From: Liolophura sinensis
Lineage: Eukaryota; Mollusca; Polyplacophora; Chitonida; Chitonidae
Direction of reading: 5' to 3'
DNA: 64,000 nt
Assembly: GCF_032854445.1 (NCBI RefSeq)
Contig: NC_088300.1
Location: 35,569,608 to 35,633,607 of the forward strand
Made by a program: the position numbers and the translations under genes. The notes under the pieces are model-generated. The model did not search any database. It worked only from the letters and a program-made list of their open reading frames with translations, and was not told where the DNA came from. This document shows, one piece after another, positions 1 to 64,000 of this stretch. Position 1 is the first letter of the stretch; each line of letters starts with the position of its first letter.

Positions 1-2060
1 CATGAACTTTTGTTCAGGTGTGTAAGCAGAAATGTCTCAGTCTGTGTGTGTGTGTTGTAAAGAGTGATAGAGACCTCAACATGAACTTTTGTTCAGGTGT
101 GTAAGCAGAAATGTCACAATCTGTGTTTGTGTGTCTTAGAGACCTCAACATGAACTTTTGTTCAGGTGTGTAAGCAGAAATGTCTCAGTCTGTGTGTGTG
201 TGTTGTAAAGAGTGATAGAGACCTCAACATGAACTTTTGTTCAGGTGTGTAAGCAGAAATGTCACAGTCTGTGTTTGTGTGTCTTAGAGACCTCAACATG
301 AACTTTTGTGCAGGTGTGTAAGCAGAAATGTCTCAGTCTGTGTGTGTGTGTTGTAAAGAGTGGTAGAGACCTGAACATGAACTTTTGTTCAGGTGTGTAA
401 GCAGAAATGTCTCAGTCTGAGTTTGTGTGTCTTAGAGACCTCAACATGAACTTTTGTTCAGGTGTGTAAGCAGAAATGTCTCAGTCTGTGTGTGTGTGTT
501 GTAAAGCGTGATAGAGACCTCAGCATGAACTTTTGTTCAGGTGTGTAAGCAGAAATGTCTCAGTCTGAGTTTGTGTGTCTTAGAGACCTCAACATGAACT
601 TTTGTTCAGGTGTGTAAGCAGAAATGTCTCAGTCTGTGTGTGTGTGTTGTAAAGAGTGATAGAGACCTCAACATGAACTTTTGTTCAGGTGTGTAAGCAG
701 AAATGTCACAATCTGTGTTTGTGTGTCTTAGAGACCTCAACATGAACTTTTGTTCAGGTGTGTAAGCAGAAATGTCTCAGTCTGTGTGTGTGTGTTGTAA
801 AGAGTGATAGAGACCTCAACATGAACTTTTGTTCAGGTGTGTAAGCAGAAATGTCACAATCTGTGTTTGTGTGTCTTAGAGACCTCAACATGAACTTTTG
901 TTCAGGTGTGTAAGCAGAAATGTCTCAGTCTGTGTGTGTGTGTTGTAAAGAGTGATAGAGACCTCAACATGAACTTTTGTTCAGGTGTGTAAGCAGAAAT
1001 GTCTCAATCTGTGTGTGTGTGTTGTAAAGAGTGATAGAGACCTCAACATGAACTTTTGTTCAGGTGTGTAAGCAGAAATGTCTCAGTCTGAGTTTGTGTG
1101 TCTTAGAGACCTCAACATGAACTTTTGTTCAGGTGTGTAAGCAGAAATGTCTCAGTCTGTGTGTGTGTGTTGTAAAGAGTGATAGAGACCTCAACATGAA
1201 CTTTTGTTCAGGTGTGTAAGCAGAAATGTCACAATCTGTGTTTGTGTGTCTTAGAGACCTCAACATGAACTTTTGTTCAGGTGTGTAAGCAGAAATGTCT
1301 CAGTCTGTGTGTGTGTGTTGTAAAGAGTGATAGAGACCTCAACATGAACTTTTGTTCAGGTGTGTAAGCAGAAATGTCACAGTCTGTGTTTGTGTGTCTT
1401 AGAGACCTCAACATGAACTTTTGTGCAGGTGTGTAAGCAGAAATGTCTCAGTCTGTGTGTGTGTGTTGTAAAGAGTGGTAGAGACCTGAACATGAACTTT
1501 TGTTCAGGTGTGTAAGCAGAAATGTCTCAGTCTGAGTTTGTGTGTCTTAGAGACCTCAACATGAACTTTTGTTCAGGTGTGTAAGCAGAAATGTCTCAGT
1601 CTGTGTGTGTGTGTTGTAAAGAGTGATAGAGACCTCAGCATGAACTTTTGTTCAGGTGTGTAAGCAGAAATGTCTCAGTCTGAGTTTGTGTGTCTTAGAG
1701 ACCTCAACATGAACTTTTGTTCAGGTGTGTAAGCAGAAATGTCTCAGTCTGTGTGTGTGTGTTGTAAAGAGTGATAGAGACCTCAACATGAACTTTTGTT
1801 CAGGTGTGTAAGCAGAAATGTCACAATCTGTGTTTGTGTGTCTTAGAGACCTCAACATGAACTTTTGTTCAGGTGTGTAAGCAGAAATGTCTCAGTCTGT
1901 GTGTGTGTGTTGTAAAGAGTGATAGAGACCTCAACATGAACTTTTGTTCAGGTGTGTAGATAGAATGTCATAGTCTGTGTGTGTGTTAGAGAGTGATAGA
2001 GACCTCAACATGTACTGATCTTAAGTTGTGTAAACAGAAATGTTACACTCTATGTATGAG
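1..2060. repeat. Minisatellite of TY-exon end plus splice donor, 148-bp dimer
   Basis: Alternating 79- and 69-base units give a 148-base higher-order repeat. Each unit includes GACCTCAACATGAACTTTTG and TTCAG then GTGTGT, which matches the end and donor of the TY2 exon (12410-12436). The last copies near 1950-2060 are degenerate. A second-order duplication of about 1115 bases is also present. Confidence 0.93.
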
Positions 2061-2337
2061 TGTAATGTGCACTATACTGTTTCCTTTTTTATATTTCAGG
2101 AGATATAAATGGTAGATGTACAAAAAAAAAAAAACAAACAAAAATTCACATTTACTATGTGCTCACAAGTAGTTTGGAAAATTTTAAGTATATAGTTTTC
2201 AGTTTGACAATTTTCAGGCAGGTGTTTAATGTCCCACTGGTTTCAACCAAATTGGAAGCCATCAGAACAGTTGAAATCTGCATCAACTTCCACACTTGGT
2301 GTCTTGGTGCTTAAGTGATAAAACCTTGTTTTTACAG

Positions 2338-4327
2338 TGATTACAACCGTCAAAGGAGAAATAACCCTGAATCAAGATTGTTCATCAGACTTGGAAACCA
2401 TGGGAACGGCCGCGTACAACACATTTCAGCAGAATTTCACAAATCAGGTATGCTATTTTGAAATTTGCACAGTTCAAATATCATTCTTTGCCTCTTTGCA
2501 GATGTGAATGGTGTCATTTTAATTGTATTCATGTCTGTGTGTGTATCTTGTTGAATAAATTTCTCAAAATCGACTTCAAATTACTTTATGCATTCTTGTC
2601 ACTGTTGATATGACATGATGAACTTTTGAATTTGGAGTACTTAGTTTTTCTGTTTTGTCTTTGTTTTATCGATTTTGGCCTTTGGGTCTTTATATTTAGG
2701 AAAAGAATTAATTTTTTTACAGTATTTGTCAAAAACTATTTCCAATAGCTTCCAGTGTGGTTAAATACTTTGCACAAAAGTGGTAGATATCTTTCTTTAA
2801 CACTGAATATAGCTTATAGTTGTCTTTTTTAATCTTCACAAAGTTTCTGAGAACTCCTCTGCTATTTTCACATTGAAATCCATGTGAGTGTATAAATGCT
2901 GTCCGTATAAGCTACCAAGCCTCAGTCAGCGTAAACATGTATTGGGCCCAAGTGGAGCTGAATAGGGTTGGACTGAATTACTTCCCTTGGCCCCAAAATT
3001 AAGGGTGTGTTTTATTAAGTAAGCTGTGGTTAGTTGGGACCTCAGAAAATGTGTAATGACAAGTTTCGGTGTTCAAGGGGCATAATTGATAACCTGCCTT
3101 TTGAGACAGATGTTAATTTTATAAACTTATTTGGAAAGAACAAGATAAATGTTATGAATATTTTAATTCCATTTGAAGGTAATTTTAAAATACTGACTCT
3201 AATTAAATACAACAGAGAGCTTTGGTACACTATTAAGCTGAAAATATCGACTTCATTCAAGACCTTTTGACATTTATGGGACTCTTAAAGGCTGATATCG
3301 TGTTTTTTACATTCGATTGCCATGAAAATATATGTAACGATCGTGACATAACCTGCATACTGTAGATGAGGTCCCATTTCTTGTAGTTTCACTCCCCAAA
3401 GACTAATCTCGCATAACAAGGGAGGTAATTCATGGCAAGCCTATTGACTTCAGATGCTATATGTCAGGAGTCCTTTTCTTTTCCCTTTTGTCATTATTAT
3501 TATTATATTTCTTACAGCTAGAATGATGGCTTTAAAATTCAGCTGCAGTAGAATTTGGATTATGCAAATAGAGTGAAGATATTTTAGTCATGATGCAGTT
3601 CATGTCTCAATCCGTTTGTTTTGTCTTGATTGTCTTTCAGATTAACATACTTCTCTTAGACAGCCCTGTACAGCAGATCTTCAACGGTATTCGGATAACA
3701 GGGGTTCGGTAAGAGAACAATTAAACTGAAATCAAAAAGTGGCTAATTATGAGATGGTTTTCAACAAAATGTGACAAAGTTAGGAGGTTACCATGCAATC
3801 ATCAAAGTGTACACAATGGGAAACTTGTAAAACTCCTTCCCGTCTGTATCAAGACAGTCCAAAGCTGTGAACTTATTTGCTCTTTCCTTTATTATGTCAC
3901 AATTATCTGTGTGTACTCATGAACCATGTACAAAGTACCCACGCACTGAAATGTCACAGAGCGTTCCACTATCATTTGGACCTTCTGTATAGCTCGTTCT
4001 CGAGTTTCCCATTGACATGCGATGTAGGTTCACATGCCCGGGTAGATGATGTCTTAATTCTTTATGTGATAGATCAACATGAGAAAGACTGTAGCTATAT
4101 AAATCACTAATTCTGTGTTTGTTATCACCACAGGTGTGGCAGTGTTGTTGTGTCGTTTGACTTGGATTTGAGGAACACTAAGATCATAGGTTCTGACCCT
4201 GGAATTCCAATGTACGATACAAACACACGTATGTGGTCAGTCACCATGGATCTACTGAAGACCACCCTGATGCGAAAATTAGAGCAGTCCACCATCAGCG
4301 CAGACCCAGCATCACTCCGACTACAAG
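2338..4327 (+). CDS. SEA module 1 (three exons)
   Basis: Exons 2338-2447, 3641-3708 and 4134-4327, phases 1-0, 0-2 and 2-1. The middle exon encodes the amphipathic helix ending in GIRITGVR. The third opens with CGSVVVSFDLDL, where G-S-V-V-V matches the SEA self-cleavage site known from MUC1-type SEA domains. The tail motif ISADPASLRL corresponds to the last SEA strand. SEA domains stabilise or cleave juxtamembrane ectodomains. The first exon follows a minisatellite (1-2060) that carries copies of a TY-1 exon end, implying a TY-1 domain just upstream. Its nearest relative in the window is SEA2 at 13553-14742, which has the same exon sizes (110, 68, 194). Confidence 0.85.
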
Positions 4328-7300
4328 GTAGTTCACTTATTTATTCCTGTGGGTGGCTGTTATACAAATTGTTTGAAGCCTGGCATTCACAAGAGCATAA
4401 AACACAGACATGTTGTGTAGGACCCTAAGCGCTCCTGTATGCTAAATAACAGTGCGACTTCACTGGAGTTGATCTCCAATCGTTACGTGTATGCCCGCTC
4501 AGTCCAAAGTTGTATGGCCATCAGAGACTGAGATCATATGCAAATGACCCGTTAAGTTGAGTTGAGTTGCGTCTTTTTATTAAAGCTGTTTTGAGTACAT
4601 ACTGGAAAAAAGGTAAGGCGAAATATGCAGTTAAATGAAGTAAATGTGTACTTGGCCAGTCTTAACACAAAAACGAAGTAAAGTTACAGTTGCAACTATA
4701 GAAAACTTACAGCTGTACATATCCAAAAGAAGAAATAGGAACAGAGAAAAAAAAAAAGGTTAATTTTCTGAGGCCCCTCTGTGTGGCGATTAGTTGCTCA
4801 TTTAACCCTGAGGTGCTGTCATGTCCTTTTGTTGGATTGGCAGGGATGCACAGAGTCCTGTGCTCAGTTGATCATTGGAGTTCCAAGAGTTATGGACAGC
4901 AAGCTAGTATTGCCCACTGAGCAGCATTACAGGCAGGCAAAATGTTACCGCTCAACACAAATAAACTAGAGCTCCTCAACATACATTTACAGTGGGAACA
5001 TACATTTACATTGGGAACATACATTTACAGTGGGAACATACATTTACAGTGGAACATACATTTACAGTGGGAACATACATTTCAGTGGAACATACATTTA
5101 CAGTGGGAACATACATTTCAGTGGGAACATACATTTACAGTGGGAACATACATTTCAGTGGGAACATACATTTACAGTGGGAACATACATTTCAGTGGAA
5201 CATACATTTACAGTGGGAACATACATTTGAGTGGGAACATACATTTACAGTGGGAACATACATTTACAGTGGGAACATACATTTCAGTGGAACATCTGGG
5301 CGACATTAAAATAAGTCACAAGAAGAATGAAAAAAAAGTTCTCCGTGCAGATCATGTATATAGGTATCTCCCTATGGTGATACATTACAGAAATGTACAT
5401 TAAGCTATAGCATGTCTACTTTCATATCAGCTCACACAAATATCACTGATAAAACATATCTAACAATCGATGTACTTGCCAAATAATTTGGCCTAAACCA
5501 ACAACACAGCTGCTTGTCAACTCACAGATTTAAGGATCAGTCATAGTGCTGTAGGTATCACTCCGGGTACTCTGAAAGCAAATCGACAGGTCGCTATTGG
5601 CGTATGAAAGATGCCTCGGACAACCCGGTTTCTAAACTTCTTACAGAAGTTGCTATTAGCATATAAAATCGTGTCTGCATCCAAATTCCTCCCAAGATCC
5701 TCACCAACAGCATAGCATTGCTGCAACACACAACCATATAACATACAGTCACTGTATGTACATCCAATTGTATTGTGGCAGGCATAGGGAGTGGGAATGT
5801 GGCAAATGGCACTCTGTCTGTCATCTTTTCCCTGCATAAAACATCTAATCTAATCATATCTTGATAATGCTTGAAACTTGTACCCCTTTTTTTTACAGAG
5901 TGAAGTTCTTATTATCAATGGACTGTAACTCCTTACACGTATCACATTATGTTTTGATGTTTCAGCTTAATTGAGCATTGGCTGCAGTATGTTACTTATT
6001 AAGTACCACAAGTTGGATAAAAACTGACGGAGTTCTTGCCCTTGTCGAAAACTGTGCAAAGAACATTGTCTGAGTCCAGTATTATATATGTTTACCCATT
6101 ACCAAAAAATCTTTAGGACGGATCCATTACTTTTGTCATTTTGAAAAAGTTACGTCAGTTTGTCTATCTCTTTTTCTGTAAATAGGCTTGTAAATTAAAT
6201 TAATAATGCATATTTGGCATGCTAACATTATACTTGTATCTTCAAAAATTTAGAGAAACCATTTATTAAACTACAGAGCTTCTCCCTCCCAAATTTCAGG
6301 TGTCAGATTTATATTTGACTCTAATTTTAATTCACAGTGTCTTTAAAACTATAAGCAGTAATACGACCAGTCTTCAGGTTCTGGGAATTCCAATATGATA
6401 TACTGCAGAGCCACATGGATCCATGCAATACATTCAAATGTGCTTGAGTTGATTGATGTTTATTTTTACAAAGCAAATGTTGGGGTTTTTTTTTTTTTTC
6501 AGTTCCATCAGGTCCTTCCCAAAGATGCCCTCTAATACCTCTGTCCAGCGTTCCTGGTATAGTTGACTTGGCCTTCAGCTTCAACGGTAGCTGTCCTTCT
6601 GATTGTGTGCGAGACAGCAAGTGTGGAGACTCCAAGAGGTGCTGTACTGTGGGGTGTCACTCACAGTGTACACCAACTGTGGCTCTAGGTAAGACTTCAT
6701 TCTTTGTTCATTTTATCATACTTCCTAAGCTCTTTATTTTTTCTTTGGACTTGACTGGAAGCTCAGTATTGTTTTTGAGATCCTGTTTTTGTCCATCAGT
6801 GGAGCCTCTTGGCTCTACAGAAGTTGCATATATTTATTGTTCTTAGTAGTAAAAAATTAACCCAAGGATGAAAAAATGTTCACTTGTACCCCTTGGTCAA
6901 AATTGGTAATCTTGTAGCAATCACACATCTTTTTGTCTGTCCCTCCAACATCTGTATAAACACTTTACATTTGAATATGTATCAATGAAAAATTTGCTGT
7001 TTTCAAAACGAGGCCTGCAAGGGATTTATTTTTTTTTTATTTGAGTGGTGTTTTACGCCGTACTCAAGAATATTTCACTTATACGACAGCGGCCCGCATT
7101 ATGGTGGGAGGAAACTGGGCACAGCCCGGAGGAAACCCACGACCATCCACAGGTTGCTGGCAGACCTTCCCACTTACGCCTGCAAGGGAAGATCCTTGAC
7201 CTACATTTAGGTCTTCAAGGTCATTTGGGTTTTTCAGGTCATTCATGTATATTCTGTGACAGACAAGTAAACACAATATCACTTTTTTGAGAAATTTTCT

Positions 7301-10300
7301 TAAAATTTGTACAAGATATACAGATTTTTATCAAGGTTGTTGGGCCTGTGGCTTCATTGCCTTGTGAGGAAGTTATCCCATACAATTGTGTTATAGCTGA
7401 AAGGCATTTAGTGCATTGCACATTATTCTACAGTATTTCCACTTTTGGACGTCCATATTTATTTTATTTCATTTTCTAACAACTGGTGTTAATTGTTTTC
7501 CTACAGACCCCAACTTAAACAACGTAAAATTATGAAAAAATGGTTCGATTACAGAGTAGAAAACCATTTAAGCAATATCTATATATATATATATATACTA
7601 TACAGACAAGATGAATAGATTTTAATTAATCCATATGTGATGTACAAGAAAATTAATTTTGGTACTTCAGCACAGAATTTTATGAAGTTTATCACCTCTG
7701 CATAATGAAAGTACTTTTATAGATGTGTTTGTAAAATTTAAAGTAATTGTTGTTTGAACAGAAGTTTTGAGTTTCTTATGGCGTGTTCAATTAATGTCAT
7801 CGGTAAGAGATGAGATTTGTAATCGACTGGTGGTTGTTTTCAGGCCAGACGGAGTGTCAGCGTAAAAACTACACAATGCTGCTGTTAAGTGAGGCTGTAA
7901 AAGCAGTAGAGAAGTACAGCTCACTTACCATTTCTCAGCTGTTGATGGCTGGCCGCAACATGACTATTGTGGAGGAACTAGGTCGTGAATTCTGGTCAGA
8001 GTGGGATCTGGAGAGAGTTCAGCGGGACTATGGTGGAGTCCCAATCTCCCTCGCTCTACAATTACTGAAGGCGGACTACTCATTCCAAACCGCTCACTGT
8101 CTGCCAAACGGAGACTTTGCCAGCAGACAGTGTGCTGTGCGTGTTGACGGAACTGTCGTGGGCTGTTTCTGTGTGGATAATAGAGGAATCAAGAGACCAA
8201 GAACAAGTTCCGTTATGGGCAGCTGTGCAGGTTGGGTCATACTATTTCATACTATTTTGCTTGTAGCAGTCAGGTTTGATTTATGTGTTTGATTGGAGTA
8301 TGACATCCTACTCTAGAATATTTCACTTATATGGTGGCCAGCATTATGGTGGGAGAAAATCAGGCAGATTCCATGGAAACTCGCTACCACAACCTGCACT
8401 TTGCTGGCAGACCTTGAACTCACATTGATTGCATTGGGCAAAGTTTATGCATATAGCATTCCACTTGTGCAATTTGTGCACGTATGTTTTTTTTTTCTAT
8501 TCACTTTAAAAAAGGGGATTGGGTTGTTAGTTAGGCATGTTAATATTGATTTGTTTTTATTTCTATTTGAGGTCTTAAAAATTCAGTAAATCTATACATT
8601 AAAAAGATGACTTTCATGAACTCTCCTAGAGTATGTATTTCACTGTGTGCACCAGAACACGAAATTGAGAAATAAAACGAGAATAACATCACGTTTTTGT
8701 CATGCATGTTGCTGAAACATACAAAAAATCACAGATTTCTAAACTGATTCGTCCTTAAATGTTAAGTCTGTAGCATACAAAGACTTCGTATTAAAACAAA
8801 ATACACACAAGTTACGAACTAGAAATTCTATGGTATAGTGTCTTTAATTTTGTTTTCACTTGCACATGTACTCATATATTAAGTGATCCCAAGGTGACAC
8901 CATCTTTATGTGTTCTACTGGTGAGCCAACACCAAAAAGTCCACAGATGGAATGAAAATAAAACTGGAAATTTTTTATTTTGCATGATCTTGATGTTTTT
9001 GTGATTTAATTTCCAGTTTTTAAAGTATTTCCGATCAGACATATAAATATCTTAGCAGGGAAAATTACCGTGATAATCCACATTTCCCACAAACCATACG
9101 GTGTTCAAGTTTTATTTCTATGTTCATACCCTCCTCGGATTTTTTCTGCCCATAAAACAACAATTAAAGTTTGTTTGACCTAAACTGGGTTGTGAAATAC
9201 TCACACTGTTGTTGTTGTTGTTGTTGTCAGATGTAACCTGCCAGCTGGAGAGCTGTCCTCAAGGCCGGACGTGTCAGCCCCTGGATCAGTATGGAGGTTA
9301 CAGATGTGTGTCTAACGACACCACAACTACAAACCCCTGTGCGGTGAGACTTTTGTACCTTAATTCACAATCACTCTGAGGCATTTGTAATATTTTAATT
9401 TTCAACATGTAGTAATTTGTTATGAAACTGAAATCATTCATTTATTAATTGACCATATGTTTTTTTTTATGAAATTGCCTTTGTGAAATTATCAGGCCCT
9501 GACTGGATTAATCAAGCCTTTAATTTAGGAGATTTACCAGGCGTCTGCCAAAGTGCTGGTTTGTTCCAGGCGCTACGCTACAGTTTTCCCAACTGATACC
9601 TGATAATGACACAAAAAAATGAAAAAATATAGAGTAAGTCTACATTTTATGGACATTGATCAGTTAAAGAATCAAATCAATCAAATTGAAACCCAGATTG
9701 GCCAAGGGACATAATCCAGGGAGAGGCTGTAACCGAACCATTGAAGAGGTGTATATAGCTGAGTGGTAGACCTTAATGTAGAGATGATGTGACTATACAT
9801 GTAGTAATACATAGCTGGAATGGAGTTGTCTTTGTTGAATAAGTGCAATTGTAAAGTTTGATGAATTTGTACCTACAGGTAATATTGTAATGTACATGTA
9901 AATTTATAAATACCGCACTGTTTTCAGGGTCATGTCTGTTCAGAGGGGCAGACATGTGTTTCACAACGGAGCTGTGTGGGTACAACCTGCAGACTTGTTC
10001 CCATGTGTTATGGTAAGGCAAAAACCTTTAATACTAAAAGTAGGTAGATATGAAATAATCTGTCCTTTTTTAAAGAGGATTTTTTTCTATTCTCATCAGA
10101 ATATCCATGAATCTCAGTCTGATGAAACCCTGCATTGTTTGAGAAAGAGCTGTGTGATTTTGAGGAACACTGGTACAAGAAAGATAAAAACACCAAAAAA
10201 AAAAAAAAGCTCTGAACTTGTATTTCAATTTTGTACTTGAAAATAATGTAATTGGCCCTTGGTTTTTCTCAGTAATATAAAAATTGATTGTTTTCAGGTG

Positions 10301-12840
10301 CATGCACAAATATCCATCTTCCATGTCAGAACGGCGGCCAGTGTGTGAACGACATGAAAGGCCTTCGCTGCCTCTGTCAGCATGGATTTGGGGGTCCCTA
10401 CTGTGAGAGACCTAGTGAGTCTGGAGAGAATATATGTTACTATTGCTTATTTATTTGACCTGTCCAGTAGTGTAGTGATGACCTTAAAGATGACTCTAGT
10501 TCATATACAGTGATGATAATTGACCCCACCCACACTGTAAAAAACTTTTAGTTTGCAATCCAAATGAGGCCAAAACTGATCTATGAAATTGGCTCAAAAG
10601 TAGGTCAATTTTTAAAATAATTAAAATCATTTAAATCACTCTCTATCTGGTGCCCCTTGACATCACGATTATAAATCTGCAAGAATTGTTTTTTGTACTT
10701 TGTATTGTTTTCATTTTTAAAACCAGCAAAAATTTTACAAAACCATCCTACATATATGTAAATAAAACATGAGATCTTCCTGCTAGACTGCATGAAACAA
10801 TTGACTGCAGTTTACCATGGGAACGGTAACAATGTATTCTTTCTGTCTTCTGCTCTCCAGCACCAACTTCACAACTATGTAGTCTTTCTGTCTTTTGTCC
10901 TGGGGTATTAGTAGAAGATCAAAGCCACTTCATCTCCATTCTAGTCTTCAGTACTTGGCCAATTGTAAATGATGTTTGGCAGTGTAGGGCTTAAATCCAG
11001 TACATTCCTTTACAATTTTCTTGTTTTTTTTTATCACTATCATGAACTTTATTGACATCAAGCTACCAGAAGTAGTAAAAATCTAGTTGCGTGGACTGCA
11101 GCAACACTGTTGGATAACAGCTTAAATTAAGCAATGAAACTTTTTTTTTGTTTTTTTTTCACTGTTGTGTGGCACAGTCCATAAGCATTGTACATCTGTT
11201 GTGTGTTAACACATTTTTCCTTGTTTGGCCCAGTCCTGAAGCTTGGCGTGTGTCCCGTGAACATCACCAAACTAACTCTGGAGCTAGGACAGCGCTGTGC
11301 CCATGAGTGTACCTCAGACTGGCAGTGCCCCGGGGCTCAGAAGTGCTGTATGGATGGATGTATGGGGAGGTGTACTGACCCCACCATGACTGGTAAGGTC
11401 ATTCAAAGCAGCAAGGGCTACTGCACAAGGGTATTTGTTTCTGCACATTTATGTGCTTCTGTTACCCTATTTTATTGCCTTAGAGAACTAAGGAACTTAG
11501 GTCATACCCTTTTAGTCACTATCCCTTCAGGATTGAAGAAGTAATTCAAACCAAGCTCAAAACTCACATATTATTGCCATGTTATGGAATGGCATTGTCT
11601 ACCTGTTTTTGCTCTGTGTGTGTCTGTCTCTGTCTGTCTGTTTGTCTAGGTCTTTGTCTGTCTGTCTATAACTTTTTGATGTTACCACTATATCTGTAGA
11701 ACCACACAGCAAAAACAAATTGAATATGAGTCTTATTGCTGTAAACTTCATGGTTTAAGTCCCTTTACTTCTTATATTGTTTATTTCATGGCTTTTACAT
11801 ATGAGGGCTTGATTCAATTACAACCTAGGCCATCAAGATTCAGATGATGGCCCCAAGCTACTCTGGTTTTGTTTAGCTGTACATATGAATGCTCTGCCAT
11901 CGTTGCAATGTTCTTGAAATATTAAGTCAACTTGGACTTTTGAATGTTCCTAAAATTTACAAATACTTGCCATTTTATGTGACTTTATTTTTTGTTATTG
12001 TTGTTTTCTTGGTAAGATTTTTCACCCTGCAAACAAGAGACAGCCTTAAGACAGCAGTCCTTGAACGTTATCAACAGTCTGGCAACAAATTCCAGAGTTA
12101 CAGTTAGAGATGTGGTGATCAATTCTGAGAACAACACTCATGTGTGGTCCCTCATTGCCAGCATAGCAGGATATTGGTCCCTGGAGCCCTACTACCAAGG
12201 GAACACGCCTCTTCCTTTTAGCTTGCTAAGGAACATGTTACTAAATGACTTTACAAACATCCCATACATCAGCTGCCAAGACAATGGTCAGTACGAGCCG
12301 CGTCAGTGTGTAGGCACATATGACCAGCGCAATACCACTAGTTGCTTCTGCGTCAACCAGCTGGGATGGGAATTGATCACCACTCGTGTTTTCTCAGAGA
12401 ATGGTGACCTCAACATCAACTGCTCTTCAGGTGTGTGAACAGAAATGTCACAATCTGTGTGCCTGTGTGTGTGTGTGTGTGTGTGTTGGAGAGGGATGAA
12501 GACCTCAACATCAACTGTTCTTCAGGTGTGTGAACAGAAATGTCACAATCTGTGTGTCTGTGTGTGTGTGTGTGTGTGTGTGTTGGAGAGGGATGAAGAC
12601 CTCAACATCAACTGTTCTTCAGGTGAGTGAACAGAAATGTCACAATCTGTGTGCCTGTGTGTGTGTGTGTGTGTTGGAGAGGGATGAAGACCTCAACATC
12701 AACTGTTCTTCAGGTGTGTGAACAGAAATGTCACAATCTGTGTGCCTGTGTGTGTGTGTGTCTGTGTGTGTGTGTGTGTTGGAGAGGGATGAAGACCTCA
12801 ACATCAACTGTTCTTCAGGTGTGTGAACAGAAATCTGTCA

Positions 12841-12901
<61 letters not shown>

Positions 12902-15900
12902 GGAGAGGGATGAAGACCTCAACATCAACTGTTCTTCAGGTGTGTTAAGAGAAATCTCTCAGTCTGTGTGTCTGTGTGTGTGTGTGTGTTGGAGAGGGAT
13001 GAAGACCTCAACATCAACTGTTCTTCAGGTGTGTGAACAGAAATCTATCAGTCTGTGTGTCTGTGTGTGTGTGTGTTAGAGAGGGATGAAGACCTCAACA
13101 TCAAGTGTTTGTCAGGTGTGTGAACAGAAATGTGTGTTTGAGAGAGAGAGACATTGGTGGAGACCTCAACATGAACTGTTCTTAAGGTGTGTAAATAGAA
13201 ATGTCACAGTCAATCTGTGTGTGTGTGAGAGAGAGAGAAAGTGTTGGAGACCTCAACATGAACTGTTGTTAAGGTGTGTAAACAAAAATGTCACAGTCAA
13301 TCTGTGTGTGTGAGAGAGAGAAAGTGGTGGAGACATCAAAATGAACTGTTCTTAAGGTGTGTGTACAGAAATGTCAGTATGTGTGTGCAAGATACAGTCT
13401 TCTTTTATACATGTGTATAGATAGTTATTTGCATTTTAGCTATTTTAAACTGAAAACAATAGTTAAATTAAATTTGAACAAAATAATGTCCAGTTTTGCC
13501 TCTTTGATCAAAGAAAAAATGTCTTCATGTTTTGTACAATTATTTTTGACAGAGATTACAACTCTCAAAGGAGAAATAACTCTGAATCAAGACTGTTCCT
13601 CAAACTTAACAGATGTGGGAACGCCAGCCTACAACGCATTTCAGCTGACATTCACCTATGAGGTTTGGTGTTTTTAAAACTGCTCCATTCAAATAATTTT
13701 TGTCTTTTTTATTCATTCATCAATATACTAATGTTATACAATGACATTTGGAAAAACATTGGTGGGAAGTGAAGCTTCATGGAACTTACTTTATCCCAAC
13801 TCCAGTTATATATTAATATTGAAGACAAATGGATTTATTTATTTGATTGGTGTTTTAAAATTTGGTTTAAACAAGTCGAGTGAAGATATTTTAACCTATC
13901 ATATAACCATGACACATTTAATATCTCAACCCACTTTGTTATCTTCATTGTCTTTCAGATGAACACACTTCTCTTAGATAGCACCATTCGGCAGTTGTTC
14001 AACGGAATCCGGGTAACAGGTGTTCGGTAAGAGAGCAACTAAGTGAAATCAAAAAGTTGCTAAGTATTAAAAGGTTTTAGTGAATTGTGGCCAGGCAAAG
14101 AAGAATTGACAATCTAAAATCAAGTATTTAAAGTGTACGTAAATCTACTATGGTCTTTTGTCGGACCGGCTGTCCACACATCTGGCCTTAATCTTTCAGG
14201 TGTTAACACTATATCTACAGAACTGCTTTACTTGAGGTACTTCGTTGGCTGCAATGTACCTCTAACCCAGTACCCTTTTGAAAATACATGGAACTACAAG
14301 TCAAGAACTAAAACAGAGTTATGCTCCTTTTTGTGATATGTTACTTTTTTATGTTTACAGTACCACTTCTGTACACTGTTTCAAATTATTTTTCAAAAAA
14401 TTCAAATTTCATGGATGACACCAATAAATTGTGACTGATGTCACATACTATCAGTAATATTGTGAACCAGAGTGAAATCAGTGAGAATAACTGTCCATGC
14501 CATTGTAGCTATATAAATCACTAATTTCTGTGTTTGTTATCACCACAGGTGTGGCAGTGTTGTTGTCTCGTTTGACTTGGATTTGATAAACACAGAGATT
14601 GTCAGTTCTAGTTTTGGAATTCCAATATACAATCCAAACACACGTGTGTGGTCAGTAACCATGGACATACTGCACACCACCCTGATGGGGCTTTTCAATA
14701 GATCCAGCATAAATGCAGACCCAACCTCACTGAGTCTAAAAGGTAATTTGCATATCTTTGCCCCAACGACAGAGGAGGGGAGGTGGTGTACAACAATCTA
14801 TCTGTTGTCTACACTGTGTCTGAACATCGTGGACAGACTTCTCAAATCAAGTCCTGGTAATGGTTGAACTTGTGTGGCTTAGGATTTAGTCACGTTCTTG
14901 TGTGCATGTTCTTGATTGACAGCTGGTAAAGCTCTAGGTACATTTATATATAGACCTGTTGTCTAGAGTGGAAGTTAGTTTCCTTCATTGTAATGCTGGC
15001 TACTGTTGTATAAGTAAAATATTCTTGTGTATAAGGTAAACCACCAATCAAATAAATAAATAAATAAATGGGGGTAGTGGTTTGCCTAGCATCTGGGCAT
15101 GTAAACAGATTAAGCACTGATAAGGCACTGCTTGATTTCTTCCCACCATGCATCACTCCATTGAACAGTAATACTGGTGGAATTGAAAAACTGCAGAAAA
15201 CTACCAAAAAGTCAGCAGATTTGATCATAAAGTGAGGAAGCACTTTTCATACAAAATGCAAGTTTGTCTGTGTATGGAGTCTACAAGTAATACTCTATTT
15301 CTGTACATGTACATTATGCAATATTGTATAAAAAAAGCCTGTTTTAATTCATTTGGAACATTGGAATCCAGAGAACTGGGGGGAAAAAAATTATATGATA
15401 TTAAAATTTAATGACTTTAAATGTGAAAGTAAGCACCTTTGGATTGAAAGTTGTTTCACATGCATAGAATGGTGTCAGAAAATTGAAAAACATTGCATTA
15501 GGATATTGTAAAGGTGGTAATGGGTAGGACCCCTTGAAAGTTTATCTGACTTATTGAAAACGGAAAACAGAACCGAAACCTGATTAAACATTAATTAATA
15601 TGGCATAGTCTGCCTGAAATATGACATCGGCTAGAAATACCATCGGGTGTTGTTTTGTTTAAAATAAGTGTAAACATAACTTTCATGTGATATATATTTC
15701 ATGTGATGTGATATTTATTGAATGTCATACAGATGTGGATTGCAGGATCAATTTTGGTCTTGAATTTGTGGATTTCTCCAGCTCCCATTGGAAAATATTT
15801 AAACCTGTCAACTGGGTTTGTAGGGCTCTCTGCTCACTCTGACTGATCTTCCTCCAAGATGTTCCAGAAATCTATGTACATTACATATGAAAAGCTTTTG

Positions 15901-18900
15901 TTATACAATAACATGTTAAGGGTTGATGGTAATAGACTATGTACTCAGTCCCCTCCACCATTGAATTGTCTACCATCACATAAATGAAAAGTTTTTCAAT
16001 ATGGTGTGAAATAACAGTGAAAAACAACAATGAAATTAATATAAAATAAATATACCTGTTGCTTTCAGAGTGCCCACCCCTGACCTGTGAATGTCTTACC
16101 TCACAATACGGAATTGACAGGATTGGCTGCAGAACATGTCCATGTGTGAATGCTTGTGAGGTAGGTGTACTGAATATTTAGTAATGTGAGGTAGGTGTAC
16201 TGATTGATAATGTGAGGTACGCGTAGGTGTATTGAATGGTAATGTGAGGTACATGTAGGTGTACTGAATGGTAATGTGAGGTAAATGTACTGAATGACAG
16301 TGTGAGGCAGGTGCATAGAATTGTAATGAGAGGTAGGTGCACCGAATGGTAATGTAGGGTAGGTGTACTGAGTGGTCATATTGGGCAGGTGCATCGAGTG
16401 GTAATATCAAGCAGGTGGACCGAGTGGGCATGTCGGGCAGGTGCACCGAGTGGTCATGTCAGGTTGGTGCACCGAGTGGTCATGTTGGGCAGGTGCACCG
16501 AGTGGTCATGCCAGGTTGGTGCAGCGAGAGGTCATGTCGGGCAGATGCACCGAGTGGTACCGGTAAGTGTACTGAGTGGTAACGTGATGTAGGTATATTA
16601 AATGGCAATGTGAGGCTTGGTACACTAACTGGTAATTTGAAGTAGGTATATCGAATGTTCATGTGAGGTAGGTGTGCTGAATGGTAATGTAGGATTTACC
16701 TACTGAATGGTAATGTGGGGTTTATATACTGAATGGTAATGTGGGGTTTATATACTGAATGGTAATGTGGGATTTATATACTGAATGGTAATGTGGGGTT
16801 TATATACTGAATGGTAATGTGGGGTTTATATACTGAATGGTAATGTGTGGTTTATATACTTAATGGTAATGTACGATTTATATACTGAATGGTAATGTGG
16901 GGTTTATATACTGAATGGTAATGTGTGGTTTATATACTGAATGGTAATGTGTGGTTTATGTAATAAATGGTAAGGTGAGGATTGAGGAAGGCATCTGAAT
17001 GGCCCAGTGGGATAAGTGTACATGTACTAAATAGTAATGTCAGGTACACATGTACATGTAGGTACACTGAAAGGTATTGCAACATATGTGTATGTCCCAT
17101 GTTGAAAGATATAATACCAGATATTTAATTATCCAGTCTGTGTTAATAGGTAGGATACACATCAAAATTTTCACCTACCATATGACCGACCGAGCAGAGC
17201 AGTTAAAGTTGCTTCAGATTGAACGTGCTGTAAGGTTCTTTATTGTGTTTAGAATGTTAAATACACATTTTAGCTGTGACTAGTCTAGAACTTTATCTTG
17301 GTTCGTTTGGTTTATATTTTGTGTGTGTAAATTATTTATGAGATAGTATGTATTATGGTAGTAATGCATGCTGACATCAAAACACTTATAACACTTTTTC
17401 CCCAGAATTTTAACTGTGAACAAGGGTACCATTGTGAGGTGGGTTCAACTGGAGAAGCAGTATGTGCACGTAAGTCAAACATGTTTGTGAAGCCTTGTCA
17501 AATATACAAATTTCCTCTCTTCAGTAAATAGAATATATCTGATTTTCATTGTCAGGAGTTTATGAATTTAAGATGTGTCTTTAGATTACTCAAAGGAAAA
17601 AAAGCAATAATCACATCTGAATAGAAAATATTTGTGTTTTGGATAATTAAGGTCAATATTTTAATAGATTCTCAAGCAAACAAATATCACAAATAAGATA
17701 AAAAATATCAAATATTGTTTTTCAACAAAAACGTTTTTCAAGTGACCCATTTTGATTGATTCTGAATAACTCATCCACCTTGTAGGGTCACTTCAGAGTT
17801 TTTGTGTGAAGTGAAATGCATTTTTCATCAGAATAACTTGTTATAATCAGAGGCCTTCATGCACTTCTGAATGTGTATTTTTACACTCCAGACTTCAGGT
17901 GTAACACAGCAATACTGTCGTTTTCATAATAATTGTGTAACAGGGTCATATGTAAGCGATATCTATCTAAGCAGTATCTATCTCCAGACTGGAAGTAATT
18001 TCCCTCTATTATTTATATAAAGGTTAAATGCTAATGGCAATCTATGCCTTTATTTTTGTTCACCATAGAAGAGTTTCACTTCCCATTGTCAAATTGGCTC
18101 TTGGTTATTTCAAACCTCATCAACAAAGCCTGATTTTTCATGTCAGGCCGGACAAAAAGCAGTGGAGCTCTATTATCTTACCTTTTTGTTTGATCCACCG
18201 GCTTTTTTCAACACTCAGAACTGCCTGGTAGTCCTTAATTTGATAGAGCTAAACATAAGAGTCACATATTTTCCCATACGCTTCAGTGAGGATCAGTTCT
18301 GCTTTCTACGTCAGTTCGTCATTAGATTAGTTGAGCCACATTTGTGCAGCTAATACCTTATAATCCTTCAATTGCACTGCACCACAATAACCAGACCCCT
18401 TTTAAACCCCTGCGTTCAAGTTTTGTTCAGTATATTTACATATGCTTGAATGATAATACCCAGTGCCAATTGTACTCCATGATATGGTTCATAAGTTGAC
18501 AGTGTTGATGGTTTTGAATATCCTGGATGGTTTTACTTGTTAAAACCAACTGGTATTAGCCAGCCGTTTTAGCGCTGTAAGATGTCATTTGTGTGTTATC
18601 CAAAACTGATTATATATTGTTTTTACAGCTGATGGTCTGCAGTGTTTGGAGGGTGCGATAAAGTGTATTGAGAAAGGTGGGACCAAAGAGATTTGCGTTC
18701 TTAGGGAATTCATTTGCGATGAGGATGATGATTGTGAGGATGGACGTGATGAGGCCAACTGTACAGTTACAAGTAAGATCATAGTAGACTATGGCTATAG
18801 TTCTACTTGTGGACCATATGTATAAATATGTATATATGTATATGTTTATAGTACACTCTATGGCCGTATCATTACTTGTGGTACGACAGTGAGGCAGATC

Positions 18901-21538
18901 ATAATACACTATGTAGCTGTACCTCTACTTGTTGTACAACAATGAAGCAGATCATAATACACTATGTAGCTGTACCTCTACTTGTTGTACAACAATGAGG
19001 CAGATCATAATACACTATGTAGCTGTACCTCTACTTGTTGTACAACAATGAAGCAGATCATAATACACTATGTAGCTGTACCTCTACTTGTTGTACAACA
19101 ATGAGGCAGATCATAATACACTATGTAGCTGTACCTCTACTTGTTGTACAACAATGAAGCAGATCATAATACACTATGTAGCTGTACCTCTACTTGTTGT
19201 ACAACAATGAGGCAGATCATAATACACTATGTAGCTGTACCTCTACTTGTTGTACAACAATGAAGCAGATCATAATACACTATGTAGCTGTACCTCTACT
19301 TGTTGTACAACAATGAGGCAGATCATAATACACTATGTAGCTGTACCTCTACTTGTGGTACAACAATGAAGCAGATCATAATACAATATGTAGCTGTACC
19401 TCTACTTGTGGTACAACAATGAGGCAGATCATAATACACTATGTAGCTGTGCCTCTACTTGTTGTACAACAATGAAGCAGATCATAATACAATATGTAGC
19501 TGTACCTCTACTTGTTGTACAACAATGAAGCAGATCATAATACAATATGTAGCTGTACCTCTACTTGTTGTACAACAATGAAGCAGATCATAATACACTA
19601 TGTAGCTGTACCTCTACTTGTTGTACAACAATGAAGCAGATCATAATACAATATGTAGCTGTACCTCTACTTGTGGTACAACAATGAATCAGATCATAAA
19701 TCACAATAGTCATACCCTAATACAATATGTGGCTGTACCGCTACTTATGGCACAACATGCACAAATACCTCTGCCTGTGGTACAGCCAATGTAAACTGAC
19801 CTCTGCTTGTTGTATAGCTTAAGGCTCACACAGCTAGCGGTGTCTGAACAGGTGAGGAAGTTCTTGGAGTCAAGAGAGTTGAATTTGGTACAAACCTGTT
19901 ACTGCCATGGCAGCGATATCAGTCTGATGTTTAGTCCAGAATTTGTTTTTGGTACAAAATTCTGGAATGTAGTGTTTAACGACAGACAGCTCTGTGATGG
20001 GTGAGGAGAGGAGCGGGGATGTCCATCTAGTCTTTTTGAGTTGGTTTGATGACAAATTCTTTAATCTAGTGTTTGATTTTATTTATTTAGTTATTTATTT
20101 CATTGGTGCTTTACGCTGTACTCAAGAATTTTTCACTTATACGACGGCGGCCAGCATTATGGTGGGTGGAAAACGGGCACAGCCCGGGGGAAACCCACGA
20201 CCAGTTGCAATGTAGTGTTTGAAGTACAGATCTTGATAAACATTTGAGGTCAACGTCTTCTCATGTCCTTGGTAAATGTGTGGAACTCCAAGACCTGACA
20301 TTGTGCAGCATCTTGCATACGTTGTTTCACAATTGATATATGGTGTTGCAGCACTCATTGTGACATACCCTTATAGTAATTATGTTTCATTGCAATGAAT
20401 TCACACCTCAAGCATGCACATGATTTAAATAAAATTCAAACATTTCGCCCACAAAAGTGCAGTTTTAGAGGCAATTAAATGTCACAAAATATTAATGTCA
20501 CAAATTATTTTTTTTTTTGTGCTGAAACATACAATTGTCTTGTAAAATATCATCCTATGTTCCAAGCAAACCTCAAAACACCTTTCCAAAATCAGTAGAA
20601 CTGTCAGAATCAGGAAAAATGGGTGAGTTAGTCATGGACGAAATTTTGTGGTGATTTAGGGTATTCAGTTTGACAGATTTAATGCATTGGTAGTTTTGTT
20701 TTTTATCAGGCTGCCCATAAGTATAATTTATTGTTGGTGAAATAGTGGAGTAATGTACCGGTTACATGCTGTACCTGTTATTAGATGTTTGCCCTGGGGG
20801 AAGTAGGAGGTGTGTCGATGGAGAGAAGTGTGTTCTGACAAACCGATGGTGTGATGGCAGTGTGGACTGTGGAGATGGCAGTGATGAGCAAGGATGTCCT
20901 TCAACAACAAAATCACTATCACCACCGACAACAACAAAGTCACAATCACCATTAACAACAAAGTCACTATCACCACCGACAACAACAAAGTCACCATCAC
21001 CGCCGACATCAACAAAGTCACCATCACCACCAACATCAACAAAGTCACCATCACCACCAACATCAACAAAGTCACCATCACCACCGACAACCAAGTCACC
21101 ATCACCACCGACATCAACAAAGTCAACATCACCACCGACAACCAAGTCACCATCACCACCAACAACAAAGTCACCAACACCGTCAACAACAAGAAAAGAA
21201 ACAACAACAGCAGGTGAGATCAATGTTAATGGATGGACAATAGAATAGAGAGTATTGTCAAAAGGTCATATTCATGGATTTAATTTAATGTGTCATACAA
21301 TGACAAACATTCTAATGAGGGACTGGTAGCTGTACAAGCACAGCCCTACGCAAAATAATGTTGTATCAAAGAAAAGAATGAACGACCACACTACTTGAAC
21401 CGAGTGGACTGAGGTGGACATATCTCCTCATTCAGTGATATGGGTAATAGGTATTCAATAGTTAAGCACCTTATGTACATTAATACAGGAACTGCTTTGG
21501 TGGCCTAATACTGGAATCGGCTTGCTTGTCTGTCCGGC

Positions 21539-21577
<39 letters not shown>

Positions 21578-24500
21578 ACACTCTATTTGCATCTCCTCCT
21601 AAACACCAGCGTCAATTTCGATGAAACTTACTATACACCTAGCCTATCATTGAACTTGTGCTTAAGTTTAATAATTACATAATTAAAACATAATTAATTC
21701 TCATAATTACCCTTATTTAGGACTTTGTGTGATAGTGCTTTTCCATGTACTCAGATTCTGTCCATGCTACTTATTCTTTAAGCACTGAACCTATTTCTAT
21801 GAAACTTAGCATACAGCTGCTGTATCATCTAAACTTGTGCATGCTTAAGTTTAATTACAATTTGTTAATTGTGCAGTAATGAATTTTCATTTACACTGTA
21901 TTGTCTTCTGACTCCTACATTTCTCCTTTCAAACTGGCTGTACCAGCAGTGCAATCAATGCACACATGGAATGGCCCATGGAACGATCTGTATGAAGCCA
22001 AACTAAGCAACATGAAGTCTTTTAACATTTCTTTTAAGGTTTTCTCAATTTTCTTTCTTTTATTTTTGGAAATGTTGAGAGATGGAAGGAGGTATTTCGG
22101 ACCTCCGAATTCTAGTTTCATTCCATTTGTCCATGGAGCTTTGGAGGCTACATAATAAGCAGTTAACAGTGTAGTCTTACTTGTCTTTTGCTATTATGAC
22201 ATGTGGTATGTCCCACATGGGGAAGCTCATCATAAACTTGCCTCCACAGGCACTCCAGTTTCTTAGACAGACTCAACTTACTGCCATCATAATAAGGAAA
22301 ATTTCTTCATTATGCTGATAATAACGATGAAGTAAATAAATGTACCTGTTGGTTTCAGCAAGGACGTGTCCGCCTCTGTCCTGTCTTTGTCCTATCTCAG
22401 GCCACAGGACTGACAGCAATGGCTGCAGAATATGTCCATGTGTGAATGCTTGTGAGGTAGGTGTACTGAATATTCAGTAATGTGAAGTAGGTGTACTGAA
22501 TGGTAATGTGAGGTACATGTATGTGTACTTAATGGTAATGAGAGGTAGATATAGGTGTACTATATGGTAGTGTGTGGTACATATAGGTGTACTGAGTGGT
22601 AGTGAATGAATGAATGAATGAATGAATATGGCTTGAATGGTGAACGCCACATCTGCAATATCTCATGGTAATGTGAGGTACATACAGGTGTACTGAATGA
22701 TAATGTGAGGTACATGTATGTGTACTGAATGGTAATTTGAGGTACACGTAAGTGTACTGTATGGTGATATGAGGTACATGTATGTGTACTGAATGGTAAT
22801 GTGAGGTACACGTAAGTGTTTTGTATGGTAATGCAAGGAAAGGTTGCAGAATTACAATGTAAGGAAATGGCAGGTACACCATGTAGGTATACTGAATGCT
22901 GTTGTAAGGAAGGTGTACTGAATGGTAATGTGAGGTACATGTATGTGTACTTAATGGTAATGAGAGGTAGATATAGGTGTACTATATGGTAGTGTGTGGT
23001 ACATATAGGTGTACTGAGTGGTAGTGAATGAATGAATGAATGAATGAATATGGCTTGAATGGTGAACGCCACATCTGCAATATCTCATGGTAATGTGAGG
23101 TACATACAGGTGTACTGAATGATAATGTGAGGTACATGTATGTGTACTGAATGGTAATGAGAGGTAGATATAGGTGTACTATATGGTAGTGTGTGGTACA
23201 TATAGGTGTACTGAGTGGTAGTGAATGAATGAATGAATGAATGAATATGGCTTGAATGGTGAACGCCACATCTGCACTATCTCATGGTAATGTGAGGTAC
23301 ATACAGGTGTACTGAATGGTAATGTGAGGTACATGTATGTGTACTGAATGGTAATTTGAGGTACACGTAAGTGTACTGTATGGTGATATGAGGTACATGT
23401 ATGTGTACTGAATGGTAATGTGAGGTACACGTAAGTGTTTTGTATGGTAATGCAAGGAAAGGTTGCAGAATTACAATGTAAGGAAATGGCAGGTACACCA
23501 TGTAGGTATACTGAATGCTGTTGTAAGGAAGGTGTACTATATGGTATTGTGAGGAAGGTGTACTATATGGTATTGTGAGGAAGGTGTACTATATGGTATT
23601 TTGAGGCTTTTGTCCTGGTTGTAGATTGAGGTAGATGTACCTATTGGCAGTGCCAGCTAGCTATGCTGACTGGTATTGTCAGGTGTGTGCAATAAATTGT
23701 AATGTCACGTATGGTAAATGACCTGAAGTTTCGCCCTGGGACTCAGAAAGTTTTGGCTGTTACTGACTGAGCTCCGTGGGAGAGCAACAAGCACATGTTT
23801 CACTGAGCAGGTACTATAGTCTGTGCTCCTACTGCCAACAGTTCATGTTTTCCTCAGTTTTAATCGTAATGATTTTAGTACATGCACTTGGCAACAGGTT
23901 ATTTCGGGAATAATGGGATTTTGGGAGAAAATTAAGCGTGACAATCCAGTACCTTTAGGCATGTGGAGTGTCATGTCATGTACACCTACACATGTGCATT
24001 GGCACCGCTCATTAAGCTGCAGCCAAACATTTCTTGATCATTCTGGCGTAATTTGAAAGACTGTCAACTTCGCAAACATGAATACTTAATTTACTTTATA
24101 TTTAGAAAACATTTTGTGTGTAAAACCAGTGACAGTGTTGTGTGAACTCCTAATGTGATAACAGCTCAAACAAATTGTGTCTCCCGATATGCCGGACTCA
24201 CACGTAGTGTTACCGAAAAGGGGTGAAAGTAAATCGTGGTAATTTTCAAGGGGCTAATCTCTTTCTGCTGTGATCTTTCTGCCAACACAGATCGTGTGAA
24301 AGTAAACGAGAGTAACTCAAGTGCAAAACTTGTTTGCCGAAGGTGTACTGAATGCTAATGTTAGGTATCTGTACTGAATGGTAATGTCGGGTAACTGCAC
24401 TGAATGGTAATGTCAGGTAACTGTACTGAAGGATAATGTCCGGTAGCTGTACTGAATGGTAATGTCAGGTAGCTGCGCTGAATGATACTGTCAGGCAGCT

Positions 24501-27500
24501 GCACTGAATGGTAATGTCAGGTAGTTGTAATGAATGGTAATGTCAGGTAGCTGTACTGAATGGTAATGTGAGGTAGCTGCACTGAATGGTAATGTCAGGT
24601 AGTTGTAATGAATGGTAATGTCAGGTAGCTGTACTGAATGGTAATGTCAGGTAGCTGCACTGAGTGGTAATGTCAGGTAGATGTAATGAATTGGTAATGT
24701 CAAGTACATGTAGGTGTACTGAAGGGCAATGTCAGGTAACTGTACTGAATTGTAATGTCAGGTAGCTGTGCTGAATGGTAATGTCAGGTAGCTGTACTGA
24801 ATGGTAATGTCAGGTAGTTGTAATGAATGGTAATGTCAGGTAGCTGTACTGAATGGTAATGTCAGGTAGCTGTACTGAATGGTAATGTCAGGTAGTTGTA
24901 ATGAATGGTAATGTGAGGTAGCTATACTGAATGGTAATGTCAGGTAGCTGCACTGAATGGTAATGTCAGGTAGTTGTAATGAATGGTAATGTGAGGTAGC
25001 TATACTGAATGGTAATGTCAGGTAGCTGTACTGAATGGTAATGTCAGGTAGCTGTACTGAATGGTAATGTCAGGTAGCTGTACTGAATGGTAATGTCAGG
25101 TAGTTGTAATGAATGGTAATGTCAGGTAGTTGTAGTGAATGGTAATGTTAGGTAGCTGCACTGAATGGTAATGTCGGGTAACTGCACTGAATGGTAATGT
25201 CAGGTAGCTGTACTGAATGGTAATGTCAGGTAGCTGTACTGAATGCTAATGTTAGGTAGCTGTACTGAATGGTAATGTCAGGTAGCTGTACTGAATGGTA
25301 ATGTCAGGTAGTTGTAATGAATGGTAATGTCAGGTAGCTGTACTGAATGGTAAGGTCATGTAGGTTTATTTACTTATTTATTTATTTGATTGGTGTTTTA
25401 CGCCATACTCAAGAATATTTCACTTATATGACACGGCAAGCATCATGGTGGAAGAAAACCAGACAGCCCGTAGGAATCCCATGACCATCTGCAGGCTGCT
25501 GGCAGACTTTCCCATGTACGGCAGGAGAGGGAGCCAGCATGAACTGAACTTGAACTTACAGCGACCGCAGTTGTGAGAGGCTCTTGGGTCAATGCGCTGG
25601 ACTAGCATGCTAACCACAGAGGCCACAAAGGCCCCTGTCATATTGGTGAACTGAATGGTAATGTCAGGTAGCTGTACTGAATGTGATATCTGTTTTAATT
25701 AAGTAGATAGTTTGTAATTGTGCCTGAAATGTTTATTACCTGTTTTTTCCTTTCATGAGTGCAGACATTTTTTTGAAATTTCATTCGTGTGAAAAACAAT
25801 GTATTTACAATAATATATATAATCGATTTGGGATCAGTCGTGGGCTTTTGTCAGCTGTTATCCAACAAGTACTACATTTTTCTCCTAGAATGTTGAGTGT
25901 GCCAAAGATTACCATTGTGAGGTCCGTGTGGGGTCTGGAGAAGCAGTATGTACGCGTAAGTCAATCACATTACAGTGTTCTTCTCAGTTACACACATTTT
26001 TTTTTTTTACTTTTGATCATTTAATAACAATGCACCTGATTTTCCATTCTAATTTCTTCCATAGCAGTGGGGAAATAATGAACTTTATCTAGTCCTTATG
26101 TATTTATGTATTTTAGCGCACCTGCACAAAGTCAAGAGAGGCATTATGAGGGGATGGGGGGAATTTTAGTGTTGATGTTGGGGCCTGGTTAAGCCTTTGT
26201 TTAAGCTCCTGTATATTGGGTTCTCATGCATTAATTGAAAGTTAAGCTTTTTTTTTTTTACAGCTAAAGATTTTTTTTAAAAATATTGATACCCTCTTTA
26301 CGAAGTTAAGGGTGAAGGGGTGGGGGTTATACTGGATTCATCCTATCTGTCTGTCTGTAGACACGATTTAGTCCATTTCATCTCTTCTCAAAGTAGGGTG
26401 ATTTTGATGAAACCATACATCTTGTCTATCATCTGAACCTGTGCATGCTTTAGTTTAATGGCAACTGGGTAAATATTTTCATGATTAGCCCCATTTAAGA
26501 CCTTGCGTATGATGCTTCTCCATGTATTCAGATTTTGTCCATGCAACTTATTCCTCAAGTACTGAACCTATTTCCATGCAACTTATTCCTCAAGTACTGA
26601 AGCTATTTCCATGAAACTATTCCTCAAGCACTGAACCTATTTCCATGAAACTATTCCTCAAGCACTGAACCTATTTCCATGAAACTATTCCTCAAGTACT
26701 GAACCTATTTCCATGAAACTATTCCTCAAGCACTGAACCTATTTCCATGAAACTATTCCTCAAGGACTGAACCTATTTCCATGAAACTATTCCTCAAGTA
26801 CTGAACCTATTTCCATGAAACTATTCCTCAAGTACTGAACCTATTTCCATGAAACTATTCCTCAAGTACTGAACCTATTTCCATGAAACTATTCCTCAAG
26901 TACTGAACCTATTTCCATGAAACTATTCCTCTAGTACTGAACCTATTTCCATGAAACTATTCCTCAAGTACTGAACCTATTTCCATGAAACTATTCCTCA
27001 AGCACTGAACCTATTTCCATGAAACTTAGCATACATCTGCCTGTATTATCTAAACTTGTGTATGCTTAAGTTTAATTATAATCGGGTAATTATTTCTAGA
27101 ATTATTCCCAACTAGGTACTTAGTGCAGTAATGAATTTTCATGCTGGACATTGATTTTATCCATGCAAGTCCTGCTAAAGTATTAGACGAATTTACCTTA
27201 AACTTTGTGGATATCTTTTTATATCATCTAAAACATCTAAATGGTTAATAATAATGACAGTCTGATGATTATTTTATTTTCATTGTTACCCTCATTCAGG
27301 CACATGGCCAAATAATGACACTGTTCATGCACACAGCTAAATGAGACAGCTGAAGACACATTTCATTATCGTGGTGTTCTACTTTAACATAGATATTATC
27401 TGAGAATAATATCTCACATGTGTACGACAATGTCATTCTACTTTATTTTGGTTTAGAGGTCAGGATTTGAATTATGTATTACCTGACTGGAACATTATGC

Positions 27501-30500
27501 AGTTTTATGAACTGCTTAATCAGGGGAGCTACCGGTGTTCTATGAATGCCTTGATGCATTTAGTTTTACATACATTGAAGCAAATAATCTTCAAGTACAA
27601 GTATAATGGATTTGAATATTAACAGTCGGTTGTGGGTTTCCCCCTGGACTCTGCCCGGTTTCCACTCACCACAATGGTGACCGCTGTGGTAAAAGTGAAA
27701 TATTCTTGAGTACGGCGTAAAACACCAGTCAAATAAATAAATAAATGTTAACAGTCAGGTATCATTCAGTTCTTGTAGTGGTGTAAGATGTATTTTATGT
27801 GTATCAGTAAACTGATCCCATGTTACAGCTGATGGTCTGCAGTGTTTGGAGGGTGCGATAAAGTGTATTGAGAAAGGTGGGACCAAAGAAATTTGCGTTC
27901 TTAGGGAATTCATTTGCGATGAGGATGATGATTGTGAGGATGGACGTGATGAGGCCAACTGTACAGTTACAAGTAAGATCATAGTAGGCTATGGCTATAT
28001 TTCTACTTGTGGACCATATGTATAAATATTTATGTATGTATATGTTTATAGTACACTCTATGGCCATACCACTACTTGTGGTACAACAGTGAGGCAGATC
28101 ATAATAGTAGACTATGGCTGTAGCTTTACTTGTGGTGTTCCTCTCCGGCCGTACGTGGAAAGGTCTGCCAGCAACCTGCGAATGGTCCTGGGTTTCCTCC
28201 GGGCTCTGCCTGGTTTCCTCCCACCACAATGCTGGCTCACTCTATCTAGCACTGGCTCTAGCTGGACTTGTGGTACAGCCTCAAGTTTACAGTACTGTTG
28301 AGGTCAAGGCATAGTGTGAATGGAAGACGGGCTGGAAACTTCATATAAGTGGAGTGATTCACATGACCTCCTCTCAAGTCGTTGAATCTCGGAAATTGAA
28401 TAGGATATGTAAGGTGTTGCCATGCAACTGTGCCATTGACATCCTTCTCAGGTCACTAGACTGAGAGATGTCAAAGTCTTTAATGTACTGTATGAAGTAC
28501 AAAGCTGGATTAACTTTGGCAATCAATATATTTTTATTTCATTAAAGAGAAATTCAGTTTGATAGCTTTAGTGCATATGTGTTTATATGCAGTATAATTG
28601 GCTGTAAAATAAAATGTACATTTCATATTAGATGTTTGCCCTGGGGGAAGTAGGAGGTGTGTGGATGGAGAGAAGTGTGTTCTGACAAACCGATGGTGTG
28701 ATGGCAGTGTGGACTGTGGAGATGGCAGTGATGAGCAAGGATGTCCTTCAACAACAAAATCACCATCACCACCGACAACAACAAAGTCACCATCACCACC
28801 GACAACAACAAAGTCACAATCACCACCGACAACAACAAAGTCATCATCACCACCAACATCAACAAAGTCACCATCACCACCGACAACAAAGTCACCATCA
28901 CCACCGACATCAACAAAGTCACCATCACCACCAACAACAACAAAGTCATCATCACCACTAACATCAACAAAGTCACCAACACCATCAACAACAAGAAAAG
29001 AAACAACAACAGCAGGTGAGATCAATGTTAACTTCCAGAAAAAAACACTAAATTGACAAAATACCAGTTACTCCATATTATGATCAAAATATACTTTTTT
29101 TTATGAATGCCGAATCTGAACTTTGTTTACGGGTGTATATTCTGTACATGCATGACAGGAAGTTGTTGATGTGGTAGAATTTTCTTGGTCATTTCTGCAT
29201 CTCTTCTTATAGGAAATAATGATGGAATGCTTTCTTTGCATGCTTCATTGTAGAGACACCAGTCGTTGTTCAGGGTGTAGTGGTCCTAAACGAAACTTGG
29301 TCAGATGATCTTTACAACACTTCCTCACCCGAATACCAACAACTAGAGGTCATGATTATATCGCAGGTACAGTGACATTTGGTTTTTGTGGGTCTATGGT
29401 GATAGCCAGATGCTTCACAAGATTTGCTCTACAGGTATGGCTTGCAAGTCTATCCATGATCTACACAGGTAACCTACTAGCCCACTTAGTCTAATGGGTT
29501 GTCTGTTGTTCACTAGTTAGGTGATTGTGGAGCAACTGTCAGTTGACCGTTATGTGTTATTATCTCCAAACAACAACTGTCAGTTGACTGTTATGTGTTA
29601 CTATCTCCAAACAACAACTGTCAGTTGACTTTTATTTGTTACTATCTCCAAACAACAACTGTCAGTTGACTGGTATGTGTTACTATCTCCAAACAACAAC
29701 TGTCAGTTGACTGTTATGTGTTACTATCTCCAAACAACAACTGTCAGTTGACTTTTATTTGTTACTATCTCCAAACAACAACTGTCAGTTGACTGGTATG
29801 TGTTACTATCTCCAAACAACAACTGTCAGTTGACTTTTATTTGTTACTATCTCCAAACAACAACTGTCAGTTGACTGTTATGTGTTACTATCTCCAAACA
29901 ACAACTGTCAGTTGACTTTTATTTGTTACTATCTCCAAACAACAACTGTCAGTTGACTGTTATGTGTTACTATCTCCAAACAACAACTGTCAGTTGACTG
30001 TTATGTGTTACTATCTCCAAACAACAACTGTCAGTTGACTGTTACTATCTCTAAACAAGAGCTTCAGTGGATTCTCACTCGAATTTAAGGGAATGATTGT
30101 GGTAGTATTGTTCTAGTACCTGCTGTAATAGTGGTTGTGGTAAACTAGTAGCATGCTATACCTGCAATTAGCCGGGCTGGTACAGTAGCGGAGGCTGACT
30201 CACCCTTGCTGGTAGTATTCCAGTGATGTCAGTATTTGACAAGAGAATTTAAAGGTAAACTACAAAGATTTTTAACTTGAAACTGAAAGTCATTGGAGAA
30301 AATACATAGCTAACACATTTGTCTATTGTTTTGTGTATGTTATTTTTACCTCATGTTTGGCTAACTATAGATAAACCACACAGTCTGTAATTTGCCCAAA
30401 AACTCCATGGTTTGTTCCCTTTGGATTTGGAAATGTAATTACATCTGGGTGTTTTTCATTAAACTCTGTAAATTCTTCTTAATCATATTGTGGCATATTG

Positions 30501-33500
30501 TGTTATAATCCAGATAGTGCTGTTCTTGGTAGAAGTCTACAACAAACCTGATGAAAAATTTGTGGTGAAAACCATCCATATTTAAATTGTATGTGAACTC
30601 TATGTGCTCACATCAGATACATTGTAGACAAATAATGGTACATGTTACCTTGAGTTATACGACACAGCTGTTCGAAGCAGGCACCAGTTTGATGGAACTA
30701 AAAGTGTATGGGTATAAAGCAGTTGTGTGTGAGATTCACCTTTGTTTTCTTTTCCATTGCAGTTTAGGGATGCCCTTCTGAGCAGTGATCTGGGGCCTTT
30801 TCTGAAAGGTATCCGTGTGACTGGGATGAGGTTAGTTCTTGTATGAAGGTTCCATGCTCAGAGGCCTAGATTTATACAAAGACTAGAGGCTAGGCTTAGA
30901 CGCCTAACTCAGTAAGCGAACTACCTAGTTTGTCCAGCATGTTTCACAAAGAAACTATTTGGCTATCAGCTAAAGCTAGTTGTCTTAGGTTTTGAAAGAT
31001 AGCCAAAAATCCTTATTCACATTCGAAGGTGGCTAGGAGGGAAAAAATTCAGCTTTAAAAGTGTTATCAGCCCTATTTTTCAAATTTTTTTTTCATTGAT
31101 TAGGGAAAAATATGAATAAATCAGCTTCTGTAAGCAAATGAAGGTTTTTTTTTTAAACCCCCTGTTAATTCTCGTTGATGGTCTGTTGTGAGAGTTATTA
31201 TCCTTCATTGGCAGATTTTGCCAAAAAATCTTTTTTTTGTTATTTACGCTTACTTAATTGATATACATTTTATAGCCATTTTTACAGTTATCATCATGAA
31301 TTTGGCCAATCATATTGCTGCAGAGCTGCTACATAGCATTCTTTTAGACAGTTTTACTATTGTATAATGGCCTGGTAAATTCTTTGGGTAGCCTGCTTTA
31401 CAACCCTTTGTTGTAATTAACAGACCTTAGACCACTGCGGAACTGTTGTGGAATGGGCTCTAGGATTCTGGTGATGAAAAGGCTACTCTGGCAAACTCCC
31501 AAGACTATATGATAAATCATGTTAATATGGATGTATATAACAAAAACCATAGAAATAGAATTTCCCTTTAAATAATATTATTTTCCCCCGCCAGTGGTTT
31601 AATCATTTCCTTGTCAAGTTTACATGTGAGACTGGTCAATCCAAAACACGCCCTATTGCCTTCTATTGTCCTGTGTCTCCCCGACACAGGTGGGTGGTAA
31701 CATATATTATCTATGCTGATTTTAGGGTCATTTTTTTCAGAGAGGTAATCGATGGAAACATTGAAAATGGGTGAAATATTTCCTTCCCTTATTTTGTCCT
31801 TTCAATTTTTGATTGAGTTCATTCTACCCTGTGTACTTAAAGCATACATGAAAATTACGGAGCTCTAAAATGAAGATTATTTCAGCTTTGTGGAGAACAA
31901 AGAAAATTAATCCAAAAAATAAAATTTTCATTTTTTGGGCACATTTGTGTCTCAAAATATCCCCTGTATTTTTTACATATTTTAGATCAGTTGTCTTTGT
32001 AACCTCTAAGAACATTTTTCAGAATTTTTGATACACTTTTATATGTAATGACACATTCTTTATAGCTTCATATTAATTATAAAAGCCTGTATGTGGGATC
32101 GTCAGCCAGCCGCCTGGGGATGGTCGTGAGATTCCCTCAGTTTCCTCCCACCATGATGCTGGTTGCCTACGTATAAGTGAAATATTCTTGAGTACGTCTT
32201 AAAACACATATCAAATAAATAAATAAATAATAAAAACCTTCCGTTTCATGTATCCCTTAAGCCTAACCCCTAACATTGGCTGACAGTAAACTGTTGTTGT
32301 TTTTTCAGCCCTGGCAGTATTATAATTAATGTGGAGTTCCTGTTTGGGCCAGGGGTAGCCATCATAGAAGAAGGCGATACACCCCCAGAAAATGCAACAA
32401 CGGTGGTCACGGTTACGCAGATTAAAGACATTTTGCGACAGAAACAAGCAGAGGGATCTTTCCCCAGCAATATTGACGTAGATGCTATCAACTTTGTCAG
32501 TAAGGCTTTTCAACTTTTCTCCCATTTGATATAATCAGACCTGTTTTACATAGGGTCTATGTAAACCCGTTTCACAACAGCTGATCAATTGCTGACCAAT
32601 GAGAATGCATGTTGGAATCTACCACTTGCTAGTTTGACATGGCAGCACTTCAGGAAGGTTGTCATGTACCTGCTCAGTTTATTCCTCTTTTTAACAAGAC
32701 AGCATACTGATCAATAGCATACTATCAGTCAAATAGTAAAAACCAGTCAAATAAATAGTTTTATACTAGGGCCATGTGATGTGTGTTGTTCTGTTATACA
32801 TGATATGGTTTTTCTTTTTTTTTAATGAATGAAAAATTCTTTCCTCAGTGGACGATGAGCCTAGGACAACAACGACGACTGTTCGTACCACAACCACAGC
32901 CCCAGGTATTGCAGGATGTCTATATAGGATAGTGTGATAGTTGCAATCTGTAACCATCTTCGGTGTGACCTTTATATGTTGGGGAATTTTAATTTAAAAA
33001 GCTTTATTAAATTCATGCTGGCTTCCTCTATGGCCATACGTGGGAAGGTCTGCCAGCAACCTGTGGATGGTCATGGGTTTCCCTCGCGCTCTGCCTGGTT
33101 TCCTCCCACCATAATGCTGTCCGCCATCGTATAAGTGAAATATTCTTGAGTACTGCGTAAAACACCTATCAAATAAATAAATTCAAGCGAACATTTGCTC
33201 ACCATTTTTTATTGTAGAGTTTGTTTTTAAGTAGTGTTTAGGCATACATATTTGGTTTTGCTGACTCCCTCCCTTTGTCTCACGGAATACCACAAACTCT
33301 TGACCAGTGGGGTTTGAGGTTGAAATCCAACTCTCTTTACACCTCAATGCTGGCTTGGCTGTAGCCTTAGTGCATGTATATCTGTATGTGGTAATCTTGA
33401 TCCAGGGCTCTGCTTTCCACAAAATTTCCTCTTTTTTTTAAACTGTTGACTGGTGAGTGTGCTTGGAAGAAATGACAAAACCAAATGTTTATGTGTATTA

Positions 33501-36500
33501 ATGAAGTATCACACTTTGATATCACAGTTCAAATTGAGCAAAATCAGGCACATTGAGAAAATCCTATTAGCCATTATATGTATGTGGGATATGAGTTTCA
33601 GCTTTGTCTAAGCATAATGTATCCCATGGCGTTTAACAAATACCAGATTAAAAGTTTATTTACAGATAGGAAGCACATCTGAAAAATCAATAGCTTTTGT
33701 TGCTTGTCTGCGTCCACCCTTTGTCCAAAATTGTCTCTTTGTACCTGTATGCAGTAGCTTTGGTTTCTCTACCACCTCTGTACTAATAGGCCTGGACACT
33801 GAGAATCTGTGAAGTGTCATATCTGGTGTCCTGAGGTTAATGTTTTAGCAACTCACTGGTATGAATTCGATGAATGTGAAATCGTGCAAATGGATAGGTC
33901 CAAAGGAACTGGCACCATTTATGGTTTGGATAGATTTCATTTGTCAGGATGTTTGGATCAGCATTTAAGTCTCATTCAGTACTTTGGAATAAAATAAACT
34001 ACATATACCTATGTCCTTGATTATTTGCATTTCCAATGGGTGTTTTCTCTGAGGTATTGTGAATTAATTCTTCGTTGCGTCTTCCTTTCAGCCTGCCCTT
34101 CAGTCTCAGGCTGCCAGCTGTCGTGTCCATATGGCCTGAAGAAGAATGCAGATGAGTGTCAAATCTGTGAATGTTGGCAGCCTTGTCAGGTACATTGTAT
34201 TATATATTCGTGAGCAAAATGAGTACACAAGGCATCGTATGATTTGCCCACGTATGATTATCCAGACTACCTTCAAGATGTCGTGTGGATGACTGGTGTC
34301 TAAGCTGAAAACATACGACAACAAATTTGAAAGCGAAAACACCTGTCGTGATGTTGCTGTTTGATGCGTTTGATTCTTGCTGTTGGTTTATAGGCATATG
34401 TGTGCAAAAAAAAGTCTTTTATCTTCTGATGTTGAAACAGTGGTCAGAGCGATGGGCAAACAGGAGGTGAAAAAGCGTAGTCAACAGTATGTGAAGCCGC
34501 ATCTGCTATTTTCATAACCCTTCTTACCCTAAACGCCTGGCTAAATGTGGGAATCATACATGTGAGAGCAATCTGCTATCAAATCCGGGATGTTTTGCTT
34601 TCACTGCATGTATGATCCCCCCCCATCAGTGTGGTCGCTGTGAGTTCCAGTCCAGCTCATGCTGGCTTGCTCTCCAAATCGTCGTGGGTTTCACCTGGGC
34701 TCTGGTTCCTACGACCATAATGTTGGCTGCATGTCATTCTATTTGAGTGAAATATTCTTGAGTACGTCATAAAAGACCAATGAAATAAATAAATTGGTGA
34801 GTAAAACAAAGTCAAGGATTATAGTCATATGTATACTTACAGGTCAGTGTACAGTTTCAGCTTACTTATGTTTCAGTGTGATACTAACAAGGTGTGTGTA
34901 GTGAACTATAGCAACATGACAGCCAGGTGTCAAACAGGTGAGAGATGTTTTTTTTGTTGAATACAGTATTGCACAACAATCAAATGAATAAATAAATCAT
35001 AGTTTTTTTTTCACAGCAATCACCTTATTCAAAGTAATATGTATAGGAAAATAATAATGTAACTTTTCATGCTTATAGCACTGGAAACATTGCAAGAATG
35101 GTATGATTTCATAACTCCTAGCTCTGACCTGTTATATTTTCATTCCATCAGTCGGTTTCAGCAATTTAGTACAATTGATCGTATTATGTGAATGCAGTAT
35201 GATTAACAAAAATAAACCTGGAGTTACATTGTAGGAATAAAATTATAAATTCCAACTCGGCTAATCCAAGTTTACAAAACGCCCAATTATTTGGATGAAT
35301 CTGCATTCCTTTATAATGAAGTAAAATGTGTTACTTAAAAAATGCTGGGTGAAAAATAGTATTTAGGATCTCGTGTATGTGCTAAATAAAAATAAAAGAA
35401 CTAAAATGCTTGTTATTTCAGAGAAAGCTGGTTATTGCCCGTCGAGTAAGTCTATCGGGGGTACTTGTAATCGTGAATGTCGCTATGATGCCTCCTGTTC
35501 AGGCCAGCAGAAGTGTTGTTCTGGCAACTGTGGTACAGTCTGCATTGAGCCCTTAGGTATGTGAATGAATGAATGAACGAACGATCAAACAAAATCTTTA
35601 CGTGAATTTTCCAAGTGTAAAAAGGAGAACCAGAATTTGTAAACATTATTGGAGGGGAGGACAGAAAGCACATTGTATTTTAAGTAAATGATACCAGAAT
35701 GTTTGGTTATTACCGTAATGGTCTACCAGCGACCTGCGGATGGTCGTGGGTTTCCCCCGGGCTCTGCCTGGTTTCCATCCACCATAATGCTGGCCGCCGT
35801 CGCATAAGTGAAATATTCTTGAGTACGGCGTAAAACACCAATCAAATAAATATTACCGTAATGGAGACCACAGAGTTTAAATATTAACGAAGCCGTGCAG
35901 AATTGGTAGTTTCCAGCTTCTTCCATTCATAAACCTGATGGAAATATTTTAGGTATGATAAACAAACTGATTAATCTAGACACTTGAGTGTCATTTGATT
36001 GGCAATATGTACAGACAGTTCGTGTTTATTGCAGACTGGCCGGCCCGTAATCTGACTGACTGCGAGATGAGATTAAGTGAAACAGCAGACCGTCTGGCCA
36101 GGATGCCGGCTGCCCCTCTCTCTGTACCCAGGTTAGTACTGGTATTTCTAACCCCAACTACACTGCACATGTACATTACATGGGGCTCAATCCCAAATCA
36201 AGTCATATCCAAGACTTTACCGTAGGTAATCTTGCTACTCAGGGCCTCACTCAGCTCTGTGTTCAGGGCTCAGTACTTCTTGTACTGCAGGACAGATGAT
36301 CTATCCTCCATGAATTTCTGTACAGTCATAGTTTTACTTCTGTGCATTCATTGTTTTACTTCTGTGTCTTCATAGTTTTATTTCTGTGCATTCATCGTTT
36401 TACTTCTGTGTCTTCATAGTTTTGCCTCTGTGCATTCATCGTTTTACTTCTGAGTCTTCATAGTTTTACCTCTGTGCATTCATCGTTTTACTTCTGTGGC

Positions 36501-39500
36501 TTCATAGTTTTACCTCTGTGCATTCATTGTTTTACTTCTGTGTCTTCATGGTTTAACTTCTGTGCATTCATTGTTTTACTTCTGTGTCTTCATAGTTTTA
36601 CCTCTGTGCATTCATCGTTTTACATCTGTGGCTTCATAGTTTTACCTCTGTGCATTCATTGTTTTACTTCTGAGTCTTCATAGTTTTACCTCTGTGCATT
36701 CATCGTTTTACTTCTGTGGCTTCATAGTTTTACCTCTGTGCATTCATCGTTTTACTTCTGTGTCTTCATAGTTTAACTTCTGTGCATTCATCGTTTTACT
36801 TCTGTGTCTTCATAGTTTTACCTCTGTGCATTCATCGTTTTACATCTGTGGCTTCATAGTTTTACCTCTGTGCATTCATTGTTTTACTTCTGAGTCTTCA
36901 TAGTTTTACCTCTGTGCATTCATCGTTTTACTTCTGTGGCTTCATAGTTTTACCTCTGTGCATTCATTGTTTTACTTCTGTGCCTTCATAGTTTTACCTC
37001 TGTGCATTCATCGTTTTACTTCTGTGGCTTCATAGTTTTACCTCTGTGCATTCATTGTTTTACTTCTGTGTCTTCATAGTTTTACCTCTGTGCATTCATC
37101 GTTTTACTTCTGTGTCTTCATAGTTTTACTTCTGTGCATTCATCGTTTTACTTCTGTGTCTTCATAGTTTTACTTCTCTGTCACCATAGTTTTATCTGTG
37201 TTGTTTTTTGCATCTTAACATTTTGTTGAACATGAAATTTTTGTCGTTATTCAGTGGAATCTGTGTGAAAGAAGAAATTTGTTGCAGGTCACATACCTGT
37301 ACATGTATTTATAATGTGGGATGTGGACATTTCTTATGGGTGATATTGGATATGGAAATATAAGCTAGTAATGTTGTATATATAAATCCGTTCCTGATGT
37401 GGGATTTGAATGAAAGTAAGGCTTCATTCTGTAGTAAAAATAATGGAGTGCTGGATTTTGTGACTGTCATTTTTATAAGATGTTCATATATCAGCATGTC
37501 CTTTCCAAGACTCCATTCACAAAATCTCTTTTAAGATTTATTAAGACTTTAAAACCATGACCTTATCAAATGTTGTGTGCTTTAGGTGTGACCTGAAGTC
37601 CGGGAACTGGTCTGAGATTCAGTGTCATGATTCTCTGGGCATGTGCTTCTGTGTGGACTCTAAGGGCATGAAACTGAAGGGATCGGACATTAGGGGCACC
37701 CCTGACTGCTCAACTGGTGGGTAGTAAACTGTGGACCCATAACTGAAATCTAATGTAGGATTTCTAGCAAACTTATGACTCTTATAGGAATTTTTTTTTT
37801 TTTGCTTTTTCATACAGGTTTTTTTTTGAAGTATATAGTTCAAGCCTCCTTGAAGTATGTATACATGTACAGTATATTTCTACATATTTTCATGACATAT
37901 TTCTAAATGTCTGCCTCAAACCACTTGAAGTATCTGCAAAACAAATAGTTCACTACAGGCAAGCCCATTGTCTACCAGTGGTGTCCTTGTGGTGTACCTG
38001 ATTCCAGGAGTGAAAACATATCTAAAGCCAATGTAGAAAAAATGGGGCTACTCTCCCGTCTAAAGTAATTGGGGCCAAAACTGTGTTGGCTGTTGGTCGT
38101 GCCTGCCATTTCAATGACAATTTGTGGATAGCCTGAACAATAATGGTCAATTTGGATCGGACCAAAGTTGCCATTGTGCAAGAAAAGTAATATATGAGGT
38201 TCCCTGTTCAAACAAGCTGAATGGTAGCCAGCCACTTTGTAACCTTCTGCTGAGAACTATAATCTTGCTTGGTACTGTACTTTAACACAAACTCTGTGCA
38301 TGAAGGGAATACTTCCTTTCTATACAAGACAAAAGTATTGAAAATGTTTTTACTTGACAATATATTTGTTTCAGCTCCTGACCCCAATGCACAAGTTCGG
38401 GGTAAGTTTCATGCTCTCTGTTTTTTTTTTTCAGTTACTGTATACTTGAGGGGCATCATATAGTGTTTTGTTTGAGTTTATCCAATTTGTCATTAATACT
38501 ATAATTTTGTCTGTGAAGTTAACTGTCGAGTTGGGTATAAGTGTGAACTGTACATGAAAAATCTTAATATAATTATGCATTTTTCGATGTTAACACAGAC
38601 AGCCAAATTTGTATTGTTTTACCAAAACCAAAGAACCAAAACATTGGTTAGAACAGGTACATAGAAAGTAACAAATTTTGATGAGTCCTTAATAATCTTA
38701 AACTTTATAATTACAAATCAAGTTGCTTTGAGAAAACTCTCAGTGGTGGAAAATCACGTGTGGAATAAGTTTCAAATTGAAACCACCATCAATTTCTGCT
38801 TTAGCATGATGTATTTACATACGTCATTGGTATTTTTGCTTTAACGTCATGTATGAGTCTATTTCACTGTAGAGTTCACATAGATATATATATAGTAACC
38901 TAAGTACCCATGTGTACATTTATTTGGCAAGGTTTCTTGTGGAGATAATTTGTAAATTCCTGTTGTAGTTTGTCCAGCTGGGGTGAGCATCCATCAGTGT
39001 GACCCAGGCTTGTGTCTGCGTACCCTGTGCCCTTCCCATCCCCAGGCCGTGTGCCGCATCAACCCATGCGGAGGCTGCTCTGCTCAATTCTTTGATGCTA
39101 ACAACAATGTTGTCAGCTGTGATGATACAGGTAAGCGTATCGTCAGAGGGAAGGTAACAACATGCATCTGGAGTAATAAGGGTTTAGTTAAATGGGAAGT
39201 GGAATGGAAAGATGTAACATTGCTGTGAAGGTGCATAATATTTATGTCACAACTTCAAAAATGAACTGTTGCAAGAAACAAGGGATAGATCAGCCCTTAA
39301 GGAGTTAAAGGCACTTCTTGTAAGGTTATAATTCGAAATGGTTGAGCCAACACTTTGGCACCATGGACTCCCCCTGCCACAAGAAGACACTGAAAAATTG
39401 TTAAGTATAACATCAAACCCCAGTATACATACATACTTACCTACATACATACAAGCCATACTCTCCAGCCGTACGTGGGAAGGTCTACCAGCAACCTGTG

Positions 39501-42500
39501 GATGGTCGTGGGTTTCCGCCGGGCTCTGTCCGGTTTCCTCTCACCATAATGCTGGCCGCCGTCGTATAAGTGAAATATTCTTGAATACGGCATAAAACAC
39601 CAAACAAATAAATAAATAAATAAATAAACATACATACATGTTCACACATATATTTACGTGTTGGCAGGCTTGTCAGCATGTGAGAGGAAGAGGAAGCAAC
39701 TTCTGGAGGCTTTGCACCCCTCAGACTGGAGTAACTCTGTCAGGGAGATCCAACACAGGATTCGCCGTCACCTCCTCCACCAGAGTCCCTTCAGTCTCCT
39801 GCCCAGTGAAAGCTTCATGGTCTCCAAAAGTAAGTCAGCAACTTTTCTACTAGTTGGAACTCTACTGTAACAAATCTGACCATGTTTTTGCATAGATTGA
39901 TCATCTTTCTTTGTGGGTTTTTTTTTTGGTTTATTAATCACAGAAACAAATGGTTTATAGACTCCCTCATATGTGATTTAATGGTTGATAATGGGCGGAA
40001 TTAGAGCATTATTTATTGTAAATTCAGGTTAAAATTATATTCTACATTGTGGTTTGTACGTGTATATCTTGCACCATTTTCTAGTTGAGTATTTAATCCG
40101 TCATCAGCTGTGACCAACTATTCGCAGGACTAGCAGATTTTTGTAGCATGTTAAATATTAGTTTGTAGCTCTTTACATGTGCCTGTGTTCTTTACCTTTT
40201 GCAGTGGTTGGTGACTACCCTGTAGACTTCTGTGGTTGGCCCTTCATGAAGGGTGCCTCAGGTAACAGAAGATGGTATTTCAATAAGGCCCTGGATGTTT
40301 GTACTGAGGATGTCTGGAATGGCAGGAACAACCTGAACGTGTTCACGTCTGCGGCAGAATGCACAAGGCAGTGCATGGGTAAACCAGCTACTTCTGTCAC
40401 TCTAGGACTGTTCTAAAACTGGCTTATCAGTGAAATATTTCCCGAGTACAGTTTTAGAGAGGAATCAAATTAAAATAAATTTTACATTCTGCTACATGAA
40501 TCTGCCCTATGCATATCTCTGTATATTCCCAGTCCCGGTTCATATTTAGTTTGAGGTTGAGGAAATATTCTGGATGTTTTCTTGTTTTCGTTAATATGAT
40601 CAGTATTTGAATGATCGCTAAGTCCACTAAGTTTCTGATTGCTACATGTAGCACAGTTGATATGAACATGTGTGTAGTTGGGTTGTTCCTCACTTGAGAA
40701 AAAGGATCAAGATTGATTCCCAGCATGGTCGTTATATATGTTTTCTCATTTTCATTTTTGCAGAGTCTTCCATTGCTTCACCATCTTTCAGAGGCAGTGC
40801 CATTCCGGACTGCATGAATGATGCTACATTCAACTTCAAGCAGTGTCATGCTGGCTCCTGCTGGTGTGTTAATAGCCAGGGTGCTGCAGTACCAGGAACA
40901 CTCACCAGGGGTGGTCTCACATGTAATGCTGCAGGTAAAACAAAATGTAGCCTGTGGACAGAAGATATTTTTTTTTCACAAAAAAAAAAGTGGCATACAA
41001 TACGACTTAAATTTTTTTTTACCATGTGAACGGTTTCATCAGTCTGTGTAGAACACAGAACAGATAGAACACACCTAAACACTACTGTTTTAGAATTATC
41101 ACCTAAATATGTGTGTTAGTCATTGAATCTTAATGTTTACAGTCATTTCCATCGAAAAGAAATTCCGAGAATTCCGTTGTTTTATTCTTTGCTTCTCTTA
41201 TGTTTTCAGGACCGGTTACAATATCCAGTCCATCAGGTAGGTAATGTAGGATTGTATGTGGCCAATTTTTTGGTAAATTTGTAAAGTTTGTCAGAAGGTA
41301 AATGTGATAAGTTGCTCAGTGATAACATTGTTACTGCTGAAAATATAATGATAATGAGATCAAAATATATATATATGTCATAACAAGCAAGTGGTGTAAT
41401 TCAGTCAGTGTGTTACAGTTTTTTTCTTCAACCTGTTCAACTGATATTTCAATATTTTGAAATATTCGGAAAGAACTATGGGGTGTAAAGAAATAATTTG
41501 CACAGTTTTGTGAAGCTTACGTCTTTATAGTGACTTAAACAAATAATTTAATTGTCATTTTCATGATAATTGTATACAGAAATGCCACTGAAAAAAGTGC
41601 TGTAGAGGTTGAAAAGGTTTATGATTTAAAGTACGGAGATGCATTCTTCGATCCTTCTGCCCCACAGCTTGCCCCGATGGCTCCACCCCGCAGATCTGTG
41701 CTGATGCTTGCACGGGCCAGCAGTGCGCTGCCAACCCGCGGGCCACTTGTTACGCTGACCCCTGTAACAACTGTAATGTGACCTTTGCCACGCCAGAGGG
41801 GGTTGTCACCTGTGAGTCCAAACCAGGCAAGTGCTTCAGTGAAATCAGTTGACAGTTGACATCATTTGGAAAGATAATCCAAACAGATTTGTTTCTCTTT
41901 CTGTGGTAAACCAAGTTTAGTCATAAATTTCAGAACATACTGCACCAATGCGGTTGCTGTGAGTTCAAGTCCAGCTCATGTTGACTTTCTCTCCGGCTGT
42001 AAGTGGGAAGGTCTGTCAGCAACCTTTGGATGGTCGTGGGTTTTCCCCGGGCTCTGCCCGGTTTCCTCCCACCATAATGCTGGCCGCCGTCGTATAAGTG
42101 AAATATTCTTGAGTATGACGTAAAACACCAATCAAATAAATAAATAAATCAGTACATACTGAAAACACTGTAAGATGCGTGTTCAAACTTCTTGTCTTGT
42201 ATTATGCTGGAGAAACAATTGATTCAGCCAATCTCTATGTAGTTTCTTTCAAGGTTTACCACAGCCTTTAGAGATGATACAAACGTAGACGATTTTCTTG
42301 CAAGACATATAAGCCTGGCAATTTATGTCAGTGTTGGTAATTAGCCCAAAAAATATATATCAGTCACAAGGAAAAGTTTTGATGTTGGATAGAGTTTTTT
42401 GATTGATATTCGCTTGAATGATGTTCCTTTGAAACGTTTTTTGTTGTTGTCCAGAACAATTTTAACCAAATTGTTTTACATTAAGTGAACTACAGCAATT

Positions 42501-45500
42501 CAAAATTCCAGTTTGGCTGCTCTTAGATTTATAATACACCATGATGGGCTGAGTTTTCAACTCAGACTTACTGGAGAACTATAGGTTGACATCTGACCAT
42601 TCTTGGTTGGCTGTTGCAGTCTGTGAGCTGCCTCTTGACCGTGGGGATTGTACTCTCCGTGACAACCGCTGGTACTACAACAACACAGCAGGACAGTGCC
42701 AACTGTTTGTGTTTGGAGGATGTAATGGCAATACCAACAATTTTGCCACCAGGGGAGCCTGCGAGGCATCATGTTACCAACCAGCTAGTGGTAAGTTTTA
42801 CTGTTATACACTTTGTGTGAAGGGTATTCTATAGGATAAAGCATCATCCATGTATCAGTGGAGTATATTCATAATCCATAGCATAAATTTGCAGATAGGT
42901 AGATTATACCCCCTGACCAACTTTCAATGCGGTGCTCTCTACAACCATGTGAGTAACCTACCATTGAAGTTTGTTGAGGGTTAAAGACATAACTTTTGGC
43001 ATTACAGTTTTACAAAGATCATGTGGACTGTCAGCATAACTCTAAGTACCGTTGAATGACTGAAACAGAAACATCATTTTGATGTAAGAAGAGATGTAAC
43101 AGATACAGCATCTCCAATGTACATGTATAAATGGTTACAGTCAACATGTCTTCAGATAATCGAGAGGATTGTATTTCCTGTATAAATATAGATGACAACC
43201 AATAGTAAAACAAACTAGTTTTGGCACATGTGTAGCTGTTGGTGGGCTGATTTTTATGAATGAACTGTCATGAGCCATTTAAGTTACTGTCAGCATTTAT
43301 CCCATGTTCTGTGTCACATATACGGCCTCGAAGTTGGGAGATCCTGATCTGGTCATACCAAAGACTTGGTACTTTTAGCAGACTCGCTTGGTGCTAAGCA
43401 CTGAGAGCAAGGAAACAGGACTGGTTGGCCCAGTGTCAGTATAATGTGTGATAGGGCGGGGTGTCATGTCTGGTGTCTTCAGCATGATGCTTCAGTGTCA
43501 ACAGCACTTTCTCGACATGGACTCACCTTGCCACAAGGAGACACAGAATATGTATACACATCTAATGTCTCCCCATCGTCTTATGACTTAAATATTGTTA
43601 AGTACAACATAAAAGCCAAACATACATACATACATAGTAATAATGTAACAATAAGATGTTTGTGCATGTAATTAAGGTTTATAAGGCTTTAATACATTTA
43701 AACTTTGTCTCAGTGAAGGATGATGCGTATGTTTGTGTTACAGGTCCAGTGTGTGAGAATGCTGCAGCCCCTTCTCTGTGCTGGGAGAGTTGTAAACAGC
43801 AGACCTGTTCCTTCTTCCCAGAGGCTCTCTGTAAGGCAGATGTCTGTAACAACTGTACGATTGACTTCTACACCCCAGACACTGACAGAAAGGTGGACTG
43901 CAATCAGTGTAAGTTGCTGAGAGTTGTTGTTATTGCTGGTGGTGTAATACGACATTGTTTCTGCATATAGTTAGGTGGATAAATCAAAGAGGTAGTTTCA
44001 TAAGACCTAGGCCATAATAGCAGAGAAGGGTGTGTTTTTCGCACAGCTTGTAACCAGCTTATATAGGCAGGAAATGTTGAGTGACCACCCCATTCTACAT
44101 GTAAATAGTGAACGTTATGAGGTAGCTGAAGGCTGGTCATTACAAAAACCTCAGATTTGGTTCAGATCAAAGCAGTAGTCAGAGTAGCAGTAATGACTGC
44201 AGTAGCCACAGCTCAGATTGGGGACATCTTTAGGTTCTTTGTGATTCTGGAGGGAATATGATGGGTTTTTTTTACATTGACAAAGAAGAACTGATCAGAA
44301 ACGTTTGATAAAGTTACTCCAGATTAGAATGGGGACATCTTTAGGTTCTTTGTGATTCTGGAGGGAATATGATGGGTTTTTTTTACATTGACAAAGAAGA
44401 ACTGATCAGAAACGTTTGATAAAGTTACTCCAGATTAGAATGGGGACATCTTTAGGTTCTTTGTGATTCTGGAGGGAATATGATGGGTTTTTTTTACATT
44501 GACAAAGAAGAACTGATCAGAAACGTTTGATAAAGTTACTCCAGATCAGAATGGGGACATCTTTAGGTTCTTTGTGATTCTGGAGGGAATATGATGGGCT
44601 TTTTTTTAACATTGACAAAGAAGAACTGATCAGAAACGTTTGATAAAGTTACTCCAGATCAGAATGGGGACATCTTTAGGTTCTTTGTGATTCTGGAGGG
44701 AATATGATGGGCTTTTTTTTAACATTGACAAAGAAGAACTGATCAGAAATGTTTGATAAAGTTACTTAATATCAGAATCCGGACATCTTTAGATTCTTTG
44801 TGATTCTGGAGGAAATATGATGGTTTCCTTTATATTGACAAAGAAGAACTGATCAAAAATGTTTGATAAAGTTATTCTAGATCTTGAAAGAAATAGGATT
44901 GTTAAGACATCAGTCATGTAATTTTTAATAACCAAATCCATCTAGTTCTACTTTCGTCTGGCTAGTTCTGCATTTGTATCCAGACTATCCTCAAACCCAA
45001 AAGCTTGATTGTCTTTGAGTATGAGTAAAACAATGTGATCAGTCAGATAAAGCAAAGGGAAGCATTTGAATGCAGTTCTGGACCACGGCTGCCTTGCTGG
45101 ATGTAAGAGATTACCATGTACTTCCCAGTGTACGCTAGTTTTGCGGACAAACTTGGTTTGTGGTAGTGTGTCAAGTGAAATCATCAGTGGTACCATGTTG
45201 CACGTCTGATTGTAGTTTGGTATGTTGTTTTCTTCAGTGAGCACCAGATGTCAGCGAGAGCGTGCCTGGAAACAGTCTCTGGCCATGCCCCCTAACCACA
45301 TCCCACAGTGTGATGAGACTGATGGAGAATTCCTCCCCAAACAGTGTGACCAGACAGAGTGCTGGTGCGTGAACGGAGAGGGAGAGCCCATCACGGATGC
45401 CCGTGTCAACATTGGAGCCAGTCAGTTCCTCAACTGCGGTGAGTAACTCTGCGCCTGTCAGCGCACGCCATTCACAGTCAGTTAACTTAAAGATCCAGAT

Positions 45501-48500
45501 TACAGATTCCACTGAGCCTTTTCTGACTTTAGTCAAAACCTTGAAATATGATTTTACTTTCTTTTTTCGTCTTTTTTCAACAAATAAAATTCTGAGCACG
45601 ACACAGATATTATGTTAAAACAGATATGTCAAAGTTTCAACTTCCTGTTCCCCCTAATAAGCGTTGTCAAGAGGGTTTAAACTTTGACATATGTGAGTAA
45701 TGGCTTCGAAATCCACACCACATCCACAACTACATGATGACATTAGTTACTACGCTACATGGCCGGAATCCTGGGGCCCATGTTACAAAGCTGTCGTAGC
45801 ATTACGCCAAACGCAATTACCATGGCGACGTATCTCTTCACTATATGTTGCCTTCGAAAGTATGCCAGGAGCAATTTGCGACTGCTTGGTAAAACAGGAG
45901 CCTGTTACCCTCAGACTATAGACTTAATTATTTGCTTGTTGTTAAGTGCCATACTGAAGAATATTTCACCTATACAGCAGCGTTCACTGCAGTCCATGAA
46001 TGGAGGAAGCCTTAGCATGCCCGGGTAATTCGTTGACCTTTGACAAGTCACTGACAAACTTACCTACATGTATCACATGTAATGGTGAGAGTCTCCCGAG
46101 GCATTGTGCTGCGCGAGCACTCTAACCACTCGAACGCAGAGGCACTCGGAAGTATAAATCGATGATAAATCCGTGAACCTATCCCAGAGCAACTACCATA
46201 GCCGGGACGGGTTTTAACTCCAGTGTTAGCCTGTAGAAGAATGCAGCATAGCTGTGAGCTGAGGGCAGTTGTACTCAAAACTCTGAATGTTTCAGCACAG
46301 GGATGAGAAGACATTTTTGTGATTGAGGGTTTGTTGTGTGAAAACATAGTATTCACCAATAAATTTCCAACAGCAAACTTTTAACACTCATTTTAATCAA
46401 GTGGTTTCAATCTGCTTTACTCCCATGAAAGCGTTATGTCTTCATATACTTTCAAATAATGCAAGTACACAGTAACTTTGTTTTCTGTTGAAATTTTACA
46501 TGAAAGTCTCTTCACATTCCAGAGCCAAACAAGACTGTTGAAGCAAAGGTGACCTTTAAGATTGAGGTCGATTTTAATACAGTGAAAGGAAAGGAAGATG
46601 CGTTTATACAGTATGTATATATAAATATCTTTATTCATTAGTTTTATAATTAGGCTTTTAAACAGAAACTGGATGGAAACGTTTATGATATCAACAAGGC
46701 CATAATGAACTGTGTAAAATGCACCTTGTCACCAACTTTTAATAATTCTAACACTTGCATTCTATTAGAGACCCTGGGAATGGACATTCTTGATTGACCT
46801 ACAGTTTTATTCTTCACAGGAGTATTGCTTCAGAATGTACTCCATGTGATATTCAATATGGCATCCGGAATATCCTGATACAATGTCTTGATATTCGACG
46901 AAGAGTTGATTTGTTGACTTGCTGACTTTGAATTGTTTAACGGTGGCGATGTTGTCAGTAAATACTTAAACTCAGGCCAAGTGCCTATCAGTATATCATA
47001 AAATATAATGTGTGTTTAGTATTTTTACATGTATAAAAATATTCATTGTGGTTTATGAAGTTTACCTGTTCTTGCTTTGTTTTTGGATGTTTCATGGTTC
47101 TATCATGGTCTCATCACTCTATGGTGGAAACATTGCCAATACGACCATAAACATGTATTATTCTGTTTTTCCTTCCTTCCAGTGTACAAAATATGTTATC
47201 TGACTTGTTCTCTGCCAAGAAATCTCTCCATACTCCTAACAGCACATGTATTGCTCTCTACCTTTTGCTTTACCTCCCTGCCACCACCACTAGACAAGTT
47301 TGTCTTTCGGAGGCTTGTTTAGGCTTGGCCTAAAATGTCCTTGTGCAGAACCATTTACTCAGCACCCATCAATAAAATTGTTTCAGATTTTAATTAGAAT
47401 AATGTTGCACAGTTTAGACACTAAAGAGAATGTGCATGTGTATTAAGTATTATTAGGAAGAAAAATTTTTTTTTGTTTTCTGATATCACTTCCTGCCTCG
47501 TCACCGGGACCCCAGTGACCTCGGCATTGTTCAAGATTTCCGTACAAAATTTGCTCGTGACGTAAAGCGAATGTAGAGAGTGCTGTAAGGAGTAGATCTC
47601 AGACATCTCATATAGAGTACACGTACAGTAAATGCCATGTATCTTGTTCTCTGCCCACAGATCTCTCACAAACATCTTGAAACTCCTTCTCAACGGAGAC
47701 AGCAACATTAAAGAAATTACAGTAAGGCTACTTTGTGATTTGTAATGGAGTGACCAAAGTGTTCAGTCCACTTTAACTTTGATATCACCCCCCACCCCAA
47801 AAAAAAAATTATTTCAAGTTATGTTTCTCCAAGGTACAATGTGACTAACACAGCAAAATCTAGTAAATTGCCACCTAAGCCAGCTTGATTCCTGATATTT
47901 GCTATTCCTGAAGTGGCATTTATGTAATGAATAAATCTTACACATGCATCTACATTGGTATTGTAATGTTCTGTCTCATTGAAATAGGTTTTAGTGTTTT
48001 CACAGGTTTTAAGTAATATCAACAAATGCATTTATCTGTCTTTTTATGGATGTGTTTTCAAGTTACCTCAGTATTGGTTTTGATGAGTTGTTTGTTTGGG
48101 ATTTTTGTTTTTTTCCACAGTAAAATGAGATCTTGTTCTTTAATTGCAGATTTCACCAGGCAGTATTGAAGTTGAGATAATACTGCAGGACACGCCAGAT
48201 ACTGATTTGTCTGAGGTTACAAACATAGTGCAGACAACGGTAGGCTAATTATATTTAAATTTCTATCGTGTGATCTGTGCTGGTTTCTCAAGGACTTTTT
48301 GCTAGACTTTTTGAAATTTTACAGCCCTTACATTGAGATTTTACTGAAGCATTAACGCAATACAGTGTAGTATTAAAATTTAAAAATTGCTGGCTCAAGA
48401 AAGTTTTTTTTTTTACCCCTGAGAGAATCCTGTAAGAACCTTGATCAGTAAGGTTGGTTGGTTGACTCCATCTCTCTGCTTCTGCTACGACTTTAATTTT

Positions 48501-51500
48501 AAGCTGGAAGGTTGTGAGGCTTCTGGCCATGGACAATGGTTTATTCCACTAGTATACTTTTATTATCACCATCAAAAATTCTTTAGTCGGTGTTAAATTA
48601 ATCAATCAGTCATAGCCATCCCCTTCTAACATTAAAATCTGTGCGTAAGTCTTTATACTAGTCTGATCTGATCTCACCTTAATACATGCATGAAACTGAC
48701 GATGTAATTATTGCCCTTTTATGATTTTACTACACGTAGCAACAGCCTGAAAGACAAAGAAAATTAACACTAAGATGAAGTATATCAAGCAAAAACATAT
48801 TTTTGGTTTGATATAGTTCAGTGTCCATTTGGTGATTGCATTCGTAGCTCTGTACACTTCATGGGTATGTTTATTGGGGAAAAAACTGGAGTGATGCCAA
48901 CTGTTAAAGTAGGTTCATTGAAATCCACCCTGCACTCAGCTGAAAGAATTCTGAAATAAGACGTTGCACTGTTTTTGCCGTCTTCTTGTTAACAGTCTTT
49001 CATCTGAGGTGCACTTGATGTTGTTTTTATCTTTGCCTTGAAGTATCCGACACAGATTGTACAGAAGTGCATTGGGATTTAATGCTTGTGTACACTAATG
49101 TGACGTGAAAGGATTAGTGTCCAGATTGGTCATTTATTCATAATTAGCTACCTCTGTATATATTGTTAATTGGAGTGCAAAAAAAAAAAAAGGTACATTA
49201 ATCTGAGTAATATGGCATTAAAATCACTAGATAATGAGACTGGGTTTATGCATTTTTTCTGCCAACACTTGGTAGTCAACACACAGAATGACGTCATACA
49301 AGACCAACCTTTATGAGCTGTCAGAGCTTCGCCTTTTAGTTCAGCCACAAAAGTGACAAGCATATCAGATTTCTCTGGTTTGCTGCTCTGCATGATGTTA
49401 TGATAACATGGGGGTCGAAAAACCCTGGAGTTTCCGGATGAGTTTGCACTCAAGAATGAGTGGATTCACAGCACAAGGGAGAAGGGTTTTATACCCACCT
49501 AACACAGCTTTAAGACATAGTTATTCATTCATTGAAAATTGAAGCATGACCAAATAGCCTGTGGTTCTCAGACAAGAGATCCTGATTGTCGTGATGTTAG
49601 TCATTATGTTACTGGGTGTCAATATATTTCTCAAACAAAACACTTTGGTTTGAATTTCTCAACAGGTGGTCCAGTCCGAGTTTAATGTGATCTTTGAGAA
49701 CCAGACATATCGGGCAGAACCATCGTCTGTGTCTGTAGCAAGGAAGTTTGCTGCCCCGCCTGCCACACCCAGCCCACCTGTCACCTCGACGCCCAGCCCA
49801 TCTGTCACCACGACAACTGGCCCGAAGGTTGGCGAGAGCGAGCAAGAGGACTTGAATACAGCCATCATTATCGGAGTCGTCTGCGGAGTTGTCCTCTTGG
49901 CTGTCATCGCCACCATCATTGTTGTTGTAAGTTCATCTGGAAGTTGCTGGCTTCCTCTCCAGTCATTCATGAGAAGATCTGTCAACAGTAACCTGCACAT
50001 GGTCGTGGTTTTTCCCACAGGCTCTTACCGGTTTCCTTGTACCATAATCCTGGCTACTGTCATATAAGTGAAATATTCTTGAGTATGGCCTCAAACCCCA
50101 ATCAAATAAATATATAAATACAAACTTCAAGTTTATTCAAACTGATTTGTTCTAGTCTCTAACTATATACTGAGGTCATGGTTCAAGGCCATCACTGCTA
50201 TCTCAAAGACATGTTTTCCAAGTAGTGGAGTTGTTGAAATCATGTAGTTGAAATTTATGGACTGTAGAAGGAAAACAAGTTTTAGTGTTTACAAAGATGA
50301 TGGTTTCTTCTGATGGCAAATGCAATTGTTACTGTTGATTTTAATATGTGAATTTATTTTAAATGGATTTTATCTACAAAGTCTTTCATTTAATTTGCAA
50401 AGGGTAGTGGTCTTGCAGACAACAGCTGTGGCATGACTGAACTAGTCTGAGGACAAACGTTGTCATGCTCACATGGTCACTTTAGCATTTGATCATTATA
50501 TCGACTAGACTTATACAGTCAACCCCCCCCCCCACCCCATTTAAAGAAGGTGTTCAAAATTATTGCACTCTTCTACCTGGTATTACATTCAGTGCCATTT
50601 ACTTAAATGTAGTAATAATATTACATTGACAAGCATAATGCTAACTAGCCAAATTTGACAAAAAAACATTTTGTCCCAGATATTCAGTTGAAATCAACAA
50701 AGTTGCAGAATTTATTTTAAAGTTGTATCAATGTATATTCCAGTTGAGTTATTTAAAATCTATTAAAGTATATGTAGTAAATCACGATGGTTGATTATTT
50801 GCCTTGCAGCAATGCAGAAAACTGAAGAAACGAGAGGAGAAAATTGAATATTCAGATTCTGGAGAGGTATGTAGTCATGATGTAGTCCTCCATTCATACT
50901 ATAGTTGTGGACAGTAATTTTTTTCTGTTTATGGTCTTGTGTATTCATTTGTTTGTAGTTCCTGTAGTCAGATGTTTGTCTTCCTTTATTTGTAGTTGTT
51001 GCAACTTTGTATTCATTTGTTTTTTGTCCTGTGGTCAGATGTTTGTCTCATTTTATTTGTATTTGTTGCAACTTTGTGTTCATCTGTTTTTTGTCTTGTG
51101 GTCAGATGTTTGTCTCATTTTATATGTAGTTGTTCCAACTTTGTGTTCATCTGTTTTTTGTCCTGTGGTCAGATGTTTTTCTCATTTTATTTGTATTTGT
51201 TGCAACTTTGTGTTCATCTGTTCATTGACCTGTGGTCAGATGTTTGTCTTGTTTTTTTTTTATAGTTATTGCGACTTTGTGTTCATTTGTCCTGTACATT
51301 GTTTCTATTTAATGTGATCATCAGTTTGTGTGTAGTACCTCTGCAGTAAACACCATACTTCACACAGTATGAATCTCCTTTGCACCAATTAGCATAGCAC
51401 ACATAACCACTCACATTCAGCAAGGTAAGTCCGCTTTCTTTTCACGGAAGTGACCATAAAGGTAATGATGAATACGTAGTACGTGGTCACTTGTCTGAGA

Positions 51501-54500
51501 ATGGGTGTTAATGTGGACAGGAGACTGCTGTAGTTGAGGACAGACGTAGATGTATACATGTAGACGCACTTGTAATTTTTAATGGCATCAATATGTCTTC
51601 TTCTTAGCTGTTGTAGATAAAATATGATATTTAAAGATATTGTGAATGAATCAATAAATTCTACAATAATTATGTCAAGTTTGAGGCAATTTGAGACTGC
51701 ATTTGACTTAGGTTTATTTTTGCCACCGCTATTACATAGCTGTAGTGACAAGCTGTACATTGAAGGCTTTTTTGAGTATAAATATAACCAAGTAGATTAC
51801 TGTAGTATTCTTAGATTGCTTGTAAATGTGCTGTTCTGATATTGGCCATCATTCATGTTGCTCATTAAGAGTTTAGACTCCCGAGCTCGATATAAGCGAT
51901 ATCAGGGGTTTCCCGTAAGATTCAGCGGCAGGTCTTATAAACTGGTGAGTGTTTTATGTGTTGCATGAAAGTATATAATCTGGCCGCTGACAGCTTTTGC
52001 AGCCGTATATCTATGCATCTACCTGTATATTGGACACTTACACATTTAACACCCTTTTAGCAGCTTATAATGTTACTGTAATGCTTCTACCTTTTCGCAT
52101 GTCTGCAAGCTGTTTACTCAAGCATATTCTGAGAGCATTGTTCTCTATTTTCTGATGACATTATACTTTTCGTGAAGCCCTGAATTTGACCTCCCCAACC
52201 AATGTAGTTTTGTCTTCAAAATCGGATTAAAAAGGTGCATAAATCACTTTTAAAGTAGCTAGTTCATGTGAGAAATGGTTGTGGAATTTGGATATTAGGG
52301 GTTGAAAAATTGCAACAGAAAAAGTAATAGCAATTTGGTATTTTTAAAAAAAATTTTTTGACATTCTTGTGCTGTGTTCTAATATTACCAGCATTGCCTA
52401 AATTACAAGATTGTGGGATAACAATGAATGTGGGTGTGGTTATTTTATTGGATCTTGTTCAGGGCATTGGTTTTACTCAGGTTCATGGTATCTGTTGATG
52501 ATCAGTGACGTTTCCTACTAAAATATAATTACCCACTACTAACTCGAAAAGGGTCAGCAGTTAAGCATATAACACCAAATTAATTAATAATATCAAGTAT
52601 GGATTAGGGGTTATGCAGAAAATCCAGCTATCCACCTCAGTGACCTATTGTCATGTCTTGGGTCTGCCGTCGTAGCAGAGATCCTTGACATATTAGATAT
52701 ATCGAGGAAGGGGCCTATATGGCCCGTGGGGTTATGACCCAAGAGCAATGACCCAGGAGCCTCTCACCAAGCCAGTCGCTGTCAGTTCAAGTCCAACTTA
52801 TTCTGGCTTCCTCTCTGGTCAGACATGGGAAGGTCTGCCAGCAAACTGCAAATTGTAGTGGGGTCCCCTGGGCTCTGCCTGCTTTCCTCCATAATCCTGG
52901 CTGCTGTCGTTTGAAATGAGTGCTGGGTAAAACATCAACCTAATAAATAAACAGAAAATTTTATCCAAATATCGTTCACTCCGCTAGTGCTAATGTGGGT
53001 ATTACAAGTTACCAAGCAGTAACAAGTACATGTACTTCTGTACAGATTTCATACACATTCTGAACCTCTCACCAGCATGATTGTCGTGAGTTCCAAGTCC
53101 AACTCATGCTGGCTTCCTCTCTGGTCAGACATGGGATGGTTGTGAGTTTCCCGAAGGCACTGCCCAGTTTCCTCCCAGCATAGCATTAATGCTGGCCACC
53201 GTTGTATAAATGAAATATTAGACACTATTCAGGTGAATAAATATTTATTCATAATCACGTTTGTGTTTGGCAGGGGGAGCTAACTGACCAGTAATGAGCT
53301 CAACCAGCCTTAATTGCGATATGCTGGCTTATCATTGTCTAACTTGGTCTGTACGGTTACTTCCTGATATACATGTGGTCAGGAGTAGAGTACATGTATA
53401 AACTTCCTGGGTTGTTGTTTGTGTGAATCATTACGCCAACAGCCCTGTTGTCAGGTGAATTTTTTTTACTGGGAATGGGAAAACACCATTTCTTGAGGCT
53501 GCTTTGTCATTTGACACAGAAAAGTAGCTGATAGAGCCCTTGCTAATAATGCCATTGCAGTCTGTTGTTCTATTAACATTCTATTGCCATACAGCACCTG
53601 ATCTTGTTTGTTATACAGCTTTCTTTACTGGACCGTTATATACATTTTTATGCTTGTTCACATATACTGCTGAATTTTGGGTCGTTGATAAAGACAGCTT
53701 GGGTATTCGAAAGATTTCTATTAGTATGCCTCCACAGTTTTCAGAGCCCTGATGGCAGTGAACTGTTGATGGCATCCATATGGTCATTTAGGTGGTCTTA
53801 CATGAAGGTTGCTGCAGATCACTAGATTTCATAGTACATAGTGAGCTCCCACTGCAGGTCACTAGAATTCCCAAATGACCCCTACATGTACGTAGTGAGT
53901 CCCACTGCAGGTCACTAGAATTCCCAAATGACCTACATGTACGTAGTGAGCTCCCACTGCAGGTCACTAGGATTCCCAAATGACCTACATGTACGTAGTG
54001 AGCTCCCACTGCAGGTCACTAGAATTCCCAAATGACCTACATGTACGTAGTGAGCTCCCACTGCAGGTCACTAGAATTCCCAAATGACCTACATGTACAT
54101 AGTGAGCTCTCACTGCAGGTCACTAGAATTCCCAAATGACCTACATGTACATAGTGAGCTCCCACTGCAGGTCAATAGAATTCCCAAATGACCTACATGT
54201 ACGTAGTGAGCTCTCACTGCAGGTCACTAGAATTCCCAAATGACCTACATGTACGTAGTGAGCTCCCACTGCAGGTCACTAGAATTCCCAAGTGACCTAC
54301 ATGTACGTAGTGGGCTCCCACTGCAGGTCACTAGAATTCCCAAATGACCTACATGTACGTAGTGAGCTCCCACTGCAGGTCACTAGAATTCCCAAATGAC
54401 CTACATGTACGTAGTGAGCTCCCACTGCAGGTCACTAGAATTCCCAAATGACCTACATGTACATAGTGAGCTCCCACTGCAGGTCACTAGAATTCCCAAA

Positions 54501-57040
54501 TGACCTACATGTACATAGTGAGCTCCCACTGCAGGTCACTAGAATTCCCAAATGACCTACATGTACGTAGTGAGCTCTCACTGCAGGTCACTAGGATTCC
54601 CAAATGACCTACATGTACATAGTGAGCTCCCACTGCAGGTCACTAGAATTCCCAAATGACCCCTACATGTACGTAGTGAGTCCCACTGCAGGTCACTAGA
54701 ATTCCCAAATGACCTACATGTACGTAGTGAGCTCCCACTGCAGGTCACTAGAATTCCCAAATGACCTACATGTACATAGTGAGCTCTCACTGCAGGTCAC
54801 TAGAATTCCCAAATGACCTACATGTACATAGTGAGCTCCCACTGCAGGTCACTAGAATTCCCAAATGACCTACATGTACGTAGTGAGCTCTCACTGCAGG
54901 TCACTAGAATTCCCAAATGACCTACATGTACGTAGTGAGCTCCCACTGCAGGTCACTAGAATTCCCAAGTGACCTACATGTACGTAGTGAGCTCCCACTG
55001 CAGGTCACTAGAATTCCCAAATGACCTACATGTACGTAGTGAGCTCCCACTGCAGGTCACTAGAATTCCCAAATGACCTACATGTACATAGTGAGCTCCC
55101 ACTGCAGGTCACTAGAATTCCCAAATGACCTACATGTACGTAGTGAGCTCTCACTGCAGGTCACTAGAATTCCCAAATGACCTACATGTACATAGTGAGC
55201 TCCCACTGCAGGTCACTAGAATTCCCAAATGACCTACATGTACATAGTGAGCTCCCACTGCAGGTCACTAGGATTCCCAAATGACCCCTACATGTACGTA
55301 GTGAGCTCCCACTGCAGGTCACTAGAATTCCCAAATGACCCCTACATGTACGTAGTGAGTCCCACTGCAGGTCACTAGAATTCCCAAATGACCTACATGT
55401 ACGTAGTGAGCTCCCACTGCAGGTCACTAGAATTCCCAAATGGCCTACATGTACGTAGTGAGTCCCACTGCAGGTCACTAGAATTCCCAAATGACCTACA
55501 TGTACGTAGTGAGCTCCCACTGCAGGTCACTAGAATTCCCAAATGACCTACATGTACGTAGTGAGCTCCCACTGCAGGTCACTAGAATTCCCAAATGACC
55601 TACATGTACGTAGTGAGCTCCCACTGCAGGTCACTAGGATTCCCAAATGACCTACATGTACGTAGTGAGCTCCCACTGCAGGTCACTAGGATTCCCAAAT
55701 GACCTACATGTACGTAGTGAGCTCTCACTGCAGGTCACTAGAATTCCCAAATGACCTACATGTACGTAGTGAGCTCCCACTGCAGGTCACTAGGATTCCC
55801 AAATGACCTACATGTACGTAGTGAGCTCCCACTGCAGGTCACTAGGATTCCCAAATGACCTACATGTACGTAGTGAGCTCTCACTGCAGGTCACACAGAG
55901 GACAGTCTTTGTACATGAACTTGCCAAGGTTTACTCCAGTTTCCTCTACTGATGTATACGTGAGCTAGATATTCTTGCATGGCATGAAACCCCCAATCAA
56001 ATAAATACATGTTAACTAGAGGAGCTTTTCCTGGATCAGCTGTGGCTTTTGGCAGAAAAAAGAAAGGTTTAGAGGTATACCACATGGTTCTGCTCAATTT
56101 CCTCACCAACCGCATAGCAACAGAGTGTAAAACCCGTTCCTATGCCTACTAGAAAGTGAAATTTCTAGTAAGGCAAATTCATGCTTCAGAGTGAGAATTG
56201 AATGGCATCAGACGGCCTAGAGTTCTTTTGTCAGTCTTGTCATTTTGAAGAACAATCAGGTTGAGAAGCGGGTTTTTACATCAGGTGGGGTGGTTAGCAC
56301 GCCAGCACAGTGCAGTGACCCACAAACCTCTCACCAGTGCTCTCATTATGCTGGCTTCCTTTCTGCCCATACATTTGAAGGTCTTCCAGCAGCTGCAAAT
56401 GGTCGTGGGTTTCCCACTCTGCCCAGGTTCATCCCGCCATAATGCATAGAAAAACAATGAAATAAATAAATAAATAATTACATCACATAAGCCATATTGT
56501 GTGGTCAAGTCTGAGGGGCATCCAAGCAGTGAGCCATTAGCTTTGCATTGGGAATGCTAGTCAGTCGGTTGTTTGGAAGTTAATGGCAGCATGAAATTTA
56601 CCTACACCAGTGGAGGTCTTACGGCATGCAATGTGTACATTTTCTCTGTACTTGTCTTGAACTAATAACCTTCACTTGCATGCCAAGCTGAAGTATTATG
56701 TGAGCACAGCTCAGTCCATTTTTGCAGAGTGGAAGTGCAGGCTAGAAGATGTGACCACAAAAGGGTTTATATATGCCATGTAGCATTTCAGGTCAGAAAT
56801 TACAGGTGTGTTCATACCAATATCATTCGACAGGGCAATACTGATGCCTCAGAAATTCCGTTGTTTGCCTTTGTTGCTGCAGGTTCTAACTTTAAGACTT
56901 TGGTTTACTTCTAGGGTACTATACCTGTGGACAACGCCCTGTACTTCTCTGACCCCACGAACCTTCCAGCTGATGAATATGCGCAACCTGAACTGGGGGC
57001 CAGGGCATACTGCCCATCACCTAGTGTTGATTACAACTGA
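2338..57040 (+). CDS. Large mosaic membrane protein (SEA/WAP/TY-1/antistasin/LDLa/Kunitz), 5' partial, 47 exons
   Basis: I assembled 47 exons by splice consensus, domain homology and phase. Exons not detailed in the module entries below are single-exon modules listed there. Total coding length is 6755 bases; with one base carried in from the upstream exon this is 2252 codons including the TGA at 57038-57040, with no frame conflict. Nearly all domain exons are phase 1-1, the classic exon-shuffling class. The chain has four SEA, three WAP, five thyroglobulin-1, three antistasin-like, four LDLa, two Kunitz, one EGF and three unnamed eight-Cys modules, then one transmembrane helix and a cytoplasmic tail. 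No signal peptide or start codon is visible, so the N-terminus lies upstream; the array at 1-2060 carries copies of a TY-1 exon end, so a TY-1 exon probably precedes it. All inhibitor folds would be extracellular. I do not recognise a named orthologue. Exon borders are predictions; the overall model is strong because the phases close over 47 exons. Confidence 0.9.
4976..5298. repeat. 19-bp minisatellite
   Basis: About 17-18 copies of GTGGGAACATACATTTACA, some shortened to 16-18 bases. Lies in the intron after SEA1. Several overlapping reading frames stay open only because of the repeat. Confidence 0.92.
5400..6502. other. Intron between SEA1 and WAP1, no feature seen
   Basis: AT-rich; open frames on the minus strand at 5541-5857 show no domain I recognise. 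Confidence 0.5.
6503..6688 (+). CDS. WAP (four-disulfide core) domain 1
   Basis: A single phase 1-1 exon between a poly-T/CAG acceptor and GTAAGA donor. It encodes about 62 residues with the eight-Cys WAP order: RCPL, GSCPSDC, SKCG, KRCC, VGC, SQC. WAP domains commonly inhibit serine proteases or act as antibacterial peptides. It lies between SEA1 and TY1, and the WAP-then-TY order recurs at WAP2 and WAP3, so WAP-TY appears to be the shuffled unit. Confidence 0.88.
7036..7187 (-). mobile_element. SINE copy, tail and body
   Basis: Contains TTTTACGCCGTACTCAAGAA and GCATTATGGTGGGAGGAAAC. By reference to the full copy at 25364-25640 it lies on the minus strand. Confidence 0.85.
7844..8230 (+). 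CDS. Thyroglobulin type-1 domain TY1 with long first loop
   Basis: A single 387-base phase 1-1 exon. Six cysteines in TY-1 order: TEC, AHC, RQC, GC, CFCV and a final SC. The core motif is HCLPNGDF, then RQC, then GCFCVDNRG. The loop between Cys1 and Cys2 is about 90 residues and partly helical-looking, much longer than the usual 25-35. TY-1 domains often inhibit cysteine or aspartic proteases. Immediately follows WAP1. Confidence 0.87.
8288..8412 (-). mobile_element. SINE copy, diverged
   Basis: Weak match: ATATTTCACTTATATGGTGG, CAGCATTATGGTGGGAG and TGCTGGCAGACCTTG in the family order. Confidence 0.7.
8413..9230. other. Intron before the Cys-rich pair, no feature seen
   Basis: AT-rich and unique-looking; ends in a short GTT microsatellite at the acceptor (9208-9228). 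Confidence 0.5.
9231..10012 (+). CDS. Cys-rich pair, antistasin-like second-half repeats
   Basis: Exons 9231-9343 (phase 1-0) and 9928-10012 (phase 0-1), about 66 residues together. The pattern is CQLESCPQGRTCQP, then YRCVS, NPCA, then GHVCSEGQTCVS and CRLVPMC. The phase 1-0/0-1 split and the C-x2-G-x2-C motif match the second halves of the antistasin-like modules at 16069, 22359 and 34092 (for example CEQGYHC). The usual first half is not obvious, so this may be a diverged antistasin-like module or two copies of its second half. Function unknown. Confidence 0.75.
10298..10414 (+). CDS. EGF-like domain
   Basis: A single phase 1-1 exon of 117 bases, about 39 residues. Six cysteines in EGF order: ACTN, LPCQNGGQC, RCLCQ, then GPYCERP. 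It has the typical CQNGGxC and CxCxxGFxGxxC motifs. I see no clear calcium-binding D-x-D/N-E leader. It is the only EGF module in the window and sits between the Cys-rich pair and WAP2. Confidence 0.88.
11234..11392 (+). CDS. WAP domain 2
   Basis: A single phase 1-1 exon after the acceptor TTGTTTGGCCCAG, donor GTAAGG. Eight cysteines in WAP order: GVCP, QRCAHEC, WQCPG, KCCMDGC, GRC. Followed by TY2, repeating the WAP-TY order of the first unit. Confidence 0.88.
12017..12430 (+). CDS. Thyroglobulin type-1 domain TY2
   Basis: A single 414-base phase 1-1 exon. The acceptor is TTGTTTTCTTGGTAAG. Six cysteines: SPC, ISC, RQC, SC, FCV, NC, with core SCQDNGQYEPRQC and SCFCVNQLG. The Cys1-Cys2 loop is long, as in TY1. 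It ends INCSSG, and the last exon bases plus the donor GTGTGT are the seed of the minisatellite that follows at 12431-13385. An alternative acceptor a few codons downstream is possible, but would lose Cys1. Confidence 0.84.
12431..13385. repeat. Minisatellite seeded by the TY2 exon end and donor, with GT tracts
   Basis: About ten further copies of GACCTCAACATCAACTGTTC then TTCAG and GTGTGTGAACAG, separated by GT runs of varied length. It starts exactly at the TY2 donor, and copies become more diverged toward 13385. The longest GT run is at about 12845-12900. Confidence 0.93.
13553..14742 (+). CDS. SEA module 2 (three exons)
   Basis: Exons 13553-13662, 13959-14026 and 14549-14742, with sizes and phases identical to SEA1. 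It carries CGSVVVSFDLDL, the self-cleavage type motif, at the start of its third exon. Intron borders are also close to those of SEA1: the acceptor region reading TATAAATCACTAA before exon 3 and the AAATCAAAAAGT stretch after exon 2 recur in both, so the unit was duplicated with its introns. Confidence 0.87.
14998..15068 (+). mobile_element. SINE tail fragment
   Basis: Ends with a run of AAATAAATAAAT after ACCACCAATC; truncated body. Confidence 0.7.
15069..16068. other. Intron before antistasin-like 1, no feature seen
   Basis: No exon or repeat beyond the SINE tail at its left. Confidence 0.5.
16069..17469 (+). CDS. Antistasin-like module 1 (two exons)
   Basis: Exons 16069-16160 (phase 1-0) and 17406-17469 (phase 0-1). 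The first encodes a C-x4-C-x-C...GC-x2-C-x-C core (CPPLTCEC, then GCRTCPCVNACE), typical of antistasin-like inhibitors; the second adds CEQGYHCEV and a final VC. Antistasin folds inhibit serine proteases, but I cannot assign a target. The first exon's end and donor seed the repeat array at 16155-17060. Confidence 0.82.
16155..17060. repeat. Minisatellite seeded by the antistasin exon 1 donor
   Basis: Units of roughly 25-36 bases around GTGAG then GTAGGTGTACTGAATGGTAAT. The first copy is the real exon end and donor at 16160/16161. From about 16690 the unit becomes CTGAATGGTAATGTGGGG plus TTTATA. Confidence 0.9.
18629..18772 (+). CDS. LDL-receptor class A domain 1
   Basis: A single phase 1-1 exon of 144 bases. 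Six cysteines with the calcium-site end CDEDDDCEDGRDEANC. It differs from LDLa3 at 27829-27972 by one silent third-position change (GAG to GAA), showing recent duplication or gene conversion. The 53-bp minisatellite at 18850-19720 lies in the following intron. Confidence 0.9.
18850..19720. repeat. 53-bp minisatellite after LDLa1
   Basis: About 16 copies of a 53-base unit containing GTAGCTGTACCTCTACTTGT and GAAGCAGATCATAATAC. GAAGC and GAGGC versions alternate in part of the array. It is built from the donor-proximal intron sequence (GTAAGATCATAGTAGACTAT) that also follows LDLa3. Confidence 0.93.
20078..20212 (-). mobile_element. SINE copy
   Basis: Has ATTTATTT tail, GCTTTACGCTGTACTCAAGA and GGCCAGCATTATGGTGGG. 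Confidence 0.85.
20785..21213 (+). CDS. LDLa domain 2 fused to Ser/Thr/Pro stalk
   Basis: A single phase 1-1 exon of 429 bases. The first 37 residues form an LDLa with WCDGSVDCGDGSDEQGC. The following 106 or so residues are a TKSPSPPT-type repeat, a likely mucin-like O-glycosylated stalk, ending TTRKETTTAG. The stalk DNA is a coding minisatellite with units in multiples of three. It has a closely similar partner at 28632-29015 with a shorter stalk. Confidence 0.9.
20890..21205 (+). repeat. Coding Ser/Thr/Pro minisatellite 1
   Basis: In-frame repeats of about 30-36 bases encoding TKSPSPPT-like units, within the LDLa2 exon. Confidence 0.9.
21517..21578. repeat. CTGT microsatellite
   Basis: A run of CTGT units at the left end of a dispersed sequence (about 21540-21900) that recurs at about 26340-27150. 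Confidence 0.85.
21540..21900. repeat. Dispersed element, copy A
   Basis: Shares ordered blocks with 26340-27150, such as ATGAAACTTAGCATACA, CTTAAGTTTAATTA and GCAGTAATGAATTTTCAT. The introns are not equivalent, so this is a dispersed repeat and not part of the module duplication. Confidence 0.7.
22359..25955 (+). CDS. Antistasin-like module 2 (two exons)
   Basis: Exons 22359-22456 (phase 1-0) and 25889-25955 (phase 0-1). The first has CPPLSCLC and GCRICPCVNACE, the second CAKDYHCEV and VC. Closest to module 1; the exon ends and donors (GAG then GTAGGTGTACTG) are identical. The 3.4-kb intron between them is mostly two minisatellite arrays plus one full SINE. Confidence 0.82.
22451..23620. 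repeat. Minisatellite seeded by the antistasin exon 2 donor
   Basis: Diverged units around GGTAATGTGAGGTACATGTA. Contains a higher-order repeat of about 421 bases (22499 and 22920) and three copies of a GAATGAATGAAT plus GTGAACGCCACATCTGCA insert near 22600, 23020 and 23220. Confidence 0.9.
23640..24339. other. Unique spacer between two minisatellite arrays
   Basis: Not built from the flanking 26-bp family. No exon-like sequence with matching phase seen. Confidence 0.5.
24340..25690. repeat. 26-bp minisatellite
   Basis: About 40 copies of CTGAATGGTAATGTCAGGTA plus GCTGTA, the same family as the arrays at 16155 and 22451. Interrupted by a full SINE at 25364-25640. Confidence 0.92.
25364..25640 (-). 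mobile_element. Full-length SINE with tRNA-like head
   Basis: The most complete copy. At its right end, read on the minus strand, is GGCCTCTGTGGTTAGCATGC then TAGTCCAGCGCATTGACCC, a tRNA-like promoter head; at the left is the ATTTATTT tail. It sets the orientation for the other copies. It is inserted in the 26-bp minisatellite. Confidence 0.88.
26340..27150. repeat. Dispersed element, copy B, with internal 34-bp minisatellite
   Basis: Flanks match copy A at 21540-21900. The middle (about 26540-27025) is expanded to about 14 copies of a 34-base unit containing CTCAAGTACTGAACCTATTT, which occurs once in copy A. Confidence 0.88.
27625..27748 (+). mobile_element. SINE copy
   Basis: GTGGGTTTCCCCCTGGACTC, TGAAATATTCTTGAGTACGG and AAATAAATAAAT tail. 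Confidence 0.85.
27829..27972 (+). CDS. LDL-receptor class A domain 3
   Basis: A single phase 1-1 exon, encoding the same protein as LDLa1 (18629-18772). The first part of the following intron is also shared with the LDLa1 intron, but here it holds only two or three units of the sequence that expanded into an array after LDLa1. Confidence 0.9.
28133..28248 (+). mobile_element. SINE copy, no tail
   Basis: CTCTCCGGCCGTACGTGGAA to CCTCCCACCACAATGCTGG, then the match stops. Confidence 0.78.
28632..29015 (+). CDS. LDLa domain 4 fused to Ser/Thr/Pro stalk
   Basis: A single phase 1-1 exon of 384 bases. LDLa part of 37 residues identical in protein sequence to LDLa2, then about 91 residues of TKSPSPPT-like repeats ending TTRKETTTAG. 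It is 45 bases shorter than the partner exon at 20785, the difference lying in the repeat tract. Directly precedes SEA3. Confidence 0.9.
28745..29005 (+). repeat. Coding Ser/Thr/Pro minisatellite 2
   Basis: The partner of the tract at 20890-21205, with fewer units, within the LDLa4 exon. Confidence 0.9.
29254..32499 (+). CDS. SEA module 3 (three exons)
   Basis: Exons 29254-29366, 30763-30830 and 32309-32499, phases 1-0, 0-2 and 2-1, the same layout as SEA1 and SEA2 with a 68-base middle exon. It starts with a typical SEA strand and helix (LNETWSDDLYNTSSPEYQQL), contains GIRVTGMR, and has PGSIIINVEF at the cleavage-site position. A typical SEA fold; the G-S step is conserved, so self-cleavage is possible. 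Confidence 0.87.
29530..30055. repeat. 41-bp minisatellite in SEA3 intron
   Basis: About 13 copies of a 41-base unit containing AACTGTCAGTTGACTGTTAT. The core CAACTGTCAGTTG is an imperfect palindrome. Confidence 0.92.
30831..32095. other. SEA3 intron, no feature seen
   Basis: AT-rich sequence; no repeat or exon recognised before the SINE at 32096. Confidence 0.5.
32096..32232 (+). mobile_element. SINE copy
   Basis: GGATGGTCGTGAGATTCCC, TGAAATATTCTTGAGTACG and AAATAAATAAAT tail. Confidence 0.82.
32849..32905 (+). CDS. Thr-rich linker exon
   Basis: A phase 1-1 exon of 57 bases encoding a short acidic start (MDDEPR) and a Thr-rich run (TTTTTVRTTTTAP). Probably an O-glycosylated spacer between SEA3 and antistasin-like module 3. 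Supported by splice sites and frame. Confidence 0.72.
33015..33182 (+). mobile_element. SINE copy
   Basis: CATGCTGGCTTCCTCTATGG to the AAATAAATAAAT tail; close to consensus. Confidence 0.86.
34092..34937 (+). CDS. Antistasin-like module 3 (two exons)
   Basis: Exons 34092-34189 (phase 1-0) and 34877-34937 (phase 0-1). The first has CPSVSGCQLSCPYG and ECQICECWQPCQ, the second CDTNKVCVVN and RC. Same two-exon, phase 1-0/0-1 plan as modules 1 and 2, but diverged and without their minisatellite. Confidence 0.8.
34622..34796 (+). mobile_element. SINE copy
   Basis: GAGTTCCAGTCCAGCTCATG, GTGAAATATTCTTGAGTACG and an AAATAAAT tail. Part of the body is deleted. Confidence 0.82.
35422..35556 (+). CDS. 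WAP domain 3
   Basis: A phase 1-1 exon of 135 bases. Eight cysteines in WAP order: GYCP, GTCNREC, ASCSG, KCCSGNC, TVC. Precedes TY3, the third case of WAP followed by TY-1. Confidence 0.88.
   Translation, partial: RKLVIARRVSLSGVLVIVNVAMMPPVQASRSVVLATVVQSALSP
35722..35852 (+). mobile_element. SINE copy
   Basis: GACCTGCGGATGGTCGTGGG, AAATATTCTTGAGTACGGCG and an AAATAAAT end; almost consensus. Confidence 0.86.
36035..37716 (+). CDS. Thyroglobulin type-1 domain TY3 (two exons)
   Basis: Exons 36035-36131 (phase 1-2) and 37586-37716 (phase 2-1). Cys1 is in the first exon (TDCEMR); Cys2 to Cys6 in the second (RCDL, QCHD, MCFCVDSKG, PDC). This is the only TY-1 in the window split by a phase-2 intron inside the first loop. 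The intron between them carries a 44-bp minisatellite. Confidence 0.86.
36325..37190. repeat. 44-bp minisatellite in TY3 intron
   Basis: About 20 copies of a 44-base dimer built from two 22-base halves, CATCGTTTTACTTCTGTGTC and TTCATAGTTTTACCTCTGTG. Confidence 0.92.
38375..38401 (+). CDS. 27-nt linker microexon A
   Basis: A phase 1-1 exon between a TTTCAG acceptor and a GTAAGT donor, encoding about nine residues (APDPNAQVR). Leaving it out would keep the frame. The same size, phase and position before a CRM module are seen at 41210-41236, which supports both. Confidence 0.68.
38969..39130 (+). CDS. Unnamed eight-Cys module CRM1
   Basis: A phase 1-1 exon of 162 bases. Cysteine spacing is C-x8-C-x4-C-x4-C-x7-C-x4-C-x2-C-x13-C, with NPCGGC near the end and an aromatic pair (FF) before the last strand. 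The same order recurs in CRM2 and CRM3. I do not recognise a named domain family. It is always next to a Kunitz or TY-1 exon here, so an inhibitor or spacer role is plausible but unproven. Confidence 0.82.
39335..39440 (+). mobile_element. Partial copy of the second dispersed element
   Basis: CACCATGGACTCCCCCTGCC, AAGAAGACACTG and ATACATACAT end. Same order as 43500-43640. Confidence 0.65.
39460..39628 (+). mobile_element. SINE copy
   Basis: CCAGCCGTACGTGGGAAGG to a long AAATAAATAAAT tail. Confidence 0.86.
39668..40934 (+). CDS. Thyroglobulin type-1 domain TY4, split by Kunitz exon
   Basis: Exon 39668-39829 has only Cys1 (SACERKRKQ) followed by a basic helical loop; exon 40764-40934 has Cys2 to Cys6 (PDCMND, KQCHAG, SCWCVNSQG, LTC). 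Together they form one full six-Cys TY-1. The Kunitz exon 40205-40378 lies between them, all three being phase 1-1. Skipping the Kunitz exon would restore an ordinary TY-1 in frame. Confidence 0.8.
40205..40378 (+). CDS. Kunitz-type domain 1, lacking the Cys2-Cys4 disulfide
   Basis: A phase 1-1 exon encoding FCGWPF, then GNRRWYFNKALDVC, then NLNVFTSAAECTRQC. It has Kunitz Cys1, Cys3, Cys5 and Cys6. The Cys2 position (nine after Cys1) is Ser and the Cys4 position (eight after Cys3) is Arg, so both partners of the disulfide that holds the reactive loop are gone. Probably folded but not a standard inhibitor. It is inserted inside TY4. Confidence 0.84.
41210..41236 (+). CDS. 27-nt linker microexon B
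   Basis: A phase 1-1 exon, acceptor TGTTTTCAG and donor GTAGGT, encoding about nine residues (GPVTISSPS). Same length and phase as the microexon at 38375-38401, and again just before a CRM exon. Confidence 0.65.
41668..41826 (+). CDS. Unnamed eight-Cys module CRM2, with likely GC donor
   Basis: A phase 1-1 exon. Spacing is C-x8-C-x3-C-x4-C-x7-C-x4-C-x2-C-x12-C, with DPCNNC and a VVTC end. Keeping the eighth Cys needs the donor CCAG followed by GCAAGT at 41827, a non-canonical GC site. A GT site at 41812 (GTGAGT) is in the same phase but would remove the last Cys and four more residues. I prefer the GC site because CRM1 and CRM3 keep the Cys. Confidence 0.78.
41940..42150 (+). mobile_element. 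SINE copy
   Basis: CGGTTGCTGTGAGTTCAAG to AAATAAATAAAT tail; includes part of the head-proximal region. Follows CRM2. Confidence 0.86.
42620..42790 (+). CDS. Kunitz-type domain 2, complete
   Basis: A phase 1-1 exon of 171 bases with all six Kunitz cysteines: VCELPLDRGDC, RWYYNNTAGQC, FVFGGCNGNTNNF and ACEASC. The residue after Cys2 (P1) is Thr, so trypsin is not the expected target. Sits between CRM2 and CRM3. Confidence 0.92.
43320..43642 (+). mobile_element. Second dispersed element with CATA tail
   Basis: CAAAGACTTGGTACTTTTAG, TGGTTGGCCCAGTGTCAGTA, GGTGTCATGTCTGGTGTCTT and a CATACATACATACATA tail. I recall similar sequence as dispersed in mollusc genomes; no search was run. A partial copy is at 39335-39440. 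Confidence 0.7.
43744..43908 (+). CDS. Unnamed eight-Cys module CRM3
   Basis: A phase 1-1 exon of 165 bases. Spacing is C-x8-C-x3-C-x4-C-x7-C-x4-C-x2-C-x14-C with DVCNNC and a final VDC. Donor GTAAGT. Closest to CRM2. No 27-nt microexon precedes it. Confidence 0.83.
44215..44890. repeat. 111-bp tandem repeat
   Basis: Six copies starting near 44220, 44331, 44442, 44553, 44666 and 44778. The first four intervals are near-identical; the last copy is diverged. Confidence 0.92.
45238..45438 (+). CDS. Thyroglobulin type-1 domain TY5
   Basis: A phase 1-1 exon of 201 bases with a compact, standard-length TY-1: TRCQRERAW, PQCDETDGEFLPKQC, ECWCVNGEG and a final NC. It is the most canonical of the five and lies directly before the membrane-proximal SEA4. 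Confidence 0.92.
45930..46142 (-). mobile_element. SINE copy, diverged, with tRNA-like head
   Basis: Minus strand head reads CGAGTGGTTAGAGTGCTCGC. The body is shorter and unlike the main family, so it may be a related SINE type. Confidence 0.7.
46523..48239 (+). CDS. SEA module 4, membrane-proximal (three exons here, end in the next)
   Basis: Exons 46523-46610 (phase 1-2), 47661-47721 (phase 2-0) and 48150-48239 (phase 0-0); the last SEA residues run into the exon at 49666. Motifs are VTFKIEVDF, a helix SLTNILKLLLNGD and PGSIEVEIIL. Intron positions differ from SEA1-3, so this SEA is probably the ancestral one and not part of the recent duplications. The G-S step is present, followed by I-E-V rather than V-V-V. 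Confidence 0.8.
48240..49665. other. Intron before the TM exon, no feature seen
   Basis: AT-rich; no repeat array or SINE recognised. Confidence 0.5.
49666..49926 (+). CDS. SEA end, Pro/Thr stem and transmembrane helix
   Basis: A phase 0-0 exon of 261 bases. It runs from the last SEA strands through a Pro/Ser/Thr stem (PPVTSTPSPSVTTTTGP) to an acidic juxtamembrane stretch and a hydrophobic helix AIIIGVVCGVVLLAVIATII. Type I orientation is expected, with the SEA/inhibitor part outside. The donor GTAAGT is followed within about ten bases by a SINE copy. Confidence 0.9.
49936..50123 (+). mobile_element. SINE copy next to the TM-exon donor
   Basis: TGCTGGCTTCCTCTCCAGTC, GTGAAATATTCTTGAGTATG and an AAATAAATAT tail. 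Starts about ten bases after the donor at 49927. Confidence 0.84.
50810..57040 (+). CDS. Cytoplasmic tail (three exons)
   Basis: Exons 50810-50866, 51870-51944 and 56915-57040, all in phase 0. Tail of 85 residues. It opens with a basic stop-transfer run (CRKLKKREEK), then DSGESLDSRARYKRYQGF, and ends with NALYFSDP, DEYAQPE and VDYN. Several tyrosines lie in acidic or Pro-containing settings and DSGESLDS resembles a DSG-type phosphodegron; both are suggestions only. The last intron (4.97 kb) holds the 52-bp array. Confidence 0.85.
50930..51295. repeat. About 63-bp tandem repeat in tail intron
   Basis: Five or so copies of a unit containing TGTGGTCAGATGTTTGTCTC and GTTGCAACTTTGTGTTCAT. Confidence 0.88.
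52070..52310. repeat. Dispersed repeat, copy 1
   Basis: Shares ordered blocks with 58680-58945: CAAGCTGTTTACTCAA, TGTGAAGCC-like, CCAACCAATGTA and TGAGAAATGGTTG-like stretches, same direction. Confidence 0.75.
52735..52952 (+). mobile_element. SINE copy, diverged
   Basis: CAAGTCCAACTTATTCTGGC, GGGAAGGTCTGCCAGCAAAC and an AATAAATAAAC tail. Confidence 0.8.
53062..53250 (+). mobile_element. SINE copy, diverged
   Basis: AACTCATGCTGGCTTCCTCT and CCACCGTTGTATAAATGAAA, then AATAAATATT. Confidence 0.78.
53815..55895. repeat. 52-bp minisatellite, about 40 copies
   Basis: Unit contains CACTGCAGGTCACTAGAATT and CCCAAATGACCTACATGTAC. Copies are very similar, with a few CT-for-CC and one-base variants. 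It fills much of the last intron. Confidence 0.95.
55900..56010 (+). mobile_element. SINE fragment
   Basis: AGATATTCTTGCATGGCATG, then AACCCCCAATCAAATAAAT; immediately right of the 52-bp array. Confidence 0.72.
56285..56475 (+). mobile_element. SINE copy, diverged
   Basis: ATGGTCGTGGGTTTCCCACT, then AATAAATAAATAAAT tail. Confidence 0.78.
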
Positions 57041-57515
57041 CCAACGGAAGACGAACTCTAACACATCTTCTCATATCATTTCATAAATATCTATGTTGGC
57101 GCTGGTAATGGACATAAGCAGAATGTGATATATGTATTTTAAGGTAACTGCTGTCTAGGGCTGGCCCCTTTTGGAAATCAGACTACTGATAACTTTTATC
57201 ATAAGTATTTTCTCTTCTCTCACTTTTTGCCAGTACAGTAGATTTTAAGAATATATCTATCTTTCACATTTTATAACACAGTATGTTCTGTAAGCCTCAT
57301 TTATTAGTTAGGTATTTAATATCTACATACATATATGTTTTGTATATGCCCCAATGCCATATCATAAAGAGAAAATAATAACACTTTTAATAGTAAATAC
57401 ATTCAAATTGATGACTTATGACATCATTTTAATGAAATATTTGTTGTTTACATTTGTATAACTTCTTGATAAAAAAGTTGTATATTTTCAGAATAAAGCA
57501 TATTTTTTTACAACA
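57041..57515 (+). other. 3' untranslated region of the mosaic gene
   Basis: AT-rich non-coding sequence following the TGA. The AATAAA at 57492-57497 predicts cleavage about 15-25 bases later. No other gene signal seen. Confidence 0.7.
57492..57497 (+). terminator. Polyadenylation signal AATAAA
   Basis: Canonical hexamer 452 bases after the stop codon, followed by a T-rich stretch. Confidence 0.75.
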
Positions 57516-59462
57516 AAAAATTGGCACTTTTGTCTTCGCTATGTTACTGTCTTTGTGAAGAGCCAATTTGAATTCTCCAACAATCTAACATGCAAGAAAC
57601 AAATTTATCAAGAAAAATTGCAAAGAAGATGCCTATTATTCTTTACAGACCATAGACAGAAATGGATGAAGAAATAGACAAAACTCCTATTAAACTGTAA
57701 CCAGTTCACAGAATGCATGTAATTGAGATTTCATTATATCTGGTCCAGTACTTCATGCCCAAGGATCACAAAGGGATCTTAAGACTTCACTCACAATTTT
57801 AATCATTACATTTGGTATGTTCCTCTCCGTTATTTTAGCCGCAATTTGTTGTACAATAACTTTCCCAGAATTTACATTGTCAAGCAATATTTTGACATTG
57901 TTACATCAGAAATAGCATTTTTAAAGTGATCTGAAATTTTGACTTAAGTCCAAGATCACTTCGTGATTGCCAGGCCTGGCGATACAACTACAAATTTAAA
58001 ACTCAGCCACACATGATACAGACCATCAGTTCACAAGGCCAGTATTAACAAGATTCACATTAAATTTTGTAATCCTTCAGACGGGCAGGGCTAAGAGTTA
58101 TACTTAGACAGAGAATAACACAGCTAAACACTTGATATACAGACCAGCACACACAATACACCATATAATAATTTCCACACCAGGTATGATTGAAAGAGAT
58201 TACCAAAAGCTTGGCCAGTAGCACTGGAGAAATACTATATACAAGCAAGAGTTCCATAATGTTTGTGTAAGGCAAAATCATGCCTTAAAGTACGATATGC
58301 AGTGTCAAACCAATGTTTTTGAAGAAAAACGTATGTAGAGAAGCTAGATTTTGCGTTACATGAACTGTATCCAAAAAATGGACAGGATAAAGAATAGCAC
58401 TATTATACAAATGTATCAGCTCCTTGGTTCACAAGATATCGTGCGGAGATATCGGCTTCAGTCAAAATACAATGGCACCAACAAAAATTGCACAACAAAA
58501 ATTTATCTAAAGTAGTTGTGAAGATTCCCTCTTTTAGAGCTTCAGCAGAAAAAAAAAATGGCTAAATTGGCTCAATAGCTGATAACGTATTTTGCAGTCA
58601 AGCTGTCAGTAAATGATATCCAGGGTAAAGTACAGCATGTCTCTTGCGACACAACTAACATTTGAGTAATACAATTAGTTGGATATCACCGTAATTTTTC
58701 AACCTTTTCACACGATTGCAAGCTGTTTATTCAAAGATATTCTGATGGCATTATTCTGTGTAGAATGACAAAGTTCTACTTTTTGTGAAGCCTTGAAATT
58801 GGCCAAACTCAACCAATGTAATTTTGTTTGTTAAAAAAAAATTTAAAATGTTCATAAATTGCACACTGAAAGTTACTCTTTCATATGTGAAAAGGTTGGG
58901 GAATTAGGATAGTGCATTTAGGTCTACATTTTTTAAGTCTTCTGGAAAGTTATCAAATATAATGACTCATTCCGAAATATTTCTGCGACACACATAACAG
59001 ATAAAAATGCTGTTGTATTCTCAAATCTATCTCTGATGTTTTGATTTATCAGACTTTAATTCAATGTCGCAGACTTGTGTTTGAGTCAAAAGATCAAACT
59101 GTATATGTATTAAGTAGGCTGTACAACAAGAACAATACATATTCTAATATATGTACTTCATGTTAACAGTACGTCAACACCAATAATAACTTTTCCCAAT
59201 TGATCACTTCAACCTATTATATCTAGCCCATTCCTTTGGTCAATTTAAACACAACTTAAGTTTGTTAAAAACCCATCATTCAAAAAAGTTCCAAGACCCT
59301 TGCATGTGTATGCAATTCACAAATACTTTGCGGTTAACCATACAATAGTTTACTTTGGGGCATTTCATTTTGGGCACAACTTGTACGCTAAAGCTTAATC
59401 TAAGGCCCTGATTATAGATAATGGACAACTCCATATATTGTTCAGTGTGATCACGCCATTAT
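57516..59462. other. Intergenic or 3' untranslated sequence between the two genes
   Basis: No exon-like sequence seen on either strand. It should contain the galectin 3' untranslated region on the minus strand. Part of it (58680-58945) is a diverged copy of 52070-52310. Confidence 0.6.
58680..58945. repeat. Dispersed repeat, copy 2
   Basis: Partner of 52070-52310, diverged by many substitutions and small indels. Contains CAAGCTGTTTATTCAAAG and AACTCAACCAATGTAATTTT. Confidence 0.75.
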
Positions 59463-62400
59463 TCACTGAAATCGCACCATTGTTAAGCGAAGATCTCCAC
59501 TGACTTCCAGAGTGTCCAAAGCCTTCAGGGGTAGGATGCGGTGTGTAAACTCCGTAAAATGTTGGTTGTTGACAGCAATCTGTAAAAACAAATCATAGTA
59601 ACTTCTTGAATATTTTTAACTTTCACCATGGCATGTGATGTTGATACACTAATGGATGTTAAAAGACATTTAGCGTCATGCTGTTATTATTACCACAAGA
59701 TGGCTGAAAGACTGCCAGTGTGGCATTAATCCAAAGATTTAGTTTCATGGAAATCCAGGAATCTGATTTTCCCGTAAACTAAATTTATGGAAATCTGCTT
59801 GGATTCGTGTAAGAAAGTCACAAAAATAATTTTCCACACGTTAATAATGACCAAACGTTCTCAAATTTCCAGTTCATAACCGCCAACAAGTGGACTGAAA
59901 ACATCACCATACTGTGTGTTTTTGATTTTTTTTTACATGTTATTTCGAATGGGCGTTCGAACAAAGATTAAAATAAATTGTGAACTAGTCAGGATTTTGA
60001 AACAAATCCCCTAACTTTTGGTTTTATCCTAATGATATTTAAGTTACCCGGAATCCCCAAAACGGTTTAGTTTTTATTTACCACGTATGAAAACTTTCAC
60101 GTGGATTAACTGCATACTTTGTGTTACTAGATTTTACCTAAATTCTGGTGGATTCCCGCAAAGTAAACTTACGGGAATCCATTTAGATTCTGGTTAAGAA
60201 TTACAAAAGTAAAGGCCTGTAATCTCAAATCATTAATTCTTGTACACTACTGAACCATCATTCCCACAATGCACCACACCATCTTATATTATTGAGTGCA
60301 CAGGACATTGGGATAGTGTTCACCTGCTTGAAACCTGGGTCTTGAAGGGGATAATAAATATTTACTTATTCCAGGGGGACAAATACTTATTTGATTGGTG
60401 TTTTATGCTGTACTCAAGAACATTTCAAATGTACCAATGAACGACGGTGGGATGAAATCGGGCAGAACCCAGAGGAAACACCTAATTATCTGCAGGTTGC
60501 TAGTAGGTCTACCCACATAATGGGGAAAATAAATTTGTTTATTTGATTGGTGTTTTACACCATAATCAAGAATATTTCACTTATAAACTGCGGCCAGCAT
60601 TATGGTGGGAGGAAATACATGACCATCCACAGGTTACCGGCAGACCTTCCCACCCACGGCCGGTGAGAGGGGCTTTCAAGGGAGGCTCCTGGGTCATTGC
60701 GCAATGAACTCAACACGAGTTGAGCTGACAAGTTTCTGAAAACTCCTATTTCCTTCAATGAGCTACAGAAATTTGAAGTTTACCTATCAAGTCAGTTCAT
60801 TAATTTTGAAGATTTCTTTTGCTACTGTTGTCTTATGATGACCTCCAACTGACCTTGAATCCTTGTTTCTCCACCAGTATGATAATGTCAAACTGTGAAT
60901 TTGGTGTGAAGGGGAAGTAACTCTGGTGTCTTTCCTCATTTCCCCAGCACCCCTTTTGGCGATGGTTACGAACCACCACAGCGTGTGAGTCGTGGAAGTT
61001 CAGTCGTACATCAAAGTGTAAACCAACATCATTGTTCTCAAAGCTGCCTTTTTGAATGTTGATCGAAAACCTGCAAATTAACATACATACATGACGATAC
61101 ATCATATGCAAATTTTAAGCGATTGATTTGTCACTATCTGTGATTTATACAAACTGGCATGTTACAAAAAAATGGCTGTTTGTTCAAACAAAAAACGGCC
61201 TTCTCCACTTCAAATGATTTTTATGGAGAAATGATCATCTCATAACATCAGTCTGACTGAGATTTTTGTAGTTAAAAATCAAGGCATTCCTTGTTACTGT
61301 AATTCAGCTGTGGCCCTAAATAGTTTCTCAGCAATCTGGCAAAGGACACTCCGGTTTCCTCATGACCATGCAAATAAGTGAAAAATTCCTGAGCACAGCT
61401 TTTACTCACTACAAATCAAATAAACAAATAAATTCATTTCCAATGATTAATTTTCATCATTTTTAGTCGTGGCATACACCAAACGATTTCTGGGTCTTTG
61501 CTCCCTTATGAGAACTATAAGCTTTAACACTACCGGCACGTATAACATCATGATGCTGTAACAGAATGACTACGTAGCTCTGAACTATTTTCTACCAGTT
61601 CAAGCATGTTGTCCTCCACATGTCAAAGCTGTACTCTACATGTTAACTTTAATAATGCGGTAATTCTGACTCCATAGCACCTAGTTATCTGTGAATAATT
61701 AAGACCTTACAAATGTACCAAACTTTGCTAACTGCCATTTCTAACACAAAGCGAGAAGATTTTACATCATGAAAAGGGCAGCTGAAAACTTGAGAATTCA
61801 GAATTACGATCATGGGAAACCTGTTTTCGTCGTGCACACCTTCGACACTTTGAGGAGTTCCAGCTTAGTACAGGTAACAATTGAGACAGGTTAATGTGGA
61901 AAGAGCGTGCAACTGCTTGGGGTAGCCTTGTACATAGCAATTTTGCAGTCATATGACGATGAAGGAGTCCTTAGAATGCATGCAATGCCCCTCCTTGTTG
62001 CAGGATGGGTTTCTACTGCTCTTTTATCTAGTGTTGTTTCACTGAGACGCCTTACCGAAGGCAGGTAAGCCGCCTAACCTGAGCCATTACACTGATACAG
62101 GTCAACCAGTAGTTGTACGTCCCCTTAATGCTGAACCCCAAACAAGGAAGCTACAACTTCCTCTTTTAAAGTTTTAGGTGTAAGTCGACCCAGGCCTGAA
62201 CCTGGATCACCCGCCCCCACAACGGACTCTCTGTTAACTGAGCCATCAGGGCCAGAAGGTTAATGTGGAAGCTGAGCTGGGAACAAGGCCAACCAATCTG
62301 AGAACTAACTTCCTTTATAAAATAAGAGAGGATTTGTCTCCCAGAAGTAGTTTGTGTTGACATTTCATTTAGCAATTTGGTTTCTAGACTAGACATGGGG

Positions 62401-62732
62401 TTGGCTTTCCAAAGCCATTTTAAATAAACAGACCAATACAAATACATACTGTGCACCTATCATACTGATGTGAATAAGAGCCTTCTTCTGTACTTGATGG
62501 TGTTTTTTTTTCTTCGGTTTTTTTGCCCTCCACATGGTGTTGACAGTAAGGCAGGTATTATTTTGACCAGTGACTACATGGTTTGGACCCATGGGAACAA
62601 TACTGCTCCATGGACTGCTGAGAGAACCAGAGCTTATACACACCTGGAGGCTGTTGAGAATGGCACTCCACTGATGTATATCATCTTTCCTGGCCTAATA
62701 CCGCCTGGGATTTGAGATATGAATGGCACAGG
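59463..62732 (-). CDS. Galectin carbohydrate-recognition domain (three exons)
   Basis: Minus-strand exons 62732-62644, 61070-60854 and 59579-59463, phases 0-2, 2-0 and 0-stop, 140 residues plus TGA. The first encodes IPGGIRPGKMIYISGVPF, the usual first strands. The second has the sugar-binding set LHFDVR, VVRNH and CWGNEER, then YFPF and FDIIILVEKQGFK. The third gives AVNNQHFTEFTHRI and ends LEVSGDLRLTMVRFQ. All key residues of the beta-galactoside site (His, Arg, Asn, Trp, Glu) are present, so it should bind galactosides. The CRD is complete, but I see no initiator Met; a short first exon, or another CRD in a tandem-repeat galectin, would lie at 62740-64000 or beyond. It lies tail to tail with the mosaic gene. 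Confidence 0.9.
60383..60520 (-). mobile_element. SINE copy
   Basis: TTATTTGATTGGTGTTTTAT to ATCTGCAGGTTGCTAG. In a galectin intron, same strand as that gene. Confidence 0.8.
60532..60725 (-). mobile_element. SINE copy
   Basis: TTATTTGATTGGTGTTTTAC to GGCTCCTGGGTCATTGCGC. Next to the previous copy in the same galectin intron. Confidence 0.84.
61345..61437 (+). mobile_element. SINE fragment, diverged
   Basis: ACTCCGGTTTCCTCATGACC, then AATCAAATAAACAAATAAAT. Confidence 0.7.
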
Positions 62733-63009
62733 CTGAAAGAAATAAAAAACGCTTCTAGATTAGGCCATTTAAGACCCAAATACTTAGACACTTGAAATTG
62801 CTAATTGTGTTAATGGTTCAGTCAGGCATCAGCATATCGTGACTGGTTAGTCAAGTGTTGATATCCTCCGCATGGTCTGTCATATGTCACTCAATCAAAT
62901 GTGGTATACTAGTGTGACTAGCCAGGCCCATGTCTGTAGACTGTGACTGGTCAGTTTTGGTCAAAATGACCTGTGAAATGTCATTCAGCTGTATCCTGTG
63001 ACTAAATGG

Positions 63010-64000
63010 TCAGTCAAACGTTGGTATACTGCTGACAGGCTCGCAACTCAGTCAAATGCGGTATACTAGTGAGACTGGCCAGGCCTCTACCAGTAAACTT
63101 AATGGTCGGTTTTTGTCAGTAAGATGTCATTCAGGTGTCCGTATCCTGTGACTACATGGTCAGTCAAGCATCAGTATCTGGCTAATCTATTGTCCGTATC
63201 CTGTGACTGCATGGTCAGTCAAGCGTCAGTATCTGGCTAGTCTGTTGTCCATATCCTGTGACTGCATGGTAAGTCAAGCGTCAGTATCTGGCTTGTCTAT
63301 TGCCCATATCCTGTGACTGCATGGTCAGTCGAGCATCGGTATCTGACCAGTGTATTGTCCATGTCCTGTAACTGCATGGTCAGTCAAGCCTCAGTATCTG
63401 GCTAGTCTATTGTCCATGTCCTGTGGCTGCCTGGTCAGTCAAGCGTCAGTATCTGGCTAGTCTATTGTCCGTATCCTGTGACTGCCTGGTCAGTCAAGCG
63501 TCAGTATCTGGGTAGTCTATTTTCCATATCCTGTGACTGCAGTGGTCAGTTAAGCGTCAGTATCTGGCTAGTCTATTGTCCGTATCCTGTGACTGCATGG
63601 TCAGTCAAGCATCAGTATCTGGCTAGTCTATTGTCCATATCCTGTGACCTGCATGGACAGTCAAGCGTCAGTATCTGGCTAGTCTATTGCCCATATCCTG
63701 TGACTGCATGGTCAGTCGAAGCGTCAGTATCTGGCTAGTCTATTGTCCATAGCCTGTGACTGCATGGTCAGTTAAGCGTCAGTATCTGGCTAGTCTATTG
63801 TCCATATCCTGTGACTGCGATGGTCAGTTAAGCGTCAGTATCTGGCTAGTCTATTGTCCATATCCTGTGACTGCATGGTCAGTCAAGCATCAGTATCTGG
63901 CTAGGTCTATTGTCCGTATCCTGTGACTGCATGGTCTGTCATGCAGCGTCAGTATCTGGCTAGTCTATTGTCCATATCCTGCGCCTGCATGGTCAGGTCA
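63010..64000. repeat. 55-bp minisatellite running off the window
   Basis: Copies of GTCAGTATCTGGCTAGTCTA plus TTGTCCATATCCTGTGACTG. From 62820 to 63180 there are looser, older-looking copies. It continues past 64000. Confidence 0.92.

What the first reader, a model, noticed from the sequence alone, without database searches (positions are those of the whole stretch)
12405..13385. Minisatellite seeded by an exon end plus its 5' splice site (TY family)
The array starts at the TY2 donor, and each unit repeats the last coding bases and the GTGTGT donor. The array at 1-2060 has the same core, so it probably follows a TY exon outside the window. Each array therefore carries ten to twenty-five decoy donors. 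Using any later donor would read a TGA right after GGT GTG, so mis-splicing should give truncated transcripts.
Basis: partly seen in the sequence, partly recalled or inferred. Interest (0 to 1): 0.8.

Follow-up and report, generated by a model that had tools for sequence, protein, structure and literature searches.

The report
Minisatellites grown from exon-intron junctions
In this animal gene, the end of an exon together with its splice donor was copied head to tail into the intron, leaving ten to about forty spare donor sites, and similar accidents are seen at several other exons, which gives natural tests of how cells pick the right splice site.

Summary
Array 12406-13376 begins 25 nt inside the TY exon; its ten units repeat the exon tail plus the 5' splice site (24 of 25 identical; 0 of 3000 anchored shuffles). 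The array at 1-2043 does follow a paralogous TY exon upstream of the window; fetched, it has 42 units. A unit tree pairs first with first and last with last units of the two arrays, so one seeding preceded the exon-block duplication and each array then expanded alone. Every later GT donor (10 of 10 in B, 39 of 39 in A) would read a stop.

The phenomenon is wider than the finding. Two antistasin-type exons of the same gene carry 26-bp arrays built from exon tail plus donor. Among 79 exon ORFs of four domain families in this genome, one Kunitz and one WAP exon (and a second WAP exon beside it) show the same anatomy. Donor junctions sit in arrays about as often as random GT sites nearby (4 of 79; 3.6 expected); acceptor junctions do not (0 of 79; 4.1 expected, P about 0.01, weaker under stricter controls). 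Human ABCA7 and IFI6 are known relatives. I read these arrays as tolerated because the exon-attached donor keeps winning. No RNA data were available.

The parts
12017..12430 (+). Thyroglobulin type-1 exon, copy B (414 nt, enters and leaves in phase 1), source of the repeat unit
   Evidence: Pfam Thyroglobulin_1 E 1.2e-8; boundaries and open frame
12406..13376 (+). Array B: exon end plus ten units, spacing 71-121 bp; each unit = exon tail (25 nt, perhaps 35) + start of intron with donor + TG-rich or GA-rich stretch
   Evidence: TRF, unit list, spacing
12431..12436 (+). True donor of copy B, CAG|GTGTGT, U1 duplex -7.4 kcal/mol
12623..12628 (+). Unit donor CAG|GTGAGT, stronger (-11.9) than the true donor
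12436..12438 (+). In-frame TGA met by any transcript that uses a later donor
   Evidence: 10 of 10 decoy products stop within 3 codons of the exon end
13553..13662 (+). Next exon after array B (110 nt), acceptor at 13553
1..2043 (+). Array A, 3' part (full array from -1184, window-relative); 69/79-bp units mostly alternating as a 148-bp dimer; 42 units in all
2338..2447 (+). Next exon after array A, paralogous to 13553-13662
16069..16160 (+). Antistasin-type exon 1 (CPCVNACE end) whose tail seeds a second, unrelated array; no Pfam match of its own, named by its paralogue
16155..16980 (+). 26-bp array starting at donor 16161; unit = exon last 14 nt (one 2-nt gap, one mismatch) + intron first 10 nt
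22359..22456 (+). Antistasin-type exon 2, paralogue of the exon at 16069 (Pfam Antistasin E 8.7e-5)
22457..23452 (+). Array of the same unit (26/32 bp) starting at donor 22457; relatives at 23521-23606 and 24344-25363 further down

Best explanation
A short tandem duplication once spanned the junction between the TY exon and its intron, copying at least the last 25 nt of the exon (possibly 35) with the first several tens of nt of the intron. The extra copy lay inside the intron, so the protein did not change while the exon-attached donor stayed in use. The copies then behaved as an ordinary minisatellite: a small array was carried along when the exon block was duplicated, and each daughter array expanded from a different part (B from exon-like units, A from a distal unit type). 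The same accident happened independently at other exons of this genome. Such arrays survive at donors because added copies fall into the intron and the first donor wins; at acceptors added copies would be spliced into the message and are rarely kept. Shown here: anatomy, homology, shared ancestry of the two arrays, recurrence, stops after decoys. Inferred: that the first donor is used almost always, that selection explains the acceptor deficit, and the order of events.
For: Exon tail/unit homology far above shuffles and control exons. Exon tails of A and B read the same amino acids (GDLNINCSS) with two synonymous differences in the 24-nt tail, while unit copies carry amino-acid-changing differences and some stops, so the exon is the source. 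Unit tree: exon ends A00+B00 (100/98), A01+B07 (94/94), A42+B08+B09 (88/77). Second family in the same gene: the whole 26-nt unit is accounted for by 14 nt of exon and 10 nt of intron; 8 of 3000 anchored shuffles. Other genes: Kunitz exon L059, 65-bp unit with 47 nt of exon; WAP exons in L068, about 106-bp and 52-bp units, the latter 19 copies of 45 nt exon + GTAAGTG. Donor junctions with at least two further copies 4 of 79 against 3.6 expected, acceptors 0 of 79 against 4.1 expected, zero in about 1 % of resamplings. ABCA7 precedent for low use of unit donors.
Against: No RNA evidence of any kind. In copy B the true donor is no stronger than six unit donors and weaker than one, so strength alone does not explain first-donor use, and in human IFI6 downstream units are used. 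All ten B units carry AG|GT and most are moderate acceptor-like sites, so stepwise splicing cannot be excluded. The acceptor deficit is weak: without the two TY loci zero is reached in 1.6 % of resamplings, without all four array loci in 3.2 %; counting a single further copy it is 3 of 79 against 6.2 expected (8.6 %). Exon borders were guessed from open frames. The antistasin exon homology alone is short (14 nt; unanchored 116 of 2000 shuffles).
Confidence: 0.75

Rival explanations
1. Ratchet or dual-specific splicing: each unit's CTGTTCTTCAG|GTGTGT serves as acceptor and donor, so the intron is removed unit by unit. Splicing the true donor to a unit acceptor restores the same exon-donor junction, which would make the array silent in mRNA.
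For: AG|GT in 10 of 10 B units and 38 of 42 A units; in B 9 of 10 restore the same six intron bases. Common unit acceptor scores (3.1 in B, 5.1 in A) lie in the top 4-7 % of 1381 AG sites and above the four or five weakest of 14 natural acceptors. AGGT dual-specific sites act in tandem repeats of human UBC (PMC10809524).
Against: In A 0 of 38 restore the same donor (true GTATGT, units GTGTGT). The antistasin-type units mostly lack acceptor character (median scores -3.7, -0.7, 2.8 in three arrays), so it cannot be the general reason why such arrays are tolerated. Mini-introns of 68-121 nt are short.
Confidence: 0.12
2. Poison-splicing regulation: unit donors are used at a regulated rate to make truncated, decayed transcripts, and array length tunes output of the gene.
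For: 10 of 10 (B) and 39 of 39 (A) decoy products stop within three codons; the strongest donor of array B is a decoy; 29 of 30 plus-strand (TG)6+ runs in 83 kb lie in the two arrays, possible sites for UG-binding splicing repressors such as TDP-43 (recalled; only a listing with abstract starts seen).
Against: A stop soon after a donor is expected for any intron; expansion differs between copies and units drift; in ABCA7 unit retention was 2 +/- 1 % and independent of length.
Confidence: 0.08
3. The array came first and the exon end was captured from it (exonisation).
For: Exon end and units are nearly identical in B.
Against: The exon tail encodes the end of the TY domain (its last cysteine, by eye), reads the same amino acids in A and B, and none of the other 12 TY loci has an array flush with the exon. 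Kunitz and WAP cases likewise repeat cysteine-bearing domain ends.
Confidence: 0.03

Closest known systems
Human ABCA7 intron 18 VNTR (PMC5954066; passages, section 21)
   Same: 25-bp unit whose first GT is the exon 18 donor; one-unit retention through a unit donor gives a frameshift and premature stop; length varies
   Different: [quoted passage not shown] Here at least 25 nt (TY), 45 nt (WAP) or 47 nt (Kunitz) of exon are repeated, and such arrays recur in several genes
Human IFI6 (6-16) minisatellite, Turri 1995 (cited passage in PMC4526556; the paper itself is not held)
   Same: Minisatellite repeat units serve as splice donors downstream of an exon
   Different: There two downstream units are used and give different isoforms; here every later TY donor reads a stop, and use is untested
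UBC tandem dual-specific AGGT sites (PMC10809524; abstract, passages, section 8)
   Same: Tandem units with AGGT that could act as acceptor and donor
   Different: UBC units are coding and delimit monomers; here units lie in an intron and usage is untested
Intron gain by tandem duplication of AGGT or of an intron-exon junction (PMC4974935 passages)
   Same: Tandem duplication spanning a splice junction, with exon sequence turned into intron
   Different: The potato case spans the acceptor side and makes a new intron; here the donor side of an intron, repeated many times, no new intron shown

Membership tests
Donor-anchored VNTR (ABCA7/IFI6 type) | Array begins at the exon's splice donor | tested here: met
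Donor-anchored VNTR (ABCA7/IFI6 type) | Units carry donor-like sequences | tested here: met
   38 of 42 (A) and 7 of 10 (B) units at least as strong as the true B donor; 12.1 and 7.5 per kb against 0.74-1.19 per kb in six control stretches
Donor-anchored VNTR (ABCA7/IFI6 type) | Length varies among individuals | not testable with these tools
   one assembly only
Donor-anchored VNTR (ABCA7/IFI6 type) | Unit donors used in RNA | not testable with these tools
   no RNA data
Recursive splicing / dual-specific splice sites | AG|GT preceded by acceptor signals | tested here: inconclusive
   common units in the top 4-7 % of AG sites, below most natural acceptors (small matrix from 14 acceptors)
Recursive splicing / dual-specific splice sites | Site used as both acceptor and donor | not testable with these tools
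   no RNA data
Intron gain by tandem duplication | A new intron at the duplicated junction | not tested
   the intron exists beside both TY copies; no relative without it was available
Minisatellite | Head-to-tail units of about 10-100 bp, many copies | tested here: met
   (B units 71-121 bp, A units mostly 69 and 79 bp)

The most novel reading that the evidence does not exclude
Splice donors, unlike acceptors, are open ground for minisatellites: tandem duplications spanning an exon's 3' end and its donor are tolerated at close to the neutral rate, so donor-seeded arrays form a recurrent class (here TY, antistasin-type, Kunitz and two WAP exons: five seedings, seven introns), whereas acceptor-spanning arrays are purged. 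Each such array is a natural series of competing, near-identical 5' splice sites from which the cell chooses the first.
Probability: 0.4. Interest if true: 0.75.

Novelty: new variant of a known kind. Interest (0 to 1): 0.57.

Why it matters
Human ABCA7 shows that a donor-anchored repeat goes with altered splicing and disease risk, and IFI6 that repeat units can serve as donors. If donor-seeded arrays recur across exons of one genome while acceptor-seeded ones are absent, then tolerance of the 5' splice site to duplication may be a general rule, and natural arrays with 2 to 42 competing donors become test objects for how the first donor is chosen.

Tried and rejected
Recursive splicing as the general answer was set aside because antistasin-type units mostly lack acceptor character and array A units do not restore the true donor. 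Micro-exon reading: 24-nt segments between an AG and the unit donor are open in most units, and of the two array A subtypes scored one has a fair acceptor stretch before it (10.7) and the other not (-4.5), B units at most 2.4; left as a curiosity. Hot-spot reading (donors attract arrays) was rejected: donors are hit no more than random GT sites. Extension of exon homology to 35 nt rests on one unit (A01): 2 of 1000 shuffles; B10 gave 225 of 1000, so it is only likely. High donor density alone is not diagnostic: array 24344-25363 has 27.5 strong donors per kb, though it belongs to the antistasin family of units. Nine other window arrays, whose flanks I read by eye without a full gene model, did not look flush with an exon end.

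Donor/acceptor count: single further copies were seen at donors of L020 and L027 and at acceptors of L020, L025 and L083; they fall below the two-copy threshold. L020, L025 and L027 belong to a 410-bp repeat that I take for tandem duplication of whole exons; the L083 site lies 640 nt inside its open frame, so it is probably no acceptor. The 79 include the two discovery exons; without them donors are 2 of 77 against 2.7 expected. WAP exon 2 is an extra exon seen in L068, not one of the 79. Several candidate GT or AG sites were tried per exon against one random site per locus, which favours finding donor and acceptor hits alike. Loci fetched: TY 14 of 14 matches, antistasin 20 of 37, Kunitz 30 of 48, WAP 24 of 56; distinct ORFs 14, 20, 30 and 15.

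Papers: ten searches listed no survey of donor-spanning minisatellites; the library lacks most subscription papers, so this does not show absence. PMC2572611 and PMC2915984 showed only a citation of Turri 1995 in their reference lists for the terms sought.
Full report
Where it lies. The window is G000:C6:35569608-35633607 of a 609-Mb assembly, intron-rich and animal-like. The organism was not identified. The stretch holds exons with thyroglobulin type-1 (TY), LDL-receptor A, antistasin, WAP and Kunitz domains, so the gene is probably a multi-domain protease-inhibitor-like protein; I did not build a full gene model.

The observation. The TY exon 12017-12430 ends CTCAACATCAACTGCTCTTCAG and its intron begins GTGTGTGAACAG. 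TRF finds an array at 12406-13376. Ten copies of the exon tail plus donor follow, spaced 71-121 bp. The exon tail and the first unit match at 24 of 25 positions; no shuffle of 1000, and against a unit consensus with the boundary fixed none of 3000, reaches that score. Twelve control exon tails of the same gene score at most 11 against 45 (which mends two control borders that were one base off), and the best of 242 AGGT sites elsewhere in the window scores 14. In the unit nearest exon A the match runs on, across a 4-nt gap, to 35 nt of exon; that extra part alone is reached by 2 of 1000 shuffles.

The other array. It does: the exon ends at window coordinate -1161 with donor CAG|GTATGT, and 42 units follow. 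A protein search of the genome matched only these two exons and their two next exons (such counts are lower bounds). Both TY exons are open: 411 and 414 nt, joining in frame to the next exon.

One seeding, two expansions. A tree of all 54 unit rows (27 distinct) pairs the two exon ends (100/98), pairs unit A01 with B07 (94/94), and groups the last unit of A with B08 and B09 (88/77). Mean identity is 89 % within A, 84 % within B and 77 % between. So a small array with at least three positions existed before the exon block was duplicated; the block duplication is visible as matching pieces from about -12 kb to 2.5 kb against 6.5 to 13.7 kb. B then expanded exon-like units B01-B06, A expanded units A03-A41. 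Only 4 of 24 inner branches pass the program's strict threshold, one of them the exon-end pair. Array A has a 148-bp dimer and, above it, a 1,115-bp repeat that is 97-100 % identical in 100-base steps over about 1.5 kb.

Decoy donors. By U1 pairing energy (U1 sequence recalled) the true donors score -8.0 (A) and -7.4 (B); 38 of 42 A units score -7.4, and in B six score -7.4, three -5.9 and one, at 12623, -11.9. Sites at least as strong as the true B donor occur at 12.1 per kb in A and 7.5 per kb in B, against 0.74-1.19 per kb in six control stretches. Four of nine natural donors of the gene are no stronger than -7.4. Any later GT donor brings a stop within three codons: 10 of 10 in B, 39 of 39 in A. 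That consequence follows from the sequence; that such transcripts are made does not.

A second family in the same gene. The exon 16069-16160 ends TGAATGCTTGTGAG|GTAGGTGTAC, and the 26-bp array that starts there repeats TGAATGGTAATGTGAG|GTAGGTGTAC: the last 14 nt of the exon, with one 2-nt gap and one mismatch, plus the first 10 nt of the intron account for the whole unit. With the boundary fixed, 8 of 3000 shuffles reach the score, and one of 242 AGGT sites, which is a stray copy of the unit itself. Without the fixed boundary the exon part alone is not remarkable (116 of 2000). A paralogous exon at 22359-22456, which Pfam calls antistasin (E 8.7e-5; the first exon has no match), has the same arrangement, and more of the same unit lies further down.

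Other genes. I fetched 88 loci around TY, antistasin, Kunitz and WAP matches in this genome; 79 are distinct exon ORFs. Besides TY-A and TY-B, a Kunitz exon on C1 (L059) is followed by an array of 65-bp units made of the last 47 nt of the exon and about 18 nt of intron, with six further donor-like copies (the exact donor may lie two bases on), and a WAP exon on C13 (L068) by about three copies of about 106 bp that start at least 34 nt inside the exon. The next WAP exon of that gene, in the same locus, has 19 copies of a 52-bp unit, 45 nt of exon end plus GTAAGTG, the first being the exon end itself; the next unit's donor is as strong as the true one, and the 12 units printed all keep GTAAGTG. 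For the first WAP exon, read-through does not meet a stop at once, so the immediate stop is not a feature of the class.

Donor against acceptor. A junction was scored as lying in an array if its 24-mer recurs at least twice within 700 bases on the intron side with at most five mismatches. Donors: 4 of 79; one random GT per locus gives 3.6 on average. Acceptors: 0 of 79; one random AG per locus gives 4.1, and zero in 0.8 to 1.0 % of 5000 resamplings. Leaving out the two TY loci the last figure is 1.6 %, leaving out all four array loci 3.2 %; and if a single further copy counts, acceptors are 3 of 79 against 6.2 expected (8.6 %). So donors are not hot spots, they behave like neutral sequence, while acceptors seem to be kept clear. 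The numbers are small, and exon borders were taken from open frames near the domain match.

How it most likely works. Duplications across a donor place the extra copies inside the intron. If the donor attached to the exon goes on being used, the protein is unchanged and the copies drift and multiply as a minisatellite. Duplications across an acceptor would instead offer an earlier acceptor and add sequence to the message. Why the first donor should win over equal or better copies is open: exon definition with a 414-nt exon, first transcription, or repression by proteins that bind the UG-rich stretches are candidates (29 of 30 plus-strand runs of six or more TG in 83 kb lie in the two arrays). 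These are inferences.

What is known. In human ABCA7 a 25-bp VNTR begins with the donor of exon 18; retention of one unit was 2 +/- 1 %, independent of length, while skipping of the next exon rose with length (PMC5954066; passages, section 21). In IFI6 two downstream repeat units act as donors, which speaks against a first-donor rule without exceptions (passage in PMC4526556; the original paper is not held). Tandem AGGT sites that act as both donor and acceptor are described for UBC (PMC10809524; abstract, passages and section 8), and junction-spanning tandem duplication on the acceptor side for a potato gene (PMC4974935 passages). The TY array is therefore a member of a known but thinly described kind. 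What seems new is the long exon portion, the shared descent of two arrays through an exon-block duplication, the recurrence in one genome, and the possible donor/acceptor asymmetry.

Noticed in passing
window 1-2043 and upstream: Array A shows three repeat levels: 69/79-bp units, a 148-bp dimer, and a 1,115-bp repeat 97-100 % identical over about 1.5 kb.
   Followed up: partly
array A units such as the one at window coordinate -529: One of the two alternating unit subtypes of array A has a fair acceptor-like stretch (TTTGTGTGTCTTAG) 24-26 nt before its donor, giving open micro-exon-like segments.
   Followed up: partly
window 20902-21196 and 28749-28998: Coding repeats (STTKSPSPPT type) directly after LDL-receptor A domains in two similar exons.
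   Followed up: no
L020, L025, L027 (C2:16261-16266 kb): Antistasin exons lie in a 410-bp tandem repeat that seems to hold whole exons.
   Followed up: no
window 24344-25363: The same 26-bp unit as the donor-seeded antistasin-type arrays, 39 copies, 1.9 kb downstream of donor 22457, with more sites at -7.4 or better (28) than the arrays flush with the exons (7 and 1).
   Followed up: partly
L068 (reverse complement) 1608-3132 and L069: Two successive WAP exons of one C13 gene each seeded their own array, 106-bp and 52-bp units.
   Followed up: yes
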